Origin: Hysterangium stoloniferum
Lineage: Eukaryota > Basidiomycota > Agaricomycetes > Hysterangiales > Hysterangiaceae
Reading direction: 5' to 3'
Assembly (NCBI GenBank): GCA_015178975.1
Contig: WHVD01000004.1
Span: forward strand, 1,178,001 to 1,242,000
DNA: 64,000 nucleotides
In this document: positions 1 to 64,000 of the stretch, in pieces
Numbering within the stretch: the stretch's first letter is position 1
Layout: every line of letters starts with the position of its first letter
The notes under the pieces: generated by a model
The model's database searches: none
Seen by the model: only the letters and a program-made list of their open reading frames with translations
What the model was told of the DNA's origin: nothing
Translations under genes and position numbers: made by a program

Positions 1-1187
1 TTCCCAAGAGATGATGGAATTTGCTCCAGTTCAATGCCAAGGATGAGTTCCGATTGTGCAAGTTGTTGTTTTTCAATGAACACATGTGTTAAGAACTGAA
101 AATTGACTAATGTGGGTAGGCCGACAGGGACTGATCGGAAGGACTTGGCTTCAGCTTATGTGCTGCACCCTTGCAATTATCCATCAGGTGTCCTTAAATT
201 TCGGATGGGCAAAGACTAGTCCTAACGAATACCTCTTGGTAAGACTACCAATTGGAACTGAAGGATAAGTCGAGTGTCGGGCTGAGGGGGTGGAGACTGA
301 GAGTGGGCAAGCGCATGTGGAGGCAGATAGTGGAGTACTTAGTATGAGACTGCTAGAGGTGTAATAGGGTATTCTGAGTCGATATTCTGATTGCCTAGTA
401 ACTACAACTACAGCAGGTTCATATACAAATATTGAAAATACTAACTAGGAGAAGAGTGGAAAGCGGTATTGACAAATAAGCTTGACTAGGAACGGGAAGG
501 TTATGATTAGTTCAGAGGCCATGAAATAACCGAGAGCGGAATTATGAGAAAAGGAAATAGTCTGAGGGTTACAAGTATATATAGACATATGTGAAACATA
601 GAGTAGAACAGATCATCATAATAAAAGGGACATATCAGAGTTTAACCAGATAGTACAAGTATATTTTAACGTGGGCATAAATGGAGTTTGATCACTGCGA
701 AGGCATACGTCAGCATCAGGAAACCAATGGTTTCTGATGTGAGGACTTGAATGATGACTTGAATCGTCAATAGGAGGTGATAACCTCAGGGACTGTCGGG
801 TTGCAACATGGTCATAACAACATGGACCAATTTTGAAGAGGGTGAACTGGGTGGTTGGTTTCCAAACCATTGGTGATGTCCCACATATCCTTAAGAGTGA
901 GAAGTGCTCTCATGTAAACACACCATGTGCTATAATTCTCCTCCCCTAGTTTTGACAGTGGTTCTTGTTTCCCATTTTGGATAAGTAGGCAACACCAATT
1001 TGGAATAGCCAATTTGGAATAGTGGAAAAATGAAATGGAAAATGTGGCTGTAAAAAAATGCCTAGTGCTAGACAACAAGTCAGTGCACTCGTGGTATTCA
1101 AAACACACCAAACAGTCTCTAATAGACCAAACAGATACTGTGGAGCCCTTCCCATGCAAGTACTGCAACTTCTAAGCCCTTTAATAC
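1..1187 (-). mobile_element. Ty1/copia-type gag fragment, interrupted by a solo LTR
   Basis: Read on the minus strand, 825-1187 and then 1-86 give the N-terminal part of a copia-type Gag, with the typical motif GEENYSTWCVYMRALLTLK followed by a GLE motif. A family A solo LTR (87-819) sits inside it. A second copy of the same fragment lies at about 49,980-50,390 on the plus strand. This is a broken fossil fragment with no pol in the window. The family call rests on the NYxxW...M motif typical of copia Gag; I could not search databases. Confidence 0.6.
87..819 (-). mobile_element. Solo LTR, family A, with 5-bp target duplication ACATG
   Basis: Begins TGTTAAGAACTG and ends GTCATAACA, which is the reverse complement of family A seen at 6989-7730. 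It is flanked by ACATG at 82-86 and again at 820-824. With no internal region next to it, it is a solo LTR left by LTR-LTR recombination. It is inserted in the copia gag fragment. Confidence 0.9.
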
Positions 1188-2032
1188 TGTTATGGTATGT
1201 ACATGGCGGGATTCTGGAGAAACCCACAGGATATCCAGAGAAACCCATGGGATATCCGGTAGGACTTGGCTTCAGCTTATAGGCTGTGCCCTCGCGAGAT
1301 TGTGTTGTCCAATTTCAGACAGGCAGACAGGAATCCCGGGGAGTCCAGGTGGGGTTCATGGGTCGAGGGGTCGTAGGTCAGAGGTCATGGGTTGAGAGGT
1401 CAGGAGTTGAGATAAATAAGAGAGATATATGCGTCGGAGCCTGTGGGCTCTGATTAGCATGAGCGGTGTAATTCAAGTAGGAGTTTAGAGCAGAAAATGT
1501 ATTAGATTACTGGGGGGAATCTAAGCTGATTTTCTGACTGGATTGTATGCACAACATCTGCCAGACTATATAGACCATGGAATGAATGACATACCAAATC
1601 CAGTAATAATGAAACGAAACTAGCAAAACATAAAACAAGAATAGTAAAAACCAAATTTGGTGTTAGGAATGGGACAGAATGGAGTGGAGTCCAAATTGTG
1701 ACAAATCATAAACCATAATGGGAAATGGAGCGGGAGCAGAGTCCAAATTGTGACAGGTCATTTGACTAAAACGGGAATGGGGCTCTGTTAGAGGGATGAC
1801 GGGTTTTCTGAGTGGGGTCCGGTGACTGATGTGTGGGACGAGGTCAGACATAGACAGGGACAGAGTCCAGTGGGTATTCCAGTGACTGATACACAATGTA
1901 ACGAAGTCGAATGTAGACAAGTCTGATGTATGGAGTCTGGTGGGAGTTCTGGTAAACTGACAATTGGTGTGTATAGGGTGTGGGTGCATATAAGTTAGTG
2001 CCCGGAGTCCGGCGGGAATTCTGGTCGTAACA
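1188..2032 (-). mobile_element. Old solo LTR, family B (same family as the chromovirus at 50,735-59,498)
   Basis: Matches the LTRs of the chromovirus over its whole length in reverse orientation, including the Tf1-like 5' RNA end sequence (complement at 1529-1539) and the AAGCCAAGTCC-type motif near 1262-1285. Many CG sites of the young copy are TG or CA here, so it is clearly older. The short 14-bp repeat block is degenerate. The flanking five bases (AATAC and GTACC) do not match, so a target duplication is not evident. Confidence 0.85.
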
Positions 2033-2547
2033 GTACCTGTAATGTATTCAGGGGATTCTCTTAGATAGCTCAATATATGCTATAGTGTCATAGAGCTTCA
2101 ACAATAAAACAAGCAAAGGTCCAGTAATTTAAATACTGATAGATTAATGAGCTGTGCTATGAAGCTTAAACAACTCAAATCAATGCTTATTTTGATTATT
2201 GAAAGGTTCAATAGAACTGTGTATGACTCTTTTAGCAAATACAAGAACTATTCCTTGAGAATAGGGGCTGGAAGCTGAATATATGCGCAGTAACTCGGCA
2301 GAGACTTGATATAAGAGCTTCGGATTCTTGTATGCTTATTTGTAACTATTAATAGTTATTTAACAAGGTGTTAAATAATTTATTAATAGAGAAAATAAAT
2401 TGTATTGGATTATCTGAGTGCTTGTACTTGATTAATTCAATAAACTTAGGGCTGGGCCTTGAGTAATCTAGTATTGGCAGGGATTTCAGTAAGGATACTT
2501 AGATACTTATTAGGTTTATTATCTAATTAATAAGCCTAAGGGGTAGC
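2033..2547. other. AT-rich repeat-like sequence, unassigned
   Basis: No open reading frame that I trust and no motif that I recognise. The base composition (AT-rich, almost no CG) matches the neighbouring element remains, so it is probably decayed transposon sequence or an extension of the LTR to its right. Confidence 0.4.
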
Positions 2548-3320
2548 TGTGAGGCTGGGGAACTTAGATGATTAGCTAAGTCCAAGAGTTGCTGACAAAG
2601 ATTCAAGATGCTGCAAGTGTAGGTGCTTGCAGTGAGTGTATCAGACTAAGGCTATTATTGTCCTTAGGATGATTAGATAAGCTGGTGCTGTGCTGCAAAT
2701 ATGTGAGAGATAGATTGGTTTTATTGGAAACTTGGCCCTCCTTATATACATTTTGATAACTCAATGATTAGCTAACTATTTAGTTTATGAGGTCATTAGT
2801 GAGATCATAATGACCTCATATTCTACTCATTATTTACCCTTTGTCTATCATGTGATTCTCTTCTCTGAGACAAGGGTTGCTTGAACATGAAGGTTCAAGG
2901 CCACGGTCCCGGGACGGAAGCAAACAATGAGTCGGCGGAATCTAATAATGACTCGGGTAGTCACGCTCGTGACTTGTGTGACTCGGGTAGTCACATTCGT
3001 GACCTTTGTGACATCCCGACACCGGAGGCTTATGTAATAGGTCACATGACTCCAAAAATGCGCAAACTGGGCTGCAGCAAGGTGCCGAAAGGTAATAACT
3101 AAGTAAATAAAATATAAATAATTAGTTAAAAATTATAATAAATTAACTAAGATATAATAGCATAATATGAGTTCATATATGCTATTATTATGTGAAGTTA
3201 AAAGGAATAGAGCCTATTTTTCACAATAAAAATATAATAAAAATACAATAAATTCGAGAAAATATTAATAAATTCAAAGAAAATCAAGAGAAAATTATGA
3301 GATAAAGCTGATACCTCACA
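2548..3320 (-). mobile_element. Probable LTR, family C-like
   Basis: The segment starts TGTGAGGCTGG and ends ACCTCACA, giving short inverted termini. On the minus strand it has a TATA-like ATGTATATAAGG. It abuts a polypurine-like tract at 3321-3335, as a 3' LTR should. It contains a duplicated motif around GACTCGGGTAGTCAC (2950-3010). The left boundary is uncertain; the right one is supported by the adjacent internal sequence. Confidence 0.5.
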
Positions 3321-3540
3321 GTACCCTCCCTTTATGCCGAAGTCCCAAAGAAGCTCTAGACCTCAATAAGGTTCTTGTTGGCTATGTGCATGTGTCAAAA
3401 GTCATGTCAGTTACATGTATGTGTCAAAGAGTCATGTGATCTGGAAGGTAAGGTTCAGATGCGATGAGCCTATATAAAAATTTGGAAAAAATGAAATTTC
3501 TTCTTCTTTACTTCCCCCATCTTGGTGACACCATGGTTAA
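3321..3540 (-). mobile_element. 3' internal fragment of a chromovirus related to the one at 50,735
   Basis: The plus strand here is about 85-90 percent identical by eye to the reverse complement of 58,470-58,678, the segment between the antisense gene and the 3' LTR of the chromovirus. It keeps the polypurine tract (3321-3335), the paired GTGTCAAA...GTCATGT repeats (3392-3440) and the TATATAAA box (about 3471). Most differences are C to T or G to A at CG sites. It stops near 3530-3540, where a family E LTR end begins. Confidence 0.75.
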
Positions 3541-3619
3541 AGATACTGATAGTGGGGTGCTGGAGGGTTACAAGGGTAAAACCAAGTTGTGGGGGTCTGA
3601 AAATGATAGGATCCTAACA
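3541..3619 (+). mobile_element. 3' end fragment of a family E LTR
   Basis: Shares about 80 bp, ending GGATCCTAACA, with sequences ending at 14,705 and 49,146. Only the terminal piece is present. The junction with the fragment to its left looks chimeric. Confidence 0.6.
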
Positions 3620-3984
3620 ATAACAGTACAAAACCATACTCTAAGAGGCCAAAGATATTACCATGCATACTTGAAGGGCAATAAGGGGGGAAATTCTAAG
3701 TCAATATTCAAACTGAAGACAAGTAGTTCACAAAACAATGATTTATTCTAAAGAAATCAATATCAAGGAGGTGAGTGAAATGGGGCCCTCAATGTGATGT
3801 GACCACATGTGAAGATCCATTTCTAGAGACTCCACAGAATATTTCACGGACATCATATCAGGTTCCAAACCATCTTCCAGACTAGTATCAAGATCTGGAT
3901 CCACTGGAACCCGACCCTCATCCCTCAAGTAACCTTCACCTCAAATATCCCATTCTGGCATTCTGCCCTTGACTAGACACCTCC
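3620..3984 (+). mobile_element. Internal 3' remnant of the family D element plus other repeat debris
   Basis: Sequence from about 3780 to 3984 matches the reverse complement of 63,844-64,000, directly upstream of the family D LTR in both copies. That suggests it is the internal 3' end of the D element. The stretch 3620-3750 resembles repeat sequence at 11,790-11,870. No coding capacity is visible. Confidence 0.5.
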
Positions 3985-4539
3985 TGTTATGACCCAGGAC
4001 TCATCAGACTCCACCCTTTCACAGCTACCATCTCCAAATGTCCTTGGTCATTTCCCGACCTGGACTCTGGCCCGACTCCCCATGTTTGTTCTATATGCAT
4101 CTTTAATCCATGACCCAACCTTCACCCAATCATCCCTGTCAACCATTGTCACTTCTCTATGCCAATGTTCTGACCTGCCCAGAACCCATGGCTTTCCTGG
4201 AAATATGTATGCACACTTAGTCATTATAGTGTTAGGATCCATTTCCAGATAGTATCAGATATCTATGGATATTCCAACTCACTTCCTTTGTTCCACATTT
4301 GGTAACTGACTGGTTGATAGATGTTCATTTATTTGTTTATTGCTTTTGCTCTTATTCCCTGATCTGTCCCCATCCTTGTTTCCTCATTTATCTGACTTGT
4401 TATTGTATGCTTAGTTTGGAAACAGTTCCAAATAGGTCTTATTATACTCCCAGACTTGTAGTACAATTATTGGAACATCTATATAGTCTTCCATAGTCAT
4501 GTACTTATGTACTCCTTAGTTTTAATCTCAACTTAGTTA

Positions 4540-5065
4540 CAGCCATTTCAATTACATAAGGCAGAATCAGATTTGAGCGCATAGTAGAATTCACATAGAA
4601 AAGAAAGCCTTATGTATATCTTCACAATAAAGGCACCTAAAATCACAAAACATTGCACAATTATTTATAATATATATATGCTTATATTTAGGCAATAAGA
4701 AATTGGTAGAATATCATGCATTCAATTTTCGGTTTTGAGAAGGAAAGTACCATAATTAGGTTCATAATAGGCTGTTAAAAATAAAAATACAGACTAACTA
4801 TTAGATACACTATATATAATAATTTATAAGCTACTTACATGAAAAGATAGCCCCTCTGTATGGTGGAATGACAATTATTGTACCAGAATACATGCACAGT
4901 GCTAGACCAGTAATTCCCAGCCTATTTTCAAGGATTAAAATTCACATAATATATTCTAAGTAACAATAATATATGGGGGTAGTAGTTGTAGGAGTGGTAA
5001 ACATTCAGGAAATATTATAGTCAGCACCCAGCGATGCTCAGAAACTAAGTAAGTGATATGTCACA
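4540..5065 (+). repeat. Left terminal inverted repeat of the Tc1-like element
   Basis: About 526 bp that match the reverse complement of 8953-9977 once the 9182-9680 insert is left out. The match runs from the terminal CAGC to the block around AAGTGATATGTCAC. Such long inverted repeats are unusual for Tc1/mariner elements, which mostly have short ones. Confidence 0.85.
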
Positions 5066-5115
5066 GTGTGACACCACTAAAAGTTAGTGTGTTCAAACTT
5101 CACTGCAGCTTTGTA

Positions 5116-6812
5116 ATGCCTAGAGGCCAACCACGACTGAAGTCCAAGACTCCTGATACAGGTGGGACTCCCACTATTCAGACAGTAGCACAAAATTATG
5201 GTGTGGATACCAACAATATCTTGGAAGGATGGCAGCCCCAGGTTCTCTCCTTTTGTACCCAAGAGGCAGCAAAAAGTCAGGCAGCAGAGCACAGAAAGAA
5301 AAAAACCACCATCTCAGCCCTCTTCTTAGTCCCTGAAGCACACTTGTCTACTGGTGAAGCTGACCTTGATGATAGGGTAGCAGTCAATAAGAGTGGCAAA
5401 AGATTGGGAGGCAGTCAGCCTTTGACTTTAGCAAAAAGAAGTAAACATGTTCCTGAGCCAGATGAGAGTAAGTCTTATTTATTCTATTAATAGTGTGACA
5501 AGATGATATTATTGTTTGCAGTGATACAGTTAAATGTTCCAAGTTGGAGAAGTGGCACAATATGCTATAGTTTACTAGTCATACCTTCCACAATCAAATT
5601 TGAAGATCTCATTTTTAAGATATTTGAGAAAGCAAAGGCTGCCAAGTGTAAGCCTGAAAAGTGACCAGATCTATCTGTTGTTCTCTCTAGGAATAAACGA
5701 ACACCATATGTATTGGAGAATGATGAGGATTGGTTGCATATTATTGCAGAATACTGAAAGGCAGTGGCCAAAAAAGGAGATGACACTGTGGCAGAAATCA
5801 AATCTCCAGATAAGGTATGCTGATTGCCTGCCTGTGTATTTATATTGCATACTAAAATATGTTCAGTTTCTCCAACAATTTTCCACACAGAAAGATATTC
5901 ACAACAAAATGAAGAAGACTGCTAAATCTACCAATAACTCTAAACAGCTGTCTACTGGTGGTGACAACTGGTTTGATGATTCGGACAGCGAGGCCACTGG
6001 ACAGGAATGGGACAAAGAGGGCACTGTGGATTCTAGGCCACATCATGGGAAACTGTATCAAGAGAAAGAGAAAGCCCTTATCATGGAGCTGAAAAAATGT
6101 AGTTGTTGTGGAAAGGATTTCATATGCAAAATCAACAAACATGGAGATCACATACACCTGAATTTGGTGCATATTTGTGCCTGGGTCCTCGCAATGGTGA
6201 CACTTCTCTCTATTTTATATTTACTTTTTTAACCAACAGGACTTTCAGATTGATTCACCAGAAACAGTCAATGTTCATATACCACCAAGGATCCCATTGT
6301 TTAAGGATTATCATCATGGTATATCTGACACATCCGATGTCAAGGTTCCCACACTCACAGAATAACAAATACACAAGCACTACATCAGGGCCTTCAAGGT
6401 GTTCCAAATGTCATTGTGAACATCCCACATTACATCCTACATCATTATTGTAGTTTGTATAGGAGCCGGTCTCATCATCAAAGTTTGTATCATTGTCCCA
6501 GTCTGTCATTTTCAGCATCTGATGCTAGTGGAAATGAACCTGGAGAAGCCACCCATCCTGGTATCACTGACTGTAGAGGAATGGCTATGAGAGTTACATC
6601 AAAATGGTGCTATTGATGTTGAGACTTGGGGTACAATTACAGAAAAGTTCAGAGTGGAGGGTTGTCTTGATTTCAGTCTGGACAAATTGGCAAAGTTTTG
6701 CAGGATGGAAATGAAGACAGGCTTTCAGCTGACAATGAAGGAATGCCTTATCATTTATGAACGCCTCTGTCACACTTCAAAGGAGATGGGTTTCCAAGTT
6801 CATGATAACTAG
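5116..6812 (+). pseudogene. Companion gene of the Tc1-like element, function unknown
   Basis: Opens MPRGQPRLKSKTPDTGG at 5116 and reads to about residue 120, then continues through apparent introns (about 5470-5520 and 5816-5890). The middle part is rich in charged residues (EDWLHIIAEY, DDSDSEATGQEWDKEG). A later part has CSCCGKDFICKINKHGDHIHL, with C-x2-C and H-x3-H spacing that resembles a zinc-binding motif. The last exon ends KEMGFQVHDN and a stop at 6812. At least three in-frame stops are TGA or TAG where TGG or CGA would be expected, consistent with methylation decay. It lies tail to tail with the transposase inside the same inverted repeats, so it was carried by the transposon. I do not recognise the family; its role in transposition or DNA binding is inference only. 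Confidence 0.6.
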
Positions 6813-6924
6813 CCATCAAGTTCACTTCCATTCCTTACTTCATAGATATTAATAGATCTTTTAAACAAGTCTTTATAATTCAATAATTATGGAAGCAACA
6901 AGTAAATATCATGAAATATTGAAT

Positions 6925-8900
6925 TCACCAATAACCTGAATGACGCATTCAACCTTGTGCTTTGTCTGCTGTTATTGTTCCCAATGCATGTTACGACTGT
7001 GTCGCAACCTGACGGTCCCCGAGGTTATCGCCTCCTATTGACGATTCAAGTCATCGTTCAAGTCCTCACATCAGAAACCGTCAGTTTCCCGATGCTGATG
7101 TATGCCTTTGCGGTGATCAAACTCTGTTTACACCCACATTAAAATATACTCGTACTATCTGGTTAAACTCTGATACATCCCTTTTATTATGATGATCTGT
7201 TCTACTCTATGTTTCACATATGTCTATATATACTTGTAACCCTCGGACTATTTCCTTTTCTCATGATTCTGCTCTCGGTTATTTCATGGCCTCTGAACTA
7301 ATCGTAACCTTCCCATTCCTAGTCAAGTTTATTTGTCAATACCACTTTCCACTCTTCTCCTAGTTAGTATTTTCTAGACGCTGAATATTTGTATATGAAC
7401 CCGCTGTAGTTGTAGTTACTAGGCAATCAGAATATCAACTCAGAATACCCTCTTACACCTCTAGCAGTCTCATACTAAGTATTCCACTATCCACCTCCAC
7501 GTGCACTTGCCCACTCTCGGTCTCCACCCCCTCGGCCCGACACTCAACTTATCCTTCAGTTCTGATCGGTAGTGTTACTGAGAGGTATTCGTTAGGACTA
7601 GTCTTCGCCCGTCCGGAATTTAAGGACACCTGACAGATAATTGCGAGGGTGCAGCACATAAGCTGAAGCCAAGTCCTTCCGATCGGTCCCCATCAGCCTG
7701 CCGACATTAGTCAGTTTTCAGTTCTTAACAATGCAGCATAAAGCTGGGTATGAATTGCTACTTGGTTGTCAGACTGTAAGACAGTACAAAATGAGTCACC
7801 ATGACAACATAGATAAGACTTGACATATACGAAGGCCTCCTCAATCAGATTGAGGTCAGGTGAGTATGGTGGTAAATAATATAGAATCACACCACTAAGC
7901 AGACAATAAGTAAAACATAACATAGATGATAAGATTGGCTCACTGTTCTTCACATAAATATCTAACTTCATCAACATGATGGATTGTGCAGTTATCCATC
8001 ACTAAGACACTGCATGGCTCTGGCCAAGGGTTCATGTGTTGAAGAAGAGATTGAATATAGGATACAAAGGAGGCTCCATCATAAGATCTAGCTTTGATAT
8101 CACAGTAGATGATTCCGTCACTACATAGAGCCAGCAATAAGGAATACCTACATATACCGAACAATTAGATATAGTTATATTAAGTCAGAATGTCCAACAT
8201 ACCCTTTACCCCACTGAAACTTAGCTGATATAAATGCTCTCTGACCTTTTGGGGCCTACCCATATGTATAGACGGTAAGTTGTCCAAATATCAAGTCAGC
8301 TCTCATCAATGAAAACCAGCCCCTCAGGTAATTCAGCCCCAATGTTGAAGTGATAGTGGGAGTGTGCATGTTCATTGTGTTCAGCAGCAGTCTTAGATAC
8401 CTTAAATAAAGATAAGAGAGGAGATGAAAATAACTTCAAAGATATTACTCACCCTTTTGCGGCTCAATCCTAGCTCCGACAATGTGTTCCAAGTAGTAGA
8501 TAATCTGACAATGATTCCATGTTGTGCTTTGAGACTATCTTGAAGCTCATCTAAAAATATATCTGGATTTCTTTCTGTGAGACTATAAAGGAACTGGAAA
8601 GATATTGGTGAGAAAATGAAAAGGCTCTTAAAATACAGAGAACTCACTTGAATTTCAGTGTCTGTCATTATCCTTCATCTTCTAGTCTTTTTAATTTGAC
8701 TAGGAGGCATTACCTCCCCAGTTTCTCACCAAAGCTTCAGAGTGCATTCAATGACTCATGGTGGAATACCAAACTCATGGTGGATGAATTCAGTTGTTCA
8801 TCCTTGGATGATCTTTATGTGTATAATACATTTTCATAGGTCTTCAGTATATCTATGGTGTTGTCTCATATGTTCAGGGATGTTTTGAGGCCTGTTAAAA
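6925..8900 (-). pseudogene. Tc1-type DD34E transposase pseudogene, interrupted by a solo LTR
   Basis: On the minus strand the order is: a helix-turn-helix region (around 8690-8900, degenerate), NPDIFLDELQDSLKAQHGI (about 8520-8570), first catalytic Asp in GLVFIDES (about 8305-8330), second Asp in SVLVMDNCTIHHVDEV (about 7965-8015), and the Glu in YSPDLNLIEEAF (about 7830-7870). Crossing one 49-bp GT-AG intron gives exactly 34 residues between the second Asp and the Glu, the Tc1 signature. The C-terminus (TADKAQG, then MRHSGYW) continues at 6925-6988, beyond the solo LTR at 6989-7730. There are in-frame stops, at least one frameshift and the LTR insertion, so no active enzyme can be made. At least two introns are apparent, a host-like feature. 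Confidence 0.85.
6989..7730 (+). mobile_element. Solo LTR, family A, with 5-bp target duplication ATGCA
   Basis: 742 bp from TGTTACGACTGTG to GTTCTTAACA, flanked by ATGCA at 6984-6988 and 7731-7735. It carries a TATA-like CTATATATACTTG near 7222-7234 and the AAGCTGAAGCCAAGTCC motif near 7660-7677. It is inserted in the transposase of the Tc1-like element and is therefore younger than it. Confidence 0.93.
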
Positions 8901-8952
8901 ACAATGACGAAAGAAAAGCCAGCATAATGCAGAACAAATGCGAAACTATTGT

Positions 8953-9977
8953 GTGACATATCACTTACTTTCTGAGCATTGCTGGGTGCTGACTATAATG
9001 TTTCCTGAATGTTTACCACTTATAGACTAATACCCCCATACATATATTATTGTTACTTAAAATATATTATGTGAATTTTAATCCTCAAAAATAGGCTGGG
9101 AATTACTGGTTTAGCACTGTGCATGTATTCTGGTACAATAATTGTCATTCCACCATACGGAGGGCTATCTTTTCATGTAAGGAGGATAGTCACAATTCAT
9201 TGAATATACAAAATGTTATGAAAAACTCCTCATATTTTTAAGTGAGACTACTTCCTCTGGCTATGACTACACATTTTAGGGGTTTATATTTCATTACCCC
9301 AAAATTTGATCTTTAAGACTTGTATGCTCTTTTAAAATATGCAGAAATGTCATGGTTATACAAGATTATCTGGGTTGTTACCTAATCTTTGGGATAAAAT
9401 GCATTCTCTAGTATCTCTGTAACTTTTAAAATGTACACAACCATTATAGTTAACCAAAATTATTTGGTTTATGACTTAATATTTGGGATGAAATGCATTC
9501 TCTTGTATATTACGCAAACTTTCAAATATAGTTATACAAGATAAATATTAATATTTCCTTATTCTCCAGAATGTCATCTGATAGACTGAATTTGATTAAA
9601 TATTAATTTTACAACAAACAATATAAATATATGTATATACTTTAGTGGATAAATAACTTTTAAAGTTTTGGGTTATCCTCTAAGTAGCTTATAAATTATT
9701 ATATATAGTATATCTAATAGTTATGATGTATTTTTATTTTTAATAGCCTATTATGAACCTAATTATGGTACTTTCCTTCTCAAAACTGAAAATTGAATGC
9801 ATGATATTCTACCAATTTCTCATTGCCTAAATATAAGCATATTATACATATTATGAATAATTGTGCAATGTTTTGTGATTTTAGGTGCCTTTGTTGTGAA
9901 GATATAAGGCTTTCTTTTCTGTGTGAATTCTACTATGCACTCAAATCTGATTCTGCCTTACATAATTGAAACAGCTG
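8953..9977 (-). repeat. Right terminal inverted repeat of the Tc1-like element, with nested insert
   Basis: Matches the left inverted repeat in reverse orientation in two blocks, about 8953-9181 and 9681-9977, separated by an AT-rich insertion. The outer end reads GAAACAGCTG and then the TA duplication. Confidence 0.85.
9182..9680. mobile_element. MITE-like insertion, 4-bp duplication TAAG
   Basis: A 499-bp AT-rich, non-coding segment. It starts GAGGATAGTC and ends GGGTTATCCTC, giving imperfect inverted ends GAGGATA. TAAG is present on both sides (9178-9181 and 9681-9684), and the left inverted repeat of the host transposon lacks the segment, which proves an insertion. The family is unknown; a duplication of TA only, with slightly different ends, is the alternative. 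Confidence 0.65.
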
Positions 9978-10297
9978 TAATCTGCTCCTTTGTTCTTTCT
10001 GTACACTCAATATCTGGAACCCTCTGGACTCCAGATATCCAGAACCCTCCAGACTCTGAGTATCCATAAACACTCTGGCATATATCCACCCTCTGAAATA
10101 TGGACACCTGAGTGAGTGCATGAGGGTGCAGCACATAAGCTGAAGCCAAGTCCATCCTGTACTCTGGTAATATTCCAATACTCTCTGAACTAATCTCTGG
10201 AAACCCCTGGACTAATTCTTAGGAACTCCATGGACACATTCTGGAAAGTGTCTAGAATATCCACTGGAAATTCCATCCAGAGATCTGCAACTTAACA

Positions 10298-11017
10298 CCA
10301 CATAAAAAGACTCATGTGGAAGGAATAGAAGAACAATGTGGCATGGAACAACTGAATGGCAAAATGTTATATCAAAGTGGAAGTGTTAAGAGTGGGACAA
10401 AATGAAAAGGGGGAAACAAGGCTGGGGACCAAAATGTCATTATGTACTTAACCAACAATCAAAGACAAGTGGAGCTTGGTTTGACATTGCTGCATCCTTG
10501 CACAAAACTCTGTCAGATGCTCCACTACTTTGAAACAAACAAGAAAGTAATGGCAGGATGTATAATGGCATTTAGCTGTAAACTGGGGGTCCAGAAGCTA
10601 AATACATGGGCATATTATTGCACAAGCTTCTAAACATGGGAGGGGCATTCTGAAGTCGATATTTAAGCTGAAGGGTAGTAGTGTACAAGTTGGGGTATTA
10701 TACTGAAGTAAATGGAAGCATAGAAGGCTGAAAATGAAGATTTGATATTAACAGGACAAAGGAAATTAGGAAAATGGAACAGCAGATCAAGAAAAGAAAT
10801 ATGAGATAACAGACAAAAGACAAATACTCTGAGGTAGCAAATGGTGTGTAAAGGATGCAAGGAATAATGGAATGCCATCAGAATGGAAATGGGATGGAGT
10901 GGTTAGAACAGCAAATTATTAAGTGGGTTGTAAGGACACCATCATTGGAGATGTTGCTATTGGGAATACCAATGTCAGGATGTTAGAGGACAGTATAGGT
11001 TGAAAACACACATAGGG
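10298..11017. mobile_element. Decayed LTR-type repeat, family E-like
   Basis: Contains the motif GTGGAGCTTGG followed by a TGCATCCTTGCAC-type block (about 10,468-10,505), also seen at about 12,650 and 14,040 in family E sequence. It has no usable coding frame and almost no CG. Confidence 0.45.
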
Positions 11018-11764
11018 TGTTACGACCGTGTTGCAACCTGACGGTCCCCAAGGTTATCGCTGCCTATCGACGTTTCAAGTTAGCATTCAAGTCACCACAT
11101 CGGAAACCATCGGACCCCCGACACTGACATATACTTTCATGGTGATCAAACTCCATTTACGCCCCCATCAAATTATACTTGTACTATCTGGTTAAACTCT
11201 GATACATCCCTTTTTATTACAATGATCCATTCTACTCTATGTTTCACATATGTCTATATATAATTGTAACCCTCAGACTATTTCCTTTTCTCATAATTCC
11301 GCTCTCAGTTATTTCACGGCCTCCGAACTAATCATAACCTTCCTGTTACTAGTCAAGCTTATTTCAAATAGTCAATACCGATTTCCACTCTTCTCCTAGT
11401 TAGTATTTTCTAGATGCCGAATAATTGTATATGAACCCACTGTAGTTGTAGTTACTAGGCAATCAGAATATCAACTCAGAATACCCTCTTACACCTCTAG
11501 AAGCCTTATACTAACTTCCCCACTATCCGCCTTTGTGTGCACTCACCCACTCTCGGTCCTGACCCCTTGGCCCGACACTCAACTTATCCTTCAGTTCCAA
11601 TTGGTAACTCACTAAGAGGTACTCGTTAGGACTAGTCTTCACCTATCCAAAATTTAAGGACACCCGATGGATATTTGCGAGGGTGCAGCACATAAGCTGA
11701 AGCCAAGTCCTTCCAATCAGTCCCCATCGGCCTACCGACATTAGTCAGTTTTTAGGTCTTAACA
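11018..11764 (+). mobile_element. Solo LTR, family A, with 5-bp target duplication TAGGG
   Basis: 747 bp from TGTTACGACCGTG to GGTCTTAACA, flanked by TAGGG at 11,013-11,017 and 11,765-11,769. Same layout as the copy at 6989-7730, including the TATA-like block and the AAGCTGAAGCCAAGTCC motif at about 11,692-11,710. Confidence 0.93.
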
Positions 11765-12948
11765 TAGGGGCTGGAATGACATGGTTCCTAATAGGAAGGT
11801 TCTAAATCAATATTTGAACTGGAGATTAGTAGAATACAAGACAATAATTTATACTAAAAGATTCAATGACAGACAGATGAGTGGAAGGGAAGTGGGGGTA
11901 TGAGTATGAATGAAAATAAATGAGGAGCTGGAATGGGCAGAAGCCCTCAATATGACATGGGAAGGGCAAACACAACCATATTGGAAGATGGAAGTCCAAT
12001 GTGTGGCAAGATACATGATGATGACATGTCCAGACCAAAATGAAAGGTAATACAAAAGTTATGTGATTAAATATTGAGGCACTACCAATCCAATCAGGAC
12101 CAATGTCAGGATGCTGGATGGATAATGTTTGTAGAAGGATGCTCAAAGTGCCTGAAACAAGACCTGTATAATGGAACAAGGTTGTGGTTGATACAAATGT
12201 CTCACAGAGTACTTTGAGTAAAGATTATAGAGCTGGCATTCATCCCTTGACTAATCACTATTCCAACTCTAAAACAACTTTGATTTAAATTGTATTGTCA
12301 GTGGTGTCTAGGTTGGCTCAGGTAATATAACTATCAATAATTCAGAGGTCAATCACTGAAATGGTGGCATTGGCATCTGTGCACTCCTGTCTTCTTACAT
12401 GTACAGTTTTTATGTTGATGCTTCAAGAGGAACAAATTGGGGAAGAATGAAAATACTATTCCAAGACAGATACAACTGCTGATGTACATAGTGTTTAAGG
12501 ATGACCCATAAGTAAGTATTCAGGCCCTGACTTATGTATGTGTTAAGTTCTAAAGTCTAAAGACAAAAGGGGAAGTGATGTCATAGTGCCAATGTGGTAT
12601 TTCATACTTAACTGGGAGGTCCAGTTCTACAAAACAAGTGGAGCTTGGCTTCAACTTAACTTATACATATGTTTCACCCTTGCACAAACTGTTAGGGTGC
12701 TCCAGTATTTTGGAAAAGCAAGTAGTACAATTTTTAGGCTGAAGACAATACTTAACTGAATCAACCAGAAGGCTGAAATGCTAAGGGTCATCATGATAAG
12801 AGTCATGGCTGGCTGATGACATCTTCAAGAGTATTAGGAGCAAGCAAAGAGGCTTAAACACAAAAAGGATAATCTAAATTGATATTCAAACTGGAGAAAC
12901 CATAGCATACATGAGAGGGTTTTCTACAAAAGTATGACAGATGATTGG
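11765..12948. mobile_element. Family E LTR-type repeat, left part
   Basis: Shares blocks with 13,960-14,700 and, in reverse, with about 47,870-49,000, including the GTGGAGCTTGGCTTCAACTT motif at about 12,640. Its right side is cut by the solo LTR at 12,949. I saw no CG dinucleotide in 12,001-12,600. Confidence 0.5.
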
Positions 12949-13715
12949 TGTTATGACTGGGAAACCCACTGGGACCTGGGGGTTTATTGTCTTATTGTAT
13001 GCCTGTTGTGTCTTTTTGTCTCTCTGAATATGTAGTACAATAATCTACTAGTCTATATAGTCTAGCTGACATGATTGAATTTATTTTGATTAAGTTGAAT
13101 AATAATCATAATATATTCTATTAAACCGAATACAAAAGCCTCATTTAATGAAGTATACATAGATTCACCCTGTCGATGAAGTGAGAGGCTAATACCAGTT
13201 GCAAAGGCTCACAGATGTTAATGTCAAAGAGTTTCAATGATCATGTAAGACAAGATTGAGAGGTAGATTAATAATACAGATAACTAATATACAATGGAGA
13301 GATTTTCTGACTGAGGTCCTTCACTCTTCTGATTCCCTTTTATGCCTTTCTTCATTAAACTATGATTAAACTATGACCTATGAATGAAATCACATACATA
13401 TGATGTTGAAATGAGACAAGTCAAATGTAAGTCAAATGTAAGTCAAATAAATTCAAGGGTGTTGAAGATGTTGAATAAAATGTTGAGTTGGAGTTTTTGT
13501 TGAAGATAAATTGATGTGTTGAAGATGAGTTGAAGAGTTGTTGAAAGTTACCTTGAATATTTTGTGACAATGTTGTGACTGTGACATTTGTGACACTAGC
13601 TACTATCTGTACTTACAATCCGATCAGAAAATCAGGTCACAGCAATAAGTTAAAGCCAAGTCCTTCCCTGGAACTTCCATGGGTTTCCCCTGGAGACCTA
13701 CCCATAAGCCCCACA
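12949..13715 (+). mobile_element. Solo LTR, family F, with 5-bp target duplication ATTGG
   Basis: 767 bp from TGTTATGACTGGG to AAGCCCCACA, flanked by ATTGG at 12,944-12,948 and 13,716-13,720. Joining the two flanks restores a family E stretch (TGATTGGAAGGCTGATCAA) also seen near 14,265, which confirms the insertion. The AAGCCAAGTCCTTCC motif lies at about 13,652-13,667. Confidence 0.85.
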
Positions 13716-14705
13716 ATTGGAAGGCTGATCAAGGAAGCAAGAAGTTGTGATGGGTCAAAGGAAAGCAGGAAAAGGAATAAGAATCAAACTATAACTAAAT
13801 GTGATGAAACACAAGCATTCTGAAGGTTGTGAGGTGGCAAATAAAACATACATGTCGAACAGGTGATGGGAGAGTGTCAGAACAGAGACAGGACAGGATG
13901 GTCAAAAGGGTAATTGTTAAGATCTAAGCTGGGAAGAGGGGGAATGCTCTAGTCAGAGAGCCGATGATGGGAAATAAGTTAATTGGGGGCCAATGATAGA
14001 GATTCTACTAGTTGGGAGGTCCAACTCTATAACCATAGTGGAGCTTGGCTTCAACCTATGTGTTGCACCCTCACACAAACTGTCAGGGTGCTCTGGTATT
14101 TCAAACAGAGCAGATAGTACAATATGAGCAAGAGTCAACACTTAGCTTAATTGACTGGAGGGCCAAATTACTAAGAGTTGAGAGATAAAGGGTTGTGGCT
14201 TGCCAAAAACCACTCTTGAGGAGTATACATATGTGCTTTATACTACATCAAGATGGGTGATCAGAAGGCTGATCAAAGAAGTGAAGTGTAGGATGGATCA
14301 CAGGGAAGTGATGATGAGGTGGGGAGATATGTATAGAGACTAATATATGGTACTAAGAAACAATACTAGGTGGCAAATAAGAGTATACTGTACATGGAGA
14401 CAGAAGTGGAGGAATGGGTGGAGTGGAGACAGAATGGGGCAGGAATATACTATAAACAAGTATTGGGGGCACTGCGAGGGGTAACAACATGGGCAGAGGT
14501 TCTGATAATGAGAAGATGATGGTTTTCTAGTGAGAAACAAGTCAGAGGGGTCTGAAATGATGGAATCCTAACAGTAATCTGCAATGGGACAGGTGTCAAG
14601 GCACCATAGGCAGTGACACCATGGTCAGGGATACTGATAGTGGGGTGCTGAGGGTTATGAGGGTAAAACCAAGTTGTGGGGGTCTGAAATGATAGGATCC
14701 TAACA
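13716..14705 (+). mobile_element. Family E LTR-type repeats, two overlapping copies
   Basis: Continues the repeat cut by the LTR to its left. A second copy of the motif GTGGAGCTTGGCTTCAACC is at about 14,039. LTR-like ends in CCTAACA fall at about 14,572 and 14,705. The last 100 bp match 3541-3619 and about 49,035-49,146. No coding frame is supported. Confidence 0.55.
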
Positions 14706-15613
14706 GTATGTCTTTTAAGTTCAATGATTTCAAAAAGTATATGAAAGTATAGAATTATAAATAATTAATAAAATTTAAAAAAGTTTCTAAGTTAGATCAC
14801 ATACTCTGTGTAAATGCTTAGAATTGTTGATACAGTGTAAAGCCGTGGGGTGGGGTATGTGGGGGCTTGCCCCCCACGGGTTCATCCCTCGTCAAGTATT
14901 ATTGCCAAACAATGATTAGTCGGATTCAGCCTGTCTAGCCGAGCTAGAACTCACCATTGGCTTAACAACATTACCCACTAGCCTTCCTAGCTATTTCCCA
15001 ATTCCTGATGTTTTTTTGCCGCAACAATGAAGCATAAGAATTGCAGACATCATAACATTGAATTTAAGACAAAGATTGACATCCTAAGATATAATTTTGC
15101 CTTACTGATTTATCTTCTTGGTAGAAATCTAAGGTTTAGTATGTCTGACTTAGAGTCTGTAGTAACGGCCATTTACCGCCAAGCGCTCGGAGTGATAGAT
15201 GGCCAACCCCGAAAAGGATGAAAGCCATTTTAGTCGTCAGCTCCGATCACTCATTATAGTAGAATTTGATTGGTCTGGCTTCACTGCTGAGATAGCGTTA
15301 GATCGCCAAGCCGGTTTGCTGCCCGTAGTTGACTTTACGAAGACATGCCTAAAAGTCACGTAAAATTTATTTACTGTGAATATCCCTAAGCGTATCTAAT
15401 TTTATTGTTGAATAGCTTGTGTGATTTGAATCGAATCAAGTTGATCCATGAACAGCATGTATGATGATGCTATTCCTGCCGCCAATCAGCCGCTGAGTCA
15501 GCACATGCTCTTGGTCTACAACGCCCAGCGGCAGTAACGCCCTTCACCTTCGTTCCTTCCTTATCATCCCGACCATTTAAAATCCACTCAATCCCATTGT
15601 ATACTAGTTAACC
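14706..15613. other. Boundary between repeats and gene island; upstream region of the flippase gene
   Basis: From about 14,750 the composition changes and CG dinucleotides return. A GC-rich hairpin, GTGGGGG with CCCCCAC, lies at about 14,860-14,878. No gene is visible. The last 600 bp hold the promoter of the gene starting at 15,614; I saw no convincing TATA box. Confidence 0.5.
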
Positions 15614-18600
15614 ATGTCCAGAATTTTTCGACGCCATCTACACCCAGATGACCTCGACACAGACGACGAACAGGATGCTGCGATAGACGATGACCTACGT
15701 CTTCACACTGTCAGAACTGCTGCCTCAACAATCGCTGAATCCATACGTTCAGAACAACGTGCTGAACGTCGCAAACGCAAATCAAGAAAGTCTCGTTTCT
15801 TTGGTCGAAGCGAGAAGAGAGCACCTTCCGTTCACTCAAATCCTCCAAGAGGAACAGAGCCAGAGTCACAACAACAGGCTTCAATCAGCAGCAAGCCTCG
15901 ACGAAACATTTACATCAATACACCATTACCGTCGCATGAACTCGCTCCGAATGGTGAGCCATGGGTACGTTACGTTCGAAACAAGGTCCGGACAAGCAGT
16001 GAGTTCACAAGCCATACTAGTGTCATGCACCGTTAAATTGAATCTTTCGGCTTTAGAGTATACAATCATCACATTCATTCCGAAGAACTTATATGAGCAA
16101 TTTCGCCGCATCGCAAATTTGTATTTCTTGGCATTGGTCTGCATTCAAGGTCTATATTTTGCTGTTATCAACACTTGTATCTTCAACCATTAACTCCTCT
16201 TTCTCAGTTTTCCCCGTATTTGGAGCGGCGGCACCGCAGTTGGCAATGGTACCCCTTGCTTTCATATTATCGGTGACTGCCATCAAGGACGGCATCGAAG
16301 ATTATCGTCGCGCTAAACTCGACGATGAAGTCAACACCTCCGCTGCCACGAAACTCGGCCAATGGCGCAATGTAAACCAACCGTCTGATCCTCGGACTTG
16401 GTTCCAACGTGCACTAGGTTTAAATAAGCCTGGCAGCGTGTCAAAGGGTGTCCGTAAACTGCGTGAGCGTGAACAGGACGATTTCCGGATAGTCCTCCAA
16501 CGAACGCAGTCGCTTACAACAGCCGCTACCAGCGATTCAGGTGTTGAAGAGATAGCCCGCGCACGTCTGGCCGATATCCCTTCCATTTCAAGCTCATCTA
16601 GCCACACCTACCCTCCAGACGGACCCAACCGACCTGACCCCACCTCAGTCGACATCGGTCTCCGAGACCGAAGTAGCTCGCTTGCGTCTTCAAGTTATCC
16701 CGCCTCAAACTCATCTCGTGTCTCTGCAGGCGTTGTGGACTGGAATCGTCAGCCCACGAGTGGGACTGCCCGCTGGGAACGTACTCTGTGGAAGAAACTC
16801 GAAGTCGGTGACATTGTCCTGCTAAGAGACAATGACCAAGTTCCCGCGGACATTGTTGTACTTGCTACATCTGATTCAGACGGCATGTGCTATGTGGAAA
16901 CTAAGAATCTCGACGGCGAGACAAATTTGAAACCCCGTCATTCCCTCCGAGCAACGTCGAGTATAGTCTCCGAGGAAGACATCGAGCACGCAAGCTTCGT
17001 CGTTGATTCGGAGCCACCTCATGCCAATCTCTACCTTTATAACGGTGTATTGCGGTTCAATGACTCGGATGGTGTAGAACGAGTCGAGCCCATCACGATT
17101 AACGAACTACTCCTTAGGGGGTGCGCAATACGAAATACGAGCTGGATCATCGGGCTCGTTGTTTTCACAGGTGCCGACACGAAGATCATGTTGAACGGTG
17201 GTGATACCCCCAGTAAGCGCTCAAAGATCGAGAAGGAGACTAACTTTAATGTGATAATGAACTTCATTGTTCTGCTTTTAATGTGTATTACGACGGCTAT
17301 TGTCAATGGCTACTATGATGTGAAGCAGGGAACAAGTGCGCGGTTCTTTGAACAGGATTCGGATCCATCGAGTTCGGTGGTTTTGAACTCGCTCGTCACG
17401 TTCTGGTACGTCCATATAATAATAGTCCAAAATACGTTTTGAGCATCATCCAGCTCATGTCTAATCGCTTTCCAAAACATCGTCCCAATCTCGCTTTACA
17501 TCTCTATCGAAATCGTCAAGACCATCCAGGCTTATTTCATCAGTCAAGACGTCGACATGTACTACCGGCCTTTGAACACCGCCTGTGTCCCCAAAACTTG
17601 GAACATATCCGACGATCTCGGCCAGATTGAGTACATTTTCTCCGACAAGACTGGCACACTCACACAGAACGTTATGGAGTTCCAAAAGTGCTCAGTCAAT
17701 GGGATCCCATACGGTGAAGGTGTCACCGAAGCCCAGCGTGGCGCATTACGTCGAGAAGGCAAAGGCAACGTCGTCGATCCCGTAGAAGACGCAGAGAAGA
17801 TTGCCTCACTTAAAGAAGATATGATACAGCGCATGAACAGGGCATTCAAAAACCGATATCTGCGTAGCGACAGGCTCACCCTCATCTCACCAACTCTTGC
17901 TAATGATCTATCTGATCGTTCATCCCAACAAAGAGGACATCTCATATCCTTCTTTCGCGCACTTGCTATATGTCATACTGTCCTGCCCGATCGAGCTGAT
18001 CCCAAGAACCCTTTCGCTCTCGACTATAAAGCTGAATCTCCTGACGAGGCTGCACTTGTCGCCGCTGCTCGTGACGTTGGATTCCCATTTGTCCAGCGCT
18101 CGAATGGCGCCATCGACATCGAGATAATGGGACAAATCGAGCGCCACACACCACTGAAGGTCTTAGAGTTCAACAGCACTCGAAAACGCATGAGCGTAAT
18201 CGTGCGGAATCCAGAAGGCAAGGTCGTTGTATATTGCAAAGGTGCCGACAGCGTCATCTACGCCCGATTGTCCAAACACCAGGATGAGGGAATAAAAGCA
18301 GCGACTCAAAAGAACATGGAGGACTTTGCTAACGGTGGTTTGCGGACGTTGTGTATCGCGTACAAATACCTGACTGATGAGGAATACATCGACTGGGTGC
18401 GGACATTTGATGCGGCGAGTGCGGCTATCAAGGACCGTGATGAGGAGATGGAAAAAGCTAACGAGCTTGTTGAGAAGGACTTATTTATCTTGGGTGCTAC
18501 TGCTCTCGAAGACAAGTTGCAGGAGGGCGTTCCCGATGCAATTGAAACCTTGCACAATGCTGGCATCAAGCTGTGGATTTTGACTGGTATGTCTTTTTTT

Positions 18601-21172
18601 TTTTTGATATTGTAGTCAGATACTTATATCATCGTTCTCTAGGTGACAAACTCCAAACCGCAATCGAAATCGGTTTCAGTTGTAACCTCCTCAAACCCGA
18701 CATGGAAATCATGATTCTATCCGCTGATACCGCCGAAGCAACCCGAGCGCATATTGAAGCAGGTCTCAACAAGATCTCCTCGATGCTCGGCCCGCCTCCA
18801 GTCAACAAGGACAAAAATCGTGGTTTCATTCCTGGCGCTCAGAAAGCCTTTGCGGTCGTAATTGACGGAGACACATTGCGATACGCCCTCGAACCTGATC
18901 TCAAGCCTCTGTTCCTCACTCTCGGAACTCAGTGTGAAACGGTGGTCTGCTGTCGGGTGTCTCCTGCTCAGAAGGCTCTAACTGTGAAACTCGTGCGTCG
19001 TGTTCGTTTATGTTTCGGTAATATAATTGTTTAGATCAACATGCCATGTCCTAGGTCAAAGAAGGCCGGAATGCGATGACGTTATCCATCGGTGATGGTG
19101 CAAACGACGTCGCGATGATACAGGAGGCCAATATTGGCTGTGGGCTATTTGGGCTCGAAGGCTCTCAAGCGGCTATGTCCGCCGACTATGCCTTTGGTCA
19201 ATTTAGGTTCCTGACCAAACTCTTGCTTGTCCATGGGCGATGGTCGTACTTACGGATTGCTGACATGCATTCCAATTTCTTTTACAAGGTTCATTCTCTT
19301 AATTATTATAACATAAATGCACATACTAATAATATACCTATACCCTCATAGAATGTTATTTGGACTTTAGCTATGTTTTGGTACCTATTTTATAACAGGT
19401 ACGGTCATAAACAAGCCCCTGCCTGCAGTCTTTTCTGACTGTTCTACAGCTTCGACGCTACCTATTTATATGAATATACCTTCATTCTGCTCTACAATCT
19501 CGTTTTCACATCTCTGCCTGTTATTTGTCTTGGTGGTGAGGAACCCTACGTATTTTATATTTCAGCATGCTGCATATCTAACAAATATACTTTTTCCTCC
19601 GAATAGCCTTCGATCAAGACGTCAATGCCCGCGCAAGCCTAGCATTTCCTCAATTATACCTGAGTGGTATCCGTGGCCTAGAATACACCCGTTGGAAGTT
19701 CTGGACTTACATGCTCGACGGTCTTTACCAGTCGGCAATTGTATTTTACATACCATACCTGATATGGGCACTGGGCAACGTTTCCGCGTCATACAACGGT
19801 AGAAGTTTGGAAAGTTTAGCCGATTTCGGCACTACAGTATCTGTGGCCGCCATTTTCTCTGCCAATATCTTCGTAGGTCTGAACACAAATTAGTAAGTCC
19901 TGTACCTTCTATGATATGCGTTAGTAATCCTTTGTGGCGCTACAGCTGGTCGACTGTTACCTGGGTTACTGTCATTGGCTCGAATCTTGTTATGCTAATC
20001 TGGATTGGAGTTTATTCGCTCTTTACAACGCCCACCTTCACCGACGAATTCATCTTATTACTCGGCACAGTTAATTTCTGGGGTGCAGTCTTAATCTCAG
20101 TCGCATTAGCAGTCGGTGCGTAGTTTCTTCTTCTCTGAAAAAATAGCATAATAATTTATCTCCCTTGGCAGGCCCTCGGTTTATTATTAGGTTCGTTTCC
20201 AAAGCATATTATCCTACAGACCGGGACATCGTAAGGGAAATGTGGGTGTTGGGCGACCTAAAAGATCGTTTAGGAATCAAGCACCGTCGTGAGAAGCGTA
20301 ATAGGAAGGATGTCGAGCACACACCTATTTTTCAATCCGAATATCACGAGAGATCAATCTCAGAAATTAATTCCTTAGACCTTCCATACGATGCGCCACC
20401 ACGCACCTACATACCTACTGATGATCCTCCCAAACCCTCAAATTCGGACCTTTCCAAGTCGCCTACGCTCTTAGACACAAATTTAGACCCCTCCAAGTCA
20501 ACAGCGCTCTTAGGCATGAATTCAACTTATGTCATAAACAATGAGTGGGACACTGAGACGCCCATCGCGCCAAACCCTCCACGAGAGATGCAATTATCCC
20601 GAGTTTCGTATTACTCGGTTTCCGACCTTCCCCCACCATCCCCGCTACCTGAGGCAAATGTGTACTCTCCCAGAGCTTCTCGAGCTGTTTCGGCTGCAAT
20701 TACAATGTCCTCAGTTGCGACAAATCCTGTTTCACAAGAGCATCGGGTGACATCCTCATTATTCCCTCCCCCCCATAGATCTGGAGGATCTCCACGGACC
20801 ACACCACCACAAAGTCCCTCTTACCATCAGTTAATCTCTCCGCGGACTGCCCGTTCACAAACTGATCAAAGTTCGTATTCCGGTAATTATGAAATGCGAG
20901 TCCGGTCACCGCCTCGAAGTCCACAACTCGATTACCGTGCACCCTCACCAGTCTCACATATTACCGAACAATCTGAAAGTTCGTTTGTCACTGCTGAGGA
21001 GGGAAGTCGATCTGGTCCCCACAGTCGGACAGGATCGCCACAATTATACGATGAGGATGCAGCGACGATCCGAGAACAGCCAGTGGGGGGAGCAGAAAAC
21101 CATGACCCGTGGCGAGACTCGGTGTATTCTCAGTCGTCAGGTTATACGGTCTCTGGACCGCATGCATTATAG
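15614..21172 (+). CDS. DNF1: P4-type ATPase, Dnf1/Dnf2-like phospholipid flippase
   Basis: Eleven exons: 15614-15998, 16057-16149, 16208-17405, 17454-18586, 18643-18992, 19055-19288, 19352-19398, 19450-19535, 19607-19892, 19946-20115, 20172-21172. They total 4983 nt, 1,660 residues, close to yeast Dnf1 (about 1,570). Introns are 49-63 bp, GT-AG. Visible marks: TM1-2 region [24 protein letters not shown] actuator loop near residue 395; P4-specific PISL in TM4 near 570; phosphorylated Asp in [10 protein letters not shown] near 623; [11 protein letters not shown] hinge near 1066; then the C-terminal membrane segments and a long Ser/Pro-rich tail (about 330 residues). Family members move phospholipids from the outer to the cytosolic leaflet of plasma and endosomal membranes, usually with a Cdc50/Lem3 subunit. 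The start ATG has a good context (AACCATGTCC). The resemblance in TM1-2 and the length favour Dnf over Drs2. Confidence 0.93.
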
Positions 21173-22289
21173 CAGATTTCTATTAATGTTCTGAGGTCGC
21201 TTATTGTATGTGTAGTATTGTTATTCGGCTGGTAAGAACGTATAAATTTTTTTTTTTTTTTTAGTTTATATCAGGGAGTCTCTGACTATCATTCAAGTAG
21301 TTATTTCTGCATGGAAATATGACTTTTACGAACTTTACGATATCTTAGACCTCTATATGAAAGTGTCGGCCGAATACAGCCGAAAGGTGAGGAAGCTTTA
21401 GGCTTGGATGACATCTTTAATGAAAAAATTGAGGTCTCTAAACATAAACGCTAGACGCCACACTTTGGTTGATTTAGTTAAATGGTTCCTGACCATCCTG
21501 ATTCAACCGAGACTTGGCGTTAATCATGTCCCCCATTACATTGCTTCTGGAATCATGGTGATGTTGACCTTGGCCTCAATCCGCTCTTTACTAAGAAGGA
21601 AGTGTTCTCAACTGCAAGTCCTCGCATCGTTCCGGTCCAGCGTCAATTCAGAAGCCCCCTTCAAGTTTGGTTTTAAACTTCGAGTTAATCGCTTACGGAA
21701 ACTTGGGTATCCTACAGACATCCAAACCCCCAACTTGGACTTTTTCAGCAGCAAACATGTTCTTACAAGATAGTCATGAAGAAGTACAATAGACTTTCTC
21801 ATGATGCAAGGTCAAAACGACTTGGGCGTCTGCTCTCATGATGCATAACAAATTCTATGCATTATGAGCAAGTCTAGTACTGTAGTCCCTAAACATGCAT
21901 TTTCCCTGCCAAGCTGTTGTTAACCATGGGATGTCCTTAACTTGATATCATCTGATGAATTGTGGACTATCGTTTGTCTATGAACAATTGCACAAATCCA
22001 CAAACTTTGCTGGTCGCCTCTTCGCCTCTTCTCTTCGTTCTCGATTTTGCAAATTGACTATGCAGCTTTCCTCAAGAGACGCCTACCGCGTCAACTCCAT
22101 GGAAGGCAAATTATCATCAATTCCAAGATATTGGGACTTCCCCGGTCCGAACTATATTTATTATAACCGTAGCCTAAAATATCTTCCTTCCATGTGCGAT
22201 ATTTGAAAATCGCTACTATCGCTACTCTGTATAGCTGGCTTCTCTATCGGATGATAGCCTTAGACCAGCTTTAGGCGCGCATCATTAGA

Positions 22290-22880
22290 ACTTGATGCCA
22301 AAGTTCTTCAGCCACTGCGGGGAGAAACGGAAACAAACAGGGCAGTAGTGCCTGCCTGCTACACCCTCACCGAGACTTATTGACCATTTAACGATACCAC
22401 AATACCGAATTGAAGCTGCCAGATCCCAATTTGTGTCGCAATCCCACTTACTTTCGACTAGATGCGAGTGTCCTCGGAGAGGACATGGAAGCAATCCTAC
22501 GCACCCCCGCTTGTGCCTTTGAGGTTAATTAACAGATATTGAACGATATTGTAGCACTGAATTGATACCGCCAAATCCCGCTCAATGATGCAAATGTACT
22601 GTCGACTTGTTGTCTCATCCTTGAGATCTCTCATGGTCCGACCAACATGCGAATGTCCTCGGAGAAGATATTGAAGCAACCTTACCCTGCATCTATCTTT
22701 AAGGGTCAATCGGCAGATATTGAACGAGATTGTAGCACTGAGTTGATACCCCCAAATCCCCCTTAATGCTGCGATTTCACCTTCGATTTATGCGCTATCC
22801 CTTCGGTGCCTCGTGGTCCAGCCAGGGTGCAGGATGGAAGCGGCCCTACTTTATGCCTCTGAGGTCAATCATCGGATTTG
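22290..22880. repeat. Imperfect tandem repeats, unit about 185 bp
   Basis: The blocks GCGAGTGTCCTCGGAGAGGA (about 22,464) and GCGAATGTCCTCGGAGAAGA (about 22,649) lie about 185 bp apart. They are followed by matching blocks around AGATATTGAACGA, GTAGCACTGA and GATACC...CAAATCC. Partial units on both sides bring the count to three or four. Origin unknown. Confidence 0.6.
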
Positions 22881-24989
22881 GTCTCTTATCTTCTGATCCC
22901 CTCGCACCAGATCAGCGAGGCGCCTGAGATAAGCGTTAACCTCTTTCTGGAGTCAAAAGGGATATGGATCTCATCTCGGCGGGTAGATAAACAGGCTATC
23001 TAATAATAGCAGCCCATCTCGTCAATTTTCTTATTGAATTATTTGGTACAATAAAGTCCCGATGCCTGCGCGTTGCTCGGCGCTTTTTCAGGATTATCCC
23101 GATGTTCTGAACTCCTTTCCTGAAGCATACACCCCTGCCTCTGTAGTACCTGAAAGGGTTATCGTTGAACGCCTGTATAGAAATCTTCCGTAAAGGTGAT
23201 GTCTTCAGACGCTGGGATAACTGATAAGTCGTTATTTTCCTCTTCAGGAGATCAGTAAGACAGATACGGCAAGGAACCGGAAAAGACGACTCGTAAGAAG
23301 TTGAATTAGTACTTAGCTTCCCTCCAACCCAAACGATGGATCAACATCTTCGGCGATTGTTGTGTCCGGAGGAGTGGTGAATAATTATTTTGTATAACTA
23401 TTTGCTCACACTAATAAGATGTTGACGATAATACGTGCCGCCACCTGTCTTATTTCTTGGTCAAGAACGATCGATCAGTGGGGTTACAGGGCAGAATATT
23501 TGTGGACGTTGCCTAATCCGGTCCGACTTCCATGATTGTTCAGTTTTCCTCAACATCAGAATCCATGTCAGCGGGACAACAGTGTCCGAATCCGAATCCA
23601 CGCAGCGCACTGGTGATCTCAGAAATGTCTGATTATAATATAACAAAAAGTGTGTGAATACGTCCGCTTGATCGAGGTTGCAGCGTGAGTTAGAGATTGC
23701 TGGGCATCGGGGTTTGTATCGGTTGCCGGATTAGAGAGCACTCACATGCACAATTGTCTCTTATTTATTCTGTAGCAGTAACATGCATAAAAAAATCGCA
23801 GGCATCGGTCGATGGGAAAAAAAGAGGCACATTCCGACAGGCGTTTATTTACATTACCCACAATCAGCAGTGCAGTAACTTTGCTTTAGCGACTAATTTT
23901 GGCTGGGCTGGTGTAATTGATAGGATAAAAGTACATGTCGTCGGAAAGAGGAGAATCGAAAGACCGCACGGTTTGGATCTAAAGCTCGGCTGTGCGCCAC
24001 ATATGACGTATCCAAGGCTTGTAGCGCTGTTGAAGATGTTGCCCTACTTCCCGTAGTAGGTAAATAATCAAATAAATGAGCGTGGGTGTCACATAAGAGC
24101 CTCACAGAGCGAGTCAATGTCGAATAAGCTTGGCGCACTGTTAAAGATGGTAAAAGAGGTGTTTTTTTAGCTATGATGTTTATACACATGTAGGACGAGT
24201 CATAATCAGACATGCTGGTTTATTTGGGAATATTCCTGAACTTCCTGAACTCCCCAGCTACATAGAAAGGAATGGAATGGAGTAGAACATAAAAAGAATA
24301 ATATTGATGAGGAGCTTAGACTAGGTTGCTCAGCATAGTCGGGTGACAGATTGTCATTCAGCCCCTCGCCTGAAGGAATACCCAGGAAAGGGAGTTGGAT
24401 CGAACCACGCCCTCAGCAGGACTGATTTGAGAGCGGAAATGAGGGTTGAATATTGCCGGGGGAAACCATCCCCGAGAGAAGAGTGGGGAAGTCGGGCGGC
24501 AAGGCTCGATGGTAAATAGATGGTTAAGAACACGGACGGTACATATAGGGGAGTCAACAGCGCTATGTGGGTTGTAATGTCCTTTGTGAACGGATCAGTC
24601 TTTGGAGCTGGGGAGGTAACGTCGGTGTGGGAAGGCAGAGCCCCGGTGGCGTGAGCAGAGGGTCTAAAACCTTAGATATAGTATCACCTGATGGCGAACT
24701 CACCGCAATGTAAAAATCCTGCGAAAGCCAATTTGATAGCGGCATCAATGGTGACGTTGAGGGTCGAAGTGGTAAGGGGTTGGATACAGTAGCGAGGGCT
24801 AGTAGCAATAAGGGGGTGATGGTGAGACTATTTAGATTATCTCAACTAGAATTCTTTCCGTCCCACAATGCATCTGGAATACTTACTAAGGCTTCAGGCG
24901 GGAAGGGATAATTGTTGGAATTGGTGATGAAACCACCCTTTTCCTAGGGGCGGTTCACCCATTTCTTCACTTTTTCATAGGAGGATGCT

Positions 24990-25960
24990 AATTGTGGACC
25001 ATGTTTTCTGAGGTTAATGCATGCCAGAACCAGTGTACACCTAAACTAGCACCCTACCTATCATGTCAGAAGGTGATTCACTAACTGACACATTGATTGA
25101 CAACCAAATACTTTTATCACACCCCCTTGTAGATTGTGTATTACAATAAGCCAACTCATACTATTTTTAATACTAATTGTACTGCTGTACAAGCTGGAAT
25201 ATCAGTGATTCCTGGCATATTATGCCATAGTATTGACAATACATGTTATTATGCATTCACAAGTAACCTTTTCAGGGCTGTTGGACCTTTGAATAGCTGT
25301 TTCATTCTGCACAAATATTTTCAACATCTAGTTACTATCCTTTACTTTTCTGTTATATTTCCTAGAGTAGTTATGCTAATTACTATGACAAAATATGATA
25401 GGGCATGTATTGCCCCAACTCAGTCGCTCCCCGAGGCTGGCAATGTTAACGCTAATAATTGGGGGAAAATAGTAATCAAAAATTTTCAATTTACTTATTA
25501 CAGACCTACAGGGACCAAATAATATGTAACATGATTGGTTCTTCTATAACTTCAAATAAATTCAACTACTACACTTTTGTTAGTTTATCTAAGAGCCATT
25601 TGTAATAATTGGCTATTTATGAGAAGTATCAAAGGGAAGTGTAACATTGCAACATTTTCCTAATGAATGTTATCCTATGCTACTTTATATGTTGCAATAA
25701 AGTGATGGACTTCACTGGTGAAATTGCATCATTCACTACAAGATAGATTTATAATTCGTTGAATTGGTGTGGTATATTAACAGACAGGGTGATTCTGGCC
25801 TCTCCCTTCTATGTGAAGCTCTCCTGAACTGCACTTAAATATAAACATATTATGTCAATAAAATTTGTTGCCAAGGTCTTCTTCGTATTTCTATACTATT
25901 TTATTTCATTTATTAAGCCTAAGGGTGGTACAGAGGCTGTTGAGCAGAAATTATCTGATA
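24990..25960. other. AT-rich, repeat-like island between genes
   Basis: Composition differs from both neighbours: AT-rich with few CG. It has an open frame of 128 codons at 25,136-25,522 without recognisable domains. It looks like a decayed mobile element, but I see no termini or target duplication. Confidence 0.35.
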
Positions 25961-26348
25961 CTCCGTGGATGAGAAGTCAAAGCCAATTATCACGTGCTTG
26001 TGTGACAACGCGGGGTGACGTAGGCTGACCTAATACAATTGTTTGGGCCAAGTTTGAACAAAGCTTGGGAAAATCTGAGACGCACAAGCTACGCTTATAT
26101 CGTTGACTGTAGTCGCGTTGCTCCTTTCCTTGCCACCGGAACTCAGTAGTACGTACTCCTCTGGTCCATTAGACGTGAGTCTTCCTCGTCGCCGTCGCCG
26201 TCGTACACGGTCTCTTACCTCCAACAGGAAACGAGTAACTGACGAATTTCATTCACGATTCACTGACGTGCACCACGATCACGACTTATTTTATTAGAAA
26301 ACCCGATTTATCTTGATTCTGAGCGAACAGCGGTTATACGCCAACGCG

Positions 26349-29300
26349 ATGAGGAACAGGAGTTCTCTTTCAAACAAGAGTTCCCTTCCCCTCCTCTCCC
26401 GCGGCGTACGCTCACGCCAGAACACTTCAGATGACCCCTCATTCGACGTATACACGGTAACTTCCCCAATACACATGTTTAACCCTAACATTCCCGCCAT
26501 TCGGCTTGTGCAGGCCACCCCCGATACCACCGCCATCGACGCGTCTCTCCCATCCATCATCGCCCCAAAGGAACATCCATCCCCACGCAAGAAACTCGTC
26601 CCAAAGAAGAGCAAACTAGCCTTGTTGACGTCACGCGCCACGTCCAGCACTCGTGAGAAGGACCTCTCCGATGTTGTACGACGTGTCAATGCCGCAAAGA
26701 TGGATGAAGAAGGAACCTGCAATGTCACCGTCAATGGTGGCACTATGCTTGTACCCGGAAAGGGTGGGAAGAGCTCCAGGTCTACTATTGATATTTATGT
26801 GGATCCCGCAGACGATCCCGATATTGGAGAGATTGTTCTTGTAAAGAAGAAGAAGAGTAGAGCAGCCTTGGATGGAATTAAGTGGGCATTGGGAGATGGG
26901 ACGAATGCCGAGGACAGTGGTGCGACTAGTGCGACTGAAAAGGTTAAGATCAAGGTCGAAGACAAGGAAAAGTGGTGGAGTATTGGAAGGGGGAGGAAGG
27001 ATTCCAAGTCCAAGGAGAAGGAAAAAGAAAACATGAAGGAGAGCGGCAATGCCACCGGAATGTTCAAACTTCTTTCCAAAGGTATGCACACTAACTTTAT
27101 CAACACTAATCTCTACCCTGACAAACCTTTCTTTCTCAGGCCCGTCAGCCAGCGCTGTGCCTCCTAAGCCACCCACTCCCCGTCCACGGAATCACTCCCT
27201 CGACTCTGGTCTCCTCTTGAATGCAGCTACCCAACCTCGCAACGCGTCCACGCCATACTTAACCGGCTCCGCCAATGCCTCTACACCAATGCTTCTCCCT
27301 GTCCCCGCTCCATCACCAATGCTAACGCCAACCCCTCACATGCTCCCAACTCCTGAACCATCCCCAAGAACACCCACACTCACCATCTCCGCCCCGATTC
27401 CCATCCCCGAACCAGAGGACTACTTCGCCCCCAACGCGTTCCAATCCCATCTTACCCCCCGCCCTCGCTCAGGCTCCACATCCGGACTTCTTTCTCCTCC
27501 TGACTCGGGCTATTCAGATGCATTCCCACGTCCGCAACTCGGCCAAGGGCAAGGAACCGCGCAACAACAAGGTTCACTAGCAGTCCGAGCGATGAAAGGC
27601 CTAGCACGTATCGGGAGTTGGGCGCAATTGCGAAATGGCCCTGATCCAGCTGAGAAGAAAAGGACCAAGCAGCAGCAGCAGCGTGCAAAGAGCTCAAGCA
27701 GCAGCTGGGAAGTCGGTGCGTTGAGCAGTAACAGTCCCGGCCGTGACGATACGCACACCAGCATCTCGCACGTCACCTCGACGAGTACCTCCAAGTTCAG
27801 TACTATCGCCGCGCTGGGTCATGGGCGCCCACCCGCGCCACCGCCGATCTCTATCACCCACAGTCAAAGTCAGTTCGATGATAACGACAAGGATAGAGGC
27901 ACCGGCAGGCCAGACTCATTAGGCACGCTATTGAGCGTTGGGACCTACCGTACCCGGCTCAGCTCAGGCGCGTACAGTTCAAGTGGCGAGTCGGGTAGAC
28001 CTGGGAGCACGTATACGGCGAGTGGAGAGGATACTACGACCGGGATGAGTGTGGGGGGTGGGAAGAGAAGTATTAAGTGGGGCGGTGTTGTTATCGGGGG
28101 AGAGAAGGAGAAGGAGGACAAGAAGAAGGACAAGAAGGACAAGAAGGAAAAGGAGAAGAAAGAGAAGGAGAAAGGAAGGAAGGAGGAGAAGGAGAAGAAA
28201 AGGGAAGACAAAGAAAAAGAGAAGAAAGACAAACGCGACTCCAAGGTTGACTCGAAAGCCACAAGCAAAACCAGGCGTTCCCTCGAGGGCCGACGCCGTA
28301 CACCCGTCATGAGTGTTTTCCCAGGACTTCGGATCGTCTCGAGGAGCTCGATGGAGTCTGAGCCGGCTCGGAGAAGCTCGTTGGAGTCTACGTCTACGTC
28401 AACGTCAGCATCAATAGCGACATCGACGCAGAAGGGAGAGAACGTAGAGGGCAGTGTGCAAGTTCAGATGGCGGAGGAACGTAAAGCCAACGCTAGCACG
28501 GCCGATCTCGATGTTGAGGACGATGCAGAGGCGGAGGCGGAGGTGGATGAAGAAGCATGCGTACGGCTTGCAGTCCGTGTACCCCAGTTCGAGGCACACC
28601 ACCGTGGTAGTACCGGTATCGGTGCATTTGTCAAATACGGCGCGCACGGGCAGGAATCCACCGCACTTGCTACTGTGGAAGAATCACCTGTCTCCACGGC
28701 GCCTGCTCCCCCGCGCCCGAGACCGAGGCCTGTTAGTGAGCAGCTTTTGGGGCGGATGGGTGGGACTGTGGGTGGCGGGGATGGATTCGGACGGCGTGAG
28801 AGGCCTAGAGCTATAATGGGCAGTATATCGACGTTAGGTGTTGGCAGTGACGAAGGTGGGTGTTATTCCTTTCGTCTTTCCGGATTTTACTGACTATTCT
28901 GATTCTACGCACACAGCCCTCTCTGTCCTTGAAGCCGCAAATATTGACCTCGCCTCACTCATCAACCGCCTCGATCTGGAGGCCACCCCAGACTCCAAGG
29001 CATCCCGACCTGTCTCATTTGCACCGACGACAACGGATCCTACGACCTCGACTTTCCACGGTGGTGACATGGACAGTGCAGCAGTGGATGAGAGTCCGCT
29101 GAAGAAGATGGCGAGGGCAAGAGCGCAGGCGAGCCTTACGTCGTTGAGGCCCTATTCACAAGTCAAAGGGAAGGATAGGGATTATAATGCGACTGTTGGA
29201 AGTTCAGATATCAATATGAGTGTGAACATGGCCGCCGGACGTCCCGCTACCGCAGTCCCTCCTGTCCCTGTCCCGCCCCTTGTTCTAGGCCAGCCAATCC

Positions 29301-32300
29301 AGCCATGGTCAAAGCTCGTCCCAAAGGCAAAGCCAAAAGAACCTGCAGCGGCAACGGAAACAGTCATTCCAAAACCTGCATGCGCTGTTCATCCCGTCCC
29401 TGCATATCCGTACACCCACACATTCGCTTATACCGAAGAAGACTCCGACTCCATCCCGCCCTTCCAGCCTCTCAAGCCTCCAAGGTATCACCTCAAGAGC
29501 GCACCTAGGATCAAGACGTCGTCGAGCGATCTCCGAGCGAGGGCCGCGCCGTTTTTGACAAGGACACCGTCCGTTGCATCTACCTTTGGGACATCGCTTG
29601 TGATGAGTAGGATTGAGCAATTACAAGCCCAAGCTCAACCCACGTCGCAATCACAACCCGAAACCCAAACTCCCAACCCCATCAAAGCCCCTCCCACCCC
29701 CTCGTCACGCACATTCGGTGACGCCGCGCCTATCCGATACACATTGCCTTCTCTTGCCTCTGGCTCAAGTCCAGGGTCTGGATCAATAGCGACAACGATC
29801 GAGGAGACACCAACGAGGCCGGGACGGGGTCATAGAAGAGTTGGGAGCCATATTGTGCCGTTTGTGAAGAAGGCTGTTGAGACTATTGAGGCCAGGCAGA
29901 GGAGTGAGATGGAGAGGGAGAGAGGGAAAGGGTCGAGTTCTGCGTCTGCGAAGAGCTCAACGGCTCCGGCCCCATCACTGAAGAAATGCTCGGGTTCTGT
30001 GTTGGATGCGAGAACGCGTAAGGAGCTTGGGTTTAAAGGGACCATGGGGATAAAGGATGAGGACCAGGACGGAGCGCCACTGGATGAGGACGATGAAGAC
30101 TCGGATATCCCGGACGAATTGAAGGTTGTTCTTTCCCAGTCGGATGAGACGCGTGAACGGTTCCCCGTAGATGCTGTGGATGATACGCTCTCCTTCGTGG
30201 TCACAACGCCTTCCGGCGTCATCGTCCAGCCCGCGAGTTTGACATCTACATCTTCGAGACCTCCGCCATCTCCAGGACTCCCCCCCGCGGTGCCATTACC
30301 GACTCCCGCAGTAACGCCACAAAGTCTCACAGGCCTGTCTCCCACCTTAGAGCCCTCTCCGCCTGCGCCATCTCTTCTGCCATTTCTAGACCCATCTCCC
30401 TCCCCCTCATCCGCCGTCTTCTTTCAGTCTCCCGCGCTCGCCCTCCCCCGCGTAACAGTCCAAGCCATCTCCGATGACGGCGCAAACGAAGCCGACGTCG
30501 ATGAGCCCAACGCAAATGCGTTTTCGTCCCAGTCCAACTCGGGCTCTGATGATGACACCAAGGAAAGCTTCGACTTCACCGGCGAGCTGCAGCGGCTGAA
30601 CGAGTCTGGCGGCGCCCATAGGAAGAGCTTTGTCGAGCAGCTGGATATGGCATTCAAGACGCCCATGAAGGTTGATATTGGTGGCGGGCTTGGATTTGGG
30701 GGGTTTCTAGCGGGTGAAGCGGAGGGGAGTGATAGCCGTGGCGAGGACGCAGAGGCAGAGGCGGAGTTGTCGATGATGGTTGAGTCGCTGAATGAGTCTT
30801 TTAACTTGTTGAAACCACAAGCGTCTGTTGTCTCGAAGGCATCGTATGGGAGACTTGATACGGCGTTCAAGTTTGGAGGAAAGCCTCAAATGCAGCCCAA
30901 AGCTGAGGATCAGGTATGTGGTTGGTTTCGAGTGTTATTGATATTGTCGACGATGCGAACTTTGTGTCATTGTAGTTGGACAACAGCATAGCAAGAGAGC
31001 TCCCCGGCGTTGCAGCATTGAGTACTTCGCCCTCTCCCAAGCATATGGCAACAGATCTCCCCAAACAACGCTCGCGCAGCCTGTCTGCCTCCATAGTCGA
31101 TGAGGACAGCTCCCTCCTACGCTCCATCTACGCCCACGCAGTTATGAACCCGATTCCGAATCCAAACCAGCAGTACACTGGAGTCGCGGACAGTCAGATG
31201 CAAGCACCACAGGCGCAGGCTCAAACGCACGCACCCCAGCCGTCTTTATCCCTCGAGTCTGACACCAGCTCCAAACGTCGCGCCAGAAAAGCACATGCAC
31301 CTACTCATGCTCGGTCCTCTTCTGACATTAGCTTCTCAGGGATGTCTTCCTTCGGCGCCGTACGTACCAAGTTTGAATTCGGTACCGAACGCCACGCCTA
31401 TTATACGTCCTTCCAGTCATCGTCCCATGCTCATGCACGTCAGGAGTCCATGTTCAGCATCGCGTCTATTTCATCGTACGGAGAGGTGATCAGCGGTGGG
31501 TCGAAGGATCCGTTCAACTACGGCGAGGAGATGTCTGAAGAGCGTGACGGGCTGGCTGATATCAATGAGGTAATGTCGACCTTTGATGAGAAGCGCCGCA
31601 GGAAGCGATTCTCCACCGATAGCGATGTGTCAAGCTTCTATTTCCGAGCTCCAGGTCAACACCAGCACAAGAAGGATCATGGGCGTAATCAGTCCGTTGT
31701 CTCGACGACTTCCATGAATGGCCCACCTATCAGCCTGTACAATCGTAGTTTTGGCCATAAGAGGAACGATTCAACTGGGAGTGTTAGTTCTATTGCTGCT
31801 GCGTACGGAATGCATGGCGCCAGTGGAGGTCGTGCTGCATGGATGAGGCATCAACAAGACCGGTCCATTGACAGCGTCCTGAGCGAGTTTTCGGCAGTAA
31901 GGTTGGGTAGACCTGGCATTGGTGATAAAATGTTCGAGTCTGCAGCCGACAATCGTCCCTTGACGTCTATCTCGGCTTCTCCTCCCGAAAGTGTGTCTAG
32001 TGAATTGGCGCAGAAGTTATCCTACGACTCGATCCTAGATGACGAACGGCGATCGACTGTTGATTCTATTTTCGACAATACCGGTCAACGATCTTCGGTG
32101 AGCTCTGATTCGGTGTTTGGATATGACCCGCAAGAGGTACGACGTAACCTTTTCCCTCCCAATCTCTTCCGCCCTGTATCGATCATCAGCATTGGCAACC
32201 CTGGGACACCTCGTGAGGATGACACGATGATAACCATGCTTGGCGGAGAACATGTCCGTCGCAGATCTATCGGGTCTTCATTTGAGGCGTCACCATGCTT

Positions 32301-33856
32301 CCGCGCCGAGAAACAGAAGCGCAAGCATGCCGATATGTATGAATATGAAAATGGCTCGCCGAATAAGGCAAGACTTTTGCATCGGGAATCTGTCGCGTCT
32401 TCTGCATCATCCAAGTCCAAGTTCGGAGAGGCGAGGATGTCACTTGCGAGGAATGGTCTGTTGCACCGGAATAGCTTGGAAGATAGCTGTCTTAGTGCCG
32501 AGGGCGAAGAGGACTTGTCCGTCGTTTCCGGTAAGCCCGATTGCACCCCCTTCCTTTAATATTTTATGAACTGACATTTAACAATAAGCCCGATCTTCCG
32601 GGTTCAATCGTCCAGCACCATCGTCTCGCATTCGCAATCGGCCCGTTGTCACTATTTCTCAGCCACCCGATACCACGCCTCCATTGTCATCTTCTGAAGG
32701 GTCCCAATCTGGTTCACAATCAAGTATCGATGTCGGGCGCCTCAAAATGCTCTTACAGACGGTCTCTGCTGGAGCTAGGAGTTCCAACGTCCGTGCTCGT
32801 GCTCGTGCTCGAGGTGCCGGACATCGCCGTCGGCCCTCCCAAAGGTCACGGGGGTCCGTTATAGACACTATCCAAGAGGAAAACCCCGGTCTTTCCCACT
32901 CGCCTTCGCCTAGTCATTCCTCTAACAGGGACAGTTTCGAGAGCACGTCTAGCCTTTCACCATTACCCCGTGAGCCAACACCTGCGGAGCAACCGAGCGT
33001 TGATATTGTTGAGTGGGATGACGAGAGTCTGGTCGTTGGTTTGCGCAAATATTACGCGCTAAGGAGCGAAGCGGATGACACGATTACTCACAGTCGTGTC
33101 GTTTGGCCTGATACACCGTTTTCCCTTCATGCCTTGCAAAGTATGTAATTCATTCTGTCATCGTTAACTTAATGTCTTAGTTGTTTTCGGTTAGCCTTCA
33201 ACCCTCCTGACCAGCCCTCTGGTATGCAAGCTCTTCTTGAACACTCAAAGAAGAGCTATGTCCCTCTTCCTTCGGACTGGTATCCTCGTCGTGTTCGTTC
33301 TCGCACCTCTTCTACCAAACGCCCATCACCGTATCCCCGGTCTCATCGTCCCGGTTCATCTGGTGGCAGCAGCACCAAGTCACGCCACTCCAGCATTGAT
33401 ATGTCTGGCTCGGCCTCCTTCAGCAGCAGTCGTGCCCTGCAGCCAAAGAATAATATTGTTTCGCCACCCCCCGCACTGGCTGCCATAACGCCCTTCTCGC
33501 CTCTCGCATTCGACGTTAATAAGTCTGAAGATAGTATTCAGGCCCCCCTCACGGTCATCAAACCCGTTGTACGTCCCCGTGTCGGCTCTGCCGCGAGGAG
33601 AAACGCACTCGGCTGGGCGAAAAGGAAGACACCCAAAGCAAACAAAACCAGTGAAGGGAAGTCTATCAACCCTAACAAAGAAAACGAAGCACTTGGTTTA
33701 CTAACGAGGTATGTGAATTGTGTAATTATGTACATGTGTAATCACCGACATATTCGACACAACAGCCCCCCTGAATCTCTCAGAATTGTACGACCACGCC
33801 CCCGCAGCCGCGTCGCTCCCACGCCGACTCCTAGGTCGACGATGATGCTTGCTTAA
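26349..33856 (+). CDS. Very large Ser/Pro-rich disordered protein, function unknown
   Basis: Seven exons: 26349-27081, 27140-28855, 28917-30913, 30976-32530, 32589-33140, 33195-33708, 33766-33856. They total 7158 nt, 2,385 residues; all introns are GT-AG, 54-62 bp, and the frame is kept throughout. The protein is almost wholly low in complexity: Ser/Pro/Thr stretches, an extreme Lys/Glu tract near residues 567-616 (EKEKKDKK-type), and many RRxS-like sites that could be phosphorylated. More ordered-looking islands are SRAALDGIKWALGDGTN in exon 1 and WPDTPFSLHALQ plus VPLPSDWYPRRVRSRTS near the C-terminus, which ends RSTMMLA. No signal peptide or membrane segment is seen. The start is the first in-frame ATG; an additional 5' exon cannot be excluded. 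Fungal databases often label such proteins proteophosphoglycan-like from composition alone, so I give no function. Confidence 0.8.
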
Positions 33857-34460
33857 TTGCCCGATGTCGCCGCACCATTCGGGGCTGGTCCCTAATGTAC
33901 TATCTGATGCCTTCCAGTTATGCTCGAAAACCTATGATACATCGAAACCTCTAACGACTCTACACGAAACTCTATGTCTCCTCTATGTCTTGTCACGTAG
34001 CTTGATGCCACACATCACATCAGTGATGCATTTCGTGTTCCTGTACAAAATGTTACTTTGTTCGTTGCTCATATTGACTGCTTTTTGACAGCCAGGTTTT
34101 CTCTCATCACGATTTTCTTGTGTTCTTTAGTCGAAATTTTATTCGGCTGTTTCTCTTTTATTCACGACTTTTTGATGACTTGATATGAAGTCTCTGATTA
34201 TGCCTCACGAATCCCAAATGTACCCTACTTTTGAATGTAGCAGACCTAGAGTCTAGAGGTGTGTACACGTTGAAATTGACTTTATTAAACAATTATTTTG
34301 TGGGTGACGAGGGAGCCACGACGACGGGAAAATATCAGTCAAGTATTCACTCCGCATATTCAGTTTTTTTGTGCGTCGCTTTCTGAGCAGCGACATGGAC
34401 AATTTGTACAAACACACATAAAATGTAAAATAACAACAGTGGCAACTCCCGCATCTTCGT
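33857..34460. other. Convergent intergenic region
   Basis: Lies between the 3' ends of two converging genes (26,349-33,856 plus and 34,461-35,397 minus). It holds only untranslated and AT-rich sequence, with no gene or repeat that I can support. Confidence 0.5.
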
Positions 34461-35397
34461 TTAATCTAGGCGAGAGAGAAAGCTACGTCGGCGCTGCTGT
34501 TTAAGATGTCCTGCAGCTTTGACAGCACCGTTCAAGTTGGGATTCGCATCATCACCAGCGTCCGCGTCATCACCAGCGTCCGCATCATCGCTAGCATCCG
34601 CGTCATCACCAGCATCCGCGTCATCACCAGCATCCGCGTCATCACCAGCATCTGCTGCTACGTCGGTAGCGGCAGCGGGGGCTGCAGTCGCGGCTGCTGC
34701 TTTTGCTGCTTGCTTAGCCTTTCCTTTTGCCTTGCCTTTACCCTTCTCTTCCAAGTTGGCAGCAGCGTCGGTTGCAGCGGGATCCGCCAAATCTGTTGCA
34801 TTACTAGCAGCAGTAGCCGCCGCCGAATCAACAGTGACGGTCACCGTAACTGTCTGCACCTGCATAATAGTGGCAGATTATGAGGTATAAAATTGATATA
34901 GCAGCGGGAGGACCCACCAAAGTAGAGTTGAGGGTATCTGTGCTGTTTAGAAGGGCTGTGCTGTTTGCGAGGGCTGCATCACCAGAAATATCCGTGCTGT
35001 TTAGAAGGGCTGTGCTATTTGCGAGGGCTGCATCGCCCGAAACATCCGTGCCGTTGGCGAGGATCGCGCCACCAGAAACGTCAGTGCTGTTTGCGTCGCT
35101 GCCTTTTGATCCACTGTTGTGCGAATTAACTTTTCCCGAGCCTGCCAATCTAGTCAGCTTAATGCATTTTGAAACAATTGACAGAGTGACCTACCATCTG
35201 CATCACCAGATCCAGAGCCGCCACTCTGAGACAGTTTCGGAAAAAATAATGAACTCGGGCTCTTTCAAAATAATCGGCATGTAGTAACATACATTTCCTC
35301 CCTGGCTAATGATTTTCTTGTCTGCATCGAGGACTTTGAAGGGAAGACCAGCAACCAACACAAAAAAAGGAATGAGCAGGGTAAGACGAGCGACCAT
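34461..35397 (-). CDS. Small secreted repeat protein (AGDDAD and NSTALLNSTD repeats)
   Basis: Four exons on the minus strand: 35293-35397, 35195-35225, 34918-35141, 34461-34859, totalling 759 nt, 252 residues. The N-terminus MVARLTLLIPFFVLVAGLP is a clear signal peptide. Exon 3 encodes two copies of an 18-residue unit (GDAALANSTALLNSTDIS, 54 bp in the DNA) rich in N-glycosylation sequons. Exon 4 has a Lys/Ala segment (EEKGKGKAKGKAKQAAK) and about six copies of AGDDAD or ASDDAD (18-bp DNA unit). It ends KQQRRRSFLSRLD, where the run of arginines could be a Kex2-type cleavage site. No cysteine is seen outside the signal region. A 5' UTR intron ending just before the ATG is likely. Role unknown; a cell-wall or secreted effector-like protein is possible. 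Confidence 0.82.
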
Positions 35398-35597
35398 GCT
35401 GAGAATTTAAAAAAGAATGTGCTGAGAAAGGGCCACATGAAGTAAGAGTTGTCAGCCATTGATTTCAAGCACTTTCAGAGAAGAAGAAAAACATACCAAG
35501 GGAAAAGAAATTCGTGAAAAGAAAGTTGAAAAAAAGAATTCGATACCTGATCGAAGTGTGTGTGTTGGGAAAGTGAAGGAGTCCTGGACGCCTTACT

Positions 35598-35604
35598 CTT
35601 ATAT
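35598..35604 (-). promoter_or_regulatory. TATA-like box of the secreted repeat protein gene
   Basis: Minus strand reads CATATAAGAG about 200 bp upstream of the ATG at 35,397, leaving room for a 5' UTR with one intron. Assigned by sequence and position only. Confidence 0.5.
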
Positions 35605-35638
35605 GTTTCATTTTTAAAATACATGTTTTATTTCAAAT

Positions 35639-35684
35639 AGCTCCACACCCTGGAATCAAGGGGCGGTGCCCCCTGCTTGGAGCT
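35639..35684. repeat. GC-rich inverted repeat (hairpin)
   Basis: Outer arms AGCTCCA (35,639-35,645) and TGGAGCT (35,678-35,684); inner arms AGGGGC and GCCCCCT around 35,659-35,674. It lies just upstream of the TATA-like box. It could be a cruciform, a binding site or the end of a small element. Confidence 0.6.
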
Positions 35685-36931
35685 GTCGTTAACCAAGCAT
35701 AGTATTTTCGCAATCCTTTGTCTGTTTCCTTGGAGATAGTAATCCCTGTACTGTCACTGGCTATACGCAGTGCCCACTGCCATAGAATCTTAATTACGTG
35801 AGTCGTATCAGACTTATGCGTAGACCTCGTTACCTTACTTGCATGTCATGGAAAAGGCTTTCTTGATTCACGCCATCACCTGATACATCAGGAGATTGGT
35901 TCTAATGAATGATTGATGACATACGACGACGCCATCCATCCATCCATCCACAAGCCATACCAAGTAGACAACATACCATATAAATGCTGTCGAAATGTGA
36001 TCGCAGCCGGCAGCCCTAATGTCTCTCCGCCTTCGATCGTGTCAAGTACCAGAGTTCGGGCGCTTTCTCCCCTGAAGATTTGTCGCATCCGAGACTGGGA
36101 CCTTGTTCCCTCGCTATGCTCTGCAAATTACACTGAAATCATCAGCCAAGCGAAAGACACGTTCATATAATTCTAATCGGGATCCTTCAATGGAGACCGC
36201 CTTCATACGTGATGTGACTATTTTCGCCGCTCTGGGAGAGAGCATCACGGAACAATCCCTTTCCCTCATCGGTCCAATTCTTAATGGAAGACAGCCGTTG
36301 CATATATCTCTAATTTCTCACACGTCGGTTTGGCTCCACTAAATTTACAGACTTGAAGGCGCATGTGCGTCCAAACCCACCAAACATCTTCAAGCATGGC
36401 AACCTTTGTATAACAAGATAACAGGATGAATCGGATGCAGGAAAGGCTCGGCACTTCTGCATGATGTTTATTAATACAGAAATGGCTATATTTATTTATA
36501 ATCCCAAAGGGGCAAACTACTGTTATTCCAAATTACAATTGGTCGACACGCCACGGAGTTGATGTATCGCATATCACCCGCAGTCTCTCTTTTCGTTAAC
36601 TTACCCGATTGATATGACTACATCCCAAGTATACCTAACAATCCACACTCTCTAATGTTGAGATGTATTACTTTCGTGATTTGGACCATTACACGCGTAA
36701 AGGATCACAGTGTTCCCTCAGTACTTGCAGGCCGAATTCACACAGAATAAAATACGGTCATATAATGACAGGAATTTATCGTCCATAATTAACGGGCCCT
36801 GGGCGAAAACAATGCGTGAACGACCGGGTCAAATATATTAAGAATAGCAATGATGAGAGGTACTCCTATGAGCTGGCTCCGAATCATTTAAGAGGTCGAG
36901 TCATCAGTTTCCTCGCGTGCTTTCCAACTTC
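35685..36931. other. Intergenic region
   Basis: No supported gene. A short CCAT tandem run lies at 35,932-35,952. The open frames here are short and without motifs. Confidence 0.45.
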
Positions 36932-37630
36932 TCAACTGTGTATCTGGCCCTCGACGCTATCAATATATTGCTTGATCATATTGGCAGCTTCGATCTCTGT
37001 GAGTTCTGAAACATCTACTTCCAACTCATTGTCGCAGTTGAACTTGAATAGCTCCAGTTGACGGATGTCTCGGAGAGTGCCAACATCTGTGAGTTTTCCC
37101 TGGCTGTTACTGCTTGGTTGTCTTGGCAATGATGTCGCACGCGCCATGTGTTCCTCGTAGTTCTGACACATTATAACGATGGAGATAAAAGGGACATTCT
37201 CCAAGTCGGCAAGACTCTTGTGCTGGGTAGCCGTCATTGGTCCAACAGGGTTGGAGACCACATGTGCGCCTGTAAAGATATACGTGGTTTGTCTTCCAAT
37301 TTCTGTGCTCGATATCATCGTCAAGACTTCTTGCCGCTGGCGTAATGTCAACATTGGTGCAGAAGTCAACTGCGTACAGATTACTCACAACTGCCATCCT
37401 GAGGGATTCGTATTCATCCGATGCTCTCTCAAACACGCTCCTGCATAAATCGATTATGAGATGGTTGTGGATAATTTTGGAATTGGGTATCAATTTACTT
37501 GGGGGTTAAACGTGTTCAAGTGTGTTGAAGCTGGGGACTGAATTACTACCTACCAGAGCTCCCGAGCAATAGTCAACTTTCCTACACCTGGGTACCCATT
37601 TAAGTAGATCCAGGGCTTAGATCGTAACAT
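36932..37630 (-). CDS. Small P-loop NTPase (AAA/kinase-like), 196 residues
   Basis: Three exons on the minus strand: 37554-37630, 37389-37497, 36932-37336, totalling 591 nt; introns are 52-56 bp, GT-AG. Starting MLRSKPWIYLNGYPGVGKLTIARE, it has a Walker A motif (GxxGxGKLT) at about residues 11-19. A possible nucleotide-side loop follows (LIIDLCRSVFERASDEY), then a short beta-strand-like TYIFTGAHVVSN. Family knowledge: small stand-alone P-loop proteins of this kind are common in fungi and are usually annotated as AAA or putative kinase domains; the substrate is unknown. No Walker B is certain. The gene is divergent from the one at 39,793, with over 2 kb between them. Confidence 0.75.
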
Positions 37631-39792
37631 CGGTCTATTGGTATTGGCACTAATAGATGATTGGTCCTATCTTTGAACTCGTATCCCTTTATCAAGCACT
37701 CATAAGGTTAGATTGGATGAGATTTCGGAGTGGACCAATCGAGTGAGAACCGTGCTTCGGCCTGGCGGTTTCTGGGTATAACGGAGTACGAATAACTCTC
37801 AAACTTAAATATGCACCAACGGTAAGTTTATAGTGTAAATTATTTGACACCAAGAGAAAGGTTGATTCGATAGGATGGTTTAATCTGCTAGTCAAAATCC
37901 ATATACATCAAATCTATTATAGGGACTCGGAATAATCGACTCGGAATTCGAGAGTTTTCCACGCGAGAATAAACTGGCAAGGAGTAGCAAGACAAACGTC
38001 GGTGTGCCCTAACTAATGTCCCAGAGCGTACAAGCTCTTAAAACAATGAGTCCGAAGCTTCTGTATACAGCGGCCCCGGCACTCCAACAAAAGGCTTGTC
38101 ACTGATTCACTCTCGCTCCCATCCGGAAGATTCCACACAGGGTCCTCCCAAAGATTCTCATAGAAGCTATGCCTCTTCAGTCTTCAGGGGACTCCATAGA
38201 TCCCGATGATCGACATAAACTGGTCACTTCTTTCTCTCCCCAAGTGGCACGAAGTTGTACAGCGAACTCCACCACCTCCAGTCTGCGATTTTTCTGGATC
38301 AGCCCCATTCTCTCTTGCATGAAGATGACTCTAATATGACAAGTAACTCATTTACGCTCCGGATTAATGTTGCAGTGTCATGCCACTCTGTCATCGGTTT
38401 TAATTAATTGTCGATGCTATTCCAAAAGTATTTCTTCATTACATAAAGGCTGGCGCATTCGCTGTCCTGATTTTCCAAAGCGTCGATGGTACAGCCTTCT
38501 CCCTGAATTTCGTACAATGTGCACCATTTTGGCTCTGCAGCAAAGTACTAAGTAGAAGTCAAATGTCTATGTGGTTAGACTTTAGATTGACACCGAACTC
38601 AAGCTCTATAATACGTGGGTGATCTAAGATTAGGATTAAAAGGGACTATTCATACAGAAAATACACCAATGGTCGTCGGCAAATTATCCATATAGTACTT
38701 ATGATACGTTGCAATCAATGGGAATGGCTCAGCGACACGGATCCAACTGCTCCTGCATCAGTAAAATTGTTTTTAGTCCGGAAGACTCCGTGAGGGGTCC
38801 ATGCAGAGGGACTCTCAGTTCACTGAGAAAGAAAAAACGTAATTATATAAGAAGGAAGCGACCATATTAGGCCGGGACGGTGAGGATGCGAAAGTTGGTC
38901 TCAATACTATACATTTGTAGTGTCGGAAGTCACAGGAAGAGGACGAATAGAGAACAACACGACCTATATTCTCCAATAACAGTCCCACCCTGCCATAATG
39001 CCTGTGAGTATCATAATCGTATAGGATCCCTAATCTCACACGGTATCGCTATTACCGAATCAAGAGGCGCTACCCGGAATGACAGGGGTGAGCCTTGAAC
39101 GGGTGGGTACTCGTGGAGGCTGATTGCAGGCATCCTCGCCTAAGTCAGGTATCATACCAATAGTTGGCGAAGAATTGAAGATTGTGTATCGCACTCCCAG
39201 CAATAGAGTCTTCTCGAACGGTATAGACATGTCAGGGATAGGAGTACCTCTAACTTGGGGTGTGTAGTACGTACAGAAAGAATATCGGAACGCTCGGCTT
39301 GAACACTGATGTGACATCTACCACTCCTCAAAGGATTGGGGAGAGGTATCATGATGCCACGCTACTAATGCGAGATATGGGATAGGCGGACCAGCGATCG
39401 GTTATTTTCTTTTTGCAAGAGAAAGTGAGTGCTCTTAGGATGAGGTATGCTTTATCGTTGTCGGCTCCCCTAAGCTAGGTAGTTTTGAGAGCACCAATTA
39501 TCGCTAGGTGCCTTTAAAAAAAATAATAGTGGGAGGTGAATGAACTTCAGGTGCAGTCGTGTAGATAAATGCTGTCTAACAAAGAGTCAATACTTTATAG
39601 AGTATTAATAGTACTTAGTGCGGGGGGATCTCATATTGTACTTACTATTGTTTGCTTAACCATGTGCAGATCTAATCACGGGGTGGGGCGGTGGTGTAAT
39701 GTGACCGGACGTGACTTTTAGCGTTGTGATTTGTGTCTGGTTCTGCTTCGGTTCTCCTTCTTTAGGTCTTCCTTTCTTTCTTTCGTTCCGTC
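37631..39792. other. Intergenic region
   Basis: About 2.2 kb with only short, motif-free open frames on both strands. I see no repeat family shared with the flanking transposon blocks. The last 100 bp, pyrimidine-rich (TTTCTTTCTTTCG), form the likely core promoter and 5' UTR of the gene at 39,793. Confidence 0.45.
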
Positions 39793-41598
39793 ATGGAGGT
39801 CTTCGAGCAACCCCAATGCTCAGCATCGTTTGACACTACGCCCCGTCCAATGTCAGCCCTTCCGCGTCTTCAACAAGGCCAGGATCCTCAACTTCCTTAT
39901 GCACCAGCGCGTACTCCCCATAATTACGCGGCACTCGTCTTCTCTGGCTCTATTGGAACCTTCCTCGTCGCAGTCCTAGCCTATGTCTGGTACAGGAGCT
40001 ATCGTTTGAAGGCCAGAGAGAGACGAAGAATTCGCGCCGCGCTCGAACGCATCAAAGCTAAGCAGGCGGCGAATGGACAGGGTCGTGTCCCGCGCACAGT
40101 AGCGGCGTTGAGGGCGTTGCGAGAGTGTATTGGGCGTATTTTAGCAATGTTGGAATCTCTATGGGTTCGTGAAGTCGACGATCGCGTCCCAGTGTCCGAG
40201 GGGAAGAACCGGCCAGACCCCTCCCCGCTTGCTGACGATGCAAAATCGAAAAGAAAGCGGACGAAAGAGAAGGTTAAGCGTGTCAAAACTCGCCCCACAG
40301 GCTCTACACAAGCAGCGCCCTCGAAAATCCAGAAGCCGTTGACGGTCTCTGATCGTGACGTAGATAATTCTCCCGCCGTAGCACCATTGTCCTCAACTAT
40401 CCCGACATTCACTACTGCCCCCGTCACTGATGCCGAGTCACGATCGGATAACTCTGAAGAGACGATCCACTCGGTAGAGTTCCTCAAAGTTTCGGAAGAA
40501 CATCCTCCGTCCTTGGCGTTTACGGTGTCTACGCCTCAACCCTCATTAATATCGATTGATACGCCGAAAGACGTGGACGATACCCCTAGAATACCGCAAC
40601 CATCCACTCTTATTCCCTCTCCAAATATGTCACTACCAGCTTCTCCTATGAAAGATCCGGTCACAATCCCTGTTCTCCACTCTCTTTGTCCCTCCCCAAC
40701 CCCGTCTCTCAGTTCATGTGGTTCGCTTTCTCATGGACGCCTGAGTCGCTCAGCATCCGTCTCCTCTATTACAGCTTCATCCACCGCAGCACCTGTAACA
40801 CCACCTTCTCGTTTAGTCTCTTTACCGGTTAAATACGAGCTTCGAGAAAGCTGGGATTCCGAACACGTGCCAGACGACTCCGCATGGGATTGGGACGGTC
40901 AGCGCTCACTTCACACCGTAGACAATTCCAGACATCCCGTGCGGCATCCTGTTGCCGACTCCACACCTTCATTACTTCTGACCCCCGATTTGCCAGCTGT
41001 GGTTTTCCCCTCACTCAATGGACCGCCGCCAGCGCCTACTGGATCTAGTTCTTCCTCTCAAATACTAAGCCTCAAATCTGCAGTGAAAATGGGCAAGCAA
41101 CGTGAAATGAGGCACCGTTGCGAGGTGGAGGCTTTGATCAAGCAGCGGGATTTCGCGAACTGGCGATTTCATCAGGCGCAAGAAGCCTTCCAGCGTCGTG
41201 AAAGAGAGCTACAGGCGGAGATATCTCGTCTTGCAATGCAGTTGCAAGGATATGCCATCCAGTCACCGCAGTTCATACAGCCGCCTCAGTTCCCGCCTGG
41301 ACAGCAGTTTCCTCTGTATTACTCCGGCCCAACCTCACCGTATCCCCACGCATCTCCATTCTTGTATCCATATCCCTCGCCACAATCGCCGGTCATGAAT
41401 GAGATAGGTGTCAGCGATAAGCTTGCCGAGGCTATCTTGAGGCACCCGGAAAGTATTCGGTCGTCTACGTCTAATTCTACGAAAAACGAAGAACGTGAGG
41501 ACGTATCCAGCTCATCTCAGTCACAGGGTTCTGGGGAGGCATCGCCAATACATCGTGGTAGTCCGTGTTCTGATGCTATTGAATTGGTTAGTGTCTAA
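39793..41598 (+). CDS. Single-pass membrane protein with disordered middle and coiled coil, function unknown
   Basis: One uninterrupted frame of 601 codons. Residues about 45-67 (YAALVFSGSIGTFLVAVLAYVWY) form one membrane span, directly followed by the basic stretch RLKARERRRIRAALERIKAK, so the long C-terminal part should face the cytosol. The middle (about 130-410) is Ser/Pro/Thr-rich and disordered, with a basic patch KSKRKRTKEKVKRVK near 155. Near residues 430-480, KQREMRHRCEVEALIKQRDF and following residues look like a coiled coil; then comes a Pro/Gln/Tyr-rich stretch (QFIQPPQFPPGQQF). I do not recognise the family. The start is the first ATG, with CGTCATGG context. Confidence 0.8.
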   Translation: MEVFEQPQCSASFDTTPRPMSALPRLQQGQDPQLPYAPARTPHNYAALVFSGSIGTFLVAVLAYVWYRSYRLKARERRRIRAALERIKAKQAANGQGRVPRTVAALRALRECIGRILAMLESLWVREVDDRVPVSEGKNRPDPSPLADDAKSKRKRTKEKVKRVKTRPTGSTQAAPSKIQKPLTVSDRDVDNSPAVAPLSSTIPTFTTAPVTDAESRSDNSEETIHSVEFLKVSEEHPPSLAFTVSTPQPSLISIDTPKDVDDTPRIPQPSTLIPSPNMSLPASPMKDPVTIPVLHSLCPSPTPSLSSCGSLSHGRLSRSASVSSITASSTAAPVTPPSRLVSLPVKYELRESWDSEHVPDDSAWDWDGQRSLHTVDNSRHPVRHPVADSTPSLLLTPDLPAVVFPSLNGPPPAPTGSSSSSQILSLKSAVKMGKQREMRHRCEVEALIKQRDFANWRFHQAQEAFQRRERELQAEISRLAMQLQGYAIQSPQFIQPPQFPPGQQFPLYYSGPTSPYPHASPFLYPYPSPQSPVMNEIGVSDKLAEAILRHPESIRSSTSNSTKNEEREDVSSSSQSQGSGEASPIHRGSPCSDAIELVSV

Positions 41599-44291
41599 AT
41601 GTCACCTTGCGTCATGATTCACTGATCGCGGAGATTTCCGTCAGAACAGCTTCTAAACTCTTAACGACGAGAACATTATTTGATAAATGCAACAATGATT
41701 TACTTGGAACGACTCTCACGTCGTGTCTCTATCGCCTATTATGTTATGCTCATTCCCGCCATGTCCGTTGATTCCCATCATCATCATCATCATCATCATT
41801 ATCATTCGAGCCGTTCGGTCTCATTTCCTCACCATATCGTTCCTTATTTGCTTGGAACTCCACAAGTGAAATCGTTTTGTATCCTAATCCCCCCTTTCAT
41901 CTTTTCACCCACCCACTCATCCTCGCTATCTCAATCTTGTGAAATACTGTGCGCCTTCGTCCCCGTTCTATCCCTTCCCGTCCATATACCCCGTCGACTC
42001 TTATTATGCAGCTTGCTATGCATACTGTTCCTCACGACCCTCGACGTCACCTTCATTAAGTACCGCCTTTCGTTACCACCATTTGTCATTTGTACGTTTT
42101 ATAACCACAACCATACCCGGGGTTTATTTAGTCTATGTCGAACATTTCTTTTGCATGTGGATCACGAATAAAATTTGATTCACCTCTGTGTGGGGTATGC
42201 GTTAATACCAAGTCGAGGGTAAATTCGACTTTTTTTTTTAAATTTTCTATCGAAAACTGTGACTGGCTACGGAGGTATGGTTCGGTGGCAAGCTGGATTG
42301 TAACACTTCGGACAAACAGTTCGTTGATAAAAAAAGAGGTGGCCAAGTACTGTTTCTCGGGTGCAGAAGTCGTAGGCCAGGACTTCGGCCTTCCGCGAGG
42401 GTGCCCGGAGAAAGCTTTGAAACGCAAGCATTTCACATTTGTTTCCGTCCCAGAGCTCATGTCTATTATCAGGGTATTAATAAGGTGGTGATATATGTGT
42501 CTTAGAGCAGATAAGAACCTCAGGCTGTGTTTGTGCCGTCTGTTTTGGCATATCGGCCCGATGTGCATATCCATGGCATTGCTGAAGTGACATGGATATT
42601 TAGTTGTATAGTTCCTGTTCATTTAAATCATCTTCCTTCCTGGACCTATTTTCACTGTTTTCTATTCCTAGTTCCACAGCATGGTCGACGCTTCAGCTTA
42701 CCATCCCCCGTGGTGTGTGTAACCGAAGTGTAGTTACCGTTGCCTATACCGCTGTTTCAATCTATGAAAGTGACACGAAGGGTTGGGGGTGACGCATGCC
42801 ACTTGTCGTGTTACCGATGAATCCAACTTGAAAGACTCGTGTCATCTAATTCTACTACATAATCATGCGACTATTTTGTAATGGACACATCCACACCCCA
42901 ACTGGACCCCCGGAGCAGTCTAGATTAATACTTATACTGGAGCACTGTTGGCTACCCGCGACTGAGAGAACGCCAAGTATACATGGTCATGTATTCAGCG
43001 CTATAGGATTCCAAGATTATGTGGTTGTAAGCCTGGCGCCCCAGTCTTACGCATTCTCTTTTGTTCCACTCTTATTGTTCCGTCCCTTTTGTTCTTGGCA
43101 CGTGATCACAGTATATATAACATAGGTAGTTTGCCTTCTCTTACCTTACCGTACGCTGCCCGCCATGTAGACTGTTTGCTAGTTCATCGAGCAATACACC
43201 GTGGTCCTATCAACCGTGTGACCCGGACCCAGTGAGCCTATTTGACGACAGGCTTCCAGTGGTCATGGTTTGGGTTGCGTGGATCCCCTGTATATTGCTT
43301 ATATACGAGTGTGGGCGTGTATGTCCAAAATTTAGCATAGGATCGAAGAAAAGCTTGTTAATTATTTAAATACCGCCTTATTCTGTACAGTTCCTATCCA
43401 TATGGACTTTCTACCGGGGGGGCTTCTGTGATGGCCCATTGGAGCGATGTTTACGACTTCCACAACTTCATAACTACTTGGACTGGGTATATTTGCCTTG
43501 AATGTATTCAACGCTGGGAGAACTTCCTGTAGGGCCTCTCAAGCAGCCTACTCTCTTCGTATGGTAGTCATGGCATAACGGTTATTACCAGCCTCTTTCG
43601 CATCTCCAGGCCTGACAGTGAGAGTTCGGGTGGGGTGGCTCAAGGAATGTAGACATGTTCTATCTTCGACCCTACGAACGGAGTAGATGCATTCGTCGAA
43701 CTCCTAGCTAAAACCACCCATCTTTCGATATAGTCCAGTTCAAAAGCTATCAAGGAAATTATTTCACGTATCTGGTATATTTTATCTTTACAGGATAATC
43801 CGGCTTGAGTCTCCCCGCTTTGAATAGCGAGATTAGAAACGGGTCATGATCATCTCGTCCGTTTCGTATCGTCCCAATGGAATATAAATCACTGGCCGTT
43901 GAACAGGCAGCATCTTTCATCACCAATAAGTATACAATGTAACCAAAATAATAATCTACTGGTGTTCCATGAATGGCGGTTTGGCAATCATCATTTCCCT
44001 TTCACATGTGGGCAAACAGTAGCGTGACTAATTTCATAGATGCAGGGCTGCGAAGTTGGAAAAAAAGAAGCGAATTAACCAAATGCGGAAATCCCTTTCA
44101 CCGCATCGTCACTCACGTCACGCCCCCTTATACGCTTCCCTTTCAGCCCAATTTGTATTCTAGCTGCATCTTGGAGCTTAAACCTGAGTGGTTGCGGAAA
44201 TACAAAGGGTGTCTTCTGGTGGTACATATATAAATAACTAGTTATGTGGTATAGATAGGATACGACTCTCGGCCCTGGAGGCATAGTACAC
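41599..44291. other. Intergenic region with a CAT microsatellite
   Basis: About 2.7 kb with no gene that I can support. A CAT/ATC run lies at about 41,776-41,803. The rest has short frames without motifs. The final part holds the promoter of the gene at 44,292. Confidence 0.45.
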
Positions 44292-46668
44292 ATGAGCACC
44301 GTAACCAACCCCACTATGCTCTCTTTATCTTTTAGCTACTTGTGAGTTGCATGTTCCTCTTCTATGTCCACCACTTACACTATTATAGGCTGCAAGGTGT
44401 CCTGCTTGTGCAGGTTAGTGGATATCCTTGTAGTGTCAAAGAGTTGACGTTCAACCGCCGCGCTGTGCTGTCTATCCTAGACCATAAACTATGCTATACG
44501 TTCGTGGCGCATTGATGCGCTGGGAACCAGAACAATCGTCTCCCTCGTATTTGTTCTATCATTTGCACACTCTCTACTGCTACTTCTTTCCGTGGTATGT
44601 CTCATTAGAAAGATATTGTATCATAGCTCATGGCTCAACGCTCTCCAGTCTTTGAATGTCGCGCGACTCTCTGCAGCTTCTACATTAGCTGCGCAATGTC
44701 TCTCAGTTGCTGCACTATATTTCTTCGCACTGTACGTTCTTCGGTATATCACTCAGCTGTTGAAATGACAAAACATATCCCCCGCAGTCGCGTCTATCAT
44801 GTACGATTTTTGGCCGAGTTCCACCATAGAATTTCAACTTACTCATGTTCTTTAGCTCCCATGGCGTTACGAATTTCTCTTTCTTCCTCTGGTCTTCCTT
44901 CTCATCGGGTCGGTCGGCACTGCAGTCGGATCCGTGAGTATTTTTAGAAAACTTAGCTTGGTTCTAGAATTAATTCGAATTTTACAGTTCTTGGCGACCC
45001 CTGAGAGTGATATCGTGGGTCATGATAAACTTGATTTTTGTATCCATCCTAAATATTCGCATCATATATAGTCCCACAAACTGGGTAGATATTATCGTTA
45101 TCGACTGCAAACATCTACTCATACTTCTGTCTAGTTATTGTGTCTGCAGTGTTTCCCTTCCTTCTGAGCGCATGGTCTACAGGTTGCAGTACGTTTTATT
45201 GTTAATTCTAGCTACCAGGCCTCCCTTTAACGCACTCACCCCATATTAGTCCTCGGATATCATCTATCCGTACCCAAATCCATCAAACAGACACCTGTAC
45301 CGCGTCCTCATCTTATCTTACACACCGCACTCCCGGGTACTCTGCTTCTCCTCTTAACGTTAATCGGTGCTGTGGTCGCTTCTGAACTTAACGCAGTTGC
45401 TGTCCAGGTCGCCGGATACGTTCAGGCGATATGTGCGCTATGGGTTTTGGAGAAGTACGATTCCCTTCTTGGAGCCTTATCTTTTTTTTTCTCATTTGCT
45501 TTTCTATTCTTCCTTTTAGTCGTCCGCTTCGAAACATAGGCGGCGAGACGAACCCAGAGATTGACGCACCACGGATCCTAAAAGACCTGTTATGGACACG
45601 TATCCGTAGACCTGCCTCCCCCGCTACTGTAAGTTCCATGGCTTACTTCACGAATCTCTATGGACTCTCTTAACAGATTCCACGTCGCGTTACGTTGTTA
45701 CCGCTTCATATGGGGAGTATGGGCAGTCAGGATGTAGCATTAGCCCCGGTTACGGGCTCTGATAAATCATTTTGGGTTGGTATCGCAGATTAGAAATTTC
45801 AAATGAAAGCTGACATTATGCATAGTTTTCTCATGCATTTGCATTGACCAACGACGAGCATTCGGATATCAAATCCCCCATACCACTGGGGGCTGATCCG
45901 TTCTCTAGACCAGGTATAAGCTCGTCGCCTGCCAGCCGCGGGCCTTCATTGGACAGGTCACATTCAACTAAAAGTGTGCACTTGGCGAAAAGTCTCCCAC
46001 GCGAGAAGATGACCGAATCCGCGAAATCGATAGACGCTCGGTCAATAAAAAGCATTCCACGCTCGGTCAAGAGTGTCTATTCGACCGTGGATTCCATTTC
46101 CCCCGTTGGTTCGATACCCATTGCTCTGGCGGCAGACGTAGATGGCGAAGTGGAAACTACCATGTCGCATGACGGCCACTCCACTGCCGCTGATTCGCAT
46201 TCATCTCCCTCGCCGTCACACGGTTTGTTCGTATCGATCCCTATCTCGTCACCCGCGGCTGTGTATGTCTCTCCGGGTGCCAGGCCATCGTCTGTCGGCC
46301 CGTCGGTACATACCGTCCAAGTAACCCCACGACCTGGAACCCCGACCATCCCTCCCACACCCCGTAGATCTGCCAGTAGATCTACCAGCACACAAAGGTC
46401 ACTGTTACCAGTCACCCCTCGCTCTGCTACTTTCAATGTACCATCACCAGCACGCTCTTCACCAGCATCATCTGGACGCTCACACACCTCAACCACATCT
46501 TCTCTCCCCAAACGCGCTCCACTGCCAGCTTCATTCGCCCGTCTACCTCCTACGCCTCATGCCCGCTCTGGCTCCGGTTTGACGTTTATGCCGCCTGGAC
46601 TTTATGACCCACGAGAATTTCAGGCCATCCGGGGAAAGAGAGAAGGCAGTGATGGTGAGGCAGTATAA
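44292..46668 (+). CDS. Multipass membrane protein (six to seven spans) with disordered tail
   Basis: Twelve exons: 44292-44341, 44389-44413, 44481-44731, 44788-44800, 44856-44933, 44988-45014, 45072-45084, 45135-45182, 45250-45454, 45520-45628, 45677-45775, 45826-46668. They total 1761 nt, 586 residues. Every junction is GT-AG and the frame is kept; two exons are only 13 nt. Hydrophobic segments: SYLLQGVLLVQ, IVSLVFVLSFAHSLLLLLSV, STLAAQCLSVAALYFFAL, YEFLFLPLVFLLIGSVGTA, KLVIVSAVFPFLLSAWSTV, LILHTALPGTLLLLLTLIGA and AVQVAGYVQAICALWVL. After about residue 300 the chain is Ser/Pro/Thr-rich. The layout recalls the basidiomycete seven-span proteins of the DUF6534 kind, but this is only a resemblance. 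Function unknown. Because so many short exons are involved, an alternative start is possible. Confidence 0.75.
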
Positions 46669-47560
46669 AATATGCTTAAAACTGTACACGTCGTGTGAGT
46701 TGTGTAAAGGGAGGTGGGAGTGACCATTGATCCCTATAGTGCATTATTTGAATGGGCTGCTTACACATGCCCGCGAGGCTTATCAGCTCCATTTTGTCTA
46801 CCTTTGTATCGCTAGCGTATATTGTAGCCCAAGGAGCAGATCCGGTGTATGTATTTACTTGCAAGTTGGGTGCTTATAGCCAAAATGACTTTTTTAATAA
46901 CGTATCAAATTGCCTACGATGACTTGATCAAATTAAGATTGCAAAAGGGACACAATAAACGCTTCAAAATGCACTTGCACTTGCATGGCTTTCTTTGAGA
47001 TTTACTGGCGGGGGCACGTCTCATCTGCCATCAATGAGTGCGAAAGCGACTCAACAACTGGATCAAAGCGTTTCACAGAGTATTTGAAAATGATTCACTC
47101 TACGATCACAGCACGGAGGCCCAAATTTTGGGAAATGAACGCAAAATTTTCATGTATTCTAAATAATTCTCCGGGGATTTTCCAAGTTGAACTCTCTATC
47201 TGGAGATATTCCGATCAATTTGAGTTTTGGGCTCTCTATGTATTCCAAACTGGACAATGTTTATCTTTGGAAGCTGCCCAAACTATTTTTCAGAATATAT
47301 AAAGCTTTTCACACATTTTATGTAAAACTTGGAAGATTTTCAGGAAAACTTTATATTTTCCACAAATGTTAGAGGATATCAGACTTGACCCTCAGCGTTG
47401 TGGTCTTTGTCTCTGTCCATGTTTGGATGAGCGGACCCCCAGTGGAACTGAATCCGGGGGCCACAGGCTCCATTGCACAAAACATGCTGATGGGGACCTG
47501 AGCGAGCCCCAACAGCATGCCGAACTAATATTAAATACATGAAAAATCAACCTAAACTAC
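46669..47560. other. Right boundary of the gene island
   Basis: 3' flank of the membrane protein gene, then AT-rich sequence with degenerate TTTTCC-type stretches (47,100-47,360), similar in texture to 61,140-61,720. CG dinucleotides become scarce after about 47,560. No gene seen. Confidence 0.45.
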
Positions 47561-49146
47561 AAGTTTTAGGGCAATAAAGGAGCAGGAAAGGGCTTGATGG
47601 CGGGTTTCCTAGTGCACTTACAACTCTTGCTTTATTATTCCATTATTCTGGCTCACTTTTCATTAACTCTGAGACTGATGACTGCTTTATTACTACTGTC
47701 TGCAACCAGAGGGTGAGGGGTGGTTGGGTAAAGTAATTAGAAAAACTTAAAAGAATGATAAGATGTCAGTGAGTGAAAATTTTAAGGACTGTGGATTGAC
47801 AGGGTCATTGTAAAATAACAAAGGTGTGAGAGTCCTCCTTATGCTCAGCTGGACATTTAGTGCTGAACTACTCCCAGCAAGCTAGGGATTGTGTGGCACT
47901 CATCCTTCAACTCTATGATGGCAGAGCTTAAAAGGGGAAACACTCCCATTACAAAGAACATGGACTAATGAGATTAGTCTGTTTGAATGTTTCAAGCAAG
48001 ATCATGTGAGAACCCTCTCCAAATGGTTGATTAGTACTTTTAACTCCAAAGTTCCTTGAAGGTTCTCCCTGATTTGGAGATGGATATCTTGCCATGATAG
48101 CCTATGGTCATGAATCAGTCCTCAAAGACCAAACTGCATCTAATCTTTATGGAATTTTGTTGAAAATATGCAGCCTAGATGTTAAGTGCCATGTCAGGAA
48201 CCTATTCTAGAACTATCAGAAAGTGACTGGGAACTCAGAAACTTCTAGATAGGGTCAGGATATTGGCTTCAGCCTGAATATTGAGCATACAGAAAGAAGG
48301 AAGGAATAAGAAACTAAGTTGATATCAGATCTAAAGTACAGTACAAATTTGCAGAAACTAATATAAGTTCTTTCATTATTGTACTACTAACTAAGATCAC
48401 AATAAGACAGATTAGGGAAGTATTCCAAAATGGGAATACAACAAACAAATGAATGAATACTTGTCAGTGGACAAATTACTAAATGTGGAACAAGGATCAG
48501 ATTCAGAAGTATGGGAACTAGAAATGTTCCATGGATGGAAGTTGTGTTGGAAGTTATGGATAATCTCAGAAGATTGAAGTATCTGGGAACAGGTCATAGC
48601 ACCTCTTGCTTCTCTAATTGGCCTTCTGATCATCTGTTGCACCCATTCTACATGTAAAGATTATTTCCAACCTCACAACCTTTAGAATACTTGTGTTTCA
48701 TCACATTTAGTTTTAGTCTGATCCTTGTTCTTTTCCCTGCTTCCCTTGACCTGTCACCACTTCTTGCTTCCTTGATTGGCCTTCTGATCATCTGTCTATC
48801 ATGTATGCTATAGTTCTTCAGTCCTAATATTGACTTAGATTACCCTTCTTTGTGTTAAAGCCCCTTTGCTTTCTCATAATTCTCTTGAAGATGTCATCAG
48901 CCTGCTGTGACTCCTGTCCCCATGACCCTTAGCATTTTGGCCTCCCAGTTGATTCAGCTACAGTAAGTATTGTCTTCAGTTTGGGACAGAGATGGAATGG
49001 AATGACTGAAAGGTAATCTACAGAGAAAACAAGTGTTGGGGAGCCACAGGCAGTGACACTGTGGTGAGGGGTACCAATAGTGGGGTGCCAGAGGGTTATG
49101 AGGGTGAACACAGGTTGTGGGAGCTCAAAGGATAGGGATCCTAACA
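47561..49146. mobile_element. Decayed family E LTR-type repeats
   Basis: Blocks match 12,700-14,300 in reverse orientation (for example around 48,880-48,970). The stretch 49,031-49,146 matches 14,600-14,705 in direct orientation and ends GGATCCTAACA. Almost no CG and no coding frame. Confidence 0.5.
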
Positions 49147-49212
49147 ACAGTTCTGTACAGCAGCTTAGTAATATTGACACTTTTGTTCATGTCCACTGTG
49201 TATTGACATATA

Positions 49213-49229
49213 CCCCCCCCCCCCCCCCC
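49213..49229 (+). repeat. Poly-C run of 17
   Basis: An uninterrupted run of C directly after TATTGACATATA, inside repeat-derived sequence. Its length may be inexact for technical reasons. Confidence 0.8.
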
Positions 49230-49539
49230 TTTGCATTGCCCCACAGACTAATGGATTCATTGCCACACAATTTCATTCCTTTGAGTATTGACTCATTGTA
49301 GTTGTTTTAGGTGGCCATTGTCAAGGGACCCTCTGTCACAGACCCCAGGGAGTACCATTTCATCATCTTATTGAAGTTCCTGAGTCCACAGTCCAACCCC
49401 ATGCCATTCATCACTTTCTCTCTCCTTCTCATAGTATTAGTGTTCCATTGGGGAAAGGCCCCCTGTTCTGTAATAGGTAGAGTTATTTTTAGACTACTGG
49501 GTGCCTATGGGTCACACCTTGCAGGGAGAATTCCTTAGA

Positions 49540-50390
49540 CTGTTTCTCTTTGGATTCCCTCCTGCTAGGTGAGTTAGGTAGTTGCTTGTATATATATCAG
49601 ATCTAATATTACTTTGGATTCCCTCCTGCTAGCCTAGTGTGAGTGTTGAAGCTACTTACGCAGGAACCTAAATAATACTGAATTAATAGTAAGTAAACTA
49701 TTAATGTAGAACTAGGGAAAATTGCATACCTCTCAGTAAGTGATAAACCTTCACTGAGAGACTACACGATCGGTCTCTATACTAATATAGTATCCATAAG
49801 CATAATGTAACTATACAGTTACCCTACACTGCATTCCAGCTTACCAAAGGTAGCTTACGTAATGCTAATATTTCAACAGTGAGTACCACAGGCAGCAGGG
49901 GTTGCCCTTACAGCTATATGGAAGGGCATAGAAGCCACAGTAACCACATGGGAAGGGCTCTGGGGCAGTACATTCAACTTACAGGAGCAGGCAGCTGTAT
50001 TAAAGGGCTTAGAAGTTGCAGTACTTGCATGGGAAAGGCTCCAGGGCACTCTGCAGTTTCTTAATTCTTGTGGGAAGGGCTCCACAGTATCTGTTTGGTC
50101 TATTAGAGACTGTTTGGTGTGCTTTGAACACCAAGAGTGCACTGACTTGTTGTCTAGCACTAGGCTTCTTTTACAGCCACATTTTCCATTTCATTTTTCC
50201 ACTATTCCAAATTGGTGTTGCCTACTTATCCAAAATGGGAAACAAGAACCACTGTCAAAACTAGGGGAGGAGAATTATAGCACATGGTGTGTTTACATGA
50301 GAGCAGTTCTCACTCTCAAGGATATGTGGGACATCATCAATGGTTTGGAAATCAACCACCCAGTTCACCCTCTTCAAAATTGGTCCATGT
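49540..50390 (+). mobile_element. Ty1/copia-type 5' part: probable LTR end, leader and gag start
   Basis: A probable LTR ends TATTTCAACA near 49,879. A leader with repeated GGGAAGGGCTC blocks follows, and then the Gag motif GEENYSTWCVYMRAVLTLK (about 50,265-50,325). The gag is cut at 50,390 by a family A LTR, at the same base as in the copy at 1-1187. The left limit is uncertain. Broken fossil. Confidence 0.55.
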
Positions 50391-50734
50391 TGTTACGACC
50401 ATGTTGCAACCCGACAGTCTCTGAGGTTATCACCTCCTATTGACGATTCAAGTCATCGTTCAAGTCCTCACATCAGAAACTGTTGGTTTCCTGATGCTGA
50501 CGTATGCCTTCGCAGTGATCAAACTCCATTTATGCCCACGTTAAAATATACTTGTACTATCTGGTTAAACTCTGATATGTCCCTTTTATTATGATGATCT
50601 GTTCTACTCTATGTTTCACATATGTCTATATATACTTGTAACCCTCAGACTATTTCCTTTTCTCGTAATTCCGCTCTCGGTTATTTCATGGCCTCTGAAC
50701 TAATCATAACCTTCCCGTTCCTAGTCAAGCTTAT
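50391..50734 (+). mobile_element. Family A LTR, 5' fragment
   Basis: First 344 bp of a family A LTR, from TGTTACGACCATG, preceded by CATGT. It ends abruptly where the chromovirus begins at 50,735. The remaining LTR part does not resume in the same orientation on the other side. Confidence 0.85.
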
Positions 50735-51195
50735 TGTTACGACCGGGCAAATCCCGCCGGACTCCGGGCACTAACTCGTACGCCCCCACGCGCTACAAGC
50801 ACCAATCGTCTGTTTATAGGATTTCCCGCCCGGACTCCGTTACGTCAAGACTTGTTACGTTCGACCTCATTAAGACACATATCAGTCACCGGACTTCCCC
50901 CGGACCCCGTCTCTGTCTATGTCCGTCTTCGTCCCACGCATCAGTCACCGGACCCGCTTAGAATCCCGTCACCGCTCTAATCGAGCCCCGTTCCCGTTTT
51001 AGTCAAATGACCTGTCACGATTTAGGATTCCGCTCCCGCTCCGTTTCCCGTTATGGGTTATGCTGTGTCACGATTCGGACTCCGCTCCGTTCCGTCCCAT
51101 TCCTAACACCAATTTGGTGTTTACTATTCCCGTTCTATGTTTTGCTCGTTTCGTCTCATTATTACTGGATTCGGTATGTCATGCATTCCACGGTC

Positions 51196-51203
51196 TATAT
51201 AAA
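51196..51203 (+). promoter_or_regulatory. TATA box of the 5' LTR
   Basis: TATATAAA, 33 bp upstream of the AGTCAGAAAAT that is the predicted 5' end of the element RNA. The same box is present in the 3' LTR (about 59,142). Confidence 0.7.
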
Positions 51204-51364
51204 CTGGCAGATGTTGTACATACAATCCAGTCAGAAAATTAGCTTAGATTCCCCCCAGTAATCTAATACATTTTCCTCTCTAAAACCCTACTCTTATCAG
51301 ACCGCTCGCACTAGTCGGAGCCCACGGGCTCCGGCGCATCTATCTCTCTCGACTATCTCGATTC

Positions 51365-52050
51365 ACGACTCTCGACTCACGACTCTCGACTCACGACTCT
51401 CGACTCACGACTCTCGACTCACGACTCTCGACTCACGACTCTCGACTCACGACTCTCGACTCACGACTCTCGACTCACGACTCTCGACTCACGACTCTCG
51501 ACTCACGACTCTCGACTCACGACTCTCGACTCACGACTCTCGACTCACGACTCTCGACTCACGACTCTCGACTCACGACTCTCGACTCACGACTCTCGAC
51601 TCACGACTCGACTCGACTCTCGACTCACGACTCTCGACTCACGACTCTCGACTCACGACTCTCGACTCACGACTCTCGACTCACGACTCTCGACTCACGA
51701 CTCTCGACTCACGACTCTCGACTCACGACTCTCGACTCACGACTCTCGACTCACGACTCTCGACTCACGACTCTCGACTCACGACTCTCGACTCACGACT
51801 CTCGACTCACGACTCTCGACTCACGACTCTCGACTCACGACTCTCGACTCACGACTCTCGACTCACGACTCTCGACTCACGACTCTCGACTCACGACTCT
51901 CGACTCACGACTCTCGACTCACGACTCTCGACTCACGACTCTCGACTCACGACTCTCGACTCACGACTCTCGACTCACGACTCTCGACTCACGACTCTCG
52001 ACTCACGACTCTCGACTCACGACTCTCGACTCACGACTCTCGACTCACGA
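51365..52050 (+). repeat. Minisatellite, 14-bp unit CTCGACTCACGACT, about 49 copies
   Basis: Nearly perfect head-to-tail copies with one irregular unit near 51,605. The 3' LTR has only about one to two units at the same place (about 59,305-59,335). Expanded after, or during, the formation of this copy. Confidence 0.97.
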
Positions 52051-52223
52051 CCTACGACTCACGACCCACGAACCCCCGCCCGGACTCCCCGGGATTCCCG
52101 TCCGCCTGTCTGAAATTGGACAACACGATCTAGCGAGAGCGCAGCCTATAAGCTGAAGCCAAGTCCTACCGGATATCCCGCGGGTTTCTCCAGAAACCCG
52201 GCCTGAGTGTGTATCCTAACAGT

Positions 52224-52234
52224 ATTTTCTGACT
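52224..52234 (+). promoter_or_regulatory. Primer binding site of self-priming type
   Basis: ATTTTCTGACT starts two bases after the 5' LTR and is the exact complement of AGTCAGAAAAT at 51,229-51,239 in the LTR, which sits where transcription should begin. Tf1-type elements prime with their own first 11 nt in this way. I saw no obvious tRNA complement. Confidence 0.7.
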
Positions 52235-52257
52235 AATACTCGCAGATTGTTTTCATT

Positions 52258-53550
52258 ATGCCACCAAGAAGAAGTACACGCGCACAGTCATCAATGCCTG
52301 GACCGTCGACTCTTCATTCCCCGTTAACTCTGTATACCAGTCAGACGCTTGCGAACCAGTCGGAACCCATGGAAGAAGCCCGCATCGAAGAAATCCCGGA
52401 AGACCTGGACGAATCCGAGCGCGAGGACGATTCCGTGGCCCCCGACAAGGGCAAAGGTGTCGAAATCCCTCCTGAAAATCCTCCGCCTTTTCAACGACCA
52501 AACACGAGGGATCCTACTTCTGAGTTTTTAGCAGGTACTATAGATAAATTCATGACGCACCTGCTAGAAGAACGAAAAAGAAAGGAACAAGAACCTCCAC
52601 GGTCAAAAGTCAATGCTCCGGAACCCTTCACGGGTTCCAACCCAAACAAACTCTCTACTTTCCTCATGCAATGTCGCTTCAATTTCCGCGATCGCGCCGC
52701 TGCATTCTCCACGGACTCCCGAAAAGTCAACTACGCACTTTCATATTTGTCGGGATCCGCGTTGAAATGGTTCGAACCGGCTTTTAGCGGGATTACCGAG
52801 GAAGAGCCGCTCTGGCTTGAAAATTGGGAAGCTTTTGTTGAGGAGCTTGAAACCAACTTCGGCCCGTATGACCTGACAGGAGAAGCCGAGAATAGTCTCA
52901 CAAATCTTTGTATGAAGGACACGCAGCGCATCACGGACTACATCGTCCAATTCAATAATCTTGCAGCTCGTTGTCAGTGGGGCGATCCCGCTCTCCGCCA
53001 CCAATTCTACGCCGGTCTGCCGTCCCGCCTTAAAGACGAAGTCTCAAAAGGAGAAGATGGCAAGCCAAAAACCCTGTCCCGTATGCGCCTCAAAGCTCAA
53101 AACGCGGACGCACGTTATTGGGAACGTCGCGCGGAAGTTGCCCGCGAGACATCCGCGGACAAAATAAATAAGTCCAAGGACAAAAACAATAACACCAATT
53201 CGTCAACCAGCAACCAGAACTCCACGCAATCCGACAAGAAGAACGATAAAAAGTCTTCAAACAACAACAACAACAATAAGGACAATAAGGACAACAACAA
53301 GGGTCAACAGTCCGGCAAGCAAGCCGGAAAACCCGACCTCTCAGGCAAACTCGGACCTGATGGCAAATTGACTCCACAAGAAAGACAACGTCGTATGGAC
53401 AACAACCTCTGTCTCTTGTGCGGGAAACCCGGTCATCGAGTCCCGGAATGTCCACTGGCAAAAGCAAACTCTTCAAAGGGTCGATCAGCCAAGGCCTCCA
53501 CGGAAACCCCGTCGAAGGACAAACCGGCTGCCGATTCGAAAAAAGAGTAA
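52258..53550 (+). mobile_element. gag region of the chromovirus
   Basis: About 430 codons from an ATG just after the leader. The N-terminal third is acidic and disordered. A capsid-like segment (around ALSYLSGSALKWFEPAF) follows, then an Asn/Lys-rich linker and one CCHC zinc knuckle (CLLCGKPGHRVPEC) near the C-terminus. It overlaps the start of pol in another frame, as is usual for families that use frameshifting. Fossil element part. Confidence 0.85.
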
Positions 53551-56500
53551 GCAACCCCGCGGGCTCCGCGCGGGTTAGGGGTTGCGTTGCCTCTCCGCGC
53601 ATTCAAGAGTTCACTCGCCTCAACGCATCCGCTCTTTCACATTCTGATTCATTTTTCGTTAAACTTATGTCTAATATGCTTCTGAAATTCGTTTTTTCAG
53701 CTCTCATAGATTCCGGCTCGACTCATTGTTTTTTAGATACAAAATTCATGCAAAAAAATTCTTTGTCAACTTATTCGATAAATCCCGTCGCTCTCCGCCT
53801 CTTCGATGGCACAAGTAATTCAGTTGTTACCCAAGCTTGTGATTTACCCATCAGTTTCCCTTGTGGAACATCTCAATTGGTCACTTTCTATGTGACCCAG
53901 TTAGACTCAAGTTGCTCGGTGGTTCTAGGACATAACTGGCTTACCCGCTACAATCCGTTGATTGACTGGATAGCTAACAGTATAACATTCCGAACTCCCA
54001 CGGCGACCGAGGAAACTGCGCCTGTCTCGGCCTCCACGGCACCCATGGCCTTCCCGGCACCTGCAGTCTCGAGGACTCCTGTGATCCCTACGGCACCTAC
54101 AGCTTCCCCGGAACCCACGGCACCTCCGTCCATTTCTCTGATTAATGCTGCAGCTTTTATTAGGGCTTCAAAAATGGATGGGTCCCAGGCGTTCACTATC
54201 AACTTAAAAATTGATGAAGCAACTGGACATTTCTCAACCCCAGTATCCGAATCTGAGCAAGCTGCTGACCTAGAAGGCGTCCCGGAGAAATACCATGACT
54301 TCGCGGATGTTTTTAGCAAGCGAAAAGCTGACCGGCTTCCGCCTCACAGAGAATACGACTTAAAAATCGATCTTGAAGATGGCGCCCAGCCACCCCTAGG
54401 ACATATTTACCCGCTTTCGTCCACGGAACTATCCGCAATCCGTGATTTCCTGGATGAACATTTGTCCATAGGTTTTATTCGACCCTCAAAGTCTCCTTTT
54501 GGAGCACCTGTTTTGTTTGTCAGAAAAAAGGATGGATCCCTTCGACTATGTGTTGATTTTAGAGGTCTCAATGCTGTCACCAAAAAGGACAAATATCCAC
54601 TCCCACTTATATCTGACCTGCTCGATGCTCCGCGGAATGCCCGGATTTACACCAAAATAGATCTCAAGCATGCCTATCATTTGGTCCGGATTGCCGTGGG
54701 CGATGAATGGAAAACCACTTTTAGAACCCGCTATGGGGCCTTCGAGTGGTTGGTCATCCCTTTTGGACTCACTAATGCCCCATCTGTTTTTCAGCGTTTT
54801 ATCAACGACATTTTCTCCGACATGCTCGATGTATGCGTCATTGTTTACTTGGACGACATTCTTATCTACTCCGAGAATCCCACGGAACACGACAAACAAG
54901 TCCGTGAGGTTCTCCGGAGGCTCAGACAACATGGTTTATTCGCAAATGGTAAAAAAATGTACTTTTGACACGGACTCCGTGGAATACCTAGGTTTCATGA
55001 TGGGACCCGATGGACTCCGCATGGACGAAACTAAAGTGCAAGTCATCAAAGACTTGGCCCGAACCCCGAAAAGTTAAAGATATCCAATCCTTCCTCGGCT
55101 TTGCCAATTTTTATCAGACGTTTTATCTGTGGATATTCCGACATCACGGTACCCCTTACCCGTCTTACGCGTAAGGGTACTCCGGTGGAACTTTAATGAT
55201 AAGTGTCAAAAAGCTTTCAATCTTTTAAAAAATTCTTTTTCCACAGCTCCTATTCTGTCGCATTGGAAACCGGACTTCCCGCTCATTGTTGAAACGGACG
55301 CCTCCGACTATGCACTTGGAGCCATTCTCTCTATCCAGGACTCCGACGGAGAAGTCCACCCCGTGGCTTTTCTGTCCCGGATTTTTACCGGAGCAGAGCT
55401 CAACTACGACGTTCATGATAAAGAACTTCTGGCAATCTTTTCAGCTTTCAAAGCGTGGTGACACTATTTGGAAGGTTCAGGAGCTCCTATTGACGTTGTA
55501 ACAGATCACAAAAACCTGGAATACTTTTCTACCACAAAACTCTTGACCCGTCGGCAGGCCCGCTGGTCTGAATATCTCTCCGCCTTCAACATGATTATCC
55601 GTTTTTGACCCGGCCGTCTCGGCGGCAAACCCGACGCTTTAACTAGACGATGGGACATCTATCCTAAAGAGGGGAGCAACGACTATGCAACGGTAAATCC
55701 GCACAACCTGAAACCTATTTTCACGAATCAACAACTTACCGCATCGGTCCGCGCAACTTTCCTCGTCAATCCCATTGTCCGTGGAATTATCATTATGGAT
55801 ATCGAGAAGTTACATCAAGATATTCTATCGGCAATTCCGCTAGACCCAGTTACTAAAGCTCATCTGGACAATCCCGTGGACCCTGATCAACCTCGGTGGT
55901 CCCTTGATCAACATGGTTTCATTAGACTTGATGATCGTATCTATGTACCGGACTCCGACGGCCTCCGCCTCAGGATCCTTCAATACAAACATGATCATCC
56001 ACTCTCAGGACATTTCGGGTACAACAAAACTCTATCATTAATAAGAAGAGAATATACTTGGCCCGGACTCCGTGGATTCGTTAAGCACTATTGTAAATCT
56101 TGCACTACTTGTCCCCACTTGAAATCTCAGCGACACAAGCCATACGGCCTTTTGAAACAACTCCCGGTACCGGAACACCCGTGGAATTCTATATCTATGG
56201 ATTTCATTGAACACCTACCGGATTCCGAAGGCTTTTCCGCTATTCTAGTTGTTGTTGACAGATTCTCAAAACAAGGTATATTCATCCCTACTTATGATAC
56301 AATTATGTCCGTGCAGTTAGCGGAACTTTTCATTATCCACGTATTTTCCAAGCACGGAGTTCCATCCCACGTGACTTCTGATAGAGGATCAGAGTTCGTG
56401 TCTCACTTCTTTAGATCCCTCGGAAAATCCTTGGACATGACATTACATTTCACGTCCGGACATCACCCGGAAGGTGACGGACAAACCAAACGCGTCAACC

Positions 56501-57278
56501 AGACATTGGAACAATACCTCCGCGTATATTGCAACTATCAACAGGACAATTGGAAAACCTTGTTACCACTTGCAGAGTTTGCTTACAAAAATGCACCCTC
56601 GGCCACTACTGGCGTTTCCCCGTTCTTTGCAAATAAAGGATATAATCCAAACATTACAGTACATCCAGAACGAAATCTCGCCTCTGTTCGTGCTCAAGAG
56701 TTCACCACGGACCTCCACGAGCTCCACGAGGAACTCCGGACTGCAATACTGTCCACCAAGAGCAATACCAACATTCAGCGGACAAACACCGGATCCCACC
56801 ACCAAACTTCAAGATTGGCGACCGTGTTTATGTCAAAGCTCAATTCTTCCGGACTACCCGTCCATCAAAGAAGCTTGCTGAAAAATATTTAGGTCCGTTT
56901 GAAATTATCGCACAAGTAGGTTCAGTTTCTTGGACTCTACGACTTCCGGATAGCATGCGTGCGGTACACCCGGTATTTCATGTCTCTATGCTAGAACCTT
57001 GTACTGCTAACACTATCCCGGATCGCATGCAATCTCCACCTCCTCCTGTCGTCATTGACGGAGAACCCGAGTTTGAAATCTCGCAGATTTTAGATTCAAA
57101 AATTGACAAGTGTCGACGCACTTGTAAACTGCTTTACTTGGTCAAGTGGGTGGGTTACGAGGGCACCGATGAAGAAACCTCATGGATTTTGGCCACGGAA
57201 CTCGGTAATGCCACGGAAATCGTTACTGACTTTCATACAGCTTACCCACTCAAACCTGGACCATTATCGTCTCTCTGA
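53551..57278 (+). mobile_element. pol region of the chromovirus, broken
   Basis: In order: aspartic protease (IDSGSTHCF), reverse transcriptase (VYLDDILIYS), RNase H (VETDASDYALGA), integrase with an HHCC zinc domain and a DDE core (SMDFIEHLP, TSDRGSEFVS), and a C-terminal chromodomain (LVKWVGYEGTDEETSWI, about 57,110-57,200). The region is disrupted several times and is treated as a fossil. Confidence 0.9.
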
Positions 57279-57476
57279 CCACACTCCGCGGACCCCGTGT
57301 TACGTTTGGACTCATTTTCACTATTCCCTGTCGCCCTATGTCTCTCTTTGCTTTTACAGGTTCTGACATGTCAAGTCAAGTCTTTAAGCGGACTCTCCGC
57401 GGACTTTGGCTTTGACTTTTATTTTTATGTTTTCTTTCACGCTTTACTTTTATGATTCAATTATTTTTATTCTATA

Positions 57477-58469
57477 CTACTTTTTCAGTCTACATTTATG
57501 GGACTGCTCTTTTTTCCCTGCTTCCTCAGCTATCTCCTCTGGGAGCTCCGCGACCTCCGCGGCAACCCCGTCCTCATCCGATCCGGCATCCTCGGAACTC
57601 CCGACTTGTGGCTCCTTATAGACATAGCCGCCATACTCCGCCAGGAACTTCCAAAACTCCTCGTGGAGTCTGGACAGCTCCTTTGCCACCACAATTTGGA
57701 CCTTGTTGCTCTTCCGGAGCAACTCGTTTTGGGCCTCGATGCCCTCGGCGATCCGTCCAAGAACCTCGTCCAACCTGGACAACCCGTCCGTCCCGCTTAT
57801 GTCTCGCGCCCCAGATCCCGTGGCCTGCTTGTGCACAAGCGAGCACCTCACCTTGAGGTGTGCACATTGGTAACATCCCGGCCCCCGGCCGGCCTTTCGG
57901 TTGCATTCCATGTTCCGGTCGTTGCAACCGGAACACCGCGGCTCGTTCCACGTTGGAAGACGGACTGGCGCCGCCTTCCTTGCCTTCTGTTGATATGGTC
58001 AGTTTCCGTGGGTATTCCATGGACATGAGGCCTACCTTTTGGGGGCTCTCTGGCTCCCCCTCAGACTCCGACTCCACCTCTGTCGCTTTGCGCTGAAAAT
58101 CACAAGTCAGTAAAAGTCGACAAGTTGAATATTGGGACTTACCTTTCCCGCAACAATGGCGGCCCTCTCCACGGCCAACTGGGCTTTCTCCGCAGCCACC
58201 CGGGTGTTCTCCACGGCCACTCGCGCAGCCTCCTCCGCCTCACGTTCCCTCTCCTTTGCGGCCTCTTCCTCCGCGGCCAATGCTTCCTGGTACTCTCTGT
58301 CCAGGGCCTCCTCAGCCTCCCTCGCCTCTCTCTCTGCTGCTTCACGAAGCTGGCGCTGCTCTTCTCGCCGCGCCAACAATTGGGCCGCCGTCCACGGCGC
58401 CCGATACGGAGTGCCTGTGGAGGGCCCTGCTGTCGGCATTGGCTTGCGTGGTGTTGGTTTTGGTCCCAT
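57477..58469 (-). CDS. Antisense Zn(II)2Cys6 coiled-coil protein gene carried by the chromovirus
   Basis: On the strand opposite to gag-pol, between the chromodomain and the 3' LTR. It has three exons with two introns of about 50 bp (GT-AG, with CTGAC branch-like sequences), and the frame is open throughout, about 297 residues. Residues about 35-105 are a charged Ala/Glu/Arg coiled coil. Cysteines at about 146, 149, 156, 166, 169 and 176 give C-x2-C-x6-C-x9-C-x2-C-x6-C, exactly the fungal zinc-cluster pattern (CSGCNDRNMEC ... CYQCAHLKVRC). A second helical stretch follows (LDEVLGRIAEGIEAQNELL). The tail is acidic and ends KCRLKK. Zinc-cluster proteins bind DNA as transcription regulators; that role here is inference. 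The gene has its own TATA box and repeated upstream motifs. A spurious antisense frame is unlikely, given the exact cysteine spacing and clean splice sites. Confidence 0.8.
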
Positions 58470-58520
58470 GTTGACGAAGATGGGGGTAATGAAGAAGAAG
58501 AAATTTCTATTTTTCAATTT

Positions 58521-58625
58521 TTTATATAGGCTCGTCGCGTTTGAACCTTACCTTCCAGATCACATGACTCTTTGACACATACGTGTAACCGACATGACTT
58601 TTGACACATGCGCGTAGCCGACAAG
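58521..58625 (-). promoter_or_regulatory. Promoter region of the antisense gene
   Basis: On the minus strand, TATATAAA at 58,522-58,529 lies about 55 bp upstream of the ATG. Further upstream are two copies, about 28 bp apart, of a GTGTCAAA(A/G)AGTCATGT-like motif (about 58,560-58,615). The same arrangement is kept in the older relative at 3321-3540. Confidence 0.6.
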
Positions 58626-58665
58626 AACCTTATTTAGGTCTAGAGCCTCTTTGGGACTTCGGCAT

Positions 58666-58675
58666 AAAGGGAGGA
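58666..58675 (+). promoter_or_regulatory. Polypurine tract of the chromovirus
   Basis: AAAGGGAGGA ends three bases before the 3' LTR. It is the expected primer site for second-strand synthesis in LTR elements. Confidence 0.75.
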
Positions 58676-58678
58676 TAC

Positions 58679-59498
58679 TGTTACAACCGGACAAATCCCG
58701 CTGGACTCCGGGCACTAACTCGTACGCCCCCATGCGCTACAAGCACCAATCGTCTGTTTATAGGATTTCCCGCCCGGACTCCGTTACGTCAAGACTCGTT
58801 ACGTTCGACCTCATTAAGACACATATCAGTCACCAGACTTCCCCCGGACTCCATCTCTGTCTATGTCCGTCTTCGTCCCATGCATCAGTCACCGGAACCT
58901 GCTTAGAATCACGTCACCACTCTAATCGAGCCCCGTTCCCATTTTAGTCAAATGACCTGTCACGATTTAGGACTCCGCTCCCACTCCGTTTCCCGTTATG
59001 GGTTATGCTTTGTCACGATTCGGACTCCGCTCCGTTCCGTCCCATTCCTAACACCAATTTGGTGTTTACTATTCCCGTTTTATGTTTTGCTCATTTCGTC
59101 TCATTATTACTGGATTCGGTATGTCATGCATTCCACGGTCTATATAAACTGGCAGATGTTGTACATACAATCCAGTCAGAAAATTAGCTTAGATTCCCCC
59201 CAGTAATCTAATACATTTTCCTCTCTAAAACCCTACTCTTATCAGACCGCTCGCACTAGTCGGAGCCCACGGGCTCCGGCGCATCTATCTCTCTCGACTA
59301 TCTCAATTCACGACTCTCGACTCACGACCTACGACTCACGACCCACGAACCCCCGCCCGGACTCCCCGGGATTCCCGTCCGCCTGTCTGAAATTGGACAA
59401 CACGATCTAGCGAGGGCGCAGCCTATAAGCTGAAGCCAAGTCCTACCGGATATTCCGCGGGTTTCTCCAGAAACCCGCCCTGTGTGTGTATCCTAACA
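58679..59498 (+). repeat. 3' LTR of the chromovirus, 820 bp
   Basis: TGTTACAACCGGA to TATCCTAACA, collinear with the 5' LTR except for the 14-bp array. The length agrees with the old solo copy at 1188-2032 (845 bp). Confidence 0.95.
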
Positions 59499-60614
59499 AC
59501 TATGAGAGTTGTTTAGGAGTGTTCTGAGTTGATAATCTGATTGCTTTGTAGCTACATTACAGTTGGACTTAAATACTAGTTATCAGCATCTCGAAATACT
59601 AACTAAGGTAAGAGCGGGAATGTACAATTAGTGACAAATAAACTTTACTAGGAACTGGAAGGTTACAATAAGATCAGAAGCTGTGATTAACTGAGAGTGG
59701 AATTACGAGAAAAGGGAATAGTCCAAGAGCTACAAGTATATACGGGTATATGTGAAACATAGAGTAGAACAGATCCTCATAGATAAAAGGGGATGTATCA
59801 AAGCATAACCAGATGATACAAGTATAACTTGACAGGGTGTGAGAGGTATGGTGAAATACACTCAGGAAATATAGTCAGATGAGCTCTTACTATATCTCCT
59901 TTATTATTTCTATTTTCTCTCTTTTATTATATCTATAATTAGTTCGACGACCTATGTATGCGGTACATCGACTCTTGTGGGTGCACACGCAGACTTATGT
60001 ATTCTAGTGCCCGTAGTTTAGAACTCAGACACTTTTTACACCGCAACCACGACTTACCCAGACACCCATTAGTGTCCTGTAAGTTGTGATTGGTGTATCA
60101 TCTCGACCGTCACAGATGGGCTTTAGCTATCTACTCTATCAGAGTTTCGAACTGTACCAGTTGAAACTCAATCCTCATCGCTACTCGCGTGGACCACATC
60201 CACGCTATTCTACTATTCGACTCTCTAGTACTTTACTTTACTCTCGAGCAGTTGTTCAGAATCGCACTAGACAGTCGATTCTACTTATTCGTTTTAGCTC
60301 TCTATCTTACTCTAGATAGCTACTTCCTTCTACCGTATTGAACTGAGTAGTCAATACGCGTTCGTTCTGTATTAGACTTTGACAGTCAATACATCTTGGT
60401 GTCGTACCTAAACGGTCGATATTCTTCATATATAGAACGGCTAGAACTTCCACCACTCTTCACACAGGGGTGTAAAAGGGGTTTGATCGCCATGAAGGTA
60501 TATGTCAGTGTTGGTGTACTGACGGTTGCCGATATGATGACTTGGCCAATAACTTGAAATGCAGGCAGACAATAGTGTCATCAGGGACCATCAGGTTGCG
60601 ACACAGTCATAACA
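59499..60614 (-). mobile_element. Family A LTR, 3'-truncated, in reverse orientation, split by a solo LTR
   Basis: Matches about 345-819 of the copy at 87-819, in the same (minus) orientation, and ends GTCATAACA at 60,614. The missing terminal part is replaced by the chromovirus. It is interrupted by the solo LTR at 59,838-60,464. Confidence 0.8.
59838..60464 (+). mobile_element. Solo LTR, family C2, with 5-bp target duplication CAGGG
   Basis: 627 bp from TGTGAGAGGTATGG to CACTCTTCACA, flanked by CAGGG at 59,833-59,837 and 60,465-60,469. The termini form imperfect inverted repeats. It keeps many CG sites, so it is younger than the surrounding family A LTR. Strand chosen arbitrarily. Confidence 0.85.
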
Positions 60615-62967
60615 CCATCCTATGACACTATCACCATGGAAGCACACTGTCAGGTTGTGCAAAAGAGTTGCCAGCAACAGCAATTGACTGCAGAGTTAGA
60701 GGAGATGGTGGATTAGGTGAATTACTAATAAAGTACTTTTTTTCAATGTAATATGACTAGGCAATAATGGTCTTCTCTTTTTGAAATGTACTAAGACAAA
60801 CATAAAATGATACATGGGTGAGATAAATTGGAGTCATTTCAAGAATAAATTTGAATTTCTACATGGGGAGGATTGGCAATCCTGTGCTGAGAGTCCCAAA
60901 GAGTCTAAAAGAGTCACAATGAGTCACAATGAATTGCACTGTAGCCTCTCAAATATTTGCAAATCACAATGAATCACACTGCATCATCTCAAATATTTGT
61001 GAATAACACTCAATCACACTGTAGACTCTCAAATATTTGTGAATCACACTCAATCCTCCCAAAAAATTGCAAATTGCCATAAGCCACCCTGTATCCTTTT
61101 GAATATTTGCGAATGGTGCTGAATCAGGAGAAATCAGTTCAGGGTTTCTCACCTCAAAAAACCTTTAAGAAACTCATGGGAAATTGTTGATTTCTTCATG
61201 ATTTCACAAACACATTTTTTGAATTTCCATAGTGTTTGTGACCAAGGAAAATTTTGTTGAAATATATAATTATTCAATGATTTTACATATAATTAAATTG
61301 TAAATCTCATTATGGTTTTCCCCTTGACAAAACATTAAGAAAACTTTGTCTTGGCATAAGATTTTTTCAGGCAGAAAATCATAGTTTTCACTCAATTCCC
61401 TGAGGGGGAAAATTGAGTAGAAATATGTGGTTTTCAACTGATTTCTCTAGGCACATTATTACAGTTTTCACAGAATTTTGTTGGGTGGAAAAACCCTAAC
61501 AAAATACAGGGTTTTTTAAGAGTTTTCTTATTCAGAAAATCCATAAAAAATAGGCTATTTCCAACAATGTTTCCTCAGAATTTCATGATGCAAATTTTTT
61601 GAATTTTCAGCAATTTTTGGCCTCAGAAAAACCTACTAAAACTCACAAATTTCAAACAGTTTTTCAGTTCAAAAAAATGCTTAGAAAATTTGGCCAAATA
61701 GCAAGATTTTCTGAAGGTTTTCCAACTCCAAAAATCTTGGGGTGCCTCCAGTGAGTATGATTAGCTCTGATCAACATATGCAAGATCTGCAGCATGTTAT
61801 CAAGTATGCTCAACAAATCAACTAGTTGAATGAACAAGTCTCTTTTAATCACTCTCCTTCCTTTTTCCAGCAGGATTGTAAGCTCATTGGAACGAACATT
61901 CAGGGATTGATTTAGTGAGGTCATCCGGGGTTCCTGGTTTCACAAATAGGATTCCCACAGATAAGAAACCATGATACCTACCCAACCAGGTTGCTATTGT
62001 CATGGACATTACTTGCCATGTAGTCTTGCACAATGGCCATAACTTTCAATGATTCAGGATGAGTAGTATATATCCCATTTATCATTAATGGGTTCATCAT
62101 AAACCAATTGTCCCTGATACACACACTGAATGGCATGGTGGGAATTCCAAGATAGCATCACTGTACTGGATGAATGGTGCACTAATTCCAGAGATGCTTG
62201 ACTATTGTGATGGCAAGTGCCATTCTGGTGGACCAGGAGAAGTGTTAGTTGGCAGCTTAACTTTGATCTGAGGGGAACCTTCAATGGAAGCTGGCTCTTG
62301 GGAAGTCAATGAAAATTTTACCATTGTAAAGTTTCTGGGTGGTTCAAGGCCAGTGGATCTTCATTGTGGAGGAGAACTGCTCAGCATAGTTGAAGGCTTC
62401 TCAGTCTGCTCCTTTCCCATAGTCATTGTAGTTGCCTAGAGGTAAATACTAAGTAGTAGAAATTTTCTTTGTAGGAAAAGAATGGTCTGCCCCAGATCAC
62501 CACTGTGAAGAGTCATAGAAATTCTAACCATTCAATATATGAAGAATATTGACCCTCTAGGTATGATATCACTATACTGACTATCAAAGTACAATGCAGG
62601 TGTAAAAGGGATTGGTCACCATAAGTAACTGTGAGGTAACTAGAGGCAACTAAGATGAGAAATAGAATTGACCTTTATGGTACAATCCTGAATGGGATAA
62701 GTCCAATGAAATGGGACAAAGATAAGAATGGTTCACAGAAAAGAATATAAATGTGCAAAGAGATATCAGTAGTGATTAGTGTATTTGAGTTATAAGGTCT
62801 GAGCTTTCACTACAAAGTACAAAGCTAAGAGTAATGTGTGAAGTCTTAACTTGTAGCCATTTGAGATGGCCCACCACTCATGGCTTGCAGGACACTTCAA
62901 AAGGGTGTCTTGGGCAAGTCATGGTTACAGGGTAAAAGTGTCTGAGTTCCAAGTTATGCCCACTAGT
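60615..62967. other. CG-poor repeat-like region, unassigned
   Basis: Holds the 42-bp tandem repeats (60,925-61,110), a long stretch of degenerate AAAACC/TTTTCC-rich sequence (61,140-61,720) and weak open frames on the minus strand (61,664-61,924; 62,054-62,284) without recognisable motifs. Composition indicates decayed mobile DNA. Confidence 0.45.
60925..61110. repeat. Imperfect tandem repeat, unit about 42 bp
   Basis: CTCAAATATTTG recurs at about 60,949, 60,988 and 61,030, each followed by (A/G)AAT(C/A)ACA and CAATCACACTG-like blocks. Three to four degenerate units. Confidence 0.7.
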
Positions 62968-63843
62968 TGTTAAGTTCCATACATATCTCTGGGCAGATTT
63001 TTTTGGTGGATATTCCACACACTTCCCAGAATGTGTCCATGTAGTTCCCAAGAATTAGTCTGGGAGTTTGCAGGGATTAGTCTGAAGAGTATTGGAATAT
63101 TACCAGAGTACAAGATGGACTTGGCTTCAGCTTATGTGCTGTGCCCTTGTGCACTCACTCAGGTATCCATATTTCAGGGGGCAGATATATCCCAGAGTGT
63201 TTATGGATACTCAGAGTCCAGAGAGTTCTGGATATCTGGAGTCTGGAGGGTTCTGGATATCAAGTGTACAAAAATACCAAAGGAGCAGATTAACTAAGTC
63301 AAGATTAAAACTGAGGAGTTCAGTAAGTACATGACTATGGAAGACATATAGATGTTCCAATAATTATACTACAAGTCTGGGAGTATAATAAGACTTATTT
63401 GAAACTGTTTCCAAACTAAGAATATAATAATGAGTCAGATAAATGAGGATACAAGGATGGGGACAGATCAGGGAATAAGAGCAAGAACAATAAACAGATG
63501 AATGAACATCTGTCAACCAGTTAGTTACCAAATGGGGAACATAGGAAGGGAGTCAGAATATCCATGGATATCCAATACTATCCATAAATGGGTCCTAATA
63601 CTATAATGATATGTAAGTGTGCATATTTCTGGGAAAGCCATGGGTTCCAGGCAGGTCAAAACATTGGAATAGAGAAGTGACAAGGGTTGACAAGGATAAT
63701 CAAGTGAAGGTTGGATCATGGGTTAAAGATGTATATAGAGCAAACACAGGGAGTCCAGCTGAGTCCAGGTTGGGAAATGACCAATGACACTTGGAGATGC
63801 TAGCTGGGAAAGGGTAGAGTCTGATGGGTTCTGGGTCATAACA
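62968..63843 (-). mobile_element. LTR, family D, uninterrupted copy
   Basis: TGTTAAGTTCC to TCATAACA, the reverse complement of the split copy at 3985-10,297. It keeps the empty TA target (63,291-63,292) of the Tc1-like transposon. The AAGCCAAGTCC-type motif is at about 63,118-63,140. Flanking five bases do not match. Confidence 0.85.
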
Positions 63844-64000
63844 GGAGGTGTCTAGTTGAGGGCAGTATACCAGAATGGGATTTGAGGTGAAGGGTACTTG
63901 AGGGGATGAGGGTCAAGTTCCAGTGGATTCGGGACCTGTTATGATGTCTGGGAAATACTCCACGGAGTCTCCAGGAACACATCTTCCCACTAGTGTACAC
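63844..64000 (-). mobile_element. Internal 3' end of the family D element, cut by the window edge
   Basis: Matches the sequence upstream of the other family D LTR (about 3780-3984) in reverse orientation. It supports the reading that both D copies are 3' LTRs. Confidence 0.55.

Follow-up and report, generated by a model that had tools for sequence, protein, structure and literature searches.

An antisense gene encoding a zinc-cluster-like protein in chromoviruses of Hysterangium stoloniferum, a candidate regulator of element transcription

The 64,000-nucleotide stretch of Hysterangium stoloniferum DNA analyzed here (contig WHVD01000004.1, positions 1,178,001 to 1,242,000; hereafter the window) contains a chromovirus, on whose antisense strand an initial annotation had placed an intact zinc-cluster gene with a promoter of its own. 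This raises the question of whether the retrotransposon owns a gene for a putative DNA-binding protein and, if so, what such a protein might do for the element. The carrier, the gene and their parts are laid out as follows, in coordinates of the window:

50735-59498, + strand: Ty3/gypsy chromovirus carrying the antisense gene
50735-52221, + strand: 5′ LTR, which contains an expanded 14-bp tandem array; excluding this array, identity to the 3′ LTR is 96%
52237-53550, + strand: gag frame (PF03732 Retrotrans_gag, 3.7e-13; PF19259 Ty3_capsid, 1.3e-7)
53361-57278, + strand: pol (protease, RT, RNase H, integrase, chromodomain), broken into several frames in the window copy
58679-59498, + strand: 3′ LTR, with a polypurine-rich stretch directly 5′ of it
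57477-58469, - strand: coding span of the antisense gene, three exons, 297 codons, ATG at 58469
58469-58143, - strand: exon 1
58142-58093, - strand: intron 1, 50 nt, GTAAGT..CAG
58092-58036, - strand: exon 2
58035-57987, - strand: intron 2, 49 nt, GTAGGC..CAG
57986-57477, - strand: exon 3
57466-57471, - strand: AATAAA immediately past the antisense stop
58528-58521, - strand: TATA box TATATAAA, from the sequence
58609-58592 and 58580-58562, - strand: paired upstream motif ATGTGTCAAA(A/GA)GTCATGT, from the sequence
3318-3536, + strand: older fragment, promoter block through ATG only, 90% identity
58143-58382, - strand: first coiled-coil-like Glu/Ala/Arg-rich stretch, in exon 1 (coiled coil inferred from composition)
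57975-58041, - strand: basic QK/KARK patch across the exon 2/3 junction, with the intron between (from the sequence)
57843-57935, - strand: zinc-cluster-like motif C-x2-C-x6-C-x9-C-x2-C-x6-C (dN/dS 0.09; weak PDB profile matches)
57621-57788, - strand: second helix, residues 71-126 of the exon 3 ORF (AlphaFold2, pLDDT mostly 77-95, 61 at the end)

The three-exon antisense gene is thus present as the initial annotation had drawn it, and its product contains one exact copy of the cysteine pattern. It does lie on the strand opposite gag-pol; it does not lie over gag or pol, and occupies instead the 1.4-kb spacer between the pol stop at 57278 and the 3′ LTR at 58679. The sense pol of the window copy is indeed broken, because its domain matches are spread over several frames: PF08284, PF00078, PF17919, PF17921 and PF00665 fall in separate pol frames, with PF24626 and PF00385 in the last one. 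The last 140 pol codons are without stop or gap in 17 of 20 aligned pol tails, the window's included.

Several further features of the carrier and its surroundings deserve a record. The 14-bp array (about 50 units, 51300-52050) distinguishes the 5′ LTR from the element's 3′ LTR, where it is not expanded. No clear target-site duplication was found in the printed flanks of the element; just outside the LTRs it is bracketed by an 84% inverted repeat (50581-50683 and 59688-59790), which suggests either insertion into another repeat or rearrangement involving it. Just 3′ of the pol stop, at about 57328-57367, the block CCCTATGTCTCTCTTTGCTTTTACAGGTTCTGACATG is nearly invariant in 20 aligned copies and looks, from its letters, like a putative sense-strand 3′ splice site. 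Other chromovirus copies in the same genome have an extra sense-strand ORF after pol (L079, 1206-1799, - strand; L081, 242-724, + strand). These two ORFs have YRR.LH..G.R.PYAPDDPV in common and find no Pfam match at E<=5, and by eye the cysteine pattern is absent from the 12 listed ORFs of at least 90 aa in the chromovirus copies L079-L081.

Within the searched genome (111 Mb, 554 contigs) the antisense gene is a standing part of the retrotransposon and not a one-off capture. Genome-wide, the pattern of the exon 1/intron 1 junction is matched 320 times and that of the promoter core 634 times (up to 2 mismatches), with 0 for the reversed control in both cases; these figures count matches and are not to be read as the share of elements equipped with the gene. 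A DNA search returned 899 candidates, the best 40 of which all stand at 92-100%, while a protein search with exon 3 returned 1391, the best 150 being 76-100% identical and about 108 of these 150, by a hand count, free of stops. For the alignment, 40 copies were picked by us along the ranking of those 150 exon 3 rows and not at random; the alignment (A1) comprises 41 copies, and the 5′-truncated L047 is excluded from the counts made on it, which brings these to 40.

Intron donors are GT in 39/40 copies for intron 1 and 40/40 for intron 2, and the acceptors of both introns are AG in 40/40; 22 of the 40 copies are open from the ATG to within 13 codons of the end. Intron lengths range over 35-64 nt (intron 1) and 47-52 nt (intron 2) regardless of multiples of three. 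Indels relative to the window are multiples of three in 20/29 cases in exon 1, 0/1 in exon 2 and 7/7 in exon 3 up to position 57520; the corresponding figures for introns 1 and 2 are 4/71 and 2/12. The final 43 bases of exon 3 have a multiple of three in only 1 of 66 indels, an effect of the reference, since the final residues of the window copy (...GKKEQSHKCRLKK) are read in a different frame from that of the family. The sequence SPI(N/E)(V/I)D is found near the C-terminal end in 29/40 copies, the other 11 being the window and 10 frame-shifted copies. The earlier description of a clean frame with clean splice sites therefore stands for the splice signals, which are conserved, but not for the last residues of the window copy. 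In L100-L102, which have unusual frames, the introns are by eye still present, with altered length. A search for retrocopies with spliced junctions gave 0 matches for both junction patterns, against 320 unspliced ones, a result that neither proves nor disproves transcription.

The substitutions among these copies show purifying selection on the predicted antisense protein. We calculated Nei-Gojobori mean dN/dS over 20 open copies (A2), using only pairs with dS >0.05, which are not independent of one another; of the 41 copies, 21 are excluded from this set, 19 because their antisense frame is not open, and L059 and L068 because they nearly duplicate other open copies. The ratio is not near 1 but 0.23 for the whole gene (180 of 190 pairs used), 0.25, 0.17 and 0.22 for exons 1-3 (175, 172 and 179 pairs) and 0.09 for the cysteine region (164 pairs). 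For the final 140 codons of pol in these copies the value is 0.19 (172 pairs), and the pooled pN/pS values are 0.26 for the gene, 0.12 for the zinc region and 0.20 for pol. Hence, within the subfamily the constraint on the antisense gene is comparable to that on pol (0.23 vs 0.19), whereas between subfamilies, as described below, the gene diverges far more than pol.

The other two same-strand frames of exon 3 have dN/dS values of 1.66 and 1.18. On the sense strand two frames stand at 1.4-1.5 and the third, which shares third positions with the gene, at 0.28; because of this last value, dN/dS alone cannot fix the strand, and we dropped it as proof of strand, which rests instead on stops, splice sites and cysteines. 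Every one of the 22 open copies shows 2-4 stops in that third sense frame across exon 3. By codon position, variable sites amount to 62% at position 3 and 30-32% at positions 1 and 2. Furthermore, the N/S ratio is 0.89 for variants common to at least 4 of 34 copies vs 1.77 for singletons (Fisher p = 4e-4; 34 of the 40 copies, with six near-duplicates at 98.5% or more removed). Since N/S is lower for shared than for singleton variants, the low dN/dS is not only a matter of CpG decay; the contrast is weaker for transversions alone (p = 0.07).

Upstream of the ATG, the block 58619-58543 is the best-conserved part measured, with a mean pairwise identity of 0.971 vs 0.856-0.924 in the exons and 0.817-0.859 in the introns, and with 12% of its sites varying vs 49-59% in the introns. 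By eye, either TATATAAA or TATATATAA is present in all A1 rows except L047. The polypurine/LTR-edge motif further upstream is seen in 37 of all 41 A1 rows, with L061 and L062 one base off and L047 and L069 without it. The initial annotation had held that the TATA box and the paired motifs are also kept in an older related fragment, and we located this fragment at 3318-3536, 90% identical to the window copy. It begins near the polypurine/LTR edge, retains both motif copies, the TATA box and the leader, and stops at the antisense ATG; past it lies unrelated sequence with a short open frame (MVKDTDSG...), and no significant protein matches were found near it. It could be a stray promoter able to drive downstream sequence or a simple truncation.

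A search for the promoter motif (one spacing, up to 3 mismatches) found no copy in the LTRs and matched just the promoter and the old fragment, both exactly. We also considered CGG-N3-CCG pairs as target sites and dropped them: the pairs are enriched in the LTR, and because gag-pol is enriched as well they single out no target.

A sister subfamily, comprising L082, L084, L086 and further L087 and L088, has the gene at the same place (search with L082, the best 150 of 395 candidates scored). The three-exon plan was read by eye in L082, and the frames of L084, L087 and L088 are consistent with it; in L089 exon 2 is not readable. We rejected the candidacy of C553, the contig of L082, as a distant chromovirus family with the same gene: the neighboring chromodomain is only 28% identical to that of the window and probably belongs to another element, for which reason the sister subfamily is described from L084 and L086. 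L086 and the window are 84% identical in the pol tail, whereas exon 3 of the sister subfamily is only 28-34% identical to the window's, and BLASTP of the sister against the window's exon 3 yields a solid alignment for the cysteine part alone (49 residues, 37%).

The sister cysteines are spaced C-x2-C-x6-C-x10-C-x2-C-x6-C. The expectation that related elements conserve the pattern is borne out in alignment A4, where the six cysteines and one lysine are invariant in 13/13 rows that range from 28 to 94% identity to the window; A4 leaves out 11 of the 22 rows of A3 and adds two new loci, the last part of L088 is read in a shifted frame, and in L040, one of the omitted rows, Arg replaces the second Cys. 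The L086-L087 pair has a dN of 0.25 and a dS of about 2 (ratio 0.13), by which measure the predicted sister gene is old and constrained; the ratio of 0.91 for L084-L086 reflects few changes in a pair too close for a useful value. The sister keeps a single related upstream motif, (A/G)TGTGTCA.A..TCATGTGAC, in a comparison (A6, seven rows) that rests on the window and four sister rows, since L041 is cut short and L056 is misplaced inside the gene. The pol and antisense stops are 35 bp apart in L084 (1228-1264) and 95 bp in L086 (1995-2091); therefore, the 3′ ends would probably overlap if both strands were transcribed.

What kind of protein does the gene encode? The QK/KARK patch resembles what we take to be a monopartite nuclear-import motif, and the sister reads K/KQK or K/RQK at the same exon 2/3 junction. 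The second helix spans 56 residues, with high AlphaFold2 confidence over most of its length; in the cysteine region AlphaFold2 places two short helices after the CxxC pairs at low confidence (pLDDT about 60), and Foldseek against the PDB returned 0 matches. The spacing typical of Zn_clus, C-x2-C-x6-C-x(5-12)-C-x2-C-x(6-8)-C, is found in 13/13 A4 rows. The Pfam Zn_clus profile (PF00172) search suggested at the outset yielded nothing above threshold: exon 3 of the window has no match at E<=1, L041 and L053 score 11.7 and 11.0 bits against a gathering score of 21, and L084 and L087 have no match. Formal membership in Zn_clus thus fails. The A4 profile against all PDB sequences gave six weak matches (E 0.49-8.4), the top five of which (E 0.49-4.2) are LEU3 twice, LAC9, SPBC27B12.11c and Pho7, which we take to be Zn2Cys6 zinc-cluster domains; a single-sequence PDB search gave three weak matches, none of them a zinc cluster. 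Alignment by hhalign to ten Zn_clus domains of the same genome reached a probability of 69.5. Host Zn_clus matches are tightly clustered at C56:27459-28077, 39173-39800 and 44795-45410 and at C115:74483-75050.

In Zn_clus a strongly basic first cysteine triplet contacts DNA. Counting K/R in the first triplet here gives 0-1 for the window subfamily and 3 for the sister, a mean of 1.5 against the 3.6 averaged by the 8 of 10 host Zn_clus domains that have all six Cys; the second triplet has 2 in the window subfamily and 1 in the sister, and the sole invariant basic residue in A4 is a lysine in the second triplet. By residue count, then, the strongly basic first triplet of Zn_clus is absent. We also tried and rejected a zinc cluster of swapped polarity. 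The similarity sums of the second triplet (-0.58 against the canonical first, -5.01 against the canonical second) point toward it, but the K/R counts fit it in one subfamily alone, running 0-1 then 2 in the window's and, contrary to it, 3 then 1 in the sister. Thus, the antisense protein is like the fungal Zn2Cys6 factors in its cysteine spacing, the helix that follows and a weak profile similarity, but differs from them in lying below the Pfam cut-off and in its first triplet; we describe it as zinc-cluster-like in spacing and setting, and not as a Zn_clus member by the formal test.

We lean, by a slight preference, toward an accessory gene owned by the element, whose product regulates element transcription. 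The promoter would lie inside the element, adjoining the 3′ LTR and read away from it, and the transcript would lose its two introns of about 50 nt to encode a protein of about 295 aa (297 in the window). From its N terminus, this protein would have a coiled coil, a basic patch of nuclear-import type, a cluster resembling Zn2Cys6 and another long helix, and might enter the nucleus, dimerize and bind zinc and DNA. There, it would regulate transcription of the element, most likely through feedback on the antisense promoter or that of the LTR; any effects on the host would be secondary.

The same architecture would also suit a protein whose task is not transcriptional, such as a cofactor for nuclear import, nucleic-acid chaperoning or integration targeting that uses zinc and coiled coils without a specific DNA site. 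The coiled coils, basic patch and zinc-cluster-like motif fit such a role, as do the missing DNA-contacting basic triplet and the lack of a target site found in the LTR, and import of the pre-integration complex is named as a possible role of such genes in the accessible part of PMC7264820. However, a conserved antisense promoter of its own is more in keeping with a regulator produced independently of Gag-Pol, and what similarity the profiles show, weak as it is, points to zinc clusters that bind DNA; we regard a cofactor as unlikely, if worth serious attention. The contrast between a pol tail 84% identical across subfamilies and an exon 3 at 28-34% could alternatively be read as the outcome of an arms race, with a host-facing factor that evades defense or counters silencing diverging rapidly between sisters. 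Yet, the low dN/dS inside each lineage (0.23 and 0.13) bears no sign of positive selection, which leaves this quite improbable.

The superior conservation of the promoter block might mean that the antisense transcript itself is functional, through interference or double-stranded RNA, with the frame being incidental; effects of antisense RNA are described for retroviruses and retrotransposons in the accessible parts of PMC7264820 and PMC10186651. Against this, codon-level selection, conserved cysteines and in-frame exon indels point to a protein, so that RNA as the sole function is largely refuted and to our minds very unlikely. It is still harder to credit that the element captured a zinc-cluster gene from its host and merely transports it: the genome does have conventional Zn_clus genes (42 matches), but the ten host domains examined are not closely similar, and the gene is seen as constrained, diverged copies in two subfamilies under persistent purifying selection. 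Finally, a chance open frame or a misread sense strand might be invoked, given that in 13/22 copies exon 3 is free of stops in one of the sense frames. But over the whole gene that frame is open in 1/22 and closed in 21/22, the other two are closed in 22/22, and the splice sites and cysteines are conserved, making this explanation negligible.

An antisense gene owned by the element has company. The accessible part of PMC7264820 lists genes in this position, antisense and between pol and the 3′ LTR, for Grande (gene23), RIRE2, Retand and PvRetro13 of plants and for Boty of Botrytis. The initial annotation's statement that it knew of no description of such a gene was therefore too strong as regards placement, antisense accessory genes at this position being known from the accessible text of PMC7264820 and PMC8365987. 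Grande gene23 of maize and RIRE2 likewise have the gene antisense between pol and the 3′ LTR with a promoter upstream, and the gene23 product is nuclear; these are, however, plant elements, for whose products the review records no clear similarity to other proteins and for which the accessible part of the source mentions no zinc cluster (PMC7264820). The Retand antisense ORFs occupy the same location, encode TRP28 in 97% of clusters and are predicted to bind DNA, with a regulatory role proposed; unlike the present gene they belong to a plant, non-chromovirus lineage with a spacer of 2.9-6.6 kb vs 1.4 kb here, and have TRP28 instead of a zinc cluster, the word “zinc” being absent from the accessible main text (PMC11963269). 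Boty, with brtn in Botrytis cinerea, is also a fungal chromodomain element with an extra antisense gene, as described in the accessible portions of PMC8365987, PMC4227169 and PMC7264820.

Outside retrotransposons, the hbz gene of HTLV-1 and other deltaretroviral antisense genes offer a functional parallel for which we claim no homology: hbz produces a spliced mRNA for a nuclear regulator that lowers viral expression, but its promoter lies in the 3′ LTR and its product is a bZIP protein and not a zinc cluster, as the accessible part of PMC10186651 has it. We can also conceive of a bolder form of the regulator proposal, in which fungal chromoviruses possess subfamily-specific, non-canonical zinc-cluster regulators, each recognizing its own element while pol stays nearly constant, and providing feedback or immunity in the manner of a phage repressor, as a fungal parallel of HTLV HBZ; this is speculative and, on present indications, rather unlikely.

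Among the titles and abstract openings that our searches of open-access literature listed, we recognized none that describes a retrotransposon with a zinc-cluster antisense gene, and the terms “antisense” and “zinc” do not occur in the accessible part of a survey of fungal LTR elements (PMC3248453). Hence, as far as open-access titles and abstracts show, the placement is known and the zinc-cluster-like product is new among antisense accessory genes. The function of these genes is called unknown in the accessible parts of PMC7264820 and PMC11963269; a recognizable signature, in the form of a zinc-cluster-like motif between two helices, together with hundreds of copies and a conserved promoter, makes their role testable. 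If the regulation of the element by its own antisense product holds true, fungal mobile elements may carry and spread their own transcription factors, a means of controlling the element or its host that has received little study.
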